Shown in pieces: positions 1 through 64,000 of a stretch of DNA of 64,000 nt. Position 1 is the stretch's first letter, and each line of letters opens with the position of its first letter. The notes below the pieces were generated by a model that did not search any database, was not told the DNA's origin, and was given only the letters and a program-made list of their open reading frames with translations. Source of the DNA: an uncultured Treponema sp. (lineage in GTDB: Bacteria; Spirochaetota; Spirochaetia; Treponematales; Treponemataceae); the NCBI GenBank assembly GCA_949300145.1, contig CASGDA010000011.1:1-64000 (forward strand). Reading direction: 5' to 3'. The position numbers and the translations under genes were made by a program.

Positions 1-1001
1 TCTCCTTTTTTGTATCCCAAGTAGTCAAAGCATTTTTGCAAATGCAATGGCACAGGATAATACACAGAAGTTCCGATTCCCTTTTCTTTTAGATACGCGG
101 CCAATCCATCACGATTTTTTGCTTTTAATTGGAAGACGTAATACACAGGAATATTGCCGTTTTTTACTACAGGCAATGTAATTTCTTCTATATCGCTTAA
201 CAGTGCCCGGTACTGATCCGCATATTTTTTTCTTAAGGCGATGCCTTCATCGATTTTCTGCAGCTTTACCTGCAATACCGCGGCCTGCAAAGTATCAAGC
301 CGGCTGTTGTATCCCAGTAAGTCGTGATGATATTTCTTTGAAGCCCCGTGTACCCGCAGACTTTTCACGGCAGCATACACATCCTCCCGGTTTGTGATTA
401 TCATACCGCCGTCGCCGTAACCGCCCAAGGTTTTGGTTGGAAAAAAAGAATATACACCGGCATCGCCGGCCGTCCCGGCTGTTTTAATCCCTCCGCCGAT
501 ATGCTGCTTCATGCCGAAGGCTTCCGCGGCGTCTTCCAGAACAGAAAGATTATTGTCCCGTGCAAGTTTTAAGGCCGTATTCATGTCAGCCATCTGGCAG
601 AACAGGTGGACGGGTAAAAGTCCCCTGGTGTTTTTTGTGATGCGGACTGCAGCATCGTTCATGTCCATGCAAAAGGTCTCTTCGTCTATGTCGCAGAAAA
701 CAGGCTTTCCGCCCAAACGCGCGATACAGGAGGCGGACGCGAAAAAAGTAAATACCGGCGTTATCACTTCCGCCCCGTCTTTGTATCCTAAGGCGTCGGA
801 ACACAGAACCAGGGCGTCGCTTCCGTTGGCGACACCCACCCCGTATCGGGCTTTGCTGTACAAGGCAATTTCCTGCTCCAGCTCTTTTTCCGCACCGCCT
901 AAGATAAAGTCTCCTTTTTCCAAGACGGAACTGATGGCGTTATCGAATTCTTCTTTTCTGTTGCGGTACTCTCTGACTGAAGTATAAAAAGGGACGGTCA
1001 T
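1..1001 (-). CDS. DegT/DnrJ/EryC1/StrS aminotransferase (3' end outside window)
   Basis: The minus-strand frame is open from an ATG at 999-1001 to the window edge, giving about 333 residues with no stop, so the C-terminus is missing. The read shows the sugar aminotransferase fold: an N-terminal GDFILGG stretch, NGSDAL, a DAAEAFG motif in the PLP-binding region, and SFFPTKTLGGYGDGG, in which the lysine is the expected PLP Schiff-base residue. A late PVPLHLQ stretch is also typical of the family. Members transfer an amino group from glutamate to a keto-sugar nucleotide. The start overlaps the stop of the upstream Gfo/Idh gene (ATGA), so the two are translationally coupled. Together they resemble the WbpB/WbpE pair, which makes 3-amino UDP-sugars for surface glycans. 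The family is secure; the exact substrate is inferred. Confidence 0.88.
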   Translation of the reverse strand, partial: MTVPFYTSVREYRNRKEEFDNAISSVLEKGDFILGGAEKELEQEIALYSKARYGVGVANGSDALVLCSDALGYKDGAEVITPVFTFFASASCIARLGGKPVFCDIDEETFCMDMNDAAVRITKNTRGLLPVHLFCQMADMNTALKLARDNNLSVLEDAAEAFGMKQHIGGGIKTAGTAGDAGVYSFFPTKTLGGYGDGGMIITNREDVYAAVKSLRVHGASKKYHHDLLGYNSRLDTLQAAVLQVKLQKIDEGIALRKKYADQYRALLSDIEEITLPVVKNGNIPVYYVFQLKAKNRDGLAAYLKEKGIGTSVYYPVPLHLQKCFDYLGYKKG

Positions 1002-2098
1002 TTGTCAAATACCCCTTTCATTTCCAATGTGGAAAAATGGTTCGGCAGGCTGACCGCCCGTCCGGTTTTCTGGCTTTCGTAAATCGCGAGTATTATTTCC
1101 AACGCCTTTTTACCCTTTTCGCCGGAAACAAGCGGTTCCCGGTCCTCTTCTATCGCATCGATTACATCGGAAAACAATGCCGTGTGACCGAAACCATAAA
1201 CGGTGGGAGGATCTTTCGCCGCCGGGTCCAAAACAGCTTCTTCCGTATCGCCCGCACTTTCCGCGTCACTGAAGCGCCACGTCTCCAGTTTGTTCACGGC
1301 CAATCCGCCGATTACCACGCTGCCTTTTTCCCCGAACAGGCTCAAAGTTTCGTTTAAGTTTTTAGGATAAATATCGGCGCTGCCTTCAATGATTCCAACA
1401 GCACCGGATTTAAATTCTACAATGGCGCAGCCGAAGTCTTCCGCCTCTATCGGACGCTGGAACCTTCTGGTCTGCGCCTGAACACGCACGGCGTCCTCTC
1501 CCATCATCCACTGCAGCAAATCTATGCCGTGGGTACACTGGTTCATCAAGGTTCCCCCGTCCTGCTCCCATGTCCCTCTCCAGGGAGCTTCCGCGTAGTA
1601 TGCTTCATTGCGGTTCCAGCGGATCTGTACCATGCCGTGGAAAAGTTTTCCGAAGCGGCCTTTTTCCAGGGCTTCCCGTGTACGCTGTACAGGCGCGTTG
1701 AAACGGTTCTGAAAGCACACCGCAAGTTTTTTGTTGTTCTTTTCCGCAGCGTCTATCATCGCCTGTGCATCATCCGTGGAAAGTGCCATGGGTTTTTCGC
1801 AGATTACATGGCAGCCGGCTTGGGAACAGGTTACGGCTATGTCTTTATGTTTCCCGGACTCCGTAGCAATGGTAACTATGTCTGGACGGCACTCTGAGAG
1901 CATTTCTTTATAGTCGGTATAAACTTTTACCTGCGCCCCGGGCAAAGCCTTTACATATTCGATTTTTTTTGCCTCTGCCCGCTCTATAATAGGGTCGCAG
2001 GTGGCAACCAACTCCAAGCGGTCTTTGTTGTTCACATAAGCTTCTATGTGTTTAAAACTGATCCGACCGCAACCGATGAGTGCGATTGTGTGTTTCAT
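998..2098 (-). CDS. Gfo/Idh/MocA family NAD-dependent sugar dehydrogenase
   Basis: A 366-residue cytoplasmic protein. The N-terminal Rossmann fold is marked by IGCGRIS near residue 8, and the family CEKPMA motif is near residue 100, where the lysine is usually catalytic. WEQDGGTLMNQCTHGIDLL, around residue 180, matches the substrate-binding part of the WbpB/WlbA subgroup, which oxidises C3 of UDP-N-acetylglucosaminuronic acid. The downstream aminotransferase overlaps it by four bases, supporting a two-step conversion of a UDP-sugar to a 3-amino sugar. Length is normal for the family. The WbpB-like role is inferred from sequence feel and context; another NDP-sugar or a free sugar remains possible. 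Confidence 0.87.
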   Translation of the reverse strand: MKHTIALIGCGRISFKHIEAYVNNKDRLELVATCDPIIERAEAKKIEYVKALPGAQVKVYTDYKEMLSECRPDIVTIATESGKHKDIAVTCSQAGCHVICEKPMALSTDDAQAMIDAAEKNNKKLAVCFQNRFNAPVQRTREALEKGRFGKLFHGMVQIRWNRNEAYYAEAPWRGTWEQDGGTLMNQCTHGIDLLQWMMGEDAVRVQAQTRRFQRPIEAEDFGCAIVEFKSGAVGIIEGSADIYPKNLNETLSLFGEKGSVVIGGLAVNKLETWRFSDAESAGDTEEAVLDPAAKDPPTVYGFGHTALFSDVIDAIEEDREPLVSGEKGKKALEIILAIYESQKTGRAVSLPNHFSTLEMKGVFDK

Positions 2099-2157
2099 AG
2101 AGGTTGAATTCCGTAATGATATGAATTTAAATTATTGATTTTCGTAAAAACGATTTA

Positions 2158-3713
2158 CTACAGAGTACCGGTACTGATGCCTTGCTTTTCAAGGAAAACA
2201 AACCAAAAATAAATCACCAGAAGCCGTTCAAGAATATTGACAGAAAGAGATTCAAAATCTACATTTTCTTTTAGCAAACCACTTTTTGAAAGAACATTTT
2301 TCATATCATGATATATTTCACTGTTTTTAAATCCTTCAAAATTATTTTCAGCACTTACTACATATTTTTTAGGTTTATACATTTTCCTTTTAATTAATTT
2401 TGAAAAAACGCGTTTTATAAATGTAAATGAAAATATAAATACATCTTTTACCACATACAAAATGTTATCAGATAAAGACATACCGTAAATTGTTTTCATT
2501 TTTGCTAGTGAACTGTTATTCCGAGAAATGATCTTCCTGAAAATTTTATCAAACCATTTTTCAGATGCAGACGCATTTCTGATGCCTGTTACAAAACGGT
2601 ACTCCAAAAAAGGTCCATACAGCGGTGTGTAATTTGCAGCGCAGCCAAACAACAAACCGGATTTATACGGGAAGATCTGAGATGAATACAGTGCATGATG
2701 TTTTTCCATACGGGATACGGGAGCCTTTTGCCACAGAAACGGCTGAATAAAAGGAATATACCGCTCATACAGATCTGTCTGTATGATGTTTGAAACCAAA
2801 CTTCTCATACCATTGACAGAAAACACTATACCCCGTGTATTTGCCTTATTCCGCAAGCAGAAGTATGTTCTGAAATACTCTCCTCCCCCGATTCCGCCTA
2901 TATTGTATTTTCGTTCCAACGTATTTTTTTTAGTGTAACTATCCAAAAGCTGTTTCGCCTCAAATAGGGGGTATACACCATCAATTTCTTTCCATACAGC
3001 TTCCAGCATTTCGCTATGAAAATTTTCTACCGGCTCCGCCGGCAAAACTGCTAGATTCGTATGCAACAAAGAGGCAATTTTTTCAGCTATAATGATATCA
3101 GCACATCCTTTCCAACCACGAACAAACAATGTATACGGAATTTTTTCGGCATTTGCCAATGTAACAAGAAGCCGTGAATCAACCCCTCCAGAACAATCCA
3201 TCACCACTGACGTTGTTTTGAATGCATGCAACAGTCTTTTCAGTTCAGACTCAAATTCCCTATCACAAAACCGTTTGCAGGGAGCGGTTCCGAGTTTTTT
3301 CTCCTCATACCGAATCATTCCTCCGGACACAACCCCCACAACATTTCCCGGACATCGGTGAATGTTACGAAAAAAGGTTTTTCCTGAAAACACAAAACCA
3401 AATTCCAAAAACGATATGACACTGTTCCAATCCATGTCTTCTCGCGTATATCTCATTTCGGACACCAAAGATATCAGGGAATCGGACACCCCCCCCCATC
3501 GGAATCATCAATATACAACGGCATGATGCCAGAGTTATCACAGAAAAAACAAATCGATCCATCACTTTTATCGGTGATAATAATCCAGAAACATCCGAAA
3601 ATAGTTTTAAAATCAACAGTAGAATTTAAAAAATCTTCCAAAAACAATTCCACTGACATCAAGCCAACATTGCCGTATTTATATATAAAAACGCCTTTAA
3701 AGTGTACTTCCAA
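2158..3713 (-). pseudogene. Asparagine synthase-like protein, frame broken at a G9 tract
   Basis: Two minus-strand frames together encode one asparagine-synthase-like protein. The larger part (2158-3489, 443 residues from a GTG) holds the PP-loop ATPase motif MDCSGGVDSRLL, typical of the AsnB C-terminal domain. The upstream part (3474-3713) carries GCFWIIITD and DNSGIMPLY, which resemble the end of the N-terminal amidotransferase-like domain. The frames meet at nine G residues (coding strand, 3489-3497); a tract of seven or ten would join them. No MCGI start is visible, so the glutaminase active-site cysteine is absent or lost. In surface-polysaccharide loci such proteins amidate sugar acids or peptides, and the neighbours here are nucleotide-sugar genes. 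It could be phase-variable, decayed or a sequencing artefact. Confidence 0.72.
3489..3497 (-). repeat. G9 homopolymer inside the asparagine synthase-like gene
   Basis: Nine consecutive C on the plus strand (G on the coding strand) lie exactly where the reading frame breaks. This is the longest G/C homopolymer I noticed in the window. Poly-G tracts are known slipped-strand phase-variation sites in some spirochaetes. Confidence 0.9.
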
Positions 3714-4278
3714 GCGGTCTTTGTATATCAGTTTTTCATGATTTCTACATAATTTTCAGTAACATCTACTAAAACGGTATCTTATCAAGATTGATGAGGA
3801 CGTATTCTGGATGGGACACACTGTAAACAGCTGATAAAGCTCTTTATCTCTTACCGCAATCTACGAACATAACTCCGTTGCTCCCTGCGTACAAAAGTGT
3901 CGAGCGAAACACGTTACACTTTGAACATTCGGCTTTATGTGTGTTTTTCAGTTGAGAATATTAATATTGAAATTGAATTCGCTTTTCAGTGTAAAAAAAA
4001 TACCTGTCCAACGCTCAGAATACAGCTTTCCCGCGGGCAGAGTGTCAAAAATCTGTCCGGGAACAAAACATCCGTCTCCGCTGTACCCTGCCGAAACAGG
4101 TATAAAACAAAGGGCTTCCGCCATGACCGGTAATCCCCGGCGGATATAAGTATAAAAGTCTTTATATACTCTGTCAAGAAATACGGCCGGACCGTTAAGG
4201 CATAACCGGAAATAAATATAATGCGCCGCCGGTGGGATTTAAAACAAACCAATGCACCGGCCCAAGCCGTGGATCACC
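3714..4278. other. Gene-poor stretch with possible gene remnants
   Basis: No convincing gene covers this stretch. On the minus strand a 58-codon ORF (3948-4124) starts MAEALCFIPV and ends NINILN; I do not recognise it and see no partner. Further down, short open pieces appear in shifting frames (a YAGSNGVMFVDCG piece near 3850-3900, then SVSHPEYVLINLDK and VLVDVTENYVE near 3735-3830), as expected of a decayed gene. The VDVTE string is weakly like the middle of IS5-type transposases, but it is too short to assign. Confidence 0.35.
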
Positions 4279-4915
4279 TTAAAAATTAAATCCTATGCCT
4301 ACCTTTGGTGATATCTGTAAATTCGAAGTTGAACCGCTTCCGAAAGAATTTCTGGAATGGGTTGATGTACGGGTAATGCCGAAAAAATCATAAGAAGCTT
4401 CCAGTGCGGCCCGCAGGTAAATCAAATCCGTCAGTTTGTAGCCGAGCTCAAGATTCGCACCGACTCCGAACAGGTTTCCCGATGTCACTGTGCTGTCTAA
4501 ATCGGCTGTAAGGAAAGTGTAATGAAATCCCGGTGACAGCGCAAAGACAGTTTTTTCCGTCCGGAAAAAGGAAAAAGACGGCCCGATTAAAACCGAAAAA
4601 CCGAAGAGACTGTCATAATCCCCTCTGTCCTTTGTGACACTCACCCCGTCTTCCTCCCACGTAAAGCTCAGAGGAAACAAAAAAATCAAATTCTGTGTAG
4701 AGACCGATCACATCATTGAAATACGTCGCGAAACTCAGCCCCGTTACGACGGAAACCATACGGGAATCAACTGTCCGCCCGTCCTCCTCCGCGGTCTCCC
4801 AGAGAATCGGCACACCGAAATTAAGAGACAAATAGTTATTGTCCTCCTGCTTTCCTCCGGCGAAAACCGCCGCCGGCAACAGCGCCAGCAAAAAGACAGC
4901 AAAAAATTTCTTCAT
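4279..4915 (-). pseudogene. Outer-membrane beta-barrel protein with a one-base frameshift
   Basis: The N-terminal part (from ATG at 4915) has a clear signal peptide, MKKFFAVFLLALLPAAVFA, and continues to about 4680. The C-terminal part lies in another frame down to 4279 and ends in GIGFNF, an aromatic-terminated beta-barrel end. Removing one T from a run of seven (4679-4685 on the plus strand, A7) joins them into a protein of about 210 residues with alternating amphipathic strands. ATG 4915 is preferred over ATG 4921 because GGAAG sits at a normal distance only from 4915. It is likely an outer-membrane protein of unknown role. The indel may be real or a sequencing error. Confidence 0.68.
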
Positions 4916-5024
4916 TTTCATCTTCCGTTATTTTAAGCCTTCTTACCGGGAAAAACAAGCGGGGCGGGAATATTTACTTAACGGCATAAACCCATGTAAT
5001 ATGGACAGACAGGGGGTAAAACAA

Positions 5025-5300
5025 ATGAAAAAATGCATGGATTCCGAAAATCTCCACCGGAGACTGAAAAAAATCATAGGGCAGATACAGGCCATAGACC
5101 GCATGGTGGATGAGGACATTCCCTGCGAAGACGTTTTATCCCAGGTAAACGCAGCGAAATCGGCGCTCCACAAAGTCGGACAGGTGATTCTGGAAGGCCA
5201 CATCAATCACTGTGTCAAAGACGGAATCGCAAACGGGGATGCGGAGAAAACAATCGCAAGCTTTACAAAGGCGGTGGAGCGTTTCGCCAATATGAATTAG
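5025..5300 (+). CDS. csoR: CsoR-family metal-sensing transcriptional repressor
   Basis: A 91-residue all-helical protein with the CsoR/RcnR fold: HRRLKKIIGQIQAIDRM at the N-terminus, then a cysteine (IPCED), and HINHC, giving the Cys...His-x3-Cys ligand set of copper(I)-sensing CsoR. These repressors leave DNA when metal binds. The start is ATG 5025, which has AGGGGG upstream; an in-frame ATG at 5001 would add eight residues but lacks such a site. It lies directly upstream of a P1B metal ATPase whose promoter carries a CsoR-like palindrome, so it very probably represses that gene. The ligand pattern points to Cu(I). Confidence 0.9.
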   Translation: MKKCMDSENLHRRLKKIIGQIQAIDRMVDEDIPCEDVLSQVNAAKSALHKVGQVILEGHINHCVKDGIANGDAEKTIASFTKAVERFANMN

Positions 5301-5344
5301 CAGGATTTTATTCTCCCCGGCGGGTGAAAACGCATGGAACAGGA

Positions 5345-5395
5345 TTGACAAAGAAAGAGCCCGGGTTTATCATACTTATACCTGTATGGGTATAA
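5345..5395 (+). promoter_or_regulatory. Promoter and CsoR-like operator of the metal ATPase
   Basis: TTGACA (5345-5350), a 17-base spacer and TATCAT (5368-5373) form a near-consensus sigma-70 promoter. Immediately downstream, at about 5378-5395, lies the imperfect palindrome TATACCTGTATGGGTATA, similar in layout to known CsoR operators (TACC...GGGTA). A repressor bound there would cover the transcription start. Promoter and operator are read directly; the identity of the repressor is inferred from the adjacent csoR. Confidence 0.7.
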
Positions 5396-5415
5396 ACTTT
5401 TCTCCGGAGGCTCCT

Positions 5416-7287
5416 TTGAACAAACTCGAATCTTTCCTGGAATGGGGAGGAACAAAAAAAGACATTGTACTGCTTTCAATTTCAGGGGCTGCCCTTTTGT
5501 ACAGCCTTGCAGGACCTGAAAACCTGCCATTCGACGCCGCATGGATCGCTGTTTTCCTGTGCGGCGTGCCGATTATCCTTTCCGCCGTCAACGGGCTGGT
5601 AACCTCATTCGACATAAAAGCCGATGTCCTGGTATCCATCGCCCTGACGGCCTCGGTATTCATAGGCGAAATTTTCGCCGCGGGGGAAGTCGCTTTCATA
5701 ATGCAGCTCGGCGCCCTTCTGGAGGAACTGACCGTGGCCAGGGCACGCGCCGGAATTGAAAAACTGGTGCACCTTACACCGGAAACGGGAAGACGGATTT
5801 CCGGCGGGAAAGAGGAAATCATCCCCGCGGATAAAATCCTTGCAGGCGATATCCTGAGGGTTCTGCCGGGCGAAACAATCCCGGTGGACGGAATCATCAT
5901 CAGCGGACAGACATCCGTCAACCAGGCGGTTATGACCGGGGAATCCCTTCCGGTGGATAAAAACGCGGGGGACGAGGTGTCAAGCGGAACGGTGAACATG
6001 TTCGGCTCCTTCGACATGAAAGCGGTGAAAGTCGGGGAGGACAGCTCCATCCGGCGCATGATAAGGCTCGTGCAGTCAGCGGACGCGGGAAAGGCAAAGA
6101 TTGTCGGCACCGCCGACAGGTGGGCCACATGGATTGTGGTGACCGCGCTTATCTCCGCTTTAAGCACATGGTTCATCACAAAAGAAATCATAAGGGCGGT
6201 GACGATACTGGTTGTATTCTGCCCCTGCGCCCTTGTGCTGGCGACTCCGACCGCCATTATGGCGGCAATCGGAAACGCCACGAAACACGGCTTTTTGGTG
6301 CGGGAAGGGGACGCCCTGGAGCGCCTTTCTTCAGTCTCAAAAATCACATTCGACAAGACAGGGACGCTCACTTACGGGAAACTCCGGGTTGAAGCCGCCT
6401 GTCCTTCCGCCGGAAATTCCCTGGAAGGGCTGTACAATGCAGCGGCCTCCATTGAAAGCCTTTCGGAGCATCCCCTGGCGAAAGCTGTCGCGGAAGGATA
6501 CAGAAAGGATTTTGCGGCCCCGCTTTCCGCCGTGAATAATTTCAGGATGATTCCGGGCAGAGGGGTTGAAGGGGAAATCAATTCCAAAAAAGTTATCGCG
6601 GGCAATATTGATTTGATGAACGACAACAAAATAGAAATTCCCCCGGAAGACCGGGAGTCTTTTTCAGAATACCAGGAGAAGGGTTCAGCCCTGATTCTTG
6701 TGGCGGAAAACGGAGTTTTCTCAGGATTCTTCGCATTATCGGACACACTGAGGGAAAACGCGGCGGAAACGCTCAGCCGTGTAAAGCAGACAGGTGTTGA
6801 ACCCGTCCTCCTTACAGGCGACCATAAAAACGCGGCGGAACAGACGGCGAAGAAACTCGGCATAACCGAAGTTTATTCAGACTGCCTCCCGGAGGACAAA
6901 CTGGAAATCATCGGCTCATTTCAGGACGGAGGCAAAAAGGTCTGCATGATCGGGGACGGAATCAATGACGCGCCCGCCCTGAAGAAAGCCTTTGTCGGAA
7001 TCGCCATGGGGGGAATCGGCAGCGACATCGCGGTGGAAGCGGCTGACATCGCGCTGGTCAACGATGATATAAAAGAAATCCCGCATCTGCTTCTTCTGGC
7101 TAAAAGGACAATGGTGACAATAAAATGCAACCTTTCATTTTCAATGATACTGAACTTTGCGGCCATCATCCTTGCAATGACGGGAATCCTTAATCCAGTC
7201 GCGGGGGCTCTTGTCCATAACGCCGGCTCCGTTGCGGTGATTGTCAATTCAGCCCTGCTCCTGCGCTGGAAAAAAAGAAAGCCGTAA
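5416..7287 (+). CDS. Heavy-metal-translocating P1B-type ATPase
   Basis: An integral membrane cation pump of about 623 residues. Visible motifs in order: the TGES actuator loop, CPC in the metal-binding helix (VFCPCALVLATP), DKTGTLT with the phosphorylated aspartate, SEHPLA (the P1B HP motif) and GDGINDAPAL in the hinge. There is no N-terminal HMA domain. The start is taken as TTG 5416, with GGAGG five bases upstream; the in-frame ATG at 5386 lies inside the operator and would leave almost no leader. The csoR neighbour suggests copper, but the last membrane helices (LVHNAGSVAVIVNSALLL) lack the usual Cu-pump signature and look closer to Zn/Cd or Mn-type pumps. Metal specificity is therefore open. 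Confidence 0.9.
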   Translation: MNKLESFLEWGGTKKDIVLLSISGAALLYSLAGPENLPFDAAWIAVFLCGVPIILSAVNGLVTSFDIKADVLVSIALTASVFIGEIFAAGEVAFIMQLGALLEELTVARARAGIEKLVHLTPETGRRISGGKEEIIPADKILAGDILRVLPGETIPVDGIIISGQTSVNQAVMTGESLPVDKNAGDEVSSGTVNMFGSFDMKAVKVGEDSSIRRMIRLVQSADAGKAKIVGTADRWATWIVVTALISALSTWFITKEIIRAVTILVVFCPCALVLATPTAIMAAIGNATKHGFLVREGDALERLSSVSKITFDKTGTLTYGKLRVEAACPSAGNSLEGLYNAAASIESLSEHPLAKAVAEGYRKDFAAPLSAVNNFRMIPGRGVEGEINSKKVIAGNIDLMNDNKIEIPPEDRESFSEYQEKGSALILVAENGVFSGFFALSDTLRENAAETLSRVKQTGVEPVLLTGDHKNAAEQTAKKLGITEVYSDCLPEDKLEIIGSFQDGGKKVCMIGDGINDAPALKKAFVGIAMGGIGSDIAVEAADIALVNDDIKEIPHLLLLAKRTMVTIKCNLSFSMILNFAAIILAMTGILNPVAGALVHNAGSVAVIVNSALLLRWKKRKP

Positions 7288-7293
7288 GGGCAT

Positions 7294-7317
7294 GTCCTCC
7301 GTGGAAAAGCGGAGGAC
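7294..7317. terminator. Hairpin between convergent genes
   Basis: GTCCTCCG and CGGAGGAC form a perfect 8-bp stem around an 8-base loop, between the end of the ATPase gene (7287) and the end of the convergent oxidoreductase gene (7332). There is no strong T-run on either side, so a bidirectional terminator is likely but unproven. Confidence 0.55.
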
Positions 7318-7331
7318 CGCCGGACAGACGG

Positions 7332-8576
7332 CTATTTCCATTCATCCGGGCAGGGTTTCCCCACAGCCTGCTGGAGTTTCGTAAGCCAGAACCTGCCAGT
7401 CCCTTCCGGACCGAAAACCAGAGCCCCGGATACAAGGCCGGTTTCCGCATCCTCCAGAACACGCAGGTACAAATCTCCTTCCAGGGACGGGGTGCGGGAT
7501 ATCCATCCGCCCGACTTTTCCTGCTCAGGCGTAAGAACCGCGGTTCCCGCCGAAACGGCTTCCCTTGCACCGATTTTGAGCACCGTCCTCGGAACAGTCT
7601 GCACATACGGAGAAGGCCGCGCGTCATCCGGGAAAAGTCTCCCTGCGGCGAACTGGGCGGCTTTTTTCCCCTGCTCCAGAGCGGCGGGAACAATTCCCCA
7701 GGATACGCCCTCAAATTCAGCGCAGTCACCCGCGGCGAAAATATCAGGATCCCCGGTAGCGGTTTCATTGTTTATGATTATGCCCCTGCCGCAGGGAATG
7801 CCGGCTTCCTCCGCAAGTGATTTATTGCTGCGCACACCCATGGAGTACAGGGCTGTTTCAACACCGGCCCCGCAGACCGGTTCAAGCACTTCGGAAACGC
7901 TGCGGACGCCGAAAGCCGATGTGTCAACCGACGCACCGGTATGTATGGTCAAACCCTCCGCCTCAAGATAATCTTTAAGCAGTCCCGAAGCGGTTGCATC
8001 AAGCTGCCGGGGGAGAAGCCATCCGGCTGTTTCCAGAACGTGGACGGTTTTTATGCCTGAGTTTTTCAGCGCCCGGGCCGCTTCCAGTCCGAGAAGGCCT
8101 CCACCCAAAACAGCGGCGCTTTCCCTGCGCGACGCTGTATGCGCCTTTATTTTTTCCGCATCCTCAAGGGTTCTGAGGGCAAACACGCTGCCGTAAGACG
8201 GACTGCCCGGTTCCGGCATTCCGGGCGTGAAAGGGAAAGAGCCTGTGGCGAGGATGAGCGCATCGTATGCCACGGAACGGGCTTCCCCGTTTACCATGAC
8301 GGAAAGGCTTTTTCCTTCCCTGTCTATGCGCGCAACTTCCGCCGGAGCGCATACAGTGATTCCGTTTGAGCTGAACCATTGGGCGTTGTGTATTACAAGC
8401 TGTTCCTTTGTGACAGCCCCTGCAAGAAATTCCGGAAGCCTGATTCTGGAATAATCCGGCGGAACCTCCCTCGTTATAACGGTAACGCCCATTTCTTCCG
8501 CAGAATGAATCTTACGCAATTCCCCCGCGGCGGTAATACCCGCGGTTCCCGCTCCGATGATGACAATCTGTTTCAT
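7332..8576 (-). CDS. FAD-dependent pyridine nucleotide oxidoreductase (NirB-N/rubredoxin reductase type)
   Basis: A 414-residue soluble flavoprotein. It has an N-terminal FAD-binding site (VIIGAGTAGITAA), a central NAD(P)-binding site (AAVLGGGLLGLEAA near residue 150), and the second FAD motif near residue 280 (IFAAGDCAEF). This order is that of NADH:rubredoxin reductases and the N-terminal part of NirB. The start at ATG 8576 has AGGAGG nine bases upstream; longer in-frame starts lack this and run into the promoter of the next gene. There is no rubredoxin or siroheme domain. It probably passes electrons from NAD(P)H to a small redox protein in the cytoplasm; the partner is unknown. Confidence 0.85.
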   Translation of the reverse strand: MKQIVIIGAGTAGITAAGELRKIHSAEEMGVTVITREVPPDYSRIRLPEFLAGAVTKEQLVIHNAQWFSSNGITVCAPAEVARIDREGKSLSVMVNGEARSVAYDALILATGSFPFTPGMPEPGSPSYGSVFALRTLEDAEKIKAHTASRRESAAVLGGGLLGLEAARALKNSGIKTVHVLETAGWLLPRQLDATASGLLKDYLEAEGLTIHTGASVDTSAFGVRSVSEVLEPVCGAGVETALYSMGVRSNKSLAEEAGIPCGRGIIINNETATGDPDIFAAGDCAEFEGVSWGIVPAALEQGKKAAQFAAGRLFPDDARPSPYVQTVPRTVLKIGAREAVSAGTAVLTPEQEKSGGWISRTPSLEGDLYLRVLEDAETGLVSGALVFGPEGTGRFWLTKLQQAVGKPCPDEWK

Positions 8577-8679
8577 ACAGCCAGCCTCCTGAGAATACAT
8601 AGTATTACAATAAACCGGTTTCAGCAACTCTTGTATGAAGAAGCCTTTCATAACTGTAACTTTTCATTGTGCATTTTAT

Positions 8680-8706
8680 TATAATAGTGTAAAGTTAAGT
8701 GTAAAG
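8680..8706 (+). promoter_or_regulatory. -10 box and tandem AGTGTAAAG repeats upstream of the three-gene cassette
   Basis: A consensus TATAAT lies at 8680-8685. It is followed by two exact copies of AGTGTAAAG (8686-8694 and 8698-8706) spaced 12 bases apart, ending just before the GAGG ribosome site of the first gene. A looser copy, AGTGTATAAA, lies inside the first codons. No good -35 box is seen. The repeats are a plausible operator for the HTH protein encoded in the same operon. Confidence 0.5.
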
Positions 8707-8714
8707 AGGCCACA

Positions 8715-9539
8715 ATGGATATAAAACGAAAGTGTATAAACCAACCGCTGTCAAAACAACCATTGGCACTGGTACTGATTCAGATCAGATATACGCCTAT
8801 CAATGCAGTGGATTCAAACATAGATAAGATTCAAGAAATTCTAAGAAAAGATTTTCCTATTTATGAGAAACTTAGAAATATTTCTGTCTCTGTATCTCCA
8901 GAGGGGTTACAACAAAATGCAATATCATTAGCAAGTTTCTCTTCAAGAAACGGCTGTGAAAATATCCTGCTGGATAAAAATCAAATCACCTTTCAGGTTA
9001 CGGATTATCCCGGTTTTGAGTCTTTTTACAGTAAATTTGAAAAAATATTGAATTCGATAGACTCTATCCTAAAATTGAAAGAATGTGGTGTTTACACAAG
9101 GTGCGGTCTAAGATATGTGGATCAAATCATTCCTTTGGACACCAATGATACGATAGATTCTTATCTGAATGAAAATTTTATCATAACACAACCCCCTGTT
9201 TTTAAAAATCAGAAAAAGGTTTGTACTGTCAGTATGGCAGGTCACATTGAATTAAGCGAAAATAAAAGGGGAGCAATGTCTGTCAATCTATATCAGGGAC
9301 AAAAAGGACTTGCACTTCCTCCAGATTTACTAACAAGAACACCTAAATTAAAAAGGGATGCAGGGAAATCCGAAAGAATCGGGCTTATTGACATGGACGC
9401 TTCTTTTACTCCGGCACCTGATCCGGAAGAATATAATGAAGAAACAGTTAAAGAAATATTCTACAGACTCCATGATAATATTATCACCGGTTTTTTTGAA
9501 TCCGTTGTCAGCAAAGAAGGAATTGCAAAATGGAAATAG
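8715..9539 (+). CDS. TIGR04255-like protein, first gene of a coupled three-gene cassette
   Basis: A 274-residue soluble protein with no signal peptide or membrane segment. The start (QPLALVLIQIRYTPI), the central GLRYVDQI and overall length match the sporadically distributed TIGR04255 family as I remember it; its biochemical role is unknown. GAGG precedes the ATG. The gene is visibly more AT-rich than its flanks, and its last codons overlap the next gene by ten bases, so translation of the two is linked. The location between an ordinary redox gene and glgA, with no mobile-element genes in sight, suggests an acquired cassette. The family assignment should be verified by profile search. Confidence 0.72.
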   Translation: MDIKRKCINQPLSKQPLALVLIQIRYTPINAVDSNIDKIQEILRKDFPIYEKLRNISVSVSPEGLQQNAISLASFSSRNGCENILLDKNQITFQVTDYPGFESFYSKFEKILNSIDSILKLKECGVYTRCGLRYVDQIIPLDTNDTIDSYLNENFIITQPPVFKNQKKVCTVSMAGHIELSENKRGAMSVNLYQGQKGLALPPDLLTRTPKLKRDAGKSERIGLIDMDASFTPAPDPEEYNEETVKEIFYRLHDNIITGFFESVVSKEGIAKWK

Positions 9540-10189
9540 CCACAAGTATGAAAACTGCGATTGACCAGTGCTTTGTTAATTCGTTAAACAATAAAAAAGT
9601 TCTGTTTTCCTTTGTGGAATCGCAACATTGCAAACCCGATTTTTCCAATGAAAGAAATACATATAATCCGGAATCTTGTATACCTGACAGTATGTTTTCT
9701 GTTTCTACCTCTCTGTTTTCTCCTGCATCAGTGATATCTCAGGAAACATATAATGATGATATATTGATTTCGGAAAAACTTAAAACAATCATCAGAAAAT
9801 TGAGCCTTTCAAAAAAAGGACTTTGCATGATTTTGAATATATCAAGGCCATCTTTATATAGCTGGCTCAGTGCCTCTGCAGAACCTGAAAAAGAAAATTT
9901 AAAAATATTAAACAGCTTATATTCTTTGATCGAAAAATCCGGTATTGAAGAACCTTTATTCAGAGGTTATGTGGAAAATCCTGTCAACGGATACAGTGAA
10001 AGTCTTCTGGAAGTTTTGAAAAAACAAACATTCATAAAAAACCGACAGGAAGTTACAGAGTTGATAAAACTGATTTCTGATTTATCAAAGAAAAGACAGG
10101 AAAAGATTAACAAACACAGAATCACAGAAAACAGATTATCTAATGAATCAAAGGATTTAATTCTGGAGGATAATCTTAATTCAATATGA
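9530..10189 (+). CDS. Helix-turn-helix protein, second gene of the cassette
   Basis: A 219-residue protein. An AT-rich coding N-terminus of about 75 residues precedes a helix-turn-helix at about residues 80-125 (SKKGLCMILNISRPSLYSWL), of the XRE/Xre-like type in which the second helix reads DNA. The C-terminus is charged and helical, rich in Lys/Glu. It overlaps the TIGR04255-like gene by ten bases and ends in an ATGA overlap with the third gene. A role as DNA-binding regulator or antitoxin-like component is inferred from the HTH and operon position; tandem repeats just upstream of the operon are a candidate target. Confidence 0.7.
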   Translation: MEIATSMKTAIDQCFVNSLNNKKVLFSFVESQHCKPDFSNERNTYNPESCIPDSMFSVSTSLFSPASVISQETYNDDILISEKLKTIIRKLSLSKKGLCMILNISRPSLYSWLSASAEPEKENLKILNSLYSLIEKSGIEEPLFRGYVENPVNGYSESLLEVLKKQTFIKNRQEVTELIKLISDLSKKRQEKINKHRITENRLSNESKDLILEDNLNSI

Positions 10190-10968
10190 ATAACCGGCTT
10201 TCATTGAGACAAGGCAGTTTTTTTACCGGAAAAAATGCAGAAGAAATTCTGAAAATTTGTATTGACGCCGAACCTGCTTCCAATTATTCACGGGAAAGTA
10301 TTATCACTGTTGTTCTATCCCAAGATTGTGATATTGTAAGAGAAAAAACACAGGAACCATTTATTGAATTCATATCCGGTACAAAGATTCCAACCCCAAA
10401 AGGAAACTACCAAAACGGGAAAAATCCCAGAATATTAGATATCAAAGTCGGATATTGTGACTATGAATTTTCAATTCATAACAAATTCCGTGTTAAAAAA
10501 GAAGTATTGGAAAAACTGTCTCTACAGGAACCTGAAAAAATTGACCTGAAAAATCTTGATATATTAAGAAAATGGATTTCAAAAAGATATACCAGGGCTG
10601 CCTTCCCCGATAATTTTAACAGCCGTTTAAGCAAATCCAAAGGATATGCCAAACTCGCAAAAAACAATATATCCCGGAATGTCTTGGAAGTTTTCATTGA
10701 TGTTAAAGAAGAAGAATTATGTGAAAGCGATTTCTACGAACCCCAAATTCTGGTTGTCATACCTGAAACCCTCGATGAAGGTGAACAAGAAAAAATCGAA
10801 AGTACATATGAAAAAGCATTTACAGTAAATGGCGTTGATCCCGATATTCATCTTGTAACGGAAAATCAAGTGACCCTATCTGACCTGCGGACATACAAGC
10901 GATGGGATATGGACTATTACAGCATGAATGGAGAAGAAGCTCCGCCGAAAGAAATTGATATTCTCTAA
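10186..10968 (+). CDS. Uncharacterised protein with SQDCD motif, third gene of the cassette
   Basis: A 260-residue soluble protein with no signal peptide. The clearest landmark is VVLSQDCDIV near residue 45, a strand followed by a Ser-Gln-Asp-Cys-Asp motif that looks like an active or metal site; similar [ST]Q-x-CD strings occur in poorly described proteins beside HTH genes. The C-terminal part has TLSDLRTYKRWDMDYY. It starts within the stop of the HTH gene (ATGA), so all three genes are translationally coupled. I do not recognise a named family. A catalytic effector role within the cassette is a guess based on the conserved-looking motif and on its position after a putative regulator. Confidence 0.68.
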   Translation: MNNRLSLRQGSFFTGKNAEEILKICIDAEPASNYSRESIITVVLSQDCDIVREKTQEPFIEFISGTKIPTPKGNYQNGKNPRILDIKVGYCDYEFSIHNKFRVKKEVLEKLSLQEPEKIDLKNLDILRKWISKRYTRAAFPDNFNSRLSKSKGYAKLAKNNISRNVLEVFIDVKEEELCESDFYEPQILVVIPETLDEGEQEKIESTYEKAFTVNGVDPDIHLVTENQVTLSDLRTYKRWDMDYYSMNGEEAPPKEIDIL

Positions 10969-11040
10969 TATCACAGCTGTAAAATTAAAAACAGCAGAAA
11001 TGGTATCCCGCCGAAATGAAAAAGCCCCGTGATATCGATA

Positions 11041-11403
11041 TCAGGTGTTTCCGCTTTCTTTCTGGAAAGAAACCAACAGCAGGAAAAGGGACACGGCGGC
11101 TGTGATGAACCCGGCACCGCAGCAAATGACGGAAAGCGCTTCGCCCAGATCCTCAAGAAAACCGTCCATACTGCACAGCGGAGCGCATACAGCCAGAAGA
11201 AAAAACAGAACGGCGCCCGGGGCGAAACTTTTTTTGAGGCGGACGAGGACAAAGACCGCTGCGGCGAAGGAAACCAGGGACAAAAACAAGGCGGGCAACA
11301 AATCATCAGCGGCTTCAAGAACCACAAGGGCAAGGATGCCTGCGGCGGCGCCGAGGAACGCATACATCACATTTCTGGAAGACAGGAACTCTTCAATCTT
11401 CAT
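11041..11403 (-). CDS. Small four-helix membrane protein of unknown function
   Basis: A 120-residue protein beginning MKIEEFLSSRNVMYAFLG. About four hydrophobic segments (near residues 10-30, 35-55, 60-80 and 95-115) fill most of it. ATG 11403 is chosen because GGAGG lies five bases upstream; a longer frame to 11481 has no such site. It lies downstream of glgA on the same strand. No family is recognised. Confidence 0.6.
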   Translation of the reverse strand: MKIEEFLSSRNVMYAFLGAAAGILALVVLEAADDLLPALFLSLVSFAAAVFVLVRLKKSFAPGAVLFFLLAVCAPLCSMDGFLEDLGEALSVICCGAGFITAAVSLFLLLVSFQKESGNT

Positions 11404-11517
11404 AAAACCTCCGGAGAAAGACAGTCCACCGGTTACACCGGGAAGCTTCTTCAGTCTAAAGCAGCGGCCGGATAAAAACATTAAGGGAAGATTAAAAAAT
11501 CCTTAGAAGCCCCCGTT

Positions 11518-12975
11518 TCACATTCTCGAATAAAGATCCATATAAATCTTTGAGGAATTAGCCCACGACCAGTCCTCCGCCATTCCCCTGGCCTGCATTT
11601 CCTCCCACCGGTCACGCTGGGTGATATACAGATAATAAGCGTGCTTTATGCGGTCCATAAGCTCCCAGGAGGAATAACCGGCGAAAGAAAAACCCGTCCC
11701 CGTGTTGTTGTCTTTATTGTAGGGTTTGACCGTGTCCTTCAGTCCTCCTGTTTCATGCACAATGGGAACGGCGCCGTAACGGAGGGAAATAAGCTGCGTC
11801 AAACCGCACGGCTCAAAGGCGGAGGGGACAAGGAACGCGTCGGCGGAAGCGTAAATCTTGCGGGCCATCGGATCAGAGTAACATATGTTCGCCGAAACCT
11901 TTCCCGGATATTTCCCCGCATAATAGCGGAACATATCCTCATACCGCTGCTCGCCTGTTCCGAGCACTATCAGGTTGATGTCCAGGGAACAGAGGTAATC
12001 CATTATCTGGTCCACCAAATCCAGTCCTTTCTGACCGGTAAGACGGGAAACAAGCCCGATGGTAAAAGCGTTTTCGTTCACAGGGAAATTCAGTTCTTTC
12101 TGGAAAGCCTTTTTATTTTCACGTTTACCCTGAACGTAATTTTTCACATTATAATTGAAGAAAATCTGTTTATCAGTCTCCGGATCCCACTCCTTATAGT
12201 CGATGCCGTTGATAATCCCCCACAACCTTTCATGGCGGCAGTAAAGGATGTCATCGAGGCCGTCACCGAAAGATGTGGTCTGGATTTCACCTGAATAGGA
12301 GTTGCTTACGGTGGTGATATAATCGGAATAAACCAGGGCGCCGCGCATCATGGAACAGTTCCAGCTGCTCCGGGGAATTGATGTATCCTGGAACGGCGAA
12401 ACCAGCCTGGCAGGCTCAAAACATTCGTCCGGCAGCCCGGAAACCCATTTTATGTGACCTGCATCCCATGTACCCTGGAAGCGGATGTTGTGGATTGTGA
12501 ACACCGTCCGGATTCCCCTGAAAAAGGGATCGCCCTGGAAAACCGTGTTGAGGTAGACGGGGACAAGCGCGGACTGCCAGTCATGGCAGTGGATGATGTC
12601 CGGACGGAAATTTATCAGGGGAAGGGAAGAAAGGCAGGCCTTGGAAAAATAAGCGAACCTTTCCAAATCCTGGAACATATCATAGTAAGGCACCAGACCG
12701 CTGAAATACTGTTCGTTGTCGATAAAATAACAGGTTATCCCGTCTAGAACCAGTCTTTTCACGCCGACATAAATCCGGTCATCCATCTGGAAGTAATAGA
12801 TGGTCTCCATTTTTTCCCTGTACTTGAAGGGAATCGCATGGTAATTCGGAATCATGACACGGATGTCGTATTCATCCGCCGGCAGAGCCTTGGGCAGGGA
12901 ACCGACCACATCGGCCAGCCCTCCAGTCTTCACAAATGGAACGCATTCAGAGGCGACAAACAATATTTTCTTCAT
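11518..12975 (-). CDS. glgA: Glycogen synthase (ADP-glucose type, GT5)
   Basis: A 485-residue cytoplasmic GT-B enzyme. It adds glucose from ADP-glucose to the non-reducing end of alpha-1,4-glucan. The N-terminal KTGGLADVVGSLPKAL is the ADP-glucose-binding signature of GlgA, HDWQSAL lies near residue 130, TIHNIRFQGTW follows, and the C-terminal FEPCGLTQLISLRYGAVPIV is the nucleotide-sugar-binding region. Length is normal. It lies 99 bases beyond a LacI-type regulator on the same strand, with no clear terminator between. malQ and a GH13 enzyme elsewhere in the window fit a glycogen pathway. Confidence 0.95.
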   Translation of the reverse strand: MKKILFVASECVPFVKTGGLADVVGSLPKALPADEYDIRVMIPNYHAIPFKYREKMETIYYFQMDDRIYVGVKRLVLDGITCYFIDNEQYFSGLVPYYDMFQDLERFAYFSKACLSSLPLINFRPDIIHCHDWQSALVPVYLNTVFQGDPFFRGIRTVFTIHNIRFQGTWDAGHIKWVSGLPDECFEPARLVSPFQDTSIPRSSWNCSMMRGALVYSDYITTVSNSYSGEIQTTSFGDGLDDILYCRHERLWGIINGIDYKEWDPETDKQIFFNYNVKNYVQGKRENKKAFQKELNFPVNENAFTIGLVSRLTGQKGLDLVDQIMDYLCSLDINLIVLGTGEQRYEDMFRYYAGKYPGKVSANICYSDPMARKIYASADAFLVPSAFEPCGLTQLISLRYGAVPIVHETGGLKDTVKPYNKDNNTGTGFSFAGYSSWELMDRIKHAYYLYITQRDRWEEMQARGMAEDWSWANSSKIYMDLYSRM

Positions 12976-13074
12976 AGAGCACCTTCCCGCATTTCAGATT
13001 CCAGTCCATTATACACCGGGATTACAGAAAAGAAAGCAAAAAGTTGGAAATATCAAGCAAAACCTTCCGGGAAT

Positions 13075-14088
13075 TCACTTGAAATTGGAGGTTGACTCCC
13101 TGATTATCAGCTCCGCCCCGAGGTAAATGGCTTTCATGGCGCGTGTGTCTTTTTTCATAACCTTTAGAAGCATTTCCACGGCTATCGCGCCTATCTGGGA
13201 GGTGGGCTGGCATACAGTCGTGATCGAAGGATTCATAATCCGGCTTATCTGGATGTTGTCAAAGCCGACAACGGCGATGTCGCCGGGAACGTTGAGCCCG
13301 GACTCAAAGCTGGCCTTTATGGCGGCGCAGGCGAGGACATCCGAGCAGCAGAAAAAGGCGTCCGGCCTGTCATCCATGGAAAGCATACGGAGGGCCTGCG
13401 CCCTGGCGACTTCAAAGTCCATGTCGGCTCCCACCGAACATACAATGGAAGAATCAACAGGGATACCGGAGGAAGACAACGCCGTGCTGTAACCCTTGTA
13501 ACGCTCCCTTGCGTATTTAAAACTGTCGGGGCCGTTTATGAAAGCTATCCGTTTCTTTCCCAGACTGATCAGATACTTCACGGCGTTTTCGCTGGCTGTC
13601 TCATCATCAATCGTGACGAAGGGAACGCCGGAGGACGCCACAAATTCACAGCAGGTTACGGTGGGAATCTCTTTCGCCACGGCCTGAAGCCTTTCCTTCC
13701 CGACGGAGTTGGCGCAGAGTAGACCGCAGGCCCTGGTTTTTCTTATCAAATCAAGGAAACCGTCAATGGAAGCCTCTGATATCGGGTCCTCGTTTACAAG
13801 AAGATTGTATCCGTTGGCGGCGGCTGTCGCGCGGCTTGCTTCGATAATCGGGGAATAAAAAGGATTTTTGAACGTGGGGACATTGAAAATAATCAGGTTG
13901 TTCCGGGGGAGGGGGTCAAAATCAAGGGAAGACACATCGACTCCCATTTTTTTCATCGCCTCGACAACGCGGTTTCTGGTTTCCTCGGTTACAAGAGGGG
14001 ATTTGTTGAGAACCCTTGAAATCGTGGAGATGGAGATTCCGGATGAATCCGAAATCTCCTGATATGAAAACCTGCCTCGTCTTTTCAA
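13075..14088 (-). CDS. LacI-family transcriptional regulator
   Basis: About 337 residues. The N-terminal LacI helix-turn-helix is clear (SYQEISDSSGISISTISRVLNKSP), followed by a periplasmic-binding-like effector domain (FFCCSDVLACAAI, GDIAVVGFDNIQISRIMNPSITTV). Start choice: TTG 14088 has AGGAGG six bases upstream, whereas TTG 14094 abuts the site. The gene is the last of a long same-strand series with a ribose-type ABC importer and sugar dehydrogenases/isomerases, so it probably represses that operon, responding to the imported sugar or an intermediate. Its operator was not identified with confidence. Confidence 0.9.
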   Translation of the reverse strand: MKRRGRFSYQEISDSSGISISTISRVLNKSPLVTEETRNRVVEAMKKMGVDVSSLDFDPLPRNNLIIFNVPTFKNPFYSPIIEASRATAAANGYNLLVNEDPISEASIDGFLDLIRKTRACGLLCANSVGKERLQAVAKEIPTVTCCEFVASSGVPFVTIDDETASENAVKYLISLGKKRIAFINGPDSFKYARERYKGYSTALSSSGIPVDSSIVCSVGADMDFEVARAQALRMLSMDDRPDAFFCCSDVLACAAIKASFESGLNVPGDIAVVGFDNIQISRIMNPSITTVCQPTSQIGAIAVEMLLKVMKKDTRAMKAIYLGAELIIRESTSNFK

Positions 14089-14101
14089 GCCCAACCTCCT
14101 G

Positions 14102-15067
14102 TCACAGGGTTTCCAGAATCTCCAGCTCCTTTATAACCTCCCATTCTTTTACGGGAGCTTCCTTGGAAGAGGCCAGAATATCCAGCAGCGATTCAAGCTC
14201 CTGATAATACCATCCGGTGGCGGGAATGTTAATACCCGTTGAAACGGTAAACTTGTAGCTTATGTCCGGCTTCAAGGTTTTACCGTCCGCTGTATAAACA
14301 CAAATCTCACTGCCGGTGTTTACGGCGACGGCATTCTCAAATACAATCCTCCAGACAGCTGTAAAAGGAATCGCGGCGTTGAGCCAGCCGGCTTCCGCCT
14401 TGACGGTAAAACCGTCGAATTCGTAAACAACATGAAGGTACTCGTCATAATCTTTGAAGGGGGAACGGCGTGCATAAGAGGACACACCGGAAGGAGCGCC
14501 GAAAAGACCGATAATCATGTCCAAGTCGTGGATATGCAGGTCGAACGGGAGGAGCCCGCTCTTTGACTTGTCAAAAAGCCAGCCGTCTTTCGCCCACGAG
14601 GGAACCTGGCTGAGGCGGGAAAAAGAAGCGTCCAGAACGCGTCCGTATTCGCCTCCATCCACAAGCCGCCGGAGAACCCTGTATTCATTGGTGTAGCGAA
14701 GTACATGGGCGGCCAAAAGGCGGCAGCCTGTTTCCCGTGCGTATGCAAACATCCGGCGACCGTCCGCACTATTCAAAGCGAGGGGCTTTTCGCAAATCAC
14801 ATCCCGTGAAAAGGACAGGGCTTCAGTCACATTCGCCTTGTGCAAAAAGCTCGGGGTTGTTATATCCACAAGATTTATTTCGGGATGTGAGGCTACAGCG
14901 TCCCCGATACTTTCATAAAAAGGCAGGGAAAAAGAGACCGCCGTTTCCCGGTCGCCCTCCCCTTTCCCGACGGCGGCGGCGACAACGGCTTTTTCTTTCA
15001 GGGACTGGAGGTTGATGTAATGAACCTTTCCCATCCCGCCGAGACCGACCAAAAGTATCTTTCTCAT
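14102..15067 (-). CDS. Gfo/Idh/MocA family oxidoreductase (second of the sugar locus)
   Basis: A 321-residue NAD(P)-binding protein: LLVGLGGMGKVHY at the N-terminus, ICEKPLALN near residue 95, and FDLHIHDLDMIIGLFG near residue 175, the family substrate motif with a catalytic-type Asp/His pair. It starts in an ATGA overlap with the upstream TIM-barrel gene. Family members oxidise or reduce sugars and inositols; pairing with an AP-endonuclease-2-fold isomerase is common in pathways that form 3-keto sugars. The true substrate is unknown. Confidence 0.86.
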   Translation of the reverse strand: MRKILLVGLGGMGKVHYINLQSLKEKAVVAAAVGKGEGDRETAVSFSLPFYESIGDAVASHPEINLVDITTPSFLHKANVTEALSFSRDVICEKPLALNSADGRRMFAYARETGCRLLAAHVLRYTNEYRVLRRLVDGGEYGRVLDASFSRLSQVPSWAKDGWLFDKSKSGLLPFDLHIHDLDMIIGLFGAPSGVSSYARRSPFKDYDEYLHVVYEFDGFTVKAEAGWLNAAIPFTAVWRIVFENAVAVNTGSEICVYTADGKTLKPDISYKFTVSTGINIPATGWYYQELESLLDILASSKEAPVKEWEVIKELEILETL

Positions 15068-15879
15068 AAGACATACCCGAGATTTTTAAGGTACAGACCG
15101 CTTTTGTATACGGCTTCGTCAACTTCGCATGAAGAAGACGCTCCGTCCCTGGTGAACTCGATTTCAATTGAAAGGGGAGCCGTGTTCCCTTTTTCATCGA
15201 GGGTTTTTAATATGGAAGGAAGATCCAGCCAGCCTTCGCCCAAGGCGGGGAAATTCCATTCAGTCCTCTCCCCCGCCTTATCCTTGATGTGGATATATTC
15301 TATCAATCCGGCGTTGGCCGCCGCATCTTCCGTTCCTTTTACATCCCCGTAAAAAACCGCATTGGCGGTGTCATAACATATACGGACGGAAGGGCTGTCC
15401 ACGATTTCAACAATCCGCGCGAGCCGGGCGGCGGTTCCGTGTTCGCCGTGGGTTTCGAGAACCAGCTTCAAACCGCAGTCCTCAAGAAGAGGCAGGAAAG
15501 ACATGATGTTGTTTTTCAGCTCCAAATCACCGGAAGAAGCCATGTCCTTCAGGTGAGCCTCTCCCACGCTTGATACAATGTAACGGGCGCCGAAAAAAGC
15601 GGCGAGATGAATGTTGTCGGTGAAATCGTGCAGACGGTTTTTGTCCATCAGGTTGCAGTGGCCGCTCATGGCGGGAACCGACAGCCCGTGGTCTTTTAAG
15701 GCGGCCTTTATTTCAACAAGCCCGCTGAAAGACATGGAAGGAAAAACATGCTCGGTCCAACCCTTCGTGGCCGTAAGCTCCACATTGTGGAAACCGGCCT
15801 CCGCTATACCGGAAAGAGCGTCCTTAACTGGAAACCCATGATAACAGTTTGAATTAACTATAATTGTACGCCCTTTCAT
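15064..15879 (-). CDS. Sugar phosphate isomerase/epimerase-type TIM barrel (AP_endonuc_2 fold)
   Basis: A 271-residue soluble TIM-barrel protein. Characteristic metal-site segments are visible: LVLETHGEHG near residue 145, with the Glu and His expected of the divalent-metal site; RICYDTANAVFYG near residue 180; and IEYIHIKDKAG near residue 205. SIEIEFTRDG near the end would supply the last ligand. The fold covers xylose-isomerase-like epimerases and the beta-eliminating 3-keto-glycoside enzymes. It is coupled by overlap to the Gfo/Idh gene downstream. Precise reaction unknown. Confidence 0.82.
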   Translation of the reverse strand: MKGRTIIVNSNCYHGFPVKDALSGIAEAGFHNVELTATKGWTEHVFPSMSFSGLVEIKAALKDHGLSVPAMSGHCNLMDKNRLHDFTDNIHLAAFFGARYIVSSVGEAHLKDMASSGDLELKNNIMSFLPLLEDCGLKLVLETHGEHGTAARLARIVEIVDSPSVRICYDTANAVFYGDVKGTEDAAANAGLIEYIHIKDKAGERTEWNFPALGEGWLDLPSILKTLDEKGNTAPLSIEIEFTRDGASSSCEVDEAVYKSGLYLKNLGYVL

Positions 15880-15888
15880 TTCCGTCTC

Positions 15889-16803
15889 CTAAATCACGTA
15901 ATTCCGCAGATAACGGTACGCAAGAACCAAAGAGGCCTCTATTTTCTCCCGGCTTCCCTCAAAAGCCCTGTCCTCCATTTCAACACAGGAACAGGAATCA
16001 TAACCTATCTGGGTCAACGCGGAAATGAATTCAGGCCAGTTCACGTCGCCCAGCCCCGGAAGTTTCGGAGACATATAATCCAGCGGATAAGCGAGGCAGC
16101 CGCATTCCGCCAGCCTGTCTTTGTGGAGCTTTATATCTTTGTAGTGGATATGGAAAATCCTGTCCTTGAATTCATGAAGGACTTTGATGTAGTCCATCTG
16201 CTGCCATATGAAATGGCTGGGATCAAAGTTGATTCCGAAATTATCATAGGGAAGAAGGCGGAACATTTCCCTCCAGATTACCGGTGAAAAGAAAATATTC
16301 TGTCCGCCCGGCCACTGGTCAGGACCGAAAAGCATCGGGCAGTTCTCGATGGCGATCCGCACACCCTTGCTTTTTGCATAATCAAGTACCGGCTTCCATA
16401 CTTCCACTGCGAGCCGGATGTTATCCTCTATATTCTTATTCTGGTCCCTGCCGATGAAAGTGGTGACAAGATTCACGCCCAGCATGGAGGAGGCGTTTAT
16501 CACCGAATACAGGTGGTCTATATTGGCTTTTCTCTTTTCCAAATCCGGATCCAAATTGTTCGGATAAAAAGCCAGGGAAGAAATTTCCATATTGTGCTTT
16601 TTCATGAAGGAAAGGATATAATCACACTTCGCCCCGTCCAAAGCCTCCGTGTCGATATGCGACACACCGGCATAGCGCCGCTCCGCTTTTCCGGCGGGCC
16701 AGCAGGCTACTTCCACACATTCATACCCGATGGAAGAAGCTTTCTCCACCATTTCTTCAAATGAGTAACCGTCAAAAATAGCACTGAGAACACCTAACTT
16801 CAT
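15889..16803 (-). CDS. Second sugar isomerase/epimerase-type TIM barrel
   Basis: A 304-residue protein with the same fold as its neighbour: GYECVEVACWP at the start, VRIAIENCP near residue 150 carrying the metal-binding Glu, FGINFDPSHFIWQQMD near residue 195, and IFHIHYKDIKL near residue 225 with the His-x-Lys/Asp set. The first residues, MKLGVLSAIF, are typical of the family. It lies nine bases upstream of the other TIM barrel on the same strand and follows a Gfo/Idh gene, forming a dehydrogenase-isomerase pair. Substrate unknown. Confidence 0.84.
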   Translation of the reverse strand: MKLGVLSAIFDGYSFEEMVEKASSIGYECVEVACWPAGKAERRYAGVSHIDTEALDGAKCDYILSFMKKHNMEISSLAFYPNNLDPDLEKRKANIDHLYSVINASSMLGVNLVTTFIGRDQNKNIEDNIRLAVEVWKPVLDYAKSKGVRIAIENCPMLFGPDQWPGGQNIFFSPVIWREMFRLLPYDNFGINFDPSHFIWQQMDYIKVLHEFKDRIFHIHYKDIKLHKDRLAECGCLAYPLDYMSPKLPGLGDVNWPEFISALTQIGYDSCSCVEMEDRAFEGSREKIEASLVLAYRYLRNYVI

Positions 16804-16815
16804 TCTGTCCCTCCG

Positions 16816-17844
16816 TTATTTTATAATCACAGTTTTTCCCGTCTCCGCGCTTTCAAGTGCGGCGAAAACGGCTTTCATCGCCGGTAAAACGGAAGCGGCA
16901 GGAACAGCTGACACCCCCTTTTCAATTGACGATATGAATTCATCAATGACGCCGCTGGAAGTCTGGTTGTCGTTTGTCTGGATGGCATCCACCTCATACA
17001 ATTCCCGCGTGCCGTCAGGATGCTCAATGATTATGGAAGCGGAAGGATCGGCATATATTTTCATGATTCCCTCCGTCCCGTAAATAACAGTACTGTTGTC
17101 TTCATTCCCGTAGAAAGTCCAGCTCGCCGTCATTGTTCCCACAGCGCCGCTTTTCATCCGGTAAATACACACGGCATTGTCATCCACAGGAATAAGGCCG
17201 CCGTCCGCCCCTTTTTTGTCAAGTGTTGTCACGATGGAAGAAACAGCCGATACCGTGTCATCCAGCAGAAACTGGATTAAATCCGTTTTATGAATTCCGA
17301 GATCCGCCATCGCACCCATCGCGGCCTTTGATTTATCAAAAAACCAGGTGTTCTTACCGGGATCCACGGACCAGGTTTCGGGCCCCCCGTGGCCGAAGAT
17401 TGTCCTGAAAGTCAAAGGACGGCCGACTGCCCCGCCGGCTATCAGGGAACGGGCCTTCGCATGGGTTCTGGTGAACCGCTGGTTCTGTCCTATCATCAGG
17501 ATACCGCTGCTTGATGAGGCGGCTTCCGTCATTTTAACGCAGTCCTCCAATGTCGTCGCCATCGGCTTTTCGCAGAGCACGTGTTTCCCGGCTTTGAGGG
17601 CCTTCAAGGTTATCTCCGCATGGGTATTATTGGCGGTGCACACGCTTACAGCGTCCACCCCGCTGTCCAGAAGGGCTTCCACGCTTTCATAAGCCTTCCC
17701 GCCGAAACGTTCCGCAAGACTTGCGGCGCGCCCGGCATTCAAATCATAGTAGCCGGTGATTTCACATTTACCGTTCCCGGCGTATTCCGGGATATGGCGT
17801 ACCTGGGCGATTTTACCGCATCCTATTATTCCAATCTTGTACAT
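16816..17844 (-). CDS. Gfo/Idh/MocA family oxidoreductase (first of the sugar locus)
   Basis: A 342-residue NAD(P)-dependent sugar dehydrogenase: IGIIGCGKIAQVRHIPEY, LCEKPMATT near residue 95, and GAMADLGIHKTDLIQFLL near residue 180, where Asp and His form the usual catalytic group. It sits between the ABC permease gene and a TIM-barrel isomerase gene, with short spacers, so it is cotranscribed. It is clearly a different subfamily from the second Gfo/Idh protein of this locus, which implies two distinct oxidation or reduction steps. Confidence 0.88.
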   Translation of the reverse strand: MYKIGIIGCGKIAQVRHIPEYAGNGKCEITGYYDLNAGRAASLAERFGGKAYESVEALLDSGVDAVSVCTANNTHAEITLKALKAGKHVLCEKPMATTLEDCVKMTEAASSSSGILMIGQNQRFTRTHAKARSLIAGGAVGRPLTFRTIFGHGGPETWSVDPGKNTWFFDKSKAAMGAMADLGIHKTDLIQFLLDDTVSAVSSIVTTLDKKGADGGLIPVDDNAVCIYRMKSGAVGTMTASWTFYGNEDNSTVIYGTEGIMKIYADPSASIIIEHPDGTRELYEVDAIQTNDNQTSSGVIDEFISSIEKGVSAVPAASVLPAMKAVFAALESAETGKTVIIK

Positions 17845-17865
17845 TCAAAACTCCTTTGCAAGACA

Positions 17866-18909
17866 TCACACCTTTTCTTTCTTCTGAAGAAGAACGGCGG
17901 CGATTACAATCACACCTTTGAAAGCTTCCCGGAGGAAGGGCGGAACCCCTATAAGGTTAAGAAGGTTGTTCATGACGGCGATTATCAACACTCCTATAAC
18001 CGTACCTGCAATGGAACCACGTCCGCCTGCCATGCTGGTGCCGCCGACGATTACAGCCGCGATGGCGTCCATCTCATAGCCTGAACCGGCGTTCGCATAG
18101 TCCATGGCGCCTATCCGGGAAACCTGGAGTATGGCGGCGACACCCACCAGCAGCCCCATGATTGTATAAACTATCCGCTTGACGCGCCGGACGTTTATAC
18201 CGGAAAGCCTCGCGGCTTTTTCATTGGAACCTACGGCAAACACGTAGCGACCGAAAGCTGTATGCCGGGAAATGTAATACATGATGAAAGCTATAACGAG
18301 CCAGTAAATGATGGGCATGAACATCTGCCCTCCTACAGTCACATTCGCCAGCTTGGTGAATCCACGTGGAACGGAAGGATTTATTGTCTGCATACACTGC
18401 TGCGTGACGGAACGGCAGATTTTCATCATGCCGAGTGTGGCGATGAACGGCGGAAGTTTTCCCACAGTGACGAGCACTCCGGTGAATTCACCCAGAAGGA
18501 TTCCGCACACCAACCCGGCGACTATACCGATAAGATATGCCGGAAAGCCGGAGACCCCCAGGGAGGTAAGCAGTCCGGAATCCGAGCCGTCTATGAAAAT
18601 CATCACCACGGCGCCTATGGCGACAAGTGTCGAACCTACAGCCAAATCGATACCGCCGGTGATAATAACGAAGGTCATCCCGAGAGCTATGATTCCAATC
18701 GTAGCGTTGTTACGCAGGATATTAAGCCAGTTCCTGCACCACAGGGACAACCAGCCGAGGAAAGAGCCCTGGTCAAAACCGAGGGCGATTGTCTGCAGGA
18801 CGACCATCAGAAGCAGAGCACACAAAGTAGAGAAAAGGGGATGCTCCCTCCACATCATCTGAAACCAGGCGGCGAAACGCACTTTTTCCAATTTCTCAAT
18901 CTTGACCAC
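17866..18909 (-). CDS. ABC transporter permease, ribose/xylose type
   Basis: About 347 residues with 8-10 hydrophobic segments. VITGGIDLAVGSTLVAIGAVVM near residue 95 and the late ALIVGGTSMAGGRGSIAGTVIG-like loop are the signature of the RbsC/XylH family; its EAA-type loop contacts the ATPase. A GTG start at 18909 is preferred, nine bases after AGGAG; TTG 18918 directly abuts the site. The start overlaps the end of the ATPase gene. With the preceding ATPase and binding protein it forms a complete sugar importer. Confidence 0.92.
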   Translation of the reverse strand: MVKIEKLEKVRFAAWFQMMWREHPLFSTLCALLLMVVLQTIALGFDQGSFLGWLSLWCRNWLNILRNNATIGIIALGMTFVIITGGIDLAVGSTLVAIGAVVMIFIDGSDSGLLTSLGVSGFPAYLIGIVAGLVCGILLGEFTGVLVTVGKLPPFIATLGMMKICRSVTQQCMQTINPSVPRGFTKLANVTVGGQMFMPIIYWLVIAFIMYYISRHTAFGRYVFAVGSNEKAARLSGINVRRVKRIVYTIMGLLVGVAAILQVSRIGAMDYANAGSGYEMDAIAAVIVGGTSMAGGRGSIAGTVIGVLIIAVMNNLLNLIGVPPFLREAFKGVIVIAAVLLQKKEKV

Positions 18910-20392
18910 TGTTTTCAACTCCTGTAGCTAATCTCATTATGGAATGCTCATCCATGGCATTCCCGGCGAGTTCCCCCATAATCCTGCCGTGGTACATCAC
19001 CATGGCGCGGGAAGAAACCCTTATTATCTCCTGGGCTTCAGAGGAAAGAACCACGACGGCAACCCCGCCTTCCGCAAGCCGGGTTATAATATCGTAAATA
19101 TCCTCTTTCGCGCCGACATCAACCCCCTGGGTCGGATTGTCAAGAATCAACACCCTGGGATTAAGTGAAAGCCATTTCGCGAGGACGACCTTCTGCTGGT
19201 TTCCCCCGGACAAACTGGTTATCAAATCGTTCATATCGGAAAGCTTGATGTGCAGGGTTTCTTTTTGCGCAAGGAATTCCTTTTCGATGCGCTCCTCATC
19301 CAGAAAAAGCCTGTGCTTCTTTCTCGAGGAAAGACCCGCCAGAGAAGCGTTTTCGAGAATGGACAAATCCTTGATTATACCGTTTTCCTTCCTGTTTCTC
19401 GGAACATAACCTATCCCCAGTCCGACAGCCTGGGTTGTGCTTTTTATTTTCACCTCTTTGCCGTCAACCTTTATCTTTCCGGCACAGGCTCCCATGGCGC
19501 CGAAAATCGTCTGGAAAAGCTCGCTCCTTCCGTCTCCGAGAAGGCCGGTGAAACCGACAACCTCCCCTTCATGAATGGAAAAGGAAATATTCCTGAAATG
19601 GCTGTCATCGCCCAAGCCTTCAACCTGAAGAACCGGCTTCCCCTTTTTCGCCTCAGCACGGATGCCGGTGGTGACGGCGTGTCCGACCATGTACGAGGCA
19701 AGCTGTGAAGTGTCCGTATCCTCGTTTTTTCCGGAGGCTACCATGCTGCCGTCACGGAGCACCATATAGGAATCACATATTTCCATAACCTCGTTGAGCT
19801 TGTGGCTGATGAATATTATGCCGACCCCGTGCTCCTTTAACCGGCGCATGAGGGCAAAAACCCTCTCGATTTCCGGCTCCGTGAGGCTCGTTGTAGGCTC
19901 GTCCATTATCACGAGCTTCGCGTCCATGAGCATCGCCCTGGAAATTTCAACAATCTGTTTATAGGAAGCGTCAAGACTGCGGACCATGGCGCGGGGATTA
20001 AGGTCAAGCTCCATGCGGGCAAAAACCTCCTCCGTCCGCCTTATCATTTCAGCGTGATCAAGGAAACCGTTTTTTTTCTTGATTTCCCTTCCTATAAAAA
20101 GATTTTCATATACGGCGAGATCGTTTACAAGATTCAGTTCCTGGTGGATGAAAGCGATGCCTTTGTCCAGGGAATCCCTCGGAGAGGAAAAAACAACTTC
20201 CTGCCCGTCAAGCAGGATTTTACCTTCATCCGCTTCCAGGACACCGCCGAGAATATTCATCAGGGTACTTTTTCCGGCTCCGTTTTCACCCAACAGGGCC
20301 TTGATAGAACCTTCTTCCAGCGAAAAGTCAACTTTATCAAGAACCAGATTGGAGCCGAAGGATTTTGATATTCCGCGCATCTGCAGATTCAT
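18896..20392 (-). CDS. Sugar ABC transporter ATP-binding protein (RbsA/MglA type, two ABC domains)
   Basis: A 498-residue protein with two fused ABC domains. The first has Walker A GENGAGKST, and Walker B LVIMDEPTTSL; its usual LSGG region is degenerate (LDASYKQ). The second has a degenerate Walker A (GLLGDGRSE), an intact LSGGNQQKVVLAKWL signature and ILDNPTQGVDVGAK, exactly the asymmetry of the RbsA/MglA group. It is cytoplasmic and drives import through the downstream permease. The pattern fits pentose, galactose or autoinducer-type importers; the ligand is not readable from sequence. Confidence 0.94.
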   Translation of the reverse strand: MNLQMRGISKSFGSNLVLDKVDFSLEEGSIKALLGENGAGKSTLMNILGGVLEADEGKILLDGQEVVFSSPRDSLDKGIAFIHQELNLVNDLAVYENLFIGREIKKKNGFLDHAEMIRRTEEVFARMELDLNPRAMVRSLDASYKQIVEISRAMLMDAKLVIMDEPTTSLTEPEIERVFALMRRLKEHGVGIIFISHKLNEVMEICDSYMVLRDGSMVASGKNEDTDTSQLASYMVGHAVTTGIRAEAKKGKPVLQVEGLGDDSHFRNISFSIHEGEVVGFTGLLGDGRSELFQTIFGAMGACAGKIKVDGKEVKIKSTTQAVGLGIGYVPRNRKENGIIKDLSILENASLAGLSSRKKHRLFLDEERIEKEFLAQKETLHIKLSDMNDLITSLSGGNQQKVVLAKWLSLNPRVLILDNPTQGVDVGAKEDIYDIITRLAEGGVAVVVLSSEAQEIIRVSSRAMVMYHGRIMGELAGNAMDEHSIMRLATGVENSGQD

Positions 20393-20461
20393 GAATTGCC
20401 TCCCTGACTTTTCCTCTTCGGTTTAGTTTTGCAGTCACATTTTTATTTCATATTGAAACCA

Positions 20462-20485
20462 GGCCGGCCCGCGAAGGGACCGGCC
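20462..20485. promoter_or_regulatory. GC-rich intercistronic hairpin after the binding-protein gene
   Basis: GGCCGG (20462-20467) and CCGGCC (20480-20485) pair around a short GC-rich loop, in the 132 bases between the binding-protein stop and the ATPase start. A weaker inverted GGCCG partner lies nearby. No T-run follows on the minus strand. Such hairpins usually stabilise the binding-protein message or attenuate read-through, so the binding protein is made in excess. Confidence 0.5.
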
Positions 20486-20524
20486 GCAGCCGCAGAACGC
20501 GGCCGGTGGTTTTATCCGCACGAA

Positions 20525-21472
20525 TCAGTACGGGGAAGAAGGATCGAGATAATCCTTGAAGTTGGTTTTGTCAACGATTGATGTGGGGATGATTTTCACG
20601 GGCTCAACAGTTTCGCCGTCAAGAATGGAAACAGCCATATCAACCGCATCTTCAACCATGGTGGGGCTGTAAAGCGCGCTCTGAATCCACAGGTCATCAT
20701 AGTCATCCATCATATTAAAGTATTCCTGGCATCCGCCGCCACCGGTGATAACTTTAACGTCGGTTCTTCCGGCTTCTTCAATAGCCTGGATGGCGCCGAT
20801 GCTTGTCTCGTCGTCCATGCTGTAAACGGCATCGATTTTCGCGTTGGCGGTAAGAATGTCAGCCATATCAGACAAACCGGCTTCACGTGTAAACTGGGTG
20901 GCATAAGTAAGGATGTTGAAATTAGGCGCGATTTCGGCGACCGTATCAAGGAATCCGGCCTTTCTCAGCTCGGCGACAGAACCGGAGGTAGGCACATCAA
21001 GGATAACCACGGTTCCTTCTGTACCGATTTTGTCCACGATATATTTGGCGCCCTGGACACCCATATCATAGTTATCTCCGGCAACCCGGTAAACACCTTC
21101 CGCCGCGATTTCAATATCGAAATTGACGACAACAACACCCTGATCGATGGCGTTCTGGATAGGAACTTCCATACCGGTCCACTGCGGGAACGCGACAATG
21201 GCTTCAGCCCCCCAGAGAAGAAGGTCATCAAGCTGGGTTGTCATTTCGTCCGCGGAATTGGATGTATAAAGCTTATACTCGATTACGTCAGCCCTGTCTA
21301 TACAGCGCTGTTCCGCGTAATAAGCCACACCGGCGACCCAACCGTGGGTTACAGCCGGAGCAAGGATACCCACCTTGTGCTTTTCCGCACCGGCGGAATC
21401 TTTAGAACCGCCTGCAAAAACCGCAGACACTCCCATCAAAAGAACAAGAACGATTGTCAAAGCTTTCTTCAT
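20525..21472 (-). CDS. Sugar ABC transporter periplasmic substrate-binding protein
   Basis: A 315-residue exported protein. The signal peptide MKKALTIVLVLLMGVSAVFA has no lipobox cysteine, so it is soluble in the periplasm rather than a lipoprotein. The mature part has the type-1 periplasmic-binding fold of ribose/galactose binders: a start KVGILAPAVTHGWVAGV, an EAIVAFPQW strand, VVVVNFDIE, and DAVYSMDDETSIGAIQAIEEAG near residue 220. AAGGAGGA precedes the start, and a TTGACA promoter lies upstream. It is the first gene of the sugar operon and should set the transported sugar's specificity. Confidence 0.92.
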   Translation of the reverse strand: MKKALTIVLVLLMGVSAVFAGGSKDSAGAEKHKVGILAPAVTHGWVAGVAYYAEQRCIDRADVIEYKLYTSNSADEMTTQLDDLLLWGAEAIVAFPQWTGMEVPIQNAIDQGVVVVNFDIEIAAEGVYRVAGDNYDMGVQGAKYIVDKIGTEGTVVILDVPTSGSVAELRKAGFLDTVAEIAPNFNILTYATQFTREAGLSDMADILTANAKIDAVYSMDDETSIGAIQAIEEAGRTDVKVITGGGGCQEYFNMMDDYDDLWIQSALYSPTMVEDAVDMAVSILDGETVEPVKIIPTSIVDKTNFKDYLDPSSPY

Positions 21473-21504
21473 AAGAAACGTCCTCCTTAATTTTTATCGA
21501 TTAC

Positions 21505-21533
21505 AGTATCAACCCGATTTTTCAATTTGTCAA
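21505..21533 (-). promoter_or_regulatory. Promoter of the sugar importer operon
   Basis: On the minus strand TTGACA (21528-21533) is followed by a 17-base spacer and GATACT (21505-21510), then AAGGAGGA and the start at 21472. This is a strong sigma-70 type promoter for the binding-protein operon. The AT-rich stretch upstream may hold a LacI operator, but I could not single one out. Confidence 0.68.
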
Positions 21534-21683
21534 ACATTTTTCTGAATATTTTCATTGTTATTGGAATAATAAATACGGCGAAACGGAATATTTTGTTATA
21601 TCAGAAATAATAAACCCGCAAACTGCCTTTTCGGTATTTTTCATAAAAACCTGAAAAATTATCAAGAAAATATGAAATATTGA

Positions 21684-23315
<1,632 letters not shown>

Positions 23316-23319
23316 AAAA

Positions 23320-23994
23320 ATGCGTGATACGGAATTCGAGGAATTGTTCCGGCGGATTTTCCCCTTTTGGAACGATTTAACTGAAAGCGACAGGAACGCG
23401 CTGTGCGCCGGCACCCGCCCCGAAGTGTACCGGAGGAACCGGATGCTGCACACCGGTTCAGACTGTACCGGCGTCATCATCGTAAAAACAGGCTGTCTCA
23501 GGGTTTACCTGCTTCCGGAGGACGGCAGGGAAATCACCCTGTACCGGCTGTTTCCCGGAGACCTGTGCATGTTGTCCGCCTCCTGTGTACTTCAGGCGAT
23601 TACCTTTGACGTTGCGGTTTCGGCGGAACAGGAAAGCGCCTGTTACGTCATCAACGGAGGCGTGTTCGCGGAAATCTCGGACAGGAATCTTTCAATGAAG
23701 AATTACGCCCTGGAAACAGCCGTCGCCCGTTTTTCCGACGTGATGTGGGTAATGCAGCAGATTCTGTTCATGAGCTTTGACAAGCGGCTGGCTATTTTCT
23801 TATGGGATGAAATGATAAAAAACAATTCCCCGGTCATACAGATGACCAGGGAACAGATAGCCAAATACACCGGCTCCGCGAGGGAGGTTGTATCCCGGAT
23901 GCTGAAATATTTCGCATCCGAAGGCATCATAGAAAACGCCCGGAGCGGAATCACGGTGCTGAACAAAGAACGACTGCGCAGTTTAACCCTGTAA
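23320..23994 (+). CDS. Crp/Fnr-family transcriptional regulator
   Basis: A 224-residue protein with an N-terminal cyclic-nucleotide-binding-like beta barrel (TGVIIVKTGCLRVYLLPEDGREITLY) and a C-terminal winged helix (TREQIAKYTGSAREVVSRMLKYFASEGII). Cysteines at the front are not in the FNR 4Fe-4S arrangement, so it is not a classical oxygen sensor. It starts four bases after the GH51 stop, so it is probably cotranscribed, and it overlaps the convergent thioredoxin gene by 12 bases. Either the sugar locus or the redox cluster next door may be its target. Confidence 0.86.
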   Translation: MRDTEFEELFRRIFPFWNDLTESDRNALCAGTRPEVYRRNRMLHTGSDCTGVIIVKTGCLRVYLLPEDGREITLYRLFPGDLCMLSASCVLQAITFDVAVSAEQESACYVINGGVFAEISDRNLSMKNYALETAVARFSDVMWVMQQILFMSFDKRLAIFLWDEMIKNNSPVIQMTREQIAKYTGSAREVVSRMLKYFASEGIIENARSGITVLNKERLRSLTL

Positions 23995-24294
23995 CAGGGC
24001 TTCAATCTGGGGTTTCGGCAGCGCGCCGACCGATTTGTTGACAACCTTTCCGGATTTCAACACGAGAAGGGTGGGAATGCTCACAATGCCGAACTGCTGC
24101 GCAAGATCGGGCTGTTCATCCACATTCACCTTTCCCACCTTTATTTCCGGATGCTCCTCCGCGATTTCATCCACAACCGGAGAAACCATACGGCAGGGGC
24201 CGCACCACGCCGCCCAGAAATCCAGAAGCACCGGCTTGTCAGAATGAACCACTTCCTGGTCATAGTTTTCTTTTGTAATTGTTATCACAGACAT
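23983..24294 (-). CDS. trxA: Thioredoxin
   Basis: A 103-residue protein with the thioredoxin fold: DFWAAWCGPCRMVSPV carries the WCGPC redox site near residue 32, KVNVDEQPDLAQQFGIVSIPTLLV includes the cis-proline, and a GALPK loop follows. It is cytoplasmic and reduces protein disulfides. ATG 24294 is chosen over a longer frame because the ordinary N-terminus MSVITITKENY starts there. An FTR-like gene lies just upstream and is the probable electron donor. Confidence 0.95.
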   Translation of the reverse strand: MSVITITKENYDQEVVHSDKPVLLDFWAAWCGPCRMVSPVVDEIAEEHPEIKVGKVNVDEQPDLAQQFGIVSIPTLLVLKSGKVVNKSVGALPKPQIEALLQG

Positions 24295-24313
24295 AATATT
24301 CTCCTTCAGTTTT

Positions 24314-24514
24314 TCAGTCTTTCGATTTATAGTACAGCATACAATGACAGTACCCTTCAAAATCCGGGTCGTTTATCTGATCCCGGAATTCCTTACACAT
24401 GCATTTGTTATCCTCTGTTTTTTCCAGCCGGCACGGACAATATCCGCCTTTCAGCTTGAGTCCTTCACGTATCCGCTCGACCGTCTCTTTATCTTCATTT
24501 AACCGAACCGCCAT
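24314..24514 (-). CDS. Ferredoxin-thioredoxin-reductase catalytic-subunit-like protein
   Basis: A 66-residue protein with the FTR catalytic cysteine pattern: CPC near residue 26, CMC near residue 39, and CHC near residue 57. In FTR these hold a 4Fe-4S cluster beside a redox disulfide that reduces thioredoxin using ferredoxin. The protein is shorter than plant FTR-beta but like the free-standing bacterial forms. It lies 20 bases upstream of trxA on the same strand, and a ferredoxin gene is close by. There is no variable FTR subunit in the window. Confidence 0.85.
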   Translation of the reverse strand: MAVRLNEDKETVERIREGLKLKGGYCPCRLEKTEDNKCMCKEFRDQINDPDFEGYCHCMLYYKSKD

Positions 24515-24541
24515 ACCGGCCTCCTGTATACATTAAATATA

Positions 24542-25150
24542 CTACATTTTTCCAGGTTTGGGTGTGACCTCATCACGTTTTTTCACGGAACAGATAAGCT
24601 GTGTCATCGTCCCCATGGGGCAATACACGCACCAGGATCTGGGCTTGAAAAGAACCATGGAGAGCAGCCCCAGAAGCGTTGACGTAAGCATAATGCTGTA
24701 AAATCCGTAGGCGAACTGAACCGTCCACGGCGCGGGGGAGGAAGATTCCGGGCGCGCGAAATCCCACGGAAGCCGGAATGCCCACAACAAAGTGACGGCC
24801 TCCTCAACGGAACGGCTTCCGGCCGCGACCAGCCATGTGTTCCACAGCATGACAACGAACATTGTCATAAAAAACACAAGGAAGCCGTAGCGGAACCGCT
24901 TTGACTTCATCCACCGCGGGATATCCCGTCTCCTGGACAGGCCTAAGGTTCCGCCCAACAGCGAGAACAGTTTCCCCCTGCCGCAATACCGGTTGCAGTA
25001 GCCCTTGGTTCCGGCGGCGGCGGCTGTAACCAGCGGGATGAAAAAACACAGAAGACCCAGCCACGCAAACATGATATTAAAGAATCCGAGAACAAGATAA
25101 AGCGCACTTGCAACCCACAGGTAATCATACCATCTTCCATTTCCGCTCAC
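24542..25150 (-). CDS. Membrane protein with Fe-S-type cysteine motifs (NapH/NosR-like)
   Basis: About 202 residues with four hydrophobic segments. Two cysteine clusters face the same side: GYCNRYCGRGK near residue 50 and WCVYCPMGT near residue 180. Together these resemble the membrane 4Fe-4S proteins of the NapH/NosR/RdxA group, which pass electrons across the inner membrane. A GTG start at 25150 has GGAGG seven bases upstream and overlaps the ferredoxin stop (GTGA). It probably works with that ferredoxin; direction and partner of electron flow are unknown. Confidence 0.78.
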   Translation of the reverse strand: MSGNGRWYDYLWVASALYLVLGFFNIMFAWLGLLCFFIPLVTAAAAGTKGYCNRYCGRGKLFSLLGGTLGLSRRRDIPRWMKSKRFRYGFLVFFMTMFVVMLWNTWLVAAGSRSVEEAVTLLWAFRLPWDFARPESSSPAPWTVQFAYGFYSIMLTSTLLGLLSMVLFKPRSWCVYCPMGTMTQLICSVKKRDEVTPKPGKM

Positions 25151-25347
25151 GGGAACACCTCCATGATGCTGATGACGGAAGCGGGACACTCCTTTGCGCA
25201 CAATCCGCAGCCTACGCATTTCCCTTCATCAACCACAGCATGAACACCTGAAGGGACAGAAACAGCCTGCCGGGGGCACACAGCGATGCAACATCCGCAG
25301 CCGACACAGGCGGCAATATCGACCGACGCTTTTTTTAAACGGGACAC
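25147..25347 (-). CDS. 2[4Fe-4S] ferredoxin
   Basis: A 66-residue protein with two CxxCxxCxxxCP motifs: CVGCGCCIAVCP and CVGCGLCAKECP. These bind two 4Fe-4S clusters. The start is GTG 25345-25347, with GGAGG five bases upstream; a longer frame to 25458 lacks this. It overlaps the membrane Fe-S gene by four bases and is the first gene of the redox operon. It is the probable donor for the FTR-like protein. Confidence 0.9.
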   Translation of the reverse strand: MSRLKKASVDIAACVGCGCCIAVCPRQAVSVPSGVHAVVDEGKCVGCGLCAKECPASVISIMEVFP

Positions 25348-25593
25348 AGACACCTCCGCACAACAGAACCGCATAATAATGCAGTGAATTACGGAAGCGA
25401 TTATACCGCGGAAAACCCGCCGGGACTGTGACCGAATCACATTAAAGTAACTTAACATCTTTTGATATTACCGGAATTGTGTTATTCTGAAATCCAGTCC
25501 GGCGTGCCGGATTTTAGTTCAAAAAACCGTAATCATAAAGCGTAATCAGGAAAACAACCGGAATTCACGGCCGCCGCAAAAGGAGACAACCGT
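25348..25593. other. Divergent intergenic region with a short GC hairpin
   Basis: This region separates the ferredoxin operon from the acetyltransferase. TCCGGC (25498-25503) and GCCGGA (25506-25511) form a compact inverted repeat followed by TTTT. A loose TTGATA and TATTCT pair lies just upstream of it. No gene was found. Confidence 0.4.
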
Positions 25594-26097
25594 ATGGAGC
25601 TTCAAACCGTAAAAGAAGAAAACTTTGAATTGGCGATGAATATGATTAACGACGCGAAACGGCATCTAAAAGAACAGGGAATCGACCAGTGGCAAAACGG
25701 CTACCCTGATGAAGCCTGCATCCGCAGGGATATCGCTGGCCGGAAAGGATATTTTTTATCGGACGGGATGCAGGCCCTCGGCTATTTATGTATAGATTTC
25801 GACGGCGAGCCTGCCTATGACGAATTGAACGGCGAATGGATAAGCGGCGGCAAATACGCCGCGGTGCACCGGCTGGCTGTGTCTGACCGGTTCCGGGGGA
25901 AAGGAATAAGCGGCGATGTTTTCCGACTGGTGGAACAGTATGCCCTTGAAAAAGGCGCCGCCTCGGTTCGCATGGATACAGACGCGGGCAATCAAAAAAT
26001 GCAGCATATCCTCAGGAAAAACGGCTTTACCTGTTGCGGGACAATTTGGTTTGACAACAGCGAGAAAATTGCTTTTGAAAAAATCCTCAAAAAATAG
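25594..26097 (+). CDS. GNAT-family N-acetyltransferase
   Basis: A 167-residue cytoplasmic acyl transferase. The acetyl-CoA-binding motif A is visible as VHRLAVSDRFRGKGISGDVF near residue 90, with the expected R-x2-G-x-G/A loop, and MDTDAGNQKMQHILRKNGF near residue 130 is motif B. It uses acetyl-CoA to modify an amine that cannot be named from sequence. AGGAG is upstream. No operon partner on this strand. Confidence 0.85.
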   Translation: MELQTVKEENFELAMNMINDAKRHLKEQGIDQWQNGYPDEACIRRDIAGRKGYFLSDGMQALGYLCIDFDGEPAYDELNGEWISGGKYAAVHRLAVSDRFRGKGISGDVFRLVEQYALEKGAASVRMDTDAGNQKMQHILRKNGFTCCGTIWFDNSEKIAFEKILKK

Positions 26098-26213
26098 TTA
26101 TCCGTTTCGCTTTATTATATCGGCTATAGTTGGCGGATTTTGTGCGGGCGATTTCCCAAACCTGCTTTTTCGTGCAAAACTGCTGTGATGGCTCAACTCA
26201 CGGCCGCCGCTTT

Positions 26214-27183
26214 CTACCGCTTACCCTCATATTCCTGTATCAGCCTGATATTATATTTGTCTGTTTCTGTAAGAAGGTCGTCTGTGTACTCAGGATTTTT
26301 TTTATACCAGCTGTAGCAGTCCCACAATGACTGTAAGTCCACAGACGGCGTTCCTCATAATACGCAGCTGCGCCTTGTCCAAACCTTCCAGGTCTTTATC
26401 CGTCAGCCTCCCTTCCAGTTTTGAAAACTGCAACCCGTTGTAGGCAAAGTAATCCTCAGGGCACCAGGCGTTTTCCAGCTCTTCCTGGGTCACCGTCTCA
26501 TCCAACACATACCGCTGTTCTTCCGGCGACCAGTAGAAAAACGAATAGGATATACCCTTGGTTATACTCCGCATGCTATAACCAAGGGAATGCCAACCTT
26601 GATACTCTTCTAGTTCTCCCAGGGTCAGCACCCGGATGCCTCGCCTGCCATTTACTATGCAGAACCGGATGTCATCGAATGTTATATAATAGTCTTCGCT
26701 CATCAATTCAGGGTAAAGGGATTTATTATGAATTGCTGACGGATAGCCTACCAATAAATATGTTTCTTCTTCCAAATCATTTATACTGGATATTATAACT
26801 CTCAATGATAACTCTGTATCTTGAATACGAGCAATATCCGGAATCCCGTCAAAGGTGAAGTCCCCGTAATATACATCCACACCACTGGTTTTGCCCAGAT
26901 ACCGGTATTCCTTGCTGCCCACAGATCCTACGCCCACTACACGTGAAAGCTTCTCATCGGTAACAAGTTGAAGGTCGTACAACGAAACACTTCCTTCTGC
27001 CCCTTCCCTTTGTATATAACCCACTACTATGCTGCAATCTTCAGTAATGGGATATATTTTGTAATCATTCCAGCTCACATCAGTATAATACCCCTTTATC
27101 TTTTCACGAACATAGCTTTCCTCCAGAGAGAAAAGCCCGGTACAAAGCACAATCGAAAGCAGTATCAATATCGTTTTTTTCAT
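26214..27183 (-). pseudogene. Exported protein with damaged C-terminal YARHG domain
   Basis: The intact frame runs from ATG 27183 to a stop at 26302 (293 residues), with a signal peptide MKKTILILLSIVLCTGLFS. Near the end, LDKAQLRIMRNAVC starts a YARHG domain, but the frame then leaves it. In another frame immediately downstream, DLQSLWDCYSWYKKNPEY and TETDKYNIRLIQEYEGKR complete the domain down to a TAG at 26214. The middle (the YARHGYxF core) is missing at about 26340, so a short deletion with a frameshift removed it. The domain is extracellular or periplasmic in other bacteria; its function is unknown. Confidence 0.68.
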
Positions 27184-27201
27184 TTTATTACTCCCCAACC
27201 T

Positions 27202-28332
27202 CTACTTTAAGTAGCCGCCGAAGCACCAGCCGACAGTCCCTTTAATGATTGTTTTACCGTCACGGTCTTTTGCCCCTGACTGGACTTCCACCTTTACCCA
27301 GTTTGAGGAAATGCCGTCTATTGTTTCGGCTTTACCGACTTCAAGGATTTTTACACGGGTGCCTGCCTGCAGCACAGTGACAACATCTGATGTTGTGGCT
27401 TCTCCCGAACGGAGTTTGAGGTTTTCAGTGACGTGCATTGTTTTGTTTGGAGAGACGTTGGTGGAAGAAGTTGCTTTTGAAGATTCATTTTGAACAGATA
27501 ATTTTTTTGGCATTACAACTTTTGATAAATCATCTGATTCACCTTTTATCCATTTTTCTATCTGATTGCAGGCTTCTGGTGTTGTACGGATTAATGTTTG
27601 AAACAAATTTTCTTCTGAAACTTCATCTATATACATTTTCATGTAATCGCCGTCAAGTGTAAGAAAAATTTTAAAAGGTGTTTCTTTTTCAAAAAGAGAA
27701 ATATATTCTGGTTGGACATAAATAGTTTTCTCTTTATAATCAGAGAAATGAGAGTATATCCTTTGCACATTATAGATTATTTTATTATCCGAAACTTCTT
27801 CGAGATAGGCAAAGAAATCTACATCATTATAAACATGTCTTCCAAAAACTACAAAATAGAAATCTCCAAAATAATACCTTAAAATTGAAAATTCATCTTT
27901 CCATGTAACATCCTCATCATATCTTGATTGAATTATCTTTGTTGCCCAATATTTTTCATATTTCAATACGTCATCAAGTGGAGTATTACTTTTTAACAAA
28001 TCATAATAATACGAAGGTATCCAGTAATCTTTGCTGACATTTTCACTTATTTTAAAATCATAATCCTCTAAGTAAACATCATTAATTTGACTATCATATC
28101 TATTGTCTTCTGAATCATTAAAATATATTTTTAGTTTTAAAGGTTCATCTATGGAAACACCAAACCCATTTTTGTTGACATTATAAATAAACTTATTACC
28201 TTTCTTATAGTTATATTCTACTCCATAGTCATCTGTAAGTATTAAATCTTTCTTTAGAGTTATTACAAATTCCTGTGCAAATACAATAAATGTTATAAAT
28301 AAAAAAGTTATTGTTAATATTATTTTTTTCAT
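27202..28332 (-). CDS. Exported protein with C-terminal SH3-like domain
   Basis: A 376-residue protein with a signal peptide (MKKIILTITFLFITFIVFA). The AT-rich first 270 residues are of unknown fold. The C-terminal 70 residues form a bacterial SH3 domain: VTENLKLRSGEATTSDVVTVLQAG and KGTVGWCFGGYL. These domains usually bind wall peptides. It lies between two related periplasmic genes on the same strand, apparently a tandem family. The first two thirds are more AT-rich than the SH3 part, suggesting a domain shuffle. Confidence 0.75.
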   Translation of the reverse strand: MKKIILTITFLFITFIVFAQEFVITLKKDLILTDDYGVEYNYKKGNKFIYNVNKNGFGVSIDEPLKLKIYFNDSEDNRYDSQINDVYLEDYDFKISENVSKDYWIPSYYYDLLKSNTPLDDVLKYEKYWATKIIQSRYDEDVTWKDEFSILRYYFGDFYFVVFGRHVYNDVDFFAYLEEVSDNKIIYNVQRIYSHFSDYKEKTIYVQPEYISLFEKETPFKIFLTLDGDYMKMYIDEVSEENLFQTLIRTTPEACNQIEKWIKGESDDLSKVVMPKKLSVQNESSKATSSTNVSPNKTMHVTENLKLRSGEATTSDVVTVLQAGTRVKILEVGKAETIDGISSNWVKVEVQSGAKDRDGKTIIKGTVGWCFGGYLK

Positions 28333-28364
28333 TTTTTTGTATCCTTCTCGTATGGTTCTTATTT

Positions 28365-28850
28365 TTATAAAAGTACTTTTACCGGAGTGCCTGCCTGCAT
28401 TGTGGTTACGACTGCGCTGAATGTGTCTTCATTTTCCCGCAGCCGCAGGTTTTCCGAAACACGGTATATGCCGCCTTCCTCAACTGCAACCTCTTTCGGT
28501 TCAACTGTTTTCACGGTTTCATAGTCGAATATTGGCCTCGGTGGAAAAGTGAAGTCTGACGGGTTAAACTTTCTTACAAACAGTATTCGGGTTTTTCTTG
28601 TACCGTCCGGCCGGAAGGTATATTCATACCACCGCTCACTTCCGGAAAAGTCTTTCTCGTAGATTTTATTCCCACGTCTGTCATATTCGGTTATTGACTT
28701 TACTTCCACCCATCTGCTTCCTGCACCGGGGAACTTCTTGCAGTATTCTTCACCGATAATATATTCTTCCACAGCGGGTTCCGCCGCGGCAGTAAACAGG
28801 GCGGCAAGCGGAAAAACAAGCGCCGCGGCTGTTTTTCTGTGTTTTTTCAT
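28365..28850 (-). CDS. Exported protein with truncated SH3-like domain
   Basis: A 161-residue protein with signal peptide MKKHRKTAAALVFPLAALFTAAAEP. Its end, VSENLRLRENEDTFSAVVTTMQAGTPVKVLL, matches the first half of the SH3 domain in the next gene, but stops where that one continues for about 45 more residues. So it looks like a 3'-truncated paralogue, presumably cut by deletion. The middle WYEYTFRPDGTRKT resembles wall-associated repeats. Its start has GGAGG close by, inside a possible hairpin. Confidence 0.65.
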   Translation of the reverse strand: MKKHRKTAAALVFPLAALFTAAAEPAVEEYIIGEEYCKKFPGAGSRWVEVKSITEYDRRGNKIYEKDFSGSERWYEYTFRPDGTRKTRILFVRKFNPSDFTFPPRPIFDYETVKTVEPKEVAVEEGGIYRVSENLRLRENEDTFSAVVTTMQAGTPVKVLL

Positions 28851-28903
28851 ATGGTTCCTCCCGGGTTTGAATTAAGAGAAGGCTGGACAGCCGCCGGAAC
28901 CAT
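28851..28903 (-). promoter_or_regulatory. Possible hairpin involving the ribosome site of the truncated SH3 gene
   Basis: ATGGTTCC (28851-28858) and GGAACCAT (28896-28903) are exact complements. On the minus strand the downstream arm covers the ribosome site (GGAGG) in front of ATG 28850. An inner GGCT/AGCC stem lies between the arms. It may sequester the site or be part of a terminator for the HU-like gene. Confidence 0.35.
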
Positions 28904-28911
28904 TTTTTTGT

Positions 28912-29261
28912 TCATTTTGTTTCCTCCGCCGTTTGTGTCGTTATACATCGGAAAGCCTGTGCCTTAATTATAGGCCATGTTATACGGAAAAACAACGATA
29001 CGGGGTAAATTCCGCACGTCACGTCAAAAACCCTGAATCCGCTCCGGGTTTTCAGTCCGAGCTTGAAGGTTCCAAAACCGTCAAGCCTCACCTTGTATCC
29101 GGGCAGCATATACCTGGGAACTTTGGAGAGAAGACTCTGAATCACGCCGATAACCTCGGTCAATGTGAGCGTCGTACTTTCAGCTATATCCTCTGAAAGC
29201 CGCTCGACATCAATTTCAGCCCGTAATACGCCTTGCCTTTCACCCCTGTATGGGGATACAA
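28912..29261 (-). pseudogene. HU/IHF-like (HU-HIG type) DNA-binding protein with a frameshift
   Basis: The C-terminal frame reads AEIDVERLSEDIAESTTLT, LLSKVPRYMLPGYKVRLDG and FGTFKLGLKT, the pattern of the HU-HIG family: a helical DNA-wrapping half and a beta-arm half. The expected N-terminus (YPHTGVKGKAYY) is in a different frame just upstream; one added base near 29221 would join them into about 115 residues. No ATG is seen; TTG 29261 is the likely start, with a weak site. The gene is divergent from arginase with almost no spacer. Function as chromosome-associated protein is inferred. Confidence 0.55.
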
Positions 29262-29269
29262 TTTCCGGT

Positions 29270-30178
29270 ATGAAAATACATGTTCTGGAAATGCCACTGG
29301 ATTTCGGGGGAAACAGACACGGTTCCGACATGGGGCCGTCCGCAATCCGCCTTGCGGGATTAAAAGAGCGTTTGTCACAGCTCACTGAAAATGAAATAAC
29401 ATACACAAACCCGATGGGCATAAACCCTTCGGAATATGAAGATCCGGGGAACCCCGGAGCGAAATACCTGCAGCCGATTTCCAGGGCCTGCCGCGCCCTG
29501 GCCGAAGAAACGGAGGCCATTATCCGTGCCGGCGGCTTTCCCCTTGTACTGGGAGGCGACCATTCAATCGCACTGGGGACGCTTGCCGGCGTGGCGGCGG
29601 CGCACCGGAGCGACGGGAAGCGCACGGGCGTTTTATACGTTGACGCCCACGGGGATTTCAATACGGCGGAGACAAGTCCGAGCGGAAACATCCACGGGAT
29701 GTGCATGGCCGCCTCCTGCGGTTTCGGCATAAAACAGCTCACGGATTTATATTACCCCGGCACAAAAATAGACAGCCGCAACGTATGTTACGTGGGTCTG
29801 CGCAGCGTTGATCCGGAAGAACGGAAGTTAATGAAGGAAGCCGGCGTTACGGCTTTTACGATGAGCGACATTGACAGGCAGGGTTTCCCCGACATCCTGA
29901 AAAAGGTGACCTGTTTTTTCAAAGAGAAGGTTGACGTCATCCACGTGAGTTTCGACATGGATGTGATTGACCCGATGTTCGCACCCGGCGTTGGAATCCC
30001 GCTGCCGGGCGGGCTTAATTACAGGGAAGCCCTCCTGCTGATGGAAGAAATATCCCTTACCGGCATGGTGGGCTCCGCCGAATTCGTGGAGGTGAACCCT
30101 GTTCTGGACGTGCGCAGCCAGACGGCCCGGATGGCGGTTGAGCTTGCGGCCCGGTTGCTGGGCGACAGGATATACTGA
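29270..30178 (+). CDS. rocF: Arginase/agmatinase-family ureohydrolase, probably arginase
   Basis: A 302-residue metalloenzyme with a binuclear manganese site. GGDHSIALGT near residue 100, YVDAHGDFNT near residue 125 and SFDMDVIDP near residue 230 supply the His/Asp ligands. NIHGMCMA follows, as in arginases. The start at ATG 29270 gives the usual N-terminus MKIHVLEMPLDFGG; longer frames enter the divergent HU-like gene. It would hydrolyse arginine to ornithine and urea in the cytoplasm. The assignment to arginase rather than agmatinase rests on the overall order and NIHGM; no urease is seen here. Confidence 0.85.
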   Translation: MKIHVLEMPLDFGGNRHGSDMGPSAIRLAGLKERLSQLTENEITYTNPMGINPSEYEDPGNPGAKYLQPISRACRALAEETEAIIRAGGFPLVLGGDHSIALGTLAGVAAAHRSDGKRTGVLYVDAHGDFNTAETSPSGNIHGMCMAASCGFGIKQLTDLYYPGTKIDSRNVCYVGLRSVDPEERKLMKEAGVTAFTMSDIDRQGFPDILKKVTCFFKEKVDVIHVSFDMDVIDPMFAPGVGIPLPGGLNYREALLLMEEISLTGMVGSAEFVEVNPVLDVRSQTARMAVELAARLLGDRIY

Positions 30179-30182
30179 CGCG

Positions 30183-31070
30183 TCAGTTTGAATACACCGA
30201 GGCTTTCAGCGCCTCCGCTTCCTCCGCCTTACGCCGGAAGCCCGCCGCGGAGAATATTTCCCCGGAACGGGAAAAAGCCTTCAGCGCGTCCTCTTTTCTT
30301 CCGGCCTTCATCAGGACCTTTCCCATCGCAAGCCAGTCCTCCCCTACGCCGTATTTGTTTTCGCTGCGCCTGTCAAAGGAAAGGGCTTCCTTCAATGCGT
30401 CCAGTGCGCCGTCATAATCCCCCGCCTCCGAACGGACGGAGGCCACTGCGAACCAGTCAAAGGCGGCGCTTTCCAGATAAAGCTCTTCCTCATGTATCCT
30501 GAAGCTTTCCATCAGGGCTTCCTCCGCTTCCGCCGTAAGCCCTTCGTACTTCCTCGACAAACCCAGTGTCTGCCAGGCGAAAGCCGTGTACAATTTATTA
30601 TCCGAAAGGGCTTCCATCTCGTCCTGAATGGATTTTGAAACCGCCGCGGCCCCCTGTCCGCCGTTTTTCTTCAGCGTTCCCTTCGCCGTATAAACCCTCG
30701 CCAGAGCGGCAAGCTCCGCAAGGTTCTCCTCCTCCGCCTCCGTCTCCGCGCGCTTCCATTCCGCAAGAGCTCCGTCAACATCCCCGGCGGTAAACAGAGC
30801 CGTACCGAGGGCGATGGAAGACTCCACCCGCAGCACAGGGTCGTCAACAGCGACAGCCCGCCGGCGCGCGTCATTTATATAGTCCAAAGCCCCCTCATAA
30901 GCGCCCGTATTCATACTGCGGTAAGCTGCCTCAAGCTCGGACGAAGCGAGGTTCCTTTCCGTCAGGATTTCCGCCGGACGGGACGGGGCGGAGGAACAGG
31001 CCGCCAGGAAAAAAACAACCGGAGCGAAAACCAGCCCCCGCAATATTCTTCTATTGATAAAAACATTCAT
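30183..31070 (-). CDS. TPR-repeat lipoprotein
   Basis: A 295-residue lipoprotein: FFLAAC gives the lipobox near residue 25. The rest is helical, with recognisable tetratricopeptide units such as GAYEGALDYINDARRRA, GDVDGALAEWKRAE and GDYDGALDALKEALSFDRR. It follows mlaD by 24 bases on the same strand, so it is likely transcribed with the Mla-type genes and may be a periplasmic accessory to lipid transport. That link is inferred from position only. Confidence 0.8.
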   Translation of the reverse strand: MNVFINRRILRGLVFAPVVFFLAACSSAPSRPAEILTERNLASSELEAAYRSMNTGAYEGALDYINDARRRAVAVDDPVLRVESSIALGTALFTAGDVDGALAEWKRAETEAEEENLAELAALARVYTAKGTLKKNGGQGAAAVSKSIQDEMEALSDNKLYTAFAWQTLGLSRKYEGLTAEAEEALMESFRIHEEELYLESAAFDWFAVASVRSEAGDYDGALDALKEALSFDRRSENKYGVGEDWLAMGKVLMKAGRKEDALKAFSRSGEIFSAAGFRRKAEEAEALKASVYSN

Positions 31071-31093
31071 CGCCCAGCTCCTTTCCCCTCACG

Positions 31094-32095
31094 TCAAAAA
31101 GACATATCCCGCACGGAAGAACCTGTTCCGCCCGTATTCACCTTTTCCGGGATGCCGCCCTTCAGCAGCGGATTGTTCCGCAGGCCGTCCATGACATCCT
31201 GCGCCTTTTCCAGGGAAGTCTTCAAATCGGACAGCAGGATGGAAATCTGCGGAAAATCCGCTTTCAGCATCGAGCTGGCTTCCTCCAGATTGGAGAAAAT
31301 TCCTTCAACCTCAAGGAGGGACCTTTCAAGGCTGTCGAATATCCGCCCGTCAGGGTCAACAAGTTTCGGGACAAGACCGGTGGGGTCAGCGAATTCGCGG
31401 CTCATTATTTCAAGGTTCTCGCTTATTTCCCCCAGATTGGCGATAACCCTTTCAATGTCCTTTGAAGAGTTTCCGGTAATCTCCGCCACATTATTCATGG
31501 TCGAAGCCAGCCCTCCGACCGTCTGCGTCAACGGGCTGTCGCCGGTTCCGAGGAAGGCGTTGTTAATCTGCCTCAACGTGAATGTCAGGGTGGCGATCAG
31601 GGGACTTGCCTGCGATATCAGGGTGGAAATCGTGTCGTCCTTCTTCACGAACGAAACCAGGCCGCGGCGCATCAGCTCCCCCGCCTCCTGCGAATTCCAA
31701 AGGGGAATCACGGAATCCTCAGGGAGAAGGTTCTCTCCCTTCCCCGGATGAATCAGCATCTGGCTGCCCAGTCCTATGGGGCTGACATTAAGCTCAAGTA
31801 CCGACCCCTCCCGGATACGGTCATAATAAGTGTCCTGAATCAGGATGTCGGCGGTAATTGTATCGTCATTGTTGAGCCTGTATTTTTTCACCTTCCCGAC
31901 GACAAAACCCTTGTATTGAATCGGCATTCCCTCGCTCAAACCCGAAGCGCTTTCAAATACAGCCGTAAAACTGTAATCCTTTGAAAACCACCTCTGGTTG
32001 CTTCCCAGAAGAAAAACAATGACAACCAGCAGGAAAACCGCGAAGATTACAAAAAAGCCCACTATCTGATCCGCGTATTTTATTTTGAATTTCAT
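31094..32095 (-). CDS. mlaD: MlaD-like MCE-domain substrate-binding protein
   Basis: A 333-residue protein with one N-terminal membrane anchor (VIFAVFLLVVIVFLLG-type segment) and an MCE domain: FSKDYSFTAVFESASGLSEGMPIQYKGFVVGKVKKYRL. The C-terminal half is a long helical coil with hydrophobic repeats (LEIMSREFADPTGLV). MlaD forms a hexameric ring that carries phospholipid between membranes. It overlaps mlaF by four bases (ATGA). No MlaC homologue is seen nearby, a gap common outside proteobacteria. Confidence 0.9.
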   Translation of the reverse strand: MKFKIKYADQIVGFFVIFAVFLLVVIVFLLGSNQRWFSKDYSFTAVFESASGLSEGMPIQYKGFVVGKVKKYRLNNDDTITADILIQDTYYDRIREGSVLELNVSPIGLGSQMLIHPGKGENLLPEDSVIPLWNSQEAGELMRRGLVSFVKKDDTISTLISQASPLIATLTFTLRQINNAFLGTGDSPLTQTVGGLASTMNNVAEITGNSSKDIERVIANLGEISENLEIMSREFADPTGLVPKLVDPDGRIFDSLERSLLEVEGIFSNLEEASSMLKADFPQISILLSDLKTSLEKAQDVMDGLRNNPLLKGGIPEKVNTGGTGSSVRDMSF

Positions 32096-32832
32096 ACACC
32101 CATGCCTTTATCCGCTGTATCCATATTATACCGCTCCGGAAGAAAATCCCGGAGAACTTTTTTTTCCGCCACATTCCCGTTTTTAATCACGTAAAGAACA
32201 TCCGCAAGCTCGTGTATGACGGAAGAATTATGGCTCACAAAAACAAGGGTACGCCCCTCGTTTTTCCAATCCTTTATAACAGCCAGAAGACGGCCGACGT
32301 TTTTATCATCCAGGGACTCTTCCCATTCGTCCAAAAAAAGAACCTCCGGGAAACACAAAAAAGCGCGCACAAAAGCTATTATTTTCTGCTCACCGGCGGA
32401 CAGCCTTGCGGGACGGATGTGCAGCTCCTTTGTGTATCCGGTCAAAGACAAAAGCTCCGAGATACGGTCCATCCTGTCCTTTTCGCTGTAATCAGGAAAA
32501 TGAATTTTCAGCGGAAGCTCAAGGTTCTGGAATATTGTCTGGTTCGCCCACAGCGCCGCATTCTGAAAAACAAAACCCGACATCTTCCTGAACCAGAGGT
32601 TTTCCGCCCTGTTCATGTCATGGACGGACTTCCCGTCAAAAAAAACTTTTCCGGAAGAAGGAAGGAGAAGTCCGGCGGCGAGCTTGAGAACCGTGGACTT
32701 ACCGCTGCCCGAAGAACCCACAAAAGCGACGGACTGCCCGCGTTCAATCCGCAGGGAAAAATCCCTTACAAGCTCAATCCCCGAACCCTCAAAGCAAACA
32801 TCCCGCATTTCTATACGAATATCTCTATCCAT
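32092..32832 (-). CDS. mlaF: MlaF-like ABC ATPase
   Basis: A 246-residue ATPase with Walker A GSSGSGKSTVLKLAAG, a signature-like LSAGEQKIIAFVRAF, and Walker B LFLDEWEESLD. An unusual change is EWEESL in place of EPFSGL after the catalytic glutamate. It sits between the permease and the MCE gene and powers retrograde or anterograde lipid transfer with them. Its start is 15 bases beyond the permease stop. Confidence 0.9.
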   Translation of the reverse strand: MDRDIRIEMRDVCFEGSGIELVRDFSLRIERGQSVAFVGSSGSGKSTVLKLAAGLLLPSSGKVFFDGKSVHDMNRAENLWFRKMSGFVFQNAALWANQTIFQNLELPLKIHFPDYSEKDRMDRISELLSLTGYTKELHIRPARLSAGEQKIIAFVRAFLCFPEVLFLDEWEESLDDKNVGRLLAVIKDWKNEGRTLVFVSHNSSVIHELADVLYVIKNGNVAEKKVLRDFLPERYNMDTADKGMGV

Positions 32833-32846
32833 AACCCCAATATTTA

Positions 32847-33647
32847 CTATATTAAATAGAACAAAACCGTTAAAACCGCATCCGCGAAAATACAGTAGGC
32901 GAAGGAATTCCCGACGGCGCGGAGGCCGGCGACCGGTATTTCCGTCATAGCCCGCTCAACAGAAAACCCGCGCAAGAGGGCGGTTGTGGCGACAGCGACC
33001 CCGAAAACGGCGCTTTTCAGCAGGGAAAAAAACAAATCGACGAGGGTTAAATTCCGGAGTATACCGGCGAAATATTCGGAGGGTTCAATGGACGTGAAAA
33101 AAAGCGACACGCAGTAAGAACCCGCCAGTCCGAAAAGCGAAAAATAGATATTCAAAAGGAGAAGCGAAATAGTGACGCCCAGAAACCTCGGCACGGCGAT
33201 GTGCTCGATAGGATCAACTCCTACGGAAACATACGCCTCGACTTCACCGGAAACAACCATGCCGGCGACCTCGGTGGCTATCGCGGTTCCGGAACGCGCG
33301 ATGATGATAAACGCGGTCAGCAGCGGGCCCAGCTCCCTCATTATGACCACGGTGATGAGGGGATAAATCAAATCCTCCTGAGAAAAGCCCGCAAGGAAGG
33401 GATAGCCCATTACAATAACAGCGCAGCCGATTACAACCGCCAGCAATGAAGAAATAAGCAGGGCCTCCACGAAGGTGAAAAGAATCTGCATTGTGAGGAT
33501 TTTGTAGGAAACCCGCCCCCGCAACACAAACGAACAAAGGCTCCTGCATATTTTCCCGAAAAAGCCCACCGAATATTTCATATCCGCAAAACAATCCAAA
33601 GTCCTGGCACCGATATTTCCGGCGAACACTTTTACAGCTCCGAGCAT
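32847..33647 (-). CDS. mlaE: MlaE-like permease
   Basis: A 266-residue inner-membrane protein with five or six hydrophobic segments. The MlaE signature is visible as RELGPLLTAFIIIARSGTAIATEVAGMVVSGEVEA and VDPIEHIAVPRFLG. It forms the membrane core of the lipid ABC transporter with mlaF and mlaD next to it. The start at ATG 33647 has no ribosome site, and a promoter -10 box ends six bases upstream, suggesting leaderless translation. A TTG further up is possible but lies within the promoter. Confidence 0.9.
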   Translation of the reverse strand: MLGAVKVFAGNIGARTLDCFADMKYSVGFFGKICRSLCSFVLRGRVSYKILTMQILFTFVEALLISSLLAVVIGCAVIVMGYPFLAGFSQEDLIYPLITVVIMRELGPLLTAFIIIARSGTAIATEVAGMVVSGEVEAYVSVGVDPIEHIAVPRFLGVTISLLLLNIYFSLFGLAGSYCVSLFFTSIEPSEYFAGILRNLTLVDLFFSLLKSAVFGVAVATTALLRGFSVERAMTEIPVAGLRAVGNSFAYCIFADAVLTVLFYLI

Positions 33648-33653
33648 TGTACA

Positions 33654-33681
33654 ATTATAAGCTAAATTGAACAAAATACAA
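33654..33681 (-). promoter_or_regulatory. Promoter of the mla operon
   Basis: On the minus strand TTGTAT (33676-33681), a 16-base spacer and TATAAT (33654-33659) precede the mlaE ATG with only six bases between. Transcription should begin at or next to the start codon. Confidence 0.6.
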
Positions 33682-33773
33682 GCGGATAGTTATATTGACG
33701 GCGCACGGAAACTTTTAGTATCTTTAAAAACATGAAAATCAGGTAAAACACAAACTGGAGGTCTCGTTTTAAT

Positions 33774-35750
33774 ATGGCGACATACCAATTTCAAACAGAA
33801 GTGAATCAACTTTTGACGCTTATCATCCACTCTTTGTACTCTAACAAAGAAATCTTCCTGCGCGAAATCGTTTCCAACGCATCCGACGCCCTCGACAAAC
33901 TGAAATACCTCACCCTTTCAGACGAGGCATACAAAAGCGTGCAGTTTTCGCCCCGGATTGACATTTCCTTCAACGAAGACGAAAAAACCCTCACAGTCCG
34001 CGACACCGGCATAGGAATGAATGACCAGGACATCATCGCGAACCTTGGAACCATCGCCCGGTCGGGGACAAAAGCCTTCCTGGAAAAACTTTCCGCCGGG
34101 GATAAAAAAGACTCAAACCTCATCGGACAGTTCGGTGTGGGATTTTATTCAGCCTTCATGGTATCCTCAAAAATAGAAGTCGTATCCAAAAAAGCAGGCG
34201 AGTCCAAGGTCTGGAAATGGACTTCGGACGGAAAAGGTTCCTACGACCTGGAGGAAGTTGACGACACAGCCTTCCCACTTGAAGACGGAGTCCCGGAGGG
34301 CTCGAACGGTTCCGCCGTCACCATGTATCTTAACGACGACGACAAGGAATACGCGTCGCGCTGGAAAATCGAAGACATTATAAAACGTTACTCCGACCAC
34401 ATCGCCTTCCCCATTTACCTTCATTACATAAAGAAGGAATACGATGACAAAGGAAAGGAGAAAAAAAGTGAGTCTGTTTCCGAGCAGATAAACGACGCGA
34501 GCGCCCTGTGGCAGAAACCGAAATCGGAGTTGAAGCATGACGACTACGTTTCGTTTTACAAATCACTGTCGCATGATTCAGAAGAGCCGCTCATGTACGT
34601 GCATACAAAGGCGGAGGGAACCCAGGAATACACAACGCTCTTCTATGTCCCTTCCCGCGCGCCCTTTGATATGTTCCATGCGGATTACAAACCCGGCGTA
34701 AAGCTCTTTGTAAAAAGGGTTTTCATCACGGATGACGACAAGGAACTGCTTCCCGTCTACCTCAGGTTTGTCCGCGGTATAATAGACAGCGAGGATCTTC
34801 CCCTGAATGTAAGCAGGGAAATCCTCCAGCAGAACAGGATTCTGTCAACGATACAGACGGCTTCAGTGAAAAAGCTCCTCGGAGAATTCAAGAAGCTCGC
34901 GGAAACGGACCCTGAAAAATACAACCGTTTCATAACAGAATACAACCGTCCTCTGAAAGAAGGTCTTTACAGCGATTACGGCCACAGGGAGGATTTGGCG
35001 GAACTCGTCAGATTCAAAACCACGGCCGAACTTCCTGAACCTGAGAAAAAGGACGGCGAAAATAAAGACGGGGATGCGGCGGAAAAACCCGTATGGACTG
35101 GATTCGCGGATTATGTTTCCAGAATGAAGGAAGGCCAGAAAGCCATCTACTATATTACCGGCGGCGATGAGAAAACCCTCCGCCAGTCTCCTCTGCTGGA
35201 GGCGTATAAAGCCAAAGGAATCGAAGTCCTGATTATGGACGACGAGATTGACGACATCGTGATTCCGGCTTTGGGAAAATACAAGGAATGGGAGCTGAAG
35301 GCGGCGAACAGGGCCGGCAGCGACGACGAGCTTGCCGATAAGGAAGACAAAAAAGCCGGGAAAGAAAAGGAAAAGGACATGAAGCCCGTCATCGAGGCAG
35401 TAAAGAAATCGCTGGGCGACCGTGTGAAGGACGTCCGCCTTTCAAAGCGGCTTTCGGATTCCCCCTGCTGTATTGTCGTTGACGAGAATGATCCGAGCCT
35501 CCAGATGGAGCGCATGATGAAAGCCATGGGACACAAAGGAAACATGGAAGTAAAGCCCATTCTGGAGATAAACGGGGACCATCCCATTGTCCGCCAGCTG
35601 AAAGGCATGGAGGACCAGGGCCGCATCGATGACATTTCAGCGGTTCTTCTTGACCAGGCTCTCCTTGTTGACGGAGGCGAGCTGAAGGATCCCGCCGATT
35701 TCGTAAAACGGCTGAACAGACTTCTCGCCGGTTCCGGAGCCGGAAACTGA
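33774..35750 (+). CDS. htpG: Molecular chaperone HtpG (Hsp90)
   Basis: A 658-residue cytoplasmic chaperone. The N-terminal Bergerat ATPase fold is marked by FLREIVSNASDALDKLKYL, DTGIGM and IGQFGVGFYSAFMV. The middle domain shows LPLNVSREILQQNR, including the conserved arginine, and the C-terminal dimerisation region ends normally. It is full length, with an insertion of charged residues near 540 (KEDKKAGKEKEKD). GGAGG lies upstream, and a TTGACG box at 33695 with TAGTAT or a similar -10 is a plausible promoter, divergent from the mla promoter. No CIRCE element was seen. Confidence 0.97.
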   Translation: MATYQFQTEVNQLLTLIIHSLYSNKEIFLREIVSNASDALDKLKYLTLSDEAYKSVQFSPRIDISFNEDEKTLTVRDTGIGMNDQDIIANLGTIARSGTKAFLEKLSAGDKKDSNLIGQFGVGFYSAFMVSSKIEVVSKKAGESKVWKWTSDGKGSYDLEEVDDTAFPLEDGVPEGSNGSAVTMYLNDDDKEYASRWKIEDIIKRYSDHIAFPIYLHYIKKEYDDKGKEKKSESVSEQINDASALWQKPKSELKHDDYVSFYKSLSHDSEEPLMYVHTKAEGTQEYTTLFYVPSRAPFDMFHADYKPGVKLFVKRVFITDDDKELLPVYLRFVRGIIDSEDLPLNVSREILQQNRILSTIQTASVKKLLGEFKKLAETDPEKYNRFITEYNRPLKEGLYSDYGHREDLAELVRFKTTAELPEPEKKDGENKDGDAAEKPVWTGFADYVSRMKEGQKAIYYITGGDEKTLRQSPLLEAYKAKGIEVLIMDDEIDDIVIPALGKYKEWELKAANRAGSDDELADKEDKKAGKEKEKDMKPVIEAVKKSLGDRVKDVRLSKRLSDSPCCIVVDENDPSLQMERMMKAMGHKGNMEVKPILEINGDHPIVRQLKGMEDQGRIDDISAVLLDQALLVDGGELKDPADFVKRLNRLLAGSGAGN

Positions 35751-35799
35751 CCGGGGTTACGCCGGGTAAAAGAACGGAAGGAGACGGCGGAACACAGGC

Positions 35800-36769
35800 A
35801 TGGCGGACGGGGTGCACCCTCTGCCCCAGAAATTGTTCCGCCGGCAGGAACCGGGGTAAATCCGGCGCTTTTTGCGGGGAGACGGAGGAACTGCGCCTTT
35901 CCTGGGCGGGGCTCCACTTCGGGGAAGAGCCTCCCGTCACCGGGGAAGGCGGTTCGGGAACCGTTTTTGTCACAGGCTGCAACCTGCGCTGTTCTTTCTG
36001 CCAGAATTACCAGATTTCACGGGGCGGCATGGGCAAAGCCGTGGACAGCCGTGAATTCGCCTCGATATGCCTCGCGCTGGAAAAAGCCGGGGCGGAAAAC
36101 ATCAATATCGTGACGGGAAGCCACTGTGTCCCCGCCCTGGCGGAAGGGCTGTCGGCGGCGGTGGATTCAGGTCTTTCAATCCCCGTGCTGTGGAATTCCT
36201 CCGCATATGAATCAACAGACACATTGAAACTTCTTGAAGGACTGGTGAGCGTATGGCTTCCCGACTTCAAGTCCTGCAATCCGGATTTTTCGGCGGAGGT
36301 TTTCCGCGCCCGCGATTATCCGGAAAGGGCGGCCGAAGCCATCCTGTACATGGCGGAAACATCCCCTCTGTCTTTTGACGGGAAACAGCGTATCCGTTCC
36401 GGGGTAATCATGCGGCACCTTTCCCTTCCGGGGAAGCTCGAAGACACCCGCGGCGTTTTGGAGTGGTTCAAAGAAAGGCTGGACGGAAGGGCGATGCTGT
36501 CCCTCATGACGCAATATACTCCGGTTCCCGCCGCGGAAAAAGCGCCGTCCGGGAAAGAGCCCTTTCCGCAGCGGTTCACGACGGAAAACGAGTACGGCAG
36601 ACTTCTGGAAATACTGGAAAGCCTTCAGATTGAAAACGGCTTTTTACAGGAATTGAATCCGGACAGCGACTGGCTGCCGGACTTTTCCCGCAGTCAGCCG
36701 TTTTCCTCCTCCCTGGCAAAACCTGTCTGGCACTGGAGGGACGGATTCATTCCGTCCCCCGGCCGGTAA
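35800..36769 (+). CDS. Radical SAM protein, PflA/COG1313-like (start frame disturbed)
   Basis: The frame that ends at 36769 reads upstream through TGCNLRCSFCQNYQIS, the Cx3Cx2C radical SAM cluster, and further to CTLCPRNC and GAFCGE, the extra N-terminal cysteines typical of the AmmeMemo/PflA-like COG1313 group. After the stop near 35670 that frame has no ATG, GTG or TTG before the cysteines; only CTG 35747 is available. An ATG at 35800 in another frame followed by one base fewer in the GGGG run (35809-35812) would give MADGCTLCPRNC, a natural start. So the gene probably has a one-base frameshift. Such proteins install or activate glycyl radicals or modify peptides; the partner is unknown. 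Start uncertain. Confidence 0.75.
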
Positions 36770-36795
36770 GCGCAGGAAGCCTCCGGATTTAACTT

Positions 36796-38535
36796 TTAAT
36801 TGCCGCCGGCGTCAGCGGAGAAAACCAGATCGCCGTCTTTCACGGTATAAAGAACCTTTACATCCCGGAGGTTTTCGGGCGGAACCGTAAGAGGGTTTGA
36901 GTCAAGCACGATGAAGTCCGCGGTTTTACCGGCTTCCAGGGTGCCTTTTGTCTCCTCCTCCCATATTTCATGGGCGGCGTTTGCGGTCACCGCTTTAAGG
37001 GCGTCATAAACGGAAACCTTTTCATCCTCGGAGAGCTGTACGCCGTTTTTTGTTATGCGGACCACAGCGCACCATATTGTTTCCATCATATCCGGCGGTA
37101 TAACCGGCGTATCCTGATGGAAGGTGTACTTCAGTCCGACCTTTTTCGCGCTGTTCACCGCGCTGACAATCATGCCCCGCTTTTCCCCGAGATTAGCCAG
37201 ATGGACGTCACCCCAGTACCATACATGGGCGGGGAACATGGAAGGTGTTATCCCGACACTGGCCATCTCCTCGAACTGAGAAGGACGGATAACCTGAGAA
37301 TGAATCATAGTCGGGCGGAAAATATCCTCCGCGCCCGTCTCCGCGACGACTTTTTTAAAGGCATTTATAAACTGGTCGGCGGCGGCGTCCCCGTTGCAGT
37401 GTGCGTGGAGGCTCATTCCCTCCCCGATGCTGAAGCGCACAAAATCCTCGACCTCTTCATCCGTGTACACAGGATAACCGCAGTACGACGGATCGGAATT
37501 ATTCAACGGTACATAGGGTTCGGTTAGCCATGCCGTCCTTCCCTGGGGAGAACCGTCAAGGAAGATTTTATATCCGCCTATCTTAAAATGGTTTTTGTAC
37601 ACGTTATGCATATCCCGGTTTGCGGCCGCAAGGGCGGAAGCGTCTTTCAAGTCCACGTATCCTACAACATCTATCTTCAGTTTTCCGTTGTCGGCCACTG
37701 ATTTCAGGATACCGAATTCCTTCTCAAATATCCTGGCGTCCTGGGTTGTGGTTATGCCATACCGGAAATACGAATTCTGGGCGCGGATCATAAGATCGTC
37801 AGTGCTTACATCGGGAATCTTCGTCTTTGCGGCGCAGGCCATGAATGCCTTCTCCTCCACATATCCGTCAGGCTCGGTGCTTCCCGGCTCACGGCCGATT
37901 TTCCCGCCCTGCGGATCAGGGGTGGAGGCATTTATCCCGCATATTTCCAGAGCCTTGGAGTTAAGAACCCCCATGTGCCCCGATGTATGCGTTATAGAAA
38001 CAGGGATTGTGGTGGATATCCTGTCCAGAACTTCTTTTGTGGGGTGCTTTTTATCGGGAAGATTATTGTTGTCGTAGCCGAAGCCAACAAGCCAGTCGCC
38101 GGGCTCCATCTTGCTTTCGTTTTCTTTCAAAAAAGCATTCATCGCATCCACGATATCATCGAAGGTTTCGGCCTGCCCCAGCTGGGCGATTGATAAAGTC
38201 TGCGCATAAGCCGTTATATGGCTGTGGGCATCGATAAATCCGGGAAGAACGGTTTTTCCCTCCAAATCAACCTCCGCAACGCCGCCGGAACCCGCGCTGG
38301 CCATGACCTCCCTTTTTGAACCGACAGCCGTGATTTTTCCGCCGCTGACAAGAAAAGCTTCCGCTGTCAGAGGGTTCCCGTCCTTATCTTCCGTCATTGT
38401 TATAATATTTCCGTTATAAAAAACCGCGGAATCCGTATCCAGAGCGTCATTTACGGATGATTCCTGCACCGTCTTTCCGCACGATGCGAGGAAAACCGTT
38501 ACAAAAACGCATAAAAGAATAGGTGTTTTTTTCAT
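36796..38535 (-). CDS. Amidohydrolase-family lipoprotein (YtcJ-like)
   Basis: A 579-residue exported lipoprotein: MKKTPILLCVFVTVFLASC gives the lipobox. The catalytic barrel shows GFIDAHSHITAY with the metal-binding His-x-His near residue 105, SLHAHCNGDAAAD near residue 355, and a closing EAGKTADFIVLDSNPL typical of amidohydrolase 3. It is a periplasmic or surface hydrolase of an unknown amide or cyclic amide. The start at ATG 38535 follows AGGAGGAA; longer frames would run through the tRNA gene. No operon partner. Confidence 0.87.
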   Translation of the reverse strand: MKKTPILLCVFVTVFLASCGKTVQESSVNDALDTDSAVFYNGNIITMTEDKDGNPLTAEAFLVSGGKITAVGSKREVMASAGSGGVAEVDLEGKTVLPGFIDAHSHITAYAQTLSIAQLGQAETFDDIVDAMNAFLKENESKMEPGDWLVGFGYDNNNLPDKKHPTKEVLDRISTTIPVSITHTSGHMGVLNSKALEICGINASTPDPQGGKIGREPGSTEPDGYVEEKAFMACAAKTKIPDVSTDDLMIRAQNSYFRYGITTTQDARIFEKEFGILKSVADNGKLKIDVVGYVDLKDASALAAANRDMHNVYKNHFKIGGYKIFLDGSPQGRTAWLTEPYVPLNNSDPSYCGYPVYTDEEVEDFVRFSIGEGMSLHAHCNGDAAADQFINAFKKVVAETGAEDIFRPTMIHSQVIRPSQFEEMASVGITPSMFPAHVWYWGDVHLANLGEKRGMIVSAVNSAKKVGLKYTFHQDTPVIPPDMMETIWCAVVRITKNGVQLSEDEKVSVYDALKAVTANAAHEIWEEETKGTLEAGKTADFIVLDSNPLTVPPENLRDVKVLYTVKDGDLVFSADAGGN

Positions 38536-38619
38536 TCTCAGTTCTTCCTCCTGTCCGGAACAAGCCCGGCGTAAGCAATTATACACTAAAATCATTTTAT
38601 TTACATCAAAGCAACCGTC

Positions 38620-38648
38620 TTTACATAAAACCCCCTTTCTGATAGAAT
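38620..38648 (+). promoter_or_regulatory. tRNA-Leu promoter
   Basis: TTTACA (38620-38625), a 17-base spacer and TAGAAT (38643-38648) lie just upstream of the tRNA, which begins at 38659. Confidence 0.7.
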
Positions 38649-38658
38649 AAAATAATCC

Positions 38659-38741
38659 GCCGGCGTGGTGAAATGGCATACACGGCAGACTCAAAATCTG
38701 CTGCCTGCGAGGGCGTGTGGGTTCAAGTCCCACCGCCGGCA
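38659..38741 (+). tRNA. tRNA-Leu (anticodon CAA)
   Basis: An 83-base cloverleaf: acceptor arm GCCGGCG pairs with CGCCGGC and is followed by discriminator A. The anticodon stem CAGA/TCTG encloses CTCAAAA, giving anticodon CAA. The T arm has GTTCAAGTCC. The long variable arm expected of a class II tRNA is present. CCA is not encoded. Confidence 0.93.
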
Positions 38742-38808
38742 TTCCCTTTGAAGATTTTACAGTCCCTTTCATATATTCTTTTTTTTGAAAATCTGATACT
38801 ATTCCGGA

Positions 38809-41202
38809 ATGGAATTCACACAAGAACAAATCGATGCTCTGACAGTAAATGAAGTTGCGGTTTTAAAAAAAATAGCGGAGGAGCTGGGCATACAGACAAG
38901 CCAGGTTTCCGCTGTTGTCTCCCTTCTGGCGGAAGGGTGTACAGTTCCCTTTATCTCCAGATACCGGAAAGAAAAACACGGCTCCCTGGATGAAGTTCAG
39001 GTACGTAACTGCGAACATTTATTCAAGACTTATACAAACCTCGAAACACGCCGCCTGGAAATAATCCGCGGTATTTTCTCCCAGGGAAAACTTACCCCGC
39101 TGCTTTATGAAAGCGTAACAGCGGCCGCCACCCTTACGGAGCTGGAAGACCTCTGGGCTCCCTTCAAGAAAAAGAAAAAGACACGCGGTATGGCCGCCGC
39201 CGAAAAAGGGCTTGAACCCCTTGCGGATTTCATGCTTGAAAACGACGGAGCCGCCGTCGAAAAGAAAGCCCCGGAATTTATCCGCGTTGACTCCGAAAAC
39301 CCTGAGCTGTCCGTGGAAACGGCTGAGGCAGCCATTCAGGGTGCCAAGGATATAATAGCGGAAAGGATTTCCCAGTCGCCGGAAAACAGGAAGGCGGTTC
39401 TGGACTTATATATGTCCACAGGCGAATTCGCCGTTTCCGGTATAGGCGGGGAAGAAGCAAAAAAAACTTCCGTATACCAGATGTACTGGGACTACAGGGA
39501 ACCCCTCAACCAGATAAAGGCGCACAGGGTTCTCGCGATAAACAGGGGCGAAAGAGACGGACAGCTGGATGTAAAAATAGACATCGACGTAGACGGGGCT
39601 ATTGAACTTCTTGAAAAAAAGAACGCACCCCGGAACTCTTATGTAAAGGATGCGGTAGAAGACGGTCTGGTCCGCCTCCTTTCCCCGGCGGTTGTCCGGG
39701 AAATCCGCGGGAATCTGTCGGATGACGCCGACGACCACGGAATCACTGTTTTCAGCGAAAACCTCAAAAACCTTCTCATGACGCAGCCCATAAAAGGCAC
39801 AAGGGTGCTGGGAATTGATCCCGGAATACGCACCGGCACAAAATGCGCCGCGCTGGACGAGACGGGAAAATACCTCGGCTCTTTCGTCATTTACCAGCAC
39901 CATGCCGATGAAGCCAAGGCGGCCGTCTACGCCGCCCTGAAAAAATACAACGTGCAGCTTGTCGCAATCGGCGGGGGGACAGGGACAAAGGAAGTCCAGG
40001 AAATTGTTTCCCAGGTGATAAGCGAGCGGTGCCCGGAAGTGTCCTACACCGTGGTTGACGAGGACGGGGCTTCCGTTTATTCCGCCAGCGAAATTGCCAG
40101 GGAAGAATTCCCGGATCTTGACCTGACAATCCGCGGGGCGATTTCCATCGGAAGACGCTTGCAGGATCCCCTTTCAGAGCTGGTGAAGATAGATCCCAAG
40201 TCCATAGGTGTCGGATTGTACCAGCACGATGTGAACCAGAAAAAACTGTCGGAAACACTTGATGAGGTTGTAGGCTCCGTTGTGAACAACGTTGGCGTTA
40301 ATTTGAACACGGCAAGCGCGTCCCTCTTAAAATATGTCTCCGGAATAAACGGCACACTGGCGAAAAAAATCACCGCCTACCGTGATGAATCCGGACGGAT
40401 ACCCAGCAGGGCTGATCTGCTGAAGATACCCGGCATGGGCCCCAAAACCTTCGAGCAGTGCGCCGGATTCCTGAAAATACCTGAAAGCGACAATCCTCTG
40501 GACTGCACATGGGTTCATCCGGAAAACTATGCGGCGGGAATGGAAATCTACACCCTGCTCCATAAAGCAGGAGACGCGGGGAACACCACCCTCCCGGATT
40601 CCATAAACAAAGCGGAAAGGGACAGCCTGAAGGAACGTTTCTCTTTGGGGGACGCCACCATCAACGACATAATAAACGACCTGAGGAAACCCAACCGCGA
40701 TCCGAGGGATGACTATCCGAAACCCATAATGCAGAAGGGCGTGCTCACCTTTGAAGACCTTCACGAAGGAATGAAAGTCACCGGAAAAATCAAAAACGTC
40801 GTAGATTTCGGCGCTTTCGTGGACATAGGCATAAAGGAAACCGCCCTCCTCCACCTTTCCGAGATGTCGGACAATTTTGTTTCCGATCCCATGGACGTGG
40901 TGAAAGTCGGTGATGTAAAGGAATGCGTCATCATTTCCCTCGATCCTGACAGACGGCGCATAAGCTTAAGCTGCAAAACCGGACAGGGCGGCAGGACGGG
41001 GGGACAAGGTTCCGCGAAAGCGGCTGTCACCGGCAAGCCGAAAAAAATCGTCGCCGTCCGCCGCTCCGAACCCGGATCAGGGGCGGCAGGGGGCAAATCC
41101 TTTTCCGACAGAAACAGGAACCCCGCCGGCAGAAAACCCTCCCGGAATGACGACGGAATGACCTACAATCCTTTTGCGGATTTGCTTGGGAACAGGAAAT
41201 AA
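38809..41202 (+). CDS. tex: Tex-family RNA-binding transcription accessory protein
   Basis: A 797-residue cytoplasmic protein in the order usual for Tex: an N-terminal helical part starting VAVLKKIAEELGI, a YqgF-like domain (GIDPGIRTGTKCA near residue 345), helix-hairpin-helix units (LKIPGMGPKTFEQCAGFL near residue 545), and an S1 RNA-binding domain near the end (GMKVTGKIKNVVDFGAFVDIG). The tail is basic and glycine-rich. Its role in transcription or RNA metabolism is known only broadly. Length is normal. Confidence 0.95.
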   Translation: MEFTQEQIDALTVNEVAVLKKIAEELGIQTSQVSAVVSLLAEGCTVPFISRYRKEKHGSLDEVQVRNCEHLFKTYTNLETRRLEIIRGIFSQGKLTPLLYESVTAAATLTELEDLWAPFKKKKKTRGMAAAEKGLEPLADFMLENDGAAVEKKAPEFIRVDSENPELSVETAEAAIQGAKDIIAERISQSPENRKAVLDLYMSTGEFAVSGIGGEEAKKTSVYQMYWDYREPLNQIKAHRVLAINRGERDGQLDVKIDIDVDGAIELLEKKNAPRNSYVKDAVEDGLVRLLSPAVVREIRGNLSDDADDHGITVFSENLKNLLMTQPIKGTRVLGIDPGIRTGTKCAALDETGKYLGSFVIYQHHADEAKAAVYAALKKYNVQLVAIGGGTGTKEVQEIVSQVISERCPEVSYTVVDEDGASVYSASEIAREEFPDLDLTIRGAISIGRRLQDPLSELVKIDPKSIGVGLYQHDVNQKKLSETLDEVVGSVVNNVGVNLNTASASLLKYVSGINGTLAKKITAYRDESGRIPSRADLLKIPGMGPKTFEQCAGFLKIPESDNPLDCTWVHPENYAAGMEIYTLLHKAGDAGNTTLPDSINKAERDSLKERFSLGDATINDIINDLRKPNRDPRDDYPKPIMQKGVLTFEDLHEGMKVTGKIKNVVDFGAFVDIGIKETALLHLSEMSDNFVSDPMDVVKVGDVKECVIISLDPDRRRISLSCKTGQGGRTGGQGSAKAAVTGKPKKIVAVRRSEPGSGAAGGKSFSDRNRNPAGRKPSRNDDGMTYNPFADLLGNRK

Positions 41203-41218
41203 GCGCAGGGGTACGTTT

Positions 41219-41998
41219 ATGGGCGGCACGGCAGACTCCGGTTCAAAGCCACGGGAAATAATCCGGGAAGGAATCCAGAAACTTGGGATACCCCCGGAAG
41301 ATTCCGTTTATCTGGACAGAATCCCGGTAACAGGCGGGGAAAAGCTCGCGGAACTCTGCGGAAAATATCTGGAAGAACTTTCCCTGTTTAACAAAGCCTT
41401 CGGGCTGGTCAGCACCGGGACCGAAACCGAAAGGGGAAAAAGCGAGGTGGCCGTAAGGCACATCCTTGACAGCCTCGCTCCCTGGAAAACAATAGCGGAA
41501 AAAATCTGCGGGAACTTTCCGGGCCGGGACTTTTCCACCGACCGGCTGCGCATCGCCGATGCAGGCAGCGGGGCGGGACTTCCGGGAATCCCGCTGGCGT
41601 TTCTTTTCCCCGGAGCCGACTTTGTGCTTATAGAGCGGATGTCAAAACGCTGCTCCTTTCTGCAGAACTGCAGGGCGCTGCTTGGAACAGGGAATATGTC
41701 GGTTCTTAACAGCGGGATAGAAACAGCCGGACAAACGGAAGCCGACACAGTTGTATTCCGGGCTTTCCGCCCTCTTGAAAAGAAAATACTCCGCGCGCTT
41801 TTGCAGCTGCTGAAGCGCAGCGACAGCGAAACCGCCGGAAAAAGTTTTCTCGCGGCGTACAAGGGGAAGGAATCCGCAATAGAAGAGGAAACAAAGAAAA
41901 TGAGGGCGGAGGGATTTGCAGGAAAAATCGACGTAAAAAAAATTTCCGTCCCCTTTCTCCCCGGTGAAGAAAGACACATTGTTTTCATCTCGGAATAA
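41219..41998 (+). CDS. rsmG: 16S rRNA (guanine527-N7)-methyltransferase
   Basis: A 259-residue SAM-dependent methyltransferase. The SAM-binding site IADAGSGAGLPGIPLAFLFPG lies near residue 120, and RHILDSLAP just before it is the usual RsmG element. KRCSFLQN follows. The start ATG 41219 has AGGGG upstream, 16 bases after tex, so the two are likely cotranscribed. It is somewhat longer at the N-terminus than the family average. Confidence 0.92.
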   Translation: MGGTADSGSKPREIIREGIQKLGIPPEDSVYLDRIPVTGGEKLAELCGKYLEELSLFNKAFGLVSTGTETERGKSEVAVRHILDSLAPWKTIAEKICGNFPGRDFSTDRLRIADAGSGAGLPGIPLAFLFPGADFVLIERMSKRCSFLQNCRALLGTGNMSVLNSGIETAGQTEADTVVFRAFRPLEKKILRALLQLLKRSDSETAGKSFLAAYKGKESAIEEETKKMRAEGFAGKIDVKKISVPFLPGEERHIVFISE

Positions 41999-42083
41999 CA
42001 ACCGGGCGGGTAAAACTAAACTTGCATTCCAAACTGTCTTATGGTAGTATAATTCCATGTCTTTTGTTTTTTGAGGATATTTA

Positions 42084-42750
42084 TGAAACTTATTATCCAG
42101 ATTCCTTGCTACAACGAGGCTGAGACACTCGAAATAACATTAAATGAATTACTCCTCCCCCCTCGATATTTCAGAGCAAAACAGCGGACATCATAAACCG
42201 ATAGAAGGTATTGATACAATAGAATATCTGATTATAAATGACGGAAGCAGAGACAATACCGTTGAAGTCGCCGTGAATTGGGCGGAGAAAAACGGCAGGA
42301 TCCTGCACGTCGTCAATTTCAAACGGAACAAAGGGCTTGCGAAAGGTTTTGTCGCGGGAATCGACGCCTGTCTGCGGCTCGGCGCCGACATCATTGTCAA
42401 CACGGATGCGGACAACCAATACAGCGGTGACGACATAGCGCAGCTGGTCCGCCCGATAATCGAAAACAAAGCCGACATCGTGATAGGCGAACGGCCGATT
42501 GCAACCACGGCGCACTTTTCCCCGCTGAAGAAAAAACTCCAGCGGCTGGGAAGCTGGGTCGTGCAGAAAGCCTCGGACACCGACATACCCGACGCGCCGA
42601 GCGGCTTCAGGGCATACAGCAGGGACGCCGCGATGCGGCTGAACGTATTCAACGATTACACATACACGCTGGAAACGATAATCCAGGCCGGCAGGGAGAA
42701 AATCGCGATGACGTCTGTCCCCATCAGGACGAACGGAGAACTGCGGCCGT
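42084..42750 (+). pseudogene. Glycosyltransferase family 2, broken
   Basis: The start (ATG 42084, after GAGG) reads MKLIIQIPCYNEAETLEITLNE, the nucleotide-sugar-binding front of a GT2 enzyme, then leaves frame at a run of six C (42157-42162). From there another frame continues: TIEYLIINDGSRDNT, then NTDADNQY, the DxD-like donor site, and DAPSGFRAYSRDAAMRL. Removing one C joins them. Near 42745 the protein stops resembling the family and runs into the antisense of the convergent gtrA, so its C-terminal tail is lost. At least two lesions make it a probable pseudogene. Confidence 0.72.
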
Positions 42751-43032
42751 CGCGCGACATATTTCCACGCATACCCTATCCCGGCGGATATTATCCGCGA
42801 AACCATGTAATACAGCCCGGCGATGTCCGTGCACAGCCACAGGATGAAGGCGTTCACGCCGAGTCCGATGACGCCTATCAAGCAGATAATGGAAGCCGAA
42901 AAAGTTTGTCAGAATAAACAGGGTGCAGAAATCAACGGCGAGCGAAAGACCCGAGACAATGAAATATCTGAAAATCTGGATGAGGATATTGTCCGTCTTT
43001 TCTTTCATCAGTTTGTTTATCAGATTCCGCAT
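42751..43032 (-). pseudogene. GtrA-like membrane protein, broken
   Basis: The front (from ATG 43032) reads IQIFRYFIVSGLSLAVDF and LTNFFGFHYLL, the first membrane helix of GtrA. In a second frame from about 42890 it continues IGVIGLGVNAFILWL and MVSRIISAGIGYAWKYVAR, the last two helices. The second helix and its loop are missing, so an internal deletion with a frameshift lies near 42885-42895. The expected end after IARR is also replaced by sequence shared with the convergent glycosyltransferase. GtrA proteins help flip or present polyprenyl-linked sugars. Probably inactive. Confidence 0.68.
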
Positions 43033-43099
43033 ATTGATTTGACCGCCGGCTGGCCGCCGGTTTTCTCCCTGTGACTCTTTAATCTGTGAGCGCAGAAAA

Positions 43100-44470
43100 C
43101 TACCTGGCTGAAAGCTGCTTTCCGGAATCCACGTTGTCCAGAATACGTTTGAGCGATTCCTTGTTATACAAGTCTATGGGGCGGCCTTCGATAAAACGCC
43201 TGGATTCATCCGAGAAGGAACCGGCGGAGAAGCATATTCCTTTTCCGGCTTTCAAATCCTTAATCTTCCCGTATAAGTCACGCAAAGCCAGCTCCCCGAC
43301 GGTTCCCTGGGAACGGAAAAAGCGGAAAATAACAACATCCGCCCATTTAGGGGTATCGATATCCGTAACAATATCCGTATAGTCACCCTGGACCGATATA
43401 TCAGTTACCTTTACGCGGGCGTTTTTATAGAACTGGGAAACAATTTTCCGGCACAGCATGGTAAAGTCGTTCTGTCCCGACATCAGGTAAACCTGAAGAT
43501 TCCTGTTCTGGTTGAGCTCCTGATAACGGGATATAAGGGCATGGCTGTCCTTATATCCGGGGCTTATTTTCTGAATATCCTTCAGTAAAACCGTCGCCTT
43601 TGACAGCTCCTGCATTTTAATCAGCAAAAGGGCGTATCTGTAACGGAGTTCCACAGCAATGGCGGAAGGGACATTGGGATGCCTCAACCCTATCTCAAAA
43701 TCCTCCACCGCCTTTTCATTCATATCAGCCTGCGAATGAATAATACCGGAATACAGGGCGGCCTGGGGCCCGAAAACCGGATCCGCCCTGAGATGGACAA
43801 AAATCTTCAGGGACTGTTCCATGGAACCGGTTTCATAAAAACACTCAGCCATGGAAAACAGCACTTCCTTGTCCTCCGGAAAACTTTCCAGTACTTTGCT
43901 AAGCAACGACAAGGCTTCCCTGTAGTGGTTCATTTTCTGCAGGACAAGCCCCAGACAACGGCGGGCCTGAATATTGTCAGGATTCGCCGAAAGAGCAATC
44001 CTCAGGGGGGGAACAGCCTTATCATATTCCTTTTGGAGAAAAAACAGGTAACCGAGGTTATAATTAAGCTCCGGATTGGAGGCGTTGTATTTCCTTGCGG
44101 AAAGCAGGCTTTTAAAGGCAGTGTCAAAACGCTTCAACTTTATGGCGCAGATACCATGCCGGAGGAAGCATTCAAATTCATTTATTGCGCCGGGATGGGT
44201 CGGAATTAAATTCATCAGTGAACTGTAGGCTCCAAGGGCCTTCTCCCAGTTCTGTTCCTCATAATATAAATCCCCTATGGAAGAAAGGGCCTGGATATCC
44301 CGGGGATTCTGAGACAGCTTTTGAGTCGCGCTCTTTATGATGGCCGACCGGTCTCTTCGCAGAGGCTTTTTATCTGTAGATCCGTCTTTCTTTTTCGTAA
44401 GTAAAAGCATAAGCAGAGAAGCCAACGCCAACCCGAAAAGAACAGAAACAATTGTAATGGTAGAATTCAT
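43100..44470 (-). CDS. Membrane-anchored TPR protein with Mrr/restriction-endonuclease-like C-terminus
   Basis: A 456-residue protein. An N-terminal membrane helix (TIVSVLFGLALASLLMLLL) is followed by a basic stretch and about eight tetratricopeptide units, for example NWEKALGAYSSLM and KEYDKAVPPLRIALSANPDN. The last 130 residues resemble a degenerate or specialised Mrr-type nuclease fold: WADVVIFRFFRSQGTVGELALRDLYGKIKDLKAGKGICFSAG and FIEGRPIDLYNKESL. The Q-T-V-G-E element with the later K is a restriction-endonuclease-like pattern. A TTGACA/CATAAT promoter ends close to the ATG. What it binds or cuts, if anything, is unknown. Confidence 0.8.
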   Translation of the reverse strand: MNSTITIVSVLFGLALASLLMLLLTKKKDGSTDKKPLRRDRSAIIKSATQKLSQNPRDIQALSSIGDLYYEEQNWEKALGAYSSLMNLIPTHPGAINEFECFLRHGICAIKLKRFDTAFKSLLSARKYNASNPELNYNLGYLFFLQKEYDKAVPPLRIALSANPDNIQARRCLGLVLQKMNHYREALSLLSKVLESFPEDKEVLFSMAECFYETGSMEQSLKIFVHLRADPVFGPQAALYSGIIHSQADMNEKAVEDFEIGLRHPNVPSAIAVELRYRYALLLIKMQELSKATVLLKDIQKISPGYKDSHALISRYQELNQNRNLQVYLMSGQNDFTMLCRKIVSQFYKNARVKVTDISVQGDYTDIVTDIDTPKWADVVIFRFFRSQGTVGELALRDLYGKIKDLKAGKGICFSAGSFSDESRRFIEGRPIDLYNKESLKRILDNVDSGKQLSAR

Positions 44471-44481
44471 TATAATGTTGT

Positions 44482-44510
44482 ATTATGATGGTAAGGTCGT
44501 TGTATGTCAA
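44482..44510 (-). promoter_or_regulatory. Promoter of the TPR/Mrr-like gene
   Basis: TTGACA (44505-44510), a 17-base spacer and CATAAT (44482-44487) lie on the minus strand, only 11 bases from ATG 44470. With no ribosome site seen, the message would have a leader of about five bases. Confidence 0.65.
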
Positions 44511-44558
44511 CAATTCATTCTGAACCTTTGGGGTTAGTGCAAGACAGAGGAGGTTTTT

Positions 44559-45605
44559 ATGGATTCAGGTATGATAGGAATAAAACTTGCGGATAATAAA
44601 TTTTTCCCGATAATGAGGGCGGGCGTAGACGGCAGCAAAACGCTGGAATTGACTACTGTCAGGGAAAACCAAACCAGCGTTCAGATAAATCTTTACCGGT
44701 CAAAAGACAGTTCCCCGAATCAAACGATAGACAATGCTGAATATATCGGAACTCTTTTTATAGAAGACATTTCCGAAAAACCCGCGGGGGAACCTACTGT
44801 TGAATTGACAATCAGGATAGACAGAAACAATGATCTTGCGGCGGAAGCCGTGGACCTGGATTCCGGCAACAGCCAGAGCCTGAATGTGTCCCTTAAAACA
44901 ATCGATCAGACGACATTCCCCTCCCTTCCGGATTTTGACATCACAGAATTTGAAAGCAGCAACTTTAACTCGATACCGGAAACGGAAAGCGTGGACTTCT
45001 CTTCGGACGGGGACTTTATCCCGGATTCCTTTCAGGATACGGACCTTGACAACGACCGGACCCACAATGTGCCGGACGGCTTATATGATTCCTCCGGAAC
45101 AAAACACGGGAAAGACAGAAAAGGTATTTTCCTTCCTGCATGGCTGTGTGTATTGATACTCGTAGTCGGAATCGCGGCTTTGTCCGCCGCCCTGATTTTC
45201 GCATGGCAACTCTTTTTTGCGGACAAGACCGGCGCAACGGAACAGACCGCGGTTATCGTGGAACAGCCGGAACCTGTTCCGGTTGAAACGGAGCGGCAGT
45301 TGCCGCCGCCTTCAGAGCCGGAACCTGTGGCCGCGGAAGAGGAAGCAGAGCCGACTCCTCCTCCGGTTTCTGAACCGGAGCCCGTTGTTGTGGAGGAAGC
45401 AGAGCCTGCGCCTCCGAAGGAACCGGAACCTGCCCCGGAGACAGAGAATGTGTTCTACCACATAAAATGGGGTGACACCCTTTGGGATCTGGCGGAAACT
45501 TATTACAGGAATCCCTGGAAATACAAGTATATCGCACGGTATAACGACATTAAAAACCCGAATTTAATTATTGCCGGCAGATATCTGGTAATTCCTGCGG
45601 AATAA
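44559..45605 (+). CDS. Membrane-anchored LysM-domain protein
   Basis: A 348-residue protein. The N-terminal 200 residues are acidic, with no signal peptide. One membrane segment follows near residues 195-220 (LPAWLCVLILVVGIAALSAAL), then a Glu/Pro-rich linker containing repeated EPEPV units, and a C-terminal LysM domain (HIKWGDTLWDLAETYYRNPWKYKYIARYN) that binds peptidoglycan. AGGAGG precedes the ATG. It lies 19 bases upstream of a lytic transglycosylase gene, so it is likely part of cell-wall turnover or anchoring. Confidence 0.85.
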   Translation: MDSGMIGIKLADNKFFPIMRAGVDGSKTLELTTVRENQTSVQINLYRSKDSSPNQTIDNAEYIGTLFIEDISEKPAGEPTVELTIRIDRNNDLAAEAVDLDSGNSQSLNVSLKTIDQTTFPSLPDFDITEFESSNFNSIPETESVDFSSDGDFIPDSFQDTDLDNDRTHNVPDGLYDSSGTKHGKDRKGIFLPAWLCVLILVVGIAALSAALIFAWQLFFADKTGATEQTAVIVEQPEPVPVETERQLPPPSEPEPVAAEEEAEPTPPPVSEPEPVVVEEAEPAPPKEPEPAPETENVFYHIKWGDTLWDLAETYYRNPWKYKYIARYNDIKNPNLIIAGRYLVIPAE

Positions 45606-45624
45606 AACGGGACGCCGAAACAGA

Positions 45625-47700
45625 ATGCGAAACCTCTTTGTTCTCCTGCTCTCCATCTGCACCGCATTCTCGGCGCTTCCTTCCTGCACAAACGGTTCTT
45701 CCGGTGATTTTTCCGTTACAGAAAACATAACACCGGAAGAGGCAAGAACCGCCGCCCTGAAAGACCCGGAAGCGCCTCTTTTTGCAGGTTTCATCCTGCT
45801 TGAAAAAGGAAAGGATGACGCGGCGGAAATCTGTTTTGAAGCGGCAGCCGGTTTGTCCAGAAAAAAGGACGGGCGGCTCAAAACAGACAGCCGCCTCCAG
45901 AAAAAAATCCCCTTCCTGATAAAGGCGGCGGCTTTCTCCGAATTATGCAGTCTCGCAGAGAAAAAATCACGGGAAGCCCCTGAAAGCATTCCCTACGAAA
46001 ACCTGCTCCTGTTCAAACGCATTGTGGAAGGAAGGGAAAAAGCCTTTTACTCCGGGATGGAAGATGTTTCACTGCATCCGACCATGTTCAGCGTGGCTTC
46101 CACAGATTTGGAGGCGGCGGCATTAAGGACGGAAACCGCAGGAATTGAAGCCGGAAACGAAAGCACGGAAGCGGACATAAAAAAAATCCAGAGCCTTGTT
46201 TTAGATAAATTATACGAAGATGCGGCGGAAATCCTTTTCAATCTTATTGCAAAGGACACTGCCGCAAAAGAGGCCCTGCTTTCCTCCAGACAAATTCTCT
46301 CCGCCTGCGGAAGGGCGTTGCTGTATTCCCAGACGAATCCGGAAATTTCCCTGGAAACCCTGGAAAAACTGAAAGAAACACTTGAAAGCACCGGAGAAAC
46401 CGGGAAATCCGCCCCGGAAGCTGAATATATGCTTACATTCTATATGTCCAGGCTTTATTCAAAAATTCCGGGCGGAAAGGAAATCTCCGTAAAACTCATG
46501 GAAAGCTCCGTCTTCATCGCTCCGACAGAACACGACAGCGATATGTCTGTATGGTATCTGTTGGACACAGCCCGCTCCGAAGGAGACAGGGCCCTGCTGG
46601 CCGAAATCGAAAAACAAATCCAGTACTGGAAAAACCCTTCCGCCTTTTCGGATATCCTCTCGTCGCTCATAACATCTCTGACGGCGGCGAAGGATACGGA
46701 AGCCCTCGCCAGGCTGGAGGCTTTTCTGCCGCGGAATGTTCCGGCGGAAATAAGAGAGCGCATTGCGTACATAAACGCCGTGTTTCATCCGGAGGATTCC
46801 CCTGCCCGGCGTGAAAGGCTGGAAACCCTGTATTCCGGCGCCGTAACACCTTACTACAAGGCTATGGCGGCCGCCGGTTTGGATATATCCGCGGACTTAA
46901 AGCTTACCGACCCCTTCGGAGAAGCCGGCCCTTCCACGGCAACAGGGGAAGAATCAGCTTTCAATGAAAAAACAAAAGGCCTTTTCAGAGATCAGGCTGA
47001 AAATCTTATTCAAGGAACCCTCCGGTGGAATATGCCGGAGAAGGCTGTCGCTTTTTTCAGGGCCTTTCCTTACGCCGGCTTTGAGTCCATAAAAAACACG
47101 GCGGAAGAATTCACGCGCAGGGGTTTTTATTCGGATGCGGTTCGTCTGGTTTCCGCGTCCCTGTCATCGATGCCGCATGAAACCCGGAAACACCATACGG
47201 CCCGGAATGAAGTGGCGGAACTATTGAATCCCCGGCCCTGGCGGAACATTGTCGCGGATGCGGTCGCGGAATTCGGGGACGGGAAACTTCTTTCGGAAGA
47301 CCTGGTTTATGCCCTTATAAAGCAGGAAAGCCTGTTCAACCCTGACGCCGTTTCCTATGCGGGTGCCAGCGGATTAACCCAGATTATGGACGCCACCGCG
47401 GAAGAAATCGCTGGGAAACTCCAGACAGAGGAATACGATATTTTTCTTCCCGAATATAATATAAAATTCGGCACCTTCTACCTGTCCGAAATGCTGCGCA
47501 GGCTTGACGGAAAGCTCATTCCCGCCCTGTGCGCTTACAATGCGGGTATATCCAGGGTCAGGGAATGGCTGAAAGTTTTCAATCCACGGGAGGATTCCTA
47601 CGGTCTGTTTCTGGAGGCGATTCCATACGATGAAACAAGAAATTATGCCAAAAATATTTTCACATTTATGAATTATTATTCCGCCTTATACGACGACTAA
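45625..47700 (+). CDS. Lytic transglycosylase lipoprotein with C-terminal SLT domain
   Basis: A 691-residue envelope protein with a signal sequence and lipobox (LSICTAFSALPSC near residue 22). A long helical region of TPR-like or superhelical character precedes the SLT domain at about residues 560-680: VYALIKQESLFNPDAVSYAGASGLTQIM, with the catalytic glutamate in KQES, and ALCAYNAGISRVREW. The layout is that of Slt70-like murein transglycosylases, which cut glycan strands by forming 1,6-anhydro ends. It follows the LysM gene closely. Confidence 0.9.
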   Translation: MRNLFVLLLSICTAFSALPSCTNGSSGDFSVTENITPEEARTAALKDPEAPLFAGFILLEKGKDDAAEICFEAAAGLSRKKDGRLKTDSRLQKKIPFLIKAAAFSELCSLAEKKSREAPESIPYENLLLFKRIVEGREKAFYSGMEDVSLHPTMFSVASTDLEAAALRTETAGIEAGNESTEADIKKIQSLVLDKLYEDAAEILFNLIAKDTAAKEALLSSRQILSACGRALLYSQTNPEISLETLEKLKETLESTGETGKSAPEAEYMLTFYMSRLYSKIPGGKEISVKLMESSVFIAPTEHDSDMSVWYLLDTARSEGDRALLAEIEKQIQYWKNPSAFSDILSSLITSLTAAKDTEALARLEAFLPRNVPAEIRERIAYINAVFHPEDSPARRERLETLYSGAVTPYYKAMAAAGLDISADLKLTDPFGEAGPSTATGEESAFNEKTKGLFRDQAENLIQGTLRWNMPEKAVAFFRAFPYAGFESIKNTAEEFTRRGFYSDAVRLVSASLSSMPHETRKHHTARNEVAELLNPRPWRNIVADAVAEFGDGKLLSEDLVYALIKQESLFNPDAVSYAGASGLTQIMDATAEEIAGKLQTEEYDIFLPEYNIKFGTFYLSEMLRRLDGKLIPALCAYNAGISRVREWLKVFNPREDSYGLFLEAIPYDETRNYAKNIFTFMNYYSALYDD

Positions 47701-47778
47701 ACTAAACTGAAAAAAAACTGAAAAAACAGCCGGAATAATCCGAAAATCTTTAGGATAAAGGCTTTTTTGGGAGGAGAA

Positions 47779-48642
47779 ATGAACATTCTGGAAGCGTTTA
47801 TACTGGGAATCATACAAGGAATTTCAGAATTCTTACCGATTTCAAGTTCAGGGCATCTGAGCATCTTTTCAGAATTTATGGATCTCAGCAATGTACCGAT
47901 ACTTTTTGATATACTTCTGCACGTTGCCACTTTATTTTCGGTTTTGATTGTTTTCCGGAAAAAAATATCGGGGCTGATTGTCTCCCTATGCAAATTCATC
48001 TCATGGCACGCAGATAAAAAAGACAGGAAAACCGCCGGAACGGAAGGGGACGCCGGAACACAGGAAATTCCGGACGAAAACGTGGTGAATGACGTGCGCA
48101 CGATTCTTGCCCTCATCACGGCGACGCTGGCCACAGGAATAACGGGATTCATTCTGAAAGACTACGCTGAAACCCTGAAACCCGTTTTTATCTCCGTTCT
48201 GTTTATAATAACCGGCATCCTTCTGGTTTTATCCGAAAGAATAAAACATAAAAACCCCACGGAAACCGTGAACTACAGACAGGCTCTGGTAATCGGCCTC
48301 GCGCAGGGAATCGGGGTTCTTCCCGGCTTGTCCCGTTCCGGTGTAACGATTTCCGCAGCCCTTTGTTCCGGGGTCAAACGAACCTCCGCCGGGGAATTCT
48401 CCTTTTTGCTGTCAATTCCGGCGATAGTCGCCGCCTTTATTTTTGAGGTGAAAGATGCCGATACTTTAATGGGAACCGTCCCGCTGTCGTCCCTGGCAGC
48501 CGGCATGGTTTCGGCTTTTACAGCGGGACTTCTTTCACTGAAATTCCTGCTGCACTTGATTAAACGCGGAAAACTCAGCTGGTTCGCCTGTTATTTGATA
48601 CCCGCCGGACTTATCCTGACCGTGTATTTCATGTTTCAATAA
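47779..48642 (+). CDS. uppP: Undecaprenyl-diphosphatase
   Basis: A 287-residue inner-membrane protein. GIIQGISEFLPISSSGHL at the N-terminus carries the catalytic glutamate region, and GLAQGIGVLPGLSRSGVTISAALC near residue 180 is the second BacA/UppP signature with its arginine and serine. It recycles the undecaprenyl lipid carrier for wall synthesis. GGAGG and ATG 47779 define the start. A hydrophilic loop near residues 75-105 is somewhat long. Confidence 0.94.
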   Translation: MNILEAFILGIIQGISEFLPISSSGHLSIFSEFMDLSNVPILFDILLHVATLFSVLIVFRKKISGLIVSLCKFISWHADKKDRKTAGTEGDAGTQEIPDENVVNDVRTILALITATLATGITGFILKDYAETLKPVFISVLFIITGILLVLSERIKHKNPTETVNYRQALVIGLAQGIGVLPGLSRSGVTISAALCSGVKRTSAGEFSFLLSIPAIVAAFIFEVKDADTLMGTVPLSSLAAGMVSAFTAGLLSLKFLLHLIKRGKLSWFACYLIPAGLILTVYFMFQ

Positions 48643-48708
48643 CCTGCAGTTACATAACGCCGGGTGGAACAGAAAAACAATTTTCCGCATAACTTTCTGG
48701 AGATTTTG

Positions 48709-51261
48709 ATGGCTGTTTTTTCTTCAAACAAAAGATTCAACGGTGCAGCTGCCGTTTATATTTTCGCCTCGCTGCTGGTCATAGCGGCGGCGTTTCTGAC
48801 TTACTCCCTGCTGCTCACGGTGTTAACCTACGGAAATGCGGACAACATTGTGGCCCGCCCCGGCCGCTTCCTGTTTTCCGTTTACGGATTTTCCTCCTTT
48901 TTGATACCGGTATATCTGTTTGCCTGCGCCGTCATCCTGCTCATACCGGGATTGAATTTCCGTTCATGCTTTTTGCTGTCCACTTCCATAATCCCCTTTT
49001 TCACAGCCTACGGGGGAGAGCTTCTCATAAGGAAAACCTCGTCGATAACGGGAGCCGCCCTGCTGTCGAATATTATTTTCACAGGGCTCCTGATCTCCGT
49101 CGTTCTCGCGGTAATCACGGAGTATCTCCTGCTTTATCATGCGGCCCTGATCATCGAGAAAAAAATTTCCTCCCTGCACTTTCAGTCCCCCCTGAAAACT
49201 CTGAAAACCCTGAAAAAAGGAAAAGGGGTTCTCCCCCGGAAACAAAAAACACTTTCCGCCGCGAAACCCGCCGCGCAGAAAACCGCCGGAGAGCAGCCCC
49301 GCCCGGAGAATACCGGCAGCCGTATAACCGGAGGACAGGACGGAAGCATTCCTGAAAAGGATATGCAGGAATTCCCGGACAGAAGCGTTGAAGAACCATG
49401 GCAGCCGGCAGGAGGAATAATCCCGGAGGCGGAAAATCCGCTCCAAGACAGAGACGCAGAAAGCGGTATGCAGGTGCAGGACAGCCCGGAATCCATGGAA
49501 ATACAGGAAACTTCCTTCCCGGTTCCGGAAGCTTTTCAGGATGCGGAAGAAGAAGAAACAGTGCCAGAAGAAACGGAAACCGGTGTTTTTGAAGACCTTG
49601 AAGACCCGGACACTGAGGATTCAGAACCGGAAGAATATTCCGCGGATACCGAAATACCCCCGGGATTATTCGACGGCTACATCGCCGGAAATTTCTCCAT
49701 TATAGACACGGAAAACCGGGATGAAGAGAGCGCCGCGGAACCCGGAACGCAGGCGCAGGCCATTCCTGAAAATCCGGCGGATATCCCGGTAAAACATGAA
49801 GGAAATCCCCCGGTTAAAAAATCCGGCAGGCTCAGATATCAAATCGACAGCGGTATATTGAACACATATCCGGACGGAGAATATTGGGTCATTGATGAAC
49901 ACACCCACCGTTCTGCGGCGGCGTTAAAAGAAACATTGAACGAATTCAATATCCAGGCGGACGTAACGGGCATCAGGAAAGGCCCCGTCATAACAATGTT
50001 TGAAATTCTCCCGGCTCCCGGAGTCAAGCTTTCAAGGATTGTCGGGCTGCAGGACAACATCGCATTGCGGCTGGCGGCCTCCAGCGTCCGTATAGTGGCC
50101 CCCATTCCCGGCAAGCACGCCGTCGGAATAGAAGTGCCGAACGACAAACGCTCCATTGTCAGTTTCAAGGAACTGATTGAAACCGACAACCCTTCCTCAA
50201 AAAAAATGGGAATCCCTGTCATGCTCGGCAAGGACATAACCGGAGAAGCCCAGATTATAGACTTAACCGCCATGCCTCATCTGCTGATAGCCGGTTCGAC
50301 CGGTTCGGGTAAATCCGTATGCGTCAACTCCATCATTCTCTCGATTTTATACCGGAAAGCCCCTGACGAGGTGAAACTCATTCTGATAGACCCCAAGGTT
50401 GTGGAATTAAAGCTCTACAATGACATCGGGCACCTGCTTTCCCCCGTCATAACAGAGCCGAAAAAAGCTTTTCAAGCCCTCCAGTACAGCCTATGCGAAA
50501 TGGAACGCCGTTATGCGGTTCTGGACGGAATGGGGGTCAGAAACATAAAGGAATACAACAAGCGTATACAGGAGCGGAACATAGCCGCGGAAAAACTGCC
50601 GTATATTGTCATCATAATCGACGAATTCGCGGATTTGATGGCGACCACAGGGAAAGAGCTTGAATCCACGGTGGCCCGTCTTGCGGCCATGAGCCGGGCG
50701 GTAGGCATCCACCTTGTACTCGCAACCCAGAGGCCTTCAATCGACGTGATAACAGGCCTGATCAAAGCCAACATCCCCAGCCGCATCGCCTTCATGGTCG
50801 CATCGAAAATGGACAGCCGGATTATCATCGATCAGGTCGGAGCCGAAAAATTACTCGGCAGGGGGGATATGCTCTATTCAAGCGTAACGGATCCGTTCCC
50901 CGTGAGGATTCAGGGGGCCTTTGTCTCGGACGAAGAAGTTGAAAGGGTTGTGGAACAGGTGAAAACCTTCGGCGAGCCGGAATACATAGACGATGAAATA
51001 TTCGTCGATGATGACGACGACGCATCCCTTGAGGATTCTTTCTTCTCCGAAGGGGAAGACCCTCTCTACGAAAAGGCCCTTGATATTGTGCTTGCGGCCG
51101 GAAAAGCCTCCGCGTCATACATACAACGGAGACTCAAAATCGGATACAACCGGGCCGCACGCCTGGTGGAAGAAATGGAGATGAGGGGAATTGTAGGCCC
51201 GGCCAACGGTTCAAAACCGAGGGAAGTCATCCATATCCCGGAAAGACAGACCTCCGGTTGA
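48709..51261 (+). CDS. ftsK: FtsK/SpoIIIE-family DNA translocase
   Basis: An 850-residue protein. The N-terminal 160 residues hold about four membrane helices. A long acidic, low-complexity linker rich in Glu/Pro/Asp follows (residues 190-370). Next come the beta region (MFEILPAPGVKLSRIVGL), Walker A GSTGSGKSVCVNS, Walker B IVIIIDEFADLM, and a C-terminal winged-helix gamma domain (YIQRRLKIGYNRAARLVEEME) that reads KOPS-type sites. It moves chromosome ends at division. The start at ATG 48709 has TGGAGA five bases upstream; GTG 48664 would add 15 residues. Confidence 0.94.
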   Translation: MAVFSSNKRFNGAAAVYIFASLLVIAAAFLTYSLLLTVLTYGNADNIVARPGRFLFSVYGFSSFLIPVYLFACAVILLIPGLNFRSCFLLSTSIIPFFTAYGGELLIRKTSSITGAALLSNIIFTGLLISVVLAVITEYLLLYHAALIIEKKISSLHFQSPLKTLKTLKKGKGVLPRKQKTLSAAKPAAQKTAGEQPRPENTGSRITGGQDGSIPEKDMQEFPDRSVEEPWQPAGGIIPEAENPLQDRDAESGMQVQDSPESMEIQETSFPVPEAFQDAEEEETVPEETETGVFEDLEDPDTEDSEPEEYSADTEIPPGLFDGYIAGNFSIIDTENRDEESAAEPGTQAQAIPENPADIPVKHEGNPPVKKSGRLRYQIDSGILNTYPDGEYWVIDEHTHRSAAALKETLNEFNIQADVTGIRKGPVITMFEILPAPGVKLSRIVGLQDNIALRLAASSVRIVAPIPGKHAVGIEVPNDKRSIVSFKELIETDNPSSKKMGIPVMLGKDITGEAQIIDLTAMPHLLIAGSTGSGKSVCVNSIILSILYRKAPDEVKLILIDPKVVELKLYNDIGHLLSPVITEPKKAFQALQYSLCEMERRYAVLDGMGVRNIKEYNKRIQERNIAAEKLPYIVIIIDEFADLMATTGKELESTVARLAAMSRAVGIHLVLATQRPSIDVITGLIKANIPSRIAFMVASKMDSRIIIDQVGAEKLLGRGDMLYSSVTDPFPVRIQGAFVSDEEVERVVEQVKTFGEPEYIDDEIFVDDDDDASLEDSFFSEGEDPLYEKALDIVLAAGKASASYIQRRLKIGYNRAARLVEEMEMRGIVGPANGSKPREVIHIPERQTSG

Positions 51262-51285
51262 ATCAGGCATTAAGACATCGAGGCA

Positions 51286-52515
51286 TCAGATGAAGAACCT
51301 GATTTCCCTGTCGTTCCGCATCCCCATTTTCTGGGCGACAATGCAGGTTCCGAAAACGGCTGTCAGGGCATCAATAAAAGCGGCGGCGGAACAGATGAAA
51401 AAGGCCGCCGGCCGCAGAATCAAATAAGCGGCTTCAAAACCCCGTCCGTACATTGAACAGACCGCCGCCAGAAGGACATAGGCGCCGCCTGACGGGAAGG
51501 GAGCCAGAAAAAACGAAAACAGAATGCTGATGCCGAAAAGCCAGAGAATATCGCTGAAAGCTATTCCAAGGCTCGAATACGAATTCAAAATCACCACAAA
51601 ACTGACAATAACAGTGAGGGCGCTTCCCGGTCTGGAAAAAATAGAAAACATCGGAGCCGATACTGAGGAAATACGGCGGCGGATACCAAGGCTTTCATTC
51701 ACATGGCGGAGAATAACAGGCAGGGTCATGTTGGTGTCGCCGGAAAAGAAAGCCGCCAGTCCGGGAGCCAAAGAGGCGTACAAAATCCGGTAGGGATTCC
51801 TTATTCCGCAGATTAACCGGAGCAAAAGAGGATAAAGAATAACCCCGATAACTAAAATGTTGATTAAAAGAATAACTATAAAATTCCCGAAAAAGCCGAA
51901 GGAATACATATCATGGTAAAGGGAAAACCAGTACACGGAAACGGCTATCATTCCTATCGAAACAATATCAACAAAGAAACACATGATTGCATAAGAAACC
52001 CGTGAAAAAGAATCAAAGAAGGACAACATCGGTTTGGCAGCCATTTTGTCCGCGGCACACCCCGCGCCCAGAAACCCTGCAAAAATACACAAAGGAAGAA
52101 TGAAAGCGCCGTCTACAAACACCTCAAAGGCGGAAGACGGAAAAAGCTTGAGCAATCTTTCCAGAACTCCTATACTCTCCGCGTCACCGGTGCCTTCGAT
52201 AAAAATAGGGATTCTTGCGGGCGTGTATATAAGTATTCCTATAATACCCACTAAAGCGCAGACAGCTGTGGCCAGGATAATCACCGTCATGGTTCCCAAT
52301 CCGGTTTTCAAAAGAGACCTGCTTTCACGCAACTCGTACACACCGATGGTAAAACTGAAAAACAAAACAGGGTATAAGGCATAACGGCCGAAATTCACGA
52401 CAAAAGTTGAAATATACTTTACGGCATCAGACACAGCCTGGTTGTCAACCGGAAGAAAAAAAGAAAAAAGACATCCCACAAGGATTCCGATAAGATATTT
52501 TATCCAAATTTTCAT
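51286..52515 (-). CDS. Dicarboxylate/amino acid:cation symporter
   Basis: A 409-residue inner-membrane protein with eight or more hydrophobic segments of the DAACS family. PLCIFAGFLGAGCA, SGDTNMTLPVILRHV, and the late PFPSGGAYVLLAAV segment match the substrate/sodium-site part of GltP-like symporters. It probably takes up glutamate, aspartate or a C4-dicarboxylate with sodium or protons. Convergent with ftsK. Confidence 0.85.
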   Translation of the reverse strand: MKIWIKYLIGILVGCLFSFFLPVDNQAVSDAVKYISTFVVNFGRYALYPVLFFSFTIGVYELRESRSLLKTGLGTMTVIILATAVCALVGIIGILIYTPARIPIFIEGTGDAESIGVLERLLKLFPSSAFEVFVDGAFILPLCIFAGFLGAGCAADKMAAKPMLSFFDSFSRVSYAIMCFFVDIVSIGMIAVSVYWFSLYHDMYSFGFFGNFIVILLINILVIGVILYPLLLRLICGIRNPYRILYASLAPGLAAFFSGDTNMTLPVILRHVNESLGIRRRISSVSAPMFSIFSRPGSALTVIVSFVVILNSYSSLGIAFSDILWLFGISILFSFFLAPFPSGGAYVLLAAVCSMYGRGFEAAYLILRPAAFFICSAAAFIDALTAVFGTCIVAQKMGMRNDREIRFFI

Positions 52516-52648
52516 ATGAACAGAATACCGAAGTAATCATTAACAGTCAACGGAAACAAATTTTCCCGTTTTTGAAGGTCCTCGTCGGAAGGTCTTGCAA
52601 AAGTCGTTCTCTCTTATTAGAGTATAAATCAGGATAAAGAGTCTCGCC

Positions 52649-54250
52649 GTGGATTATAGCGACAGAACATCATCTGGGAATCTCAAAGGGAACGACCTAT
52701 TCAATATCGAAAATTTCCTCTCCCTGGACAATATTTATGACGCGATTGTAATTCTCGACAATGAAGGAAGAATTCTCAGACTGAATAAAAGGGGCCTCCA
52801 GCTTTTGGAGTATGAAGAAAACATGCTTGCCGGCAAAAGCACGGACTTCATCATCGAACAGCCGGATCTCAGGAAAATGAATCCGGTTGAATGGCTGGAT
52901 TTGCATTCCTGGACGGAAAAGAAAACTTCCGTCCGGGCTCCTTCGCTGGACGCTTCCTTAAAAACCCGGAAAGAAGAGTTGATTCCCGTGGATTTAAAAA
53001 TAGTCCGCGTCAACGGAACGGATTCAGGGCAGAGCGGCTACATCATTTCCGCAACGGATATGAGGATAACCCGGCAGCTGATGTCCGAAATATCGGAAAG
53101 GGAATTCACCATGAGGAAGCTTTCCGCCTCCGAAAGCAAATTCTCAAAACTTTTTCTATTCAATCCCACAGGAATCCTGATAACAGAATTGGGAAGCGGT
53201 GTCATAACAGACGTAAACCCTTCGGCGGAGGAAATATTCGATATGCCGGAAATTTCCCTGCGGGGAAAGAAACTCGAGGACACAGGCCTTTCGCTGACCG
53301 ACATGGATTTTGACACCTTGCACGAAAGGACCCAGATGGAAGGAGGTATCTCCGAAACCAACGGGGAAATATTAACCGGCGAAAATTACGTGAAAAAAAT
53401 CAGGCTTTCAACAACTTCCTTCAAGTTTGAATCTACAGCACGCATGATTATCTCAATCTCGGATATCACCGAAAACGAAAAAATGCGGGACAAACTGCAG
53501 AGAAAAGAAAAGCTGGAATCAATCTGGAATATGGCCGGCAGCCTTGTCCACGATTTCAACAATGTGCTGGGCATTATCCTCGGATACACAAGCTGCCTGA
53601 AAACAGGGTTCTCATCAGTGTCCAAGGAAGAATCGGTCATGCAAATTGAAAAAGCCTGCCTGCGCGGGCGGGAATTGTCCCAGGAATTTATCTCCATTTC
53701 AAAGGGTTCGGTTCTTGAAATCCGGCCATGCAACGCCCTTGAAATCGTAAACAAAACCGTCCGTTTTTTTTCTTCGGTGAAAAAAGACTTGAATATAAAA
53801 ATCTCGTCACCTGACAACTTATGGCAGATACTCGCGGACAAAAGCCAGATTATGCAGGTCATAGAAAATTTCCTTTCCAACGCGGAAGAAGCCATGGGAC
53901 ACAGAGGCGACGTGGAAATAACCCTGTCGAACATCGATACATATAAATCCGAAGGAAAAAATGAAATAGAAAACCTTCCACCGCAGCTGGGGGAAATGGA
54001 TGGCAGGGTCCGGGGCTATGTAAAAATAGCCGTCCGGGATTTCGGCTACGGAATACCCGAAGAAAACCTGGAAAAAATCTTTGACCCCTTTTTCACCACA
54101 AAACCGGGGGGACACGGTCTGGGGCTGGCGGGGGTTGACGCGATAATACAAAGGCATAAAGGAGCCGTCACCGGACGGAACGCGGAGGACGGAAAGGGCG
54201 CTGTTTTTTCTGTCTTTATTCCTGCAATACTTAAAGCAAATTCGTGTTGA
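52649..54250 (+). CDS. PAS-domain sensor histidine kinase
   Basis: A 533-residue soluble kinase. Two PAS-like domains: residues 30-140 (DAIVILDNEGRILRLNKRGLQLLEY) and 165-270 (FNPTGILITELGSGVITDVNPSAEEIFDM). A short HisKA-like helix has the phosphoacceptor (LVHDFNNVLGIILGY), followed by the HATPase fold: NFLSNAEEAMG, the G1 box DFGYGIPEENLEKIFDPFFTTKPGGHGLGL. No membrane segment and no receiver domain. GTG 52649 is the start; the ribosome site is weak. The partner regulator was not found in the window. Confidence 0.9.
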   Translation: MDYSDRTSSGNLKGNDLFNIENFLSLDNIYDAIVILDNEGRILRLNKRGLQLLEYEENMLAGKSTDFIIEQPDLRKMNPVEWLDLHSWTEKKTSVRAPSLDASLKTRKEELIPVDLKIVRVNGTDSGQSGYIISATDMRITRQLMSEISEREFTMRKLSASESKFSKLFLFNPTGILITELGSGVITDVNPSAEEIFDMPEISLRGKKLEDTGLSLTDMDFDTLHERTQMEGGISETNGEILTGENYVKKIRLSTTSFKFESTARMIISISDITENEKMRDKLQRKEKLESIWNMAGSLVHDFNNVLGIILGYTSCLKTGFSSVSKEESVMQIEKACLRGRELSQEFISISKGSVLEIRPCNALEIVNKTVRFFSSVKKDLNIKISSPDNLWQILADKSQIMQVIENFLSNAEEAMGHRGDVEITLSNIDTYKSEGKNEIENLPPQLGEMDGRVRGYVKIAVRDFGYGIPEENLEKIFDPFFTTKPGGHGLGLAGVDAIIQRHKGAVTGRNAEDGKGAVFSVFIPAILKANSC

Positions 54251-54281
54251 AAGTATGGACCCGACAGTATAAAATACAGCT

Positions 54282-54959
54282 ATGAATGTTCTAATTGCGG
54301 ATAACAGGGTTTCGATGGCGCCGCTCATTGCGGCAGAATTGCGGGCAAGGAATGTATCCGTAACCCTGGCCGCCCCGGAGAAAGCCTCGACCGCGACATC
54401 CGGTAAAAAAGACCAGAATGAAGGGGCTTCCAGACTAAACGAGGCGGCGTGGAATCCTTTATCCTGGCTGTCCTCCGAATCCCTTCTTTTTGAATCGGCG
54501 GAACAAGCCGGTCTGGACGCCCTTGTGCTGCTTTTCGACTTGAATGATTTCGCGGCAGGATTTGCGAAGCTTCCGCCTTCCGGAATATTCGAATCCTCTG
54601 TGATAGCTTTTCAGAATCTAATCGACGGGGCAATAAAAAAATTCTACAGGCAAAAGTCCGGGCGAATTGTTTTTATCCTCAGCAGCGCCGGAGAAGAGCA
54701 TTTTGAAATCCCTCACCTTTCAGGAATCCAGCATATAGCGGCGGCCGCGGCGGAGTCCGCATTCATCCGGTGCGCGGAAGAAACAGCGGCGTTTTTTTCA
54801 AAACACGAGGGAATTCCGCTGGATGCGGCCTTATTAAAGACGCCCTTTGAGCCTTCCTGGGCGGCTGATTACATCACGGACACAAAGACAGGAAGGAATT
54901 CCGGAAAATGGGTTTCACAGACAGGGAAACTGGGTTCTATTTTCCAACGCAAAATTTAG
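54282..54959 (+). CDS. SDR-like protein of unknown function
   Basis: A 225-residue protein that begins MNVLIADNRVSMAPLIAAEL, like a Rossmann fold, and has GRIVFILSSAGEEH and HIAAAAAESAFIRCAEETAAFF segments that resemble the core of short-chain dehydrogenases. A clear TGxxxGxG motif and the Tyr-x3-Lys active site are missing, so it may be a non-catalytic relative. It lies after a histidine kinase and overlaps the convergent mnmE by 23 bases. No firm family. Confidence 0.6.
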   Translation: MNVLIADNRVSMAPLIAAELRARNVSVTLAAPEKASTATSGKKDQNEGASRLNEAAWNPLSWLSSESLLFESAEQAGLDALVLLFDLNDFAAGFAKLPPSGIFESSVIAFQNLIDGAIKKFYRQKSGRIVFILSSAGEEHFEIPHLSGIQHIAAAAAESAFIRCAEETAAFFSKHEGIPLDAALLKTPFEPSWAADYITDTKTGRNSGKWVSQTGKLGSIFQRKI

Positions 54960-56343
54960 AGAAGACGGTATCAAGAACATCCGCTGAAACGGTCTCCCCG
55001 GTAATTTCTCCGATGGCGAACAGAGCGTCATCCAAATCCTGAACCACTGCATCGAGGGGAAATCCGTTTTCGGCGTTGTCCAGCGCGGCCTGCAGATAAG
55101 ACTCCACAGTTAACGCCGTTTCCTTCTGGCGCAGGCTTCCCAAGGCAGCCCCGGAAGCGGCGCCTTCCGTTTTCGCCAGAAGAGTTTCCGCCGCGGCTTT
55201 CACGAGAGCTTCAAGACCCGCCCCTGTTTTCGCGCTGACGGGGAAAACGCCGGCGACACCGGATTTTTTTTCATCAAGACCGAAAGAGGAAAACTGTTCC
55301 CGGAATTTTTCCGGCGGAAGGGAATTCTCCTTGTCGGTTTTATTCCATACAATAAACACAGGAATATTGTTTCCGCCGCCGTCCCGGAAAAATCCCGCGT
55401 CCTCTCCGGTAAAACCGGCGGAAGAATCAACCGTATAAAAAACAATATCAGCGCGCTGCAAAAGCTCACGTGTCCTCGCAATACCTTCAGCTTCGATTTT
55501 ATCCTCCGTTTCCCGGAGTCCGGCGGTGTCAAAAAGCCTCACAGGAATACCGGAAAAATCCGCCTCCGCCTCAATCCAGTCACGGGTTGTCCCGTGTATG
55601 TCCGAAACAATCGCGCGGTCTTCCTTCAAAAGGATATTAAAGAGCTTTGACTTCCCCGCATTTGTAGCCCCTGCAAGGACAATTTCAGCCCCGCTCTGGT
55701 AAAGCTTTTCGGAAGACCAGGTCGAGGAAAGAAGCCTTAAAGATTCCAGCGCGCTTTCAACAAGGGAAGGATTAAAAGAACCCTTAACGGTTTCCTCATC
55801 CTCAGGATATTCTATTTCCACAGAAACAGCGGCGGCGGCCTCCAGAATTTTCGCACGGATTTCCGCAAAGGCGGCGGCGACACTTCCCGCCAGGCGCGCG
55901 GAAGCTTTTTTCCTTGCACGGGAGGTTTTCGCGGAAATTATTTCATTGATTGCCTCCGCACGGGTTAAATCCGTTTTTCCGCCGGCAAAAGCCCTCAGAG
56001 AAAACTCCCCGCCTTCCGCCGGACGGAAACCGGCTTTCAGCAGGGAGGAATATACGGCAGTGACGACGGAGGGACCGCCGTGACAGATTATTTCAACGGC
56101 GTCTTCGCCGGTAAAACCGGAGGGCGCCCGGTAAACAGCGGCCACGACTTCATCAACCGGCTCCCCTGAGCCGCATTCAAGAATCCAGCCGTGGACAAGG
56201 GAATGGGAAGGAGCGTTCAGCAAAGCTTCGGGCCGGGAGAAAATTCCGGAGACAATTTCAAGGGAACCTTTTCCGGAAGTCCTTACAATTCCGAGTGCGG
56301 CCGGCGCAAGAGCCGTTGCGATGGCGGCGATGGGATCCGACAT
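54937..56343 (-). CDS. mnmE: tRNA uridine-5-carboxymethylaminomethyl modification GTPase MnmE
   Basis: A 468-residue protein. The N-terminal domain starts MSDPIAAIATALAPAALGIVR, the usual MnmE front. DLTRAEAINEIISAKT near residue 115 and the G domain follow: AGATNAGKSKLFN, DIHGTTRDWIE, DTAGLRETED and WNKTDKE. The last residues, FSKFCVGK, hold the C-terminal cysteine of the C-x-GK motif. With MnmG it modifies wobble uridines. ATG 56343 fits the family start, though its ribosome site is weak; longer in-frame starts lie upstream. Confidence 0.93.
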   Translation of the reverse strand: MSDPIAAIATALAPAALGIVRTSGKGSLEIVSGIFSRPEALLNAPSHSLVHGWILECGSGEPVDEVVAAVYRAPSGFTGEDAVEIICHGGPSVVTAVYSSLLKAGFRPAEGGEFSLRAFAGGKTDLTRAEAINEIISAKTSRARKKASARLAGSVAAAFAEIRAKILEAAAAVSVEIEYPEDEETVKGSFNPSLVESALESLRLLSSTWSSEKLYQSGAEIVLAGATNAGKSKLFNILLKEDRAIVSDIHGTTRDWIEAEADFSGIPVRLFDTAGLRETEDKIEAEGIARTRELLQRADIVFYTVDSSAGFTGEDAGFFRDGGGNNIPVFIVWNKTDKENSLPPEKFREQFSSFGLDEKKSGVAGVFPVSAKTGAGLEALVKAAAETLLAKTEGAASGAALGSLRQKETALTVESYLQAALDNAENGFPLDAVVQDLDDALFAIGEITGETVSADVLDTVFSKFCVGK

Positions 56344-56474
56344 AACATTTCGCACCGCGTTGTTTATCTGATTTTTATCCTGAAGCATCATGGAAAGGAT
56401 TATAATGTTTTGAAAAAAAAAAATCAGGCCTTGCCGCCGTTTACATTTTGCTGGTAAATTTTCGGTTTCTATCT

Positions 56475-56498
56475 TATAATAGGGCAAAGGAGTATAAT
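56475..56498 (+). promoter_or_regulatory. -10 box and ribosome site of malQ
   Basis: TATAAT at 56475-56480 is followed by AAAGGAG (56486-56492) and ATG 56499. A good -35 box is not obvious. Confidence 0.5.
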
Positions 56499-58508
56499 AT
56501 GCAGTTTCCTGTTTTCAACAGCCCGGTTACCGGCGTCGCAGTTCCGGTGGCGGCTCTCAGGTCGAAAGAAAGCTGCGGGATAGGTGAATTCGCCGACATC
56601 ATACCGTTCGCTGATTTCTGCGAAAAAGCCGGCCTTAATTTAATACAGCTTCTTCCTGTGAACGATACGGGGACGGAAAGCTCCCCTTACAGCGCCCTCT
56701 CTGCCTTTGCCCTTCATCCTTTGTATTTAAGGATTCAGGATTTACCGGAAGCAAAAAAATTCTCATCCGCAATAAAAGAGCTTGCGGCGAAATACGAAAA
56801 TGAAGAACGCTTTGACTACACATCCATACGCAACGCAAAACTGAATTTGCTGCATGAAATATATAATGCGAACGAAACCCAGATAAAGGAATCCGCAAAA
56901 TCAGGTCCTCTCGCAAAATGGATTTCAGAAAATCCCTGGATTACAGACTACGCGGTTTTCATGAATCTGAAATATTATAATTTTGAAGCCTCCTGGAAAA
57001 CATGGGATAAAATGCGCACCCCCAGCCATGTTGAAATACACAACAGATGGGAAAAAGAAACCCACAAATCAGGACATATTTTTTATGCATGGCTTCAAAT
57101 GCACCTCCACAAACAATTCCTCGAAGCGGCGGAATATTGCAGCAGGAAAAACATAGCCTTAAAGGGCGATATCCCGATAATGATGAATGAGGACTCATGC
57201 GACATATGGGCGAACCCTGAATTTTTCCGGTTTGATTTAAGGGCAGGAAGCCCGCCGGATGACTCCAACCCTACCGGGCAGAACTGGGGCTTCCCGATTT
57301 ATAACTGGGACAACCTTGAGGAAGACGATTTTTCCTGGTGGAAAGCAAGGCTGAAAAACGCCGCGAAATATTACAACGCCTTCCGTATAGACCATATACT
57401 GGGATTCTTCCGCATATGGTCCGTCCCCGACGGAGAACAGACCGGAGCGCTGGGATGGACTATGCCGCATCAGGGAATAACCGAAACAGAACTTTCGATA
57501 CTCGGTTTTACCGGAGACAGGCTGCGCTGGATAACCCAGCCGCATGTTCCGACAAAAGATATTGAGGCTGTCAACAATTACGATTACCTCGGAACCCACG
57601 GACAGCTGCATAAGGTGATGGACAGAATCGGTGACGAAGAGTTATGGCTTTTTAAGCCGTCCATACACAACGACGGGGACATCCGTAAAACCGATTTGTC
57701 TGAACCGGTGAAAGAAGCCCTCTGCAGAAAATGGCGTGACCGTGTATTGCTTGTGACCGGACGCAGCAACAGGGCGGAGCACGAATATTCCCCCGTCTGG
57801 AAATATTACGAATCCACCGCATGGCAGACCCTTTCATATGAAGAGAAAACAAAACTGGAAAAACTCTTCCATGAAAAAAGAAAAACCGGGGAAGAAATGT
57901 GGAAAAAGCAGGCGGAGAAACTCCTTTCCATGATAACAAACGCCACTGACATGCTTCCCTGCGCCGAAGACCTGGGCGATATTCCCGCCTGCGTTCCGGA
58001 AGTATTGAAGGAACTCAATATATACGGCCTGAAAGTTATGCGCTGGGAAAGGGAATGGGACAAGCAGGGACAGCCTTTCAGGGACATTCATTCGTATCAG
58101 GAAAATTCCGTGGCAACGCCTTCCGTCCATGACTCCTCAACTTTAAGGGACTGGTGGGAAAACGAAGAAGGGGCTGAGGCCTTTTGCAAAACCTTCTTCC
58201 CCGGATATGACGAACAGAGACCGCAGGAAATCAAACCGGGTAAATACAATCCCGCAACGGCGGAAAAAGTTCTTACGCTTCTTTCGGAGACATCTTCCAA
58301 ACTTTTCGTTCCGCCGATTCAAGACTGGCTGGCCCTCTCAGAGGAATTTTATTCAGAGAAAGCCTCTTCCGAACGCATAAACATCCCCGGTTCCGTTTCA
58401 AAATTCAACTGGACATACCGGCTGCCTGTCACCGCGGAAGATTTGAAGAAAAACAAGACATTATGCAATGCCATCCAAAAAATCTGCAAACATAGGAGCT
58501 CCAAGTGA
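56499..58508 (+). CDS. malQ: 4-alpha-glucanotransferase (amylomaltase, GH77)
   Basis: A 669-residue cytoplasmic enzyme. GVAVPVAALRSKESCGIGEFADI at the N-terminus, GLNLIQLLPVNDTGT, the nucleophile Asp in FRIDHILGFFRIW near residue 300, the acid/base Glu in LPCAEDLGDIPACV, and SVHDSSTLRDWW near residue 545 are the GH77 landmarks. It moves alpha-1,4-glucan segments between chains. Its stop overlaps the start of the next GH13 gene (GTGA), so the two are translationally coupled, and both belong to glycogen or maltodextrin use. Confidence 0.94.
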   Translation: MQFPVFNSPVTGVAVPVAALRSKESCGIGEFADIIPFADFCEKAGLNLIQLLPVNDTGTESSPYSALSAFALHPLYLRIQDLPEAKKFSSAIKELAAKYENEERFDYTSIRNAKLNLLHEIYNANETQIKESAKSGPLAKWISENPWITDYAVFMNLKYYNFEASWKTWDKMRTPSHVEIHNRWEKETHKSGHIFYAWLQMHLHKQFLEAAEYCSRKNIALKGDIPIMMNEDSCDIWANPEFFRFDLRAGSPPDDSNPTGQNWGFPIYNWDNLEEDDFSWWKARLKNAAKYYNAFRIDHILGFFRIWSVPDGEQTGALGWTMPHQGITETELSILGFTGDRLRWITQPHVPTKDIEAVNNYDYLGTHGQLHKVMDRIGDEELWLFKPSIHNDGDIRKTDLSEPVKEALCRKWRDRVLLVTGRSNRAEHEYSPVWKYYESTAWQTLSYEEKTKLEKLFHEKRKTGEEMWKKQAEKLLSMITNATDMLPCAEDLGDIPACVPEVLKELNIYGLKVMRWEREWDKQGQPFRDIHSYQENSVATPSVHDSSTLRDWWENEEGAEAFCKTFFPGYDEQRPQEIKPGKYNPATAEKVLTLLSETSSKLFVPPIQDWLALSEEFYSEKASSERINIPGSVSKFNWTYRLPVTAEDLKKNKTLCNAIQKICKHRSSK

Positions 58509-61500
58509 AAACCACCTATGATTTTCTCTTCTCGACCGGAGAAAAAGGACTGGACAAGCAGTTTCAGGAATTCCACATATCAGCGGATTGCCGCCGCCGG
58601 TGTAAATTCGAATCCAGCCTTTTCGCTTCTTCCGGCAATGTCATTTTGTCCGGGCTCAAGGAAGTCCGCCTTTTCGTACAGAAATACAACAACACCCTGC
58701 CTCCTGGCGCGGAACCAAAACTTTACCTGAAGGCAGGCTCCCTTAACGCCATGGGGCTGATAGACGAAATTTTCCATTATGTCTGCCGGCTTTACAGACG
58801 GGACATAAACCCGGATTTTATGAGACTCGCATGGGAAGAAGTCACCGCCGCTCTCGGCAGGGAAAAGGCGGAGGTACTGATACTTGCCTTTACGAGGGAG
58901 TTTCCCCCGGCAGAAGTCTACACAGGAGGAAAAACCTGTGAAGAATGGCTTGCGGAAAAAGACCCGGAATCAGGAGTCCCGAATTCAATCATCACATTGG
59001 AAGAAATGATTCTTCTGCGGCTGGCCAATGAAAACCCGGCTTTCGAGCCTTTTTTTCCGATGTTCAATGACGAAAGGCTGAAGGAAATTCCGGGGTATGC
59101 CCTTTTCTGGGAAACAATCCGCACATGGTCGGCGAAAAATCCCTCCTTCGGTCCTGAAGGGCTGGATTTAATCTCCATGCTGAAAGCTCCCGTCGCATTT
59201 TCCCCCAATGATTTAAGGGGGCAGCTGGACTACATACGGACACACTGGGCATACCTGCTGGGAGACTGGCTTGCACGGCTTCTGGCGGGACTCGATGTGC
59301 TGGCGGAAGAAAACAAACCCGGATGGGCCGGCGGAATCGGAGGCGGGAACCCCGAAATGAATCCCTATGATTTCGGGGATATCAGCAAAGAATACGAGCG
59401 TTACAGCCCGGACCGTGAGTGGATGCCGAATGTTGTGCTGATGGCAAAAAGCACGCTTGTCTGGTTGAGCCAGCTGTCAAAAAAATACGGAAGGGACATA
59501 ACCCGCTTGGATCAAATTCCGGACGAAGAACTTGATTTTCTGGCGTCCGCCGGATTCACCGGATTATGGCTCATAGGATTGTGGGAACGTTCCCCTGCCA
59601 GCGCCCGTATAAAACAAATATGCGGCAACCCGGAAGCGGCGGCGAGCGCTTACAGTCTCGACGACTACGAAATCGCGTGGGAGCTCGGCGGATGGGAAGC
59701 CCTGGACAACCTGCGGCGCAGAGCCTGGCAGAGAGGAATAAGGCTTGCGTCGGACATGGTTCCCAACCACACCGGAATGGACTCCAAATGGGTGGTTGAA
59801 AAACCCGATTTATTTGTACAGACAAGGGACTGCCCGTTCCCCACATATGACTTTAACGGCGAAAACCTTTCCCACGACGGCAGGGTAAGCATCTTCCTGG
59901 AAAATCATTATTACAGCAAAACCGACTGCGCCGTAGTATTCAAACGGGTGGACAACGCCACGGGAGATACACGTTACATATACCACGGAAACGACGGAAC
60001 CGGTATGCCGTGGAACGACACAGCCCAAATCGACTTCTTGAATCCGCAGGCAAGGGAAGAAGTTATCCAGAAAATACTTCACGTCGCAAGAAATTTCCCG
60101 ATTATCAGATTCGATGCGGCGATGGTTCTCGCAAAAAAACACATCCAGCGCCTGTGGTATCCCGAACCGGGACGCGGCGGGGATATCGCCAGCCGCTCGC
60201 AATTCGCCGTAAGCCGCGAAGAGTTTGAACGGCGGATACCGGAAGAATTCTGGCGGGAAGTGGTTGACCGCTGCGCAAGGGAAATCCCGGACACACTTCT
60301 TCTTGCGGAAGCGTTCTGGATGATGGAAGGTTACTTTGTCAGAACATTGGGAATGCACAGGGTATACAACTCCGCCTTCATGAACATGCTGAAAAGGGAA
60401 GACAACGACAAATACCGCAGCACCATAAAAAACACCATCGAATTCGATCCGGAAATCCTGAAGCGTTACGTCAACTTCATGAACAATCCGGACGAAGAAA
60501 CCGCGGTGGCGCAGTTCGGGAAAGGAGACAAATACTTCGGCGTCTGTACAATGATGGTTGCAATGCCGGGGCTTCCGATGTTCGGCCACGGACAGATTGA
60601 AGGTTTTGAAGAAAAATACGGCATGGAATACCGCCGGGCCTACAAAGATGAGCACACGGACGAAGGCCTCCTTCAAAGGCACAGGAGGGAAATTTTCCCC
60701 CTCATGAAAAAGAGATGGCTGTTCGCCGGAGTGGAAAACTTCCTCCTTTACGATTTTTACACGGGTGAAGGCGTAAACGAAAACGTATTCGCCTGGTCAA
60801 ACCGCGCCGGTAATGAAAGGGCCCTTATCCTGTACAACAACAAGTACGAAAGAACTTCAGGCTGGATACGTATTTCCGCCGCTTCAGCCCAAAAGGAAGC
60901 GGACGGCTCGAAAAAGCTCGTGCAGAAAACCCTTTCGGAAGGATTAGCGCTCACGGTAAAACCGGACAGATTCTGCGTCATGCAGGAAATCCGTTCAGGC
61001 TTATGGTACCTCCGCTCCGTGCAGGACATGGCCGAACAGGGGCTTTTCGCCGCCCTTGACGGATTCCAGGCCCAGGTATTCCTGAATATCTACGAAGCTG
61101 ATGACCCGGACGGAATATACAGGAAACTTCATGACTCGCTTAACGGAAAGGGAATCGCAGATGTATTCATGGGTCTGCAGAATATCTTCCTTAAAGAACT
61201 TTATGAATCAATGTCGGCGGTTTTAACGCCGGAGTATTTCTCGCGGGCAAGGAATTTCATCACCGCCGGAAAAGATTACGGTATATACAGACAAAAAGCG
61301 CTTCCGGGAGGATTCGGATTCAACCTGGCGGCCGCCGTGCGGGCATTCCTGTCGGTATTCGGAATTCATCTGCGTAAAAAAGCCTTTATTCTTCCCGAAG
61401 GAACAGCGGAAGGAAAATTCATCCGTTCCCTCGAAACTCCCGCCAGGAATTTCTACAGGAAATTCGCAGAGTTTGTGTGCGGAAACTACAAGGCTTCCTC

Positions 61501-62098
61501 GATTCCTGAAATAGCGCAGCTCACGGGAAGCGGTCACTTCCGCTTTGATGTGGACGCGGCCTGGAATTCTTTTGCCGAAGGATTGTCGAGGATTTTCGTC
61601 TCCCCGGCTTCCATGATAAAAGAAAACGCTTTCCCGGAGATTTTCGCCGGAGCCGCGCTCATTGCGCCTGTAAGGGAACTTTTCCGTGGAAAGATTTCCG
61701 CCGGAACACTGGAGAAACTCATAAATCTGTGGACTTTGGACCGGAAGATTTCCGACATCCTTACAGACGAGGGAGTTTCCTCCCACGAAACGGGGCACAA
61801 CTTTTACGTGCTGAAAACGCTTCTGCCCATATTCGCAGACAGAAAACTGTCACTCAGAAATGTATTTGAAGGGCTTTTAAGCTCGGATGCCGCAAGGGAT
61901 CTCATGCAGGTACACGACTGGGACGGAACAAGCTGGTTCAACAAGGAACCGGCGGAGCATATCATCAGGGTTCTGTTCGCCGCATGGTCAGTCTGGGGAA
62001 TCCGGCCACTTCAGCCGAAAAACCTGGAAAACCTGTGCTTCGCGGCGATCGGGGAATCGGAGTACAAAACGGACAAACTGCCGGTTCATAAAGCGTAA
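58505..62098 (+). CDS. Very large GH13 alpha-amylase-family protein
   Basis: A 1197-residue cytoplasmic protein (no signal peptide). The GH13 barrel begins near residue 290: FTGLWLIGLWERSPASARIKQI, ASDMVPNHTGMDSKWV (region I), PIIRFDAAMVLAKKHI with the nucleophile Asp near residue 540 (region II), LLLAEAFWMMEGYF with the acid/base Glu (region III). About 280 residues before the barrel and about 400 after it are unfamiliar to me. It starts at a GTG inside the malQ stop. It probably acts on glycogen-like glucans. Exact activity is not readable. Confidence 0.85.
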   Translation: MKTTYDFLFSTGEKGLDKQFQEFHISADCRRRCKFESSLFASSGNVILSGLKEVRLFVQKYNNTLPPGAEPKLYLKAGSLNAMGLIDEIFHYVCRLYRRDINPDFMRLAWEEVTAALGREKAEVLILAFTREFPPAEVYTGGKTCEEWLAEKDPESGVPNSIITLEEMILLRLANENPAFEPFFPMFNDERLKEIPGYALFWETIRTWSAKNPSFGPEGLDLISMLKAPVAFSPNDLRGQLDYIRTHWAYLLGDWLARLLAGLDVLAEENKPGWAGGIGGGNPEMNPYDFGDISKEYERYSPDREWMPNVVLMAKSTLVWLSQLSKKYGRDITRLDQIPDEELDFLASAGFTGLWLIGLWERSPASARIKQICGNPEAAASAYSLDDYEIAWELGGWEALDNLRRRAWQRGIRLASDMVPNHTGMDSKWVVEKPDLFVQTRDCPFPTYDFNGENLSHDGRVSIFLENHYYSKTDCAVVFKRVDNATGDTRYIYHGNDGTGMPWNDTAQIDFLNPQAREEVIQKILHVARNFPIIRFDAAMVLAKKHIQRLWYPEPGRGGDIASRSQFAVSREEFERRIPEEFWREVVDRCAREIPDTLLLAEAFWMMEGYFVRTLGMHRVYNSAFMNMLKREDNDKYRSTIKNTIEFDPEILKRYVNFMNNPDEETAVAQFGKGDKYFGVCTMMVAMPGLPMFGHGQIEGFEEKYGMEYRRAYKDEHTDEGLLQRHRREIFPLMKKRWLFAGVENFLLYDFYTGEGVNENVFAWSNRAGNERALILYNNKYERTSGWIRISAASAQKEADGSKKLVQKTLSEGLALTVKPDRFCVMQEIRSGLWYLRSVQDMAEQGLFAALDGFQAQVFLNIYEADDPDGIYRKLHDSLNGKGIADVFMGLQNIFLKELYESMSAVLTPEYFSRARNFITAGKDYGIYRQKALPGGFGFNLAAAVRAFLSVFGIHLRKKAFILPEGTAEGKFIRSLETPARNFYRKFAEFVCGNYKASSIPEIAQLTGSGHFRFDVDAAWNSFAEGLSRIFVSPASMIKENAFPEIFAGAALIAPVRELFRGKISAGTLEKLINLWTLDRKISDILTDEGVSSHETGHNFYVLKTLLPIFADRKLSLRNVFEGLLSSDAARDLMQVHDWDGTSWFNKEPAEHIIRVLFAAWSVWGIRPLQPKNLENLCFAAIGESEYKTDKLPVHKA

Positions 62099-62101
62099 AA
62101 G

Positions 62102-62160
62102 TACCGGACGGCTTGTATGACATGCATTACGTTTTGTCATACAAGCCGTTGATACCGGTA
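62102..62160. terminator. Long palindrome after the GH13 gene
   Basis: A perfect 15-bp inverted repeat (arms 62108-62122 and 62135-62149, ACGGCTTGTATGACA and its complement) with a 12-base loop, framed by an outer TACCGG/CCGGTA pair (62102-62107 and 62155-62160). It lies between convergent genes and has no T-run. It probably terminates transcription in both directions. Confidence 0.6.
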
Positions 62161-62178
62161 AGGAATATACCGTATCGG

Positions 62179-62799
62179 TCAGCGGATAAAATTCGTCATT
62201 TCGCGTTTTTCATTTGAAACAGGAAGGCCGTATTTCTCTTTTCCAAGGGCTATGCTTTTAATCAAAAAAGCCATATTTCTTCCCAGAGTACGCATCGTCT
62301 GCAAACCTTCCGCATCCTTTTCCGCCTCGCCGGGAAGCCGCCCGTGCACGCTGTTCCAATACTGGCTTGAAACGACAGGCATCCCGCTGATGGTAAAGTA
62401 TTTATTCAGCTCGTCAAATGTAGCGGAACATCCGCCGCGTCTGGCGACCACAACGGAAGCCCCGGCTTTCATGGTTTTATCAAAACGGGTGCTGTAAAAA
62501 AGTCTGTCCAGACAAGCCACAAGCGTGGCATTGGCCGAAGCATAATACACCGGAGAACCGACAATAAGACCGTCGCACGCTTCAAACCTGGGGGCGAGTT
62601 CATTGACGACATCATCAATACTGCATTTTCCGTGTTCAAAGCAATAACCGCAGGCCAGACATCCCCGGACGGATTTTGCGCCGATATTCACGGTCTCAGT
62701 TTCAATCCCGTTTTCCTCAAGGGTTTTCGCCGCTTCTTTTAAAGCCGCCGCTGTATTTCCGTTCCCGCGCGGGCTTCCATTCAAAATCAAGACCTTCAT
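62179..62799 (-). CDS. Flavodoxin-family NAD(P)H-dependent reductase
   Basis: A 206-residue flavoprotein: MKVLILNGSPRGNGNTAAAL gives the FMN phosphate-binding loop, CLACGYCFEHGKC suggests a small cysteine cluster of the iron-sulfur flavoprotein type, and GLIVGSPVYYASANA and RGGCSATFDELN continue the flavodoxin-like fold. Such proteins reduce quinones, metals or other small acceptors. The gene has its own start at 62799 and no obvious partner. Confidence 0.86.
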   Translation of the reverse strand: MKVLILNGSPRGNGNTAAALKEAAKTLEENGIETETVNIGAKSVRGCLACGYCFEHGKCSIDDVVNELAPRFEACDGLIVGSPVYYASANATLVACLDRLFYSTRFDKTMKAGASVVVARRGGCSATFDELNKYFTISGMPVVSSQYWNSVHGRLPGEAEKDAEGLQTMRTLGRNMAFLIKSIALGKEKYGLPVSNEKREMTNFIR

Positions 62800-62942
62800 T
62801 TTATTCTCCTCTCAAAAATATATCTGACAGCACAGTATACCGCATCCGCATGAAATATACATCAAGCGGCGGCATTCTTTTCCCCAGTACGTGAAACCGG
62901 AACAAAATTGACTTTAATCGTGTTTTTTGGGATAATGACAGG

Positions 62943-63929
62943 GTGAGATTCAAAATTATCTGTCTAACAGCCATGGGCGTGTTTTTTTCGCTTATTTCCT
63001 GTGCAGCCTCTCCGGCGGCGGATCTTTCAAAGCATAAAGACACTTTAAGCGAACAGGCATTCATTTCCGAAGAGCAAAATGAAACGGAAATTTCTTCCCT
63101 AAACGCGGAACCGGACGGTATTTCGATTCTGCGGCGTGCATATCCCGATGTTACTTTTGACGCAACCTATGATGACGCCGCCGGTGACTGGAAGATTTCC
63201 ATCACAGCCGGGGAGCATGCCGGCGAACTTTACTGGTGCGACGGCAAGCTTCTACCGGAAGATAAACTGGCGGAAAAAGACAATTACTGGAAATTGTTTT
63301 ATAAATATCCGGAAAAAGTCGCGGATCCAAAAGATTTCTCCCCGGAAGAAATCGAGCGTATAAGGAATTTCAGCTCTCCTGAAAACAGGAGGGAAGGAGC
63401 CTCTTCCCCGCAGTTTTTCTACAACCTGATTTACGACTGTGAAACCCGCAGGGCGGTGGAACAACATATCACCAAAGTCTCCTTTTTAGGCAAACGAAGC
63501 AACATCCACGAAAGGATAAAGGAACCTCTAGCCGCTGTAGAAAAGCAGATTCTTGAGGCGGCGGAGACCGACCCGGAAACGAAGGCTTTCGTTGACACGC
63601 TTGCAAGCGCGGACAGTTACAACTGGCGGGAAATAAGCGATTCAGGAAGCCGTTCCTTCCACAGTATGGGAATAGCGGTGGATGTACTTCCCCGTGGCTG
63701 GGGACAGAAAAACATATACTGGGCATGGCGCCGAGACATCGACCCCGAAAACTGGATGCTGCTTCCCCTGGACAGACGCTGGACGCCGCCTCAGACTGTA
63801 ATACGTATATTTGAAAAAAACGGATTCATCTGGGGAGGAAAATGGACAATCTGGGATAACATGCATTTTGAATACCGGCCGGAAGTAATCATATACAGCA
63901 ACGAATACAATACTTCCGGAAAACGGTAG
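62943..63929 (+). CDS. M15-type D-alanyl-D-alanine carboxypeptidase-like lipoprotein
   Basis: About 328 residues. The front (VRFKIICLTAMGVFFSLISC from a GTG) is a lipoprotein signal. The C-terminal part has SFHSMGIAVDVLP near residue 240, the HxxGxAxD zinc motif of M15 peptidases, and FIWGGKWTIWDNMHFEYRPE near residue 300 with the second zinc histidine. It should trim D-Ala or related peptides in the wall. An in-frame ATG at 62973 is an alternative start. Confidence 0.8.
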   Translation: MRFKIICLTAMGVFFSLISCAASPAADLSKHKDTLSEQAFISEEQNETEISSLNAEPDGISILRRAYPDVTFDATYDDAAGDWKISITAGEHAGELYWCDGKLLPEDKLAEKDNYWKLFYKYPEKVADPKDFSPEEIERIRNFSSPENRREGASSPQFFYNLIYDCETRRAVEQHITKVSFLGKRSNIHERIKEPLAAVEKQILEAAETDPETKAFVDTLASADSYNWREISDSGSRSFHSMGIAVDVLPRGWGQKNIYWAWRRDIDPENWMLLPLDRRWTPPQTVIRIFEKNGFIWGGKWTIWDNMHFEYRPEVIIYSNEYNTSGKR

Positions 63930-63961
63930 CCCTGCCGCCGGCATCCGGTATCCGGCACGCC

Positions 63962-64000
63962 TTATTCCAGACGGAACTTCTCCCAAACACCGGGCGCCTC
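63962..64000 (-). CDS. C-terminus of an unidentified protein (continues outside window)
   Basis: The minus-strand frame is open from the window edge to a TAA at 63962-63964 and reads EAPGVWEKFRLE. This looks like a protein end, but it is too short to assign. Confidence 0.3.
   Translation of the reverse strand, partial: EAPGVWEKFRLE

Follow-up and report, generated by a model that had tools for sequence, protein, structure and literature searches.

The window analyzed here is a stretch of 64,000 nucleotides from an uncultured Treponema sp., and on its minus strand, at positions 43100–44470, lies an intact open reading frame with an ATG start and no internal stop, which encodes a protein of 456 aa. 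Three parts can be recognized in this protein: an N-terminal membrane helix (residues 2–25; 44396–44467, minus strand), a solenoid of tetratricopeptide repeats (TPRs; residues about 38–330; 43481–44359, minus strand), and a C-terminal domain with the PD-(D/E)XK fold of Mrr-type nucleases (residues 339–444; 43139–43456, minus strand), in which, as described below, the active site is replaced. The TPRs were matched by many Pfam models, several of them above cutoff and the best with an E-value of 4.6e-19, and Mrr_cat (PF04471) was matched at residues 339–443 with an E-value of 8.8e-7, scoring 29.5 bits where the cutoff is 21. The same model was matched at E ≤ 1 by all 30 orthologous C-terminal domains compared with it, and the second Pfam match of the domain, NA-iREase1 (PF22722), stayed below its own cutoff.

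The AlphaFold2 model of the whole protein, built with 30 orthologs, has a pLDDT of 89 and contains the helix at residues 2–25, the TPR solenoid, and an alpha/beta C-terminal domain, which reached a pLDDT of 90 and a pTM of 0.85 when it was modeled by itself. Since TPR proteins dominated the matches when the full-length model was used in the fold search, the C-terminal domain was searched separately with Foldseek, and its best PDB matches included the restriction endonucleases MspJI (E 5.9e-6) and AspBHI (6.9e-5), followed by AF1548 (4.0e-4) and EndoMS (2.8e-3), with the RNA polymerase subunit RPB5 also among them. These matches come from the fold search, as a search of the PDB sequences with a profile of the C-terminal domain returned nothing significant. 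The original prediction, i.e., a membrane anchor followed by TPRs and an Mrr-like end, was thus right in its layout, and the structural match to a non-nuclease fold that it named as its refutation was not obtained.

To judge whether this fold could still cut DNA, the domain was aligned by HMM with genuine Mrr enzymes encoded in other spirochete genomes, where the catalytic stretch D-V-I-Y-I-Q-A-K-R of the latter faces D378-V-V-I-F-R383-F-F385-R386 of the protein in the window. Among 112 distinct ortholog reading frames, the position of the catalytic lysine (F385 here) is occupied by I, Y, F, V, N, or L in every case and by lysine in none, and that of the Gln/Glu residue is an arginine in 111 (R383 here), so that the Asp-x-Gln/Glu-x-Lys site which the original prediction proposed to look for is missing its second half. 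No ortholog-specific candidate was seen for a lysine relocated elsewhere in the fold; the catalytic lysine is likewise absent from the Borrelia copies and from a second family of paralogs, both discussed later. At the same time, R386, G392, E393, and R397 are invariant in the 112 orthologs and form an R...GE...R patch. The replacement of the Q-x-K half together with the invariance of this patch indicates that the fold is strongly constrained for something other than cleavage, and the reading of the C-terminal domain as a catalytically dead pseudo-nuclease is, at the level of sequence, well supported.

An active membrane-bound nuclease serving defense or DNA sensing, the latter being one of the options offered originally, is accordingly very improbable. 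It could draw on the Mrr_cat match, on the structural resemblance to Mrr-type restriction enzymes, and on D366, an acidic position near the first catalytic aspartate that is D or E in 112/112 orthologs; against it stand the loss of the lysine in all orthologs and of the Gln/Glu in nearly all of them, on which ground it was rejected. The vertical retention of the ortholog at a conserved locus does not follow the pattern of a defense island either. A defense system was also discarded as a candidate in its own right, as PADLOC gave no support, the library of known defense families returning just a weak, generic TPR match (E 0.0021). Of the options put forward at first, the loss of the active site across the orthologs favors that of a catalytically dead scaffold, and we are highly confident that the protein has, by itself, a catalytically dead, membrane-anchored architecture of scaffold type.

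Regarding the orientation of the protein in the membrane, the segment before the helix contains no lysine or arginine in 111/112 orthologs, and the 15 residues after it contain a mean of 5.2, with the asymmetry having the same sense in 112/112. Under the positive-inside rule, this pattern points to an N-out/C-in anchor rather than to a signal peptide, and it predicts that the TPRs and the pseudo-nuclease domain reside in the cytoplasm, contrary to the cell-surface-facing location that had been envisaged as an alternative. Membership in the flagellar collar, which the TPRs had suggested at first, was dismissed for the same reason, the predicted location being the cytoplasm and not the periplasm. 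A TPR solenoid joined to a dead nuclease domain at the cytoplasmic face of the membrane is most naturally taken as a docking scaffold.

The architecture occurs far beyond chance, as full-length orthologs are spread throughout the order of the window, Treponematales, and relatives are present in the phylum at large. The search for relatives found orthologs in 39/39 genera at E ≤ 0.001, the best ones being full-length. The survey was then extended to 296 Spirochaetota genomes, in which the presence of the C-terminal domain was compared with that of the flagellar rod family PF00460. An initial count with a whole-protein profile, positive in 277/296 genomes, was replaced by the count of the C-terminal domain because it included genomes with TPR-only matches, such as G039, and rod genes were preferred to FliF as the flagellar marker because FliF was discordant in two genomes: G038, which has rod genes and no FliF match, and G278 of family f10. 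The latter carries no rod genes and a partial FliF-type match in a 475 aa frame, which may be what remains of a flagellum or belong to a secretion ring of another kind.

In the class Spirochaetia, the C-terminal domain was found in 102 of the 103 genomes that have rod genes and in 0 of the 15 that lack them, the sole exception being G039, a flagellated genome, 99% complete, in which the domain had no match. Fisher's test on these 118 genomes gives p of about 4e-18, a value to be read with the relatedness of the genomes in mind, because of which the honest count is that of three separate clades of loss (families f13, f10, and part of f3) and not of 20 independent events. Five further genomes, of family f3, are negative for both FliF and rod genes and have matches at the TPR level only, and these same genomes retain cell-wall transpeptidases; flagella-less f3 and f10 genomes without the pseudo-Mrr family have 2 to 5 transpeptidase matches each. 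As f3 and f10 keep these enzymes, the loss of the pseudo-Mrr family follows that of flagella better than that of the wall. In f13, 7 of the 12 genomes without the family are also devoid of any transpeptidase-domain protein. Beyond the class, 154/178 flagellated genomes match the C-terminal domain at E ≤ 1e-4 with weaker scores, and part of these matches could be true Mrr enzymes, while the other 24 have no match. Some distant spirochetes (loci L160, L164, L178, L179, and L180) have frames of 525–568 aa with weaker Mrr-like C-terminal domains, a few of which adjoin each other in one genome (G113:C45), which suggests further divergent paralogs.

The surroundings of the gene are also conserved. 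Divergently from it, at 44559–45605 (plus strand), is encoded a protein with an N-terminus resembling the substrate-binding beta domain of Hsp70, a membrane helix, and a C-terminal LysM domain (PF00012, PF01476). The N-terminus appears as a solo domain that matches positions 418–498 of the PF00012 profile, and the protein is an unusual tie between a peptide-binding domain, likely cytoplasmic, and the cell wall. It is followed, all on the plus strand, by an SLT lytic transglycosylase (45625–47700; PF01464, E 1.3e-28), by the undecaprenyl-diphosphatase UppP/BacA (47767–48642; PF02673, E 1.2e-70), and by an FtsK-like DNA translocase (48664–51261), whose homologs were seen in 26/80 loci with a median identity of 69%. 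The opposite flank of the block holds rsmG, or gidB (41174–41998, plus strand; PF02527, E 3.1e-30), with homologs in 25/80 loci. This order, namely the divergent Hsp70-like/LysM gene, then SLT, UppP, and FtsK, with rsmG opposite, recurs in many Treponematales, and the Hsp70-like/LysM homolog was found in at least 48/80 loci and SLT in at least 39/80, both lower bounds because many contigs are short. A strict link of the Hsp70-like/LysM partner to flagella was ruled out, as it persists in flagella-less f10 genomes. At 42144–43032, a family 2 glycosyltransferase frame on the plus strand overlaps GtrA-like fragments in two frames of the minus strand, a pair that looks frameshifted, degenerate, or misassembled. 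Neither the conserved neighborhood nor the link to flagella formed part of the original prediction.

The same block is present in one Borrelia genome, with FtsK in the same order, UppP, SLT, an Hsp70-domain-like membrane protein in which LysM is not visible, and a divergent gene for a TPR-pseudo-Mrr protein that shares 26% identity with that of the window over nearly its full length (E 6e-46). The SLT of the window matches its positional counterpart in Borrelia with an E-value of 1e-28, and this counterpart corresponds to BB0259, as a published BB0259 primer matches it with two mismatches. BB0259, or LTase-Bb, is the flagellar lytic transglycosylase of Borrelia (PMC8517470). Counting genes upward from BB0259 and downward from flhF (BB0270), flhG (BB0269), and fapA (BB0267) (PMC11607428), we infer that the Borrelia TPR-pseudo-Mrr gene is BB0261. 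The open-licence literature that was searched contained no mention of BB0261, none of BB0260 in the context of Borrelia, and no functional study of BB0260/BB0261 or TP0916/TP0471.

In the genome that we take to be that of T. pallidum (G021), both paralogs are kept and the conserved block is absent. The second paralog, a membrane-TPR-pseudo-Mrr protein of about 24% identity, was noticed at locus L111 (7270–8763, plus strand; G000:C2), divergent from two TPR genes and followed by phosphoesterase-like, ParB-like, and PP2C/anti-sigma partner-switching genes, whose functions were assigned by eye. In G021 (locus L113, 6737–9247), the gene divergent from this paralog encodes a TPR protein, presumably TP0470, in which identical copies of EAEEARRK follow one another over a long stretch.

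Taken together, these data lead us to propose a mechanism in which the single N-terminal helix, oriented N-out and C-in, would tie the TPR solenoid and the dead Mrr-type domain to the inner membrane, where protein partners may dock on the TPRs and on the invariant Arg/Gly-Glu/Arg surface, with DNA or some other ligand as a further possibility. The role of this assembly in flagellated spirochetes would lie in the building or placing of the periplasmic flagella, and its partners would probably be the divergently encoded Hsp70-like/LysM protein and the adjoining lytic transglycosylase, the enzyme that makes an opening in the wall for the flagellar hook. The scaffold function and the partners are inferred, and for the flagellar role the argument is one of co-occurrence and synteny. 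We give about even chances to the protein being a pseudo-nuclease scaffold that is anchored in the membrane, faces the cytoplasm, and is used to build or place these flagella, a judgment that takes into account the points against it: the losses amount to three clades, the UppP, FtsK, and LysM neighbors suit a role in the cell wall or in division just as well, G039 is flagellated without a matched domain, 24/178 flagellated genomes beyond the class are unmatched, the Hsp70-like/LysM partner is kept in flagella-less f10 genomes, and T. pallidum keeps the gene and not the block. According to a broader statement, a dead restriction-endonuclease fold would have been taken up, early in the spirochetes, into the machinery by which periplasmic flagella are assembled or positioned, with a structural or regulatory function there. 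It would then be an unrecognized and nearly universal component on the cytoplasmic side of the inner membrane, with a link to the wall-opening flagellar enzyme. This is put forward tentatively, as something we would sooner doubt than assert.

Two other functions have to be weighed against the flagellar scaffold. With a layout like that of LapB and with UppP, FtsK, a LysM protein, and SLT as its neighbors, the protein might instead be a scaffold of the cell envelope or of division that coordinates wall synthesis and remodeling, and the correlation with flagella would then be secondary, since the flagella-less lineages also changed shape and wall, as the f13 genomes devoid of transpeptidase-domain proteins illustrate. 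The neighborhood as such, in which UppP and FtsK accompany the flagellar transglycosylase, would suit either role; the co-loss with flagella, along with the transpeptidases that two of the three clades without flagella retain, argues for the flagellar one, as does the flagellar nature of the adjoining transglycosylase in Borrelia (PMC8517470), and we regard the envelope or division scaffold as rather unlikely. Less likely still is that the dead nuclease domain would bind DNA through its invariant arginines and keep the chromosome (or a pole region) attached to the inner membrane. The restriction-endonuclease fold, the arginines R386 and R397 (both invariant) and R383 (nearly so), the predicted cytoplasmic side, and the nearby FtsK agree with such a tether, yet one of these conserved arginines sits at the position of the catalytic pocket and may be structural, and if the protein tethered the chromosome in general, its disappearance along with flagella would be unexpected.

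Periplasmic flagella define the spirochetes, a group to which the agents of syphilis and Lyme disease belong. A recent cryo-tomography study reports that parts of the surroundings of their motor remain unassigned (PMC11750108). In this context, a near-universal and apparently uncharacterized protein that is missing where flagella are missing, and whose gene lies beside that of a flagellar transglycosylase, is a concrete candidate, and the anchor-TPR-pseudo-Mrr protein is probably an unrecognized scaffold for the internal flagella and not a DNA-cutting enzyme. If true, it would offer a clear instance in which a restriction-endonuclease fold has been put to new use as a part without enzymatic function.

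Among known systems, E. coli LapB (YciM) has an N-terminal membrane anchor, cytoplasmic TPRs, and a rubredoxin-like metal domain at its C-terminus; the window protein shares the first two features, as far as its predicted topology goes, and ends instead in a pseudo-Mrr domain, with a score of 28.6 against the LapB model cutoff of 363. The collar proteins FlcA–FlcD (PMC8609358, PMC11750108) resemble it in having TPRs (FlcA, FlcB) and in being confined to flagellated spirochetes, the tracking of flagella having been scored here on the pseudo-Mrr domain and rod genes; unlike them, it is predicted from its charge pattern to be cytoplasmic, without the signal peptide or N-in anchor of a periplasmic protein, and it scores 46.9 on the FlcA model, whose cutoff is 300. 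BB0259 (PMC8517470) is encoded in the same conserved block and is a candidate functional neighbor only, being a periplasmic enzyme and no homolog. With the Mrr/MspJI-type PD-(D/E)XK restriction endonucleases, the C-terminal 105 residues have in common the fold and a detectable sequence family, while Q-x-K has become R-F-(I/Y/F) and a membrane anchor and TPRs are fused to the domain, so that it is no restriction enzyme. Parallels in terms of catalysis are the RPB5 jaw domain and NA-iREase1, which also keep a restriction-endonuclease fold without activity, although the membrane-TPR architecture and the lineage are different here and the NA-iREase1 cutoff is not reached. Inactive nuclease folds are thus already known, and the domain described here is, by fold, one of the Mrr/PD-(D/E)XK group and, judged by its aligned catalytic positions, not an Mrr nuclease.
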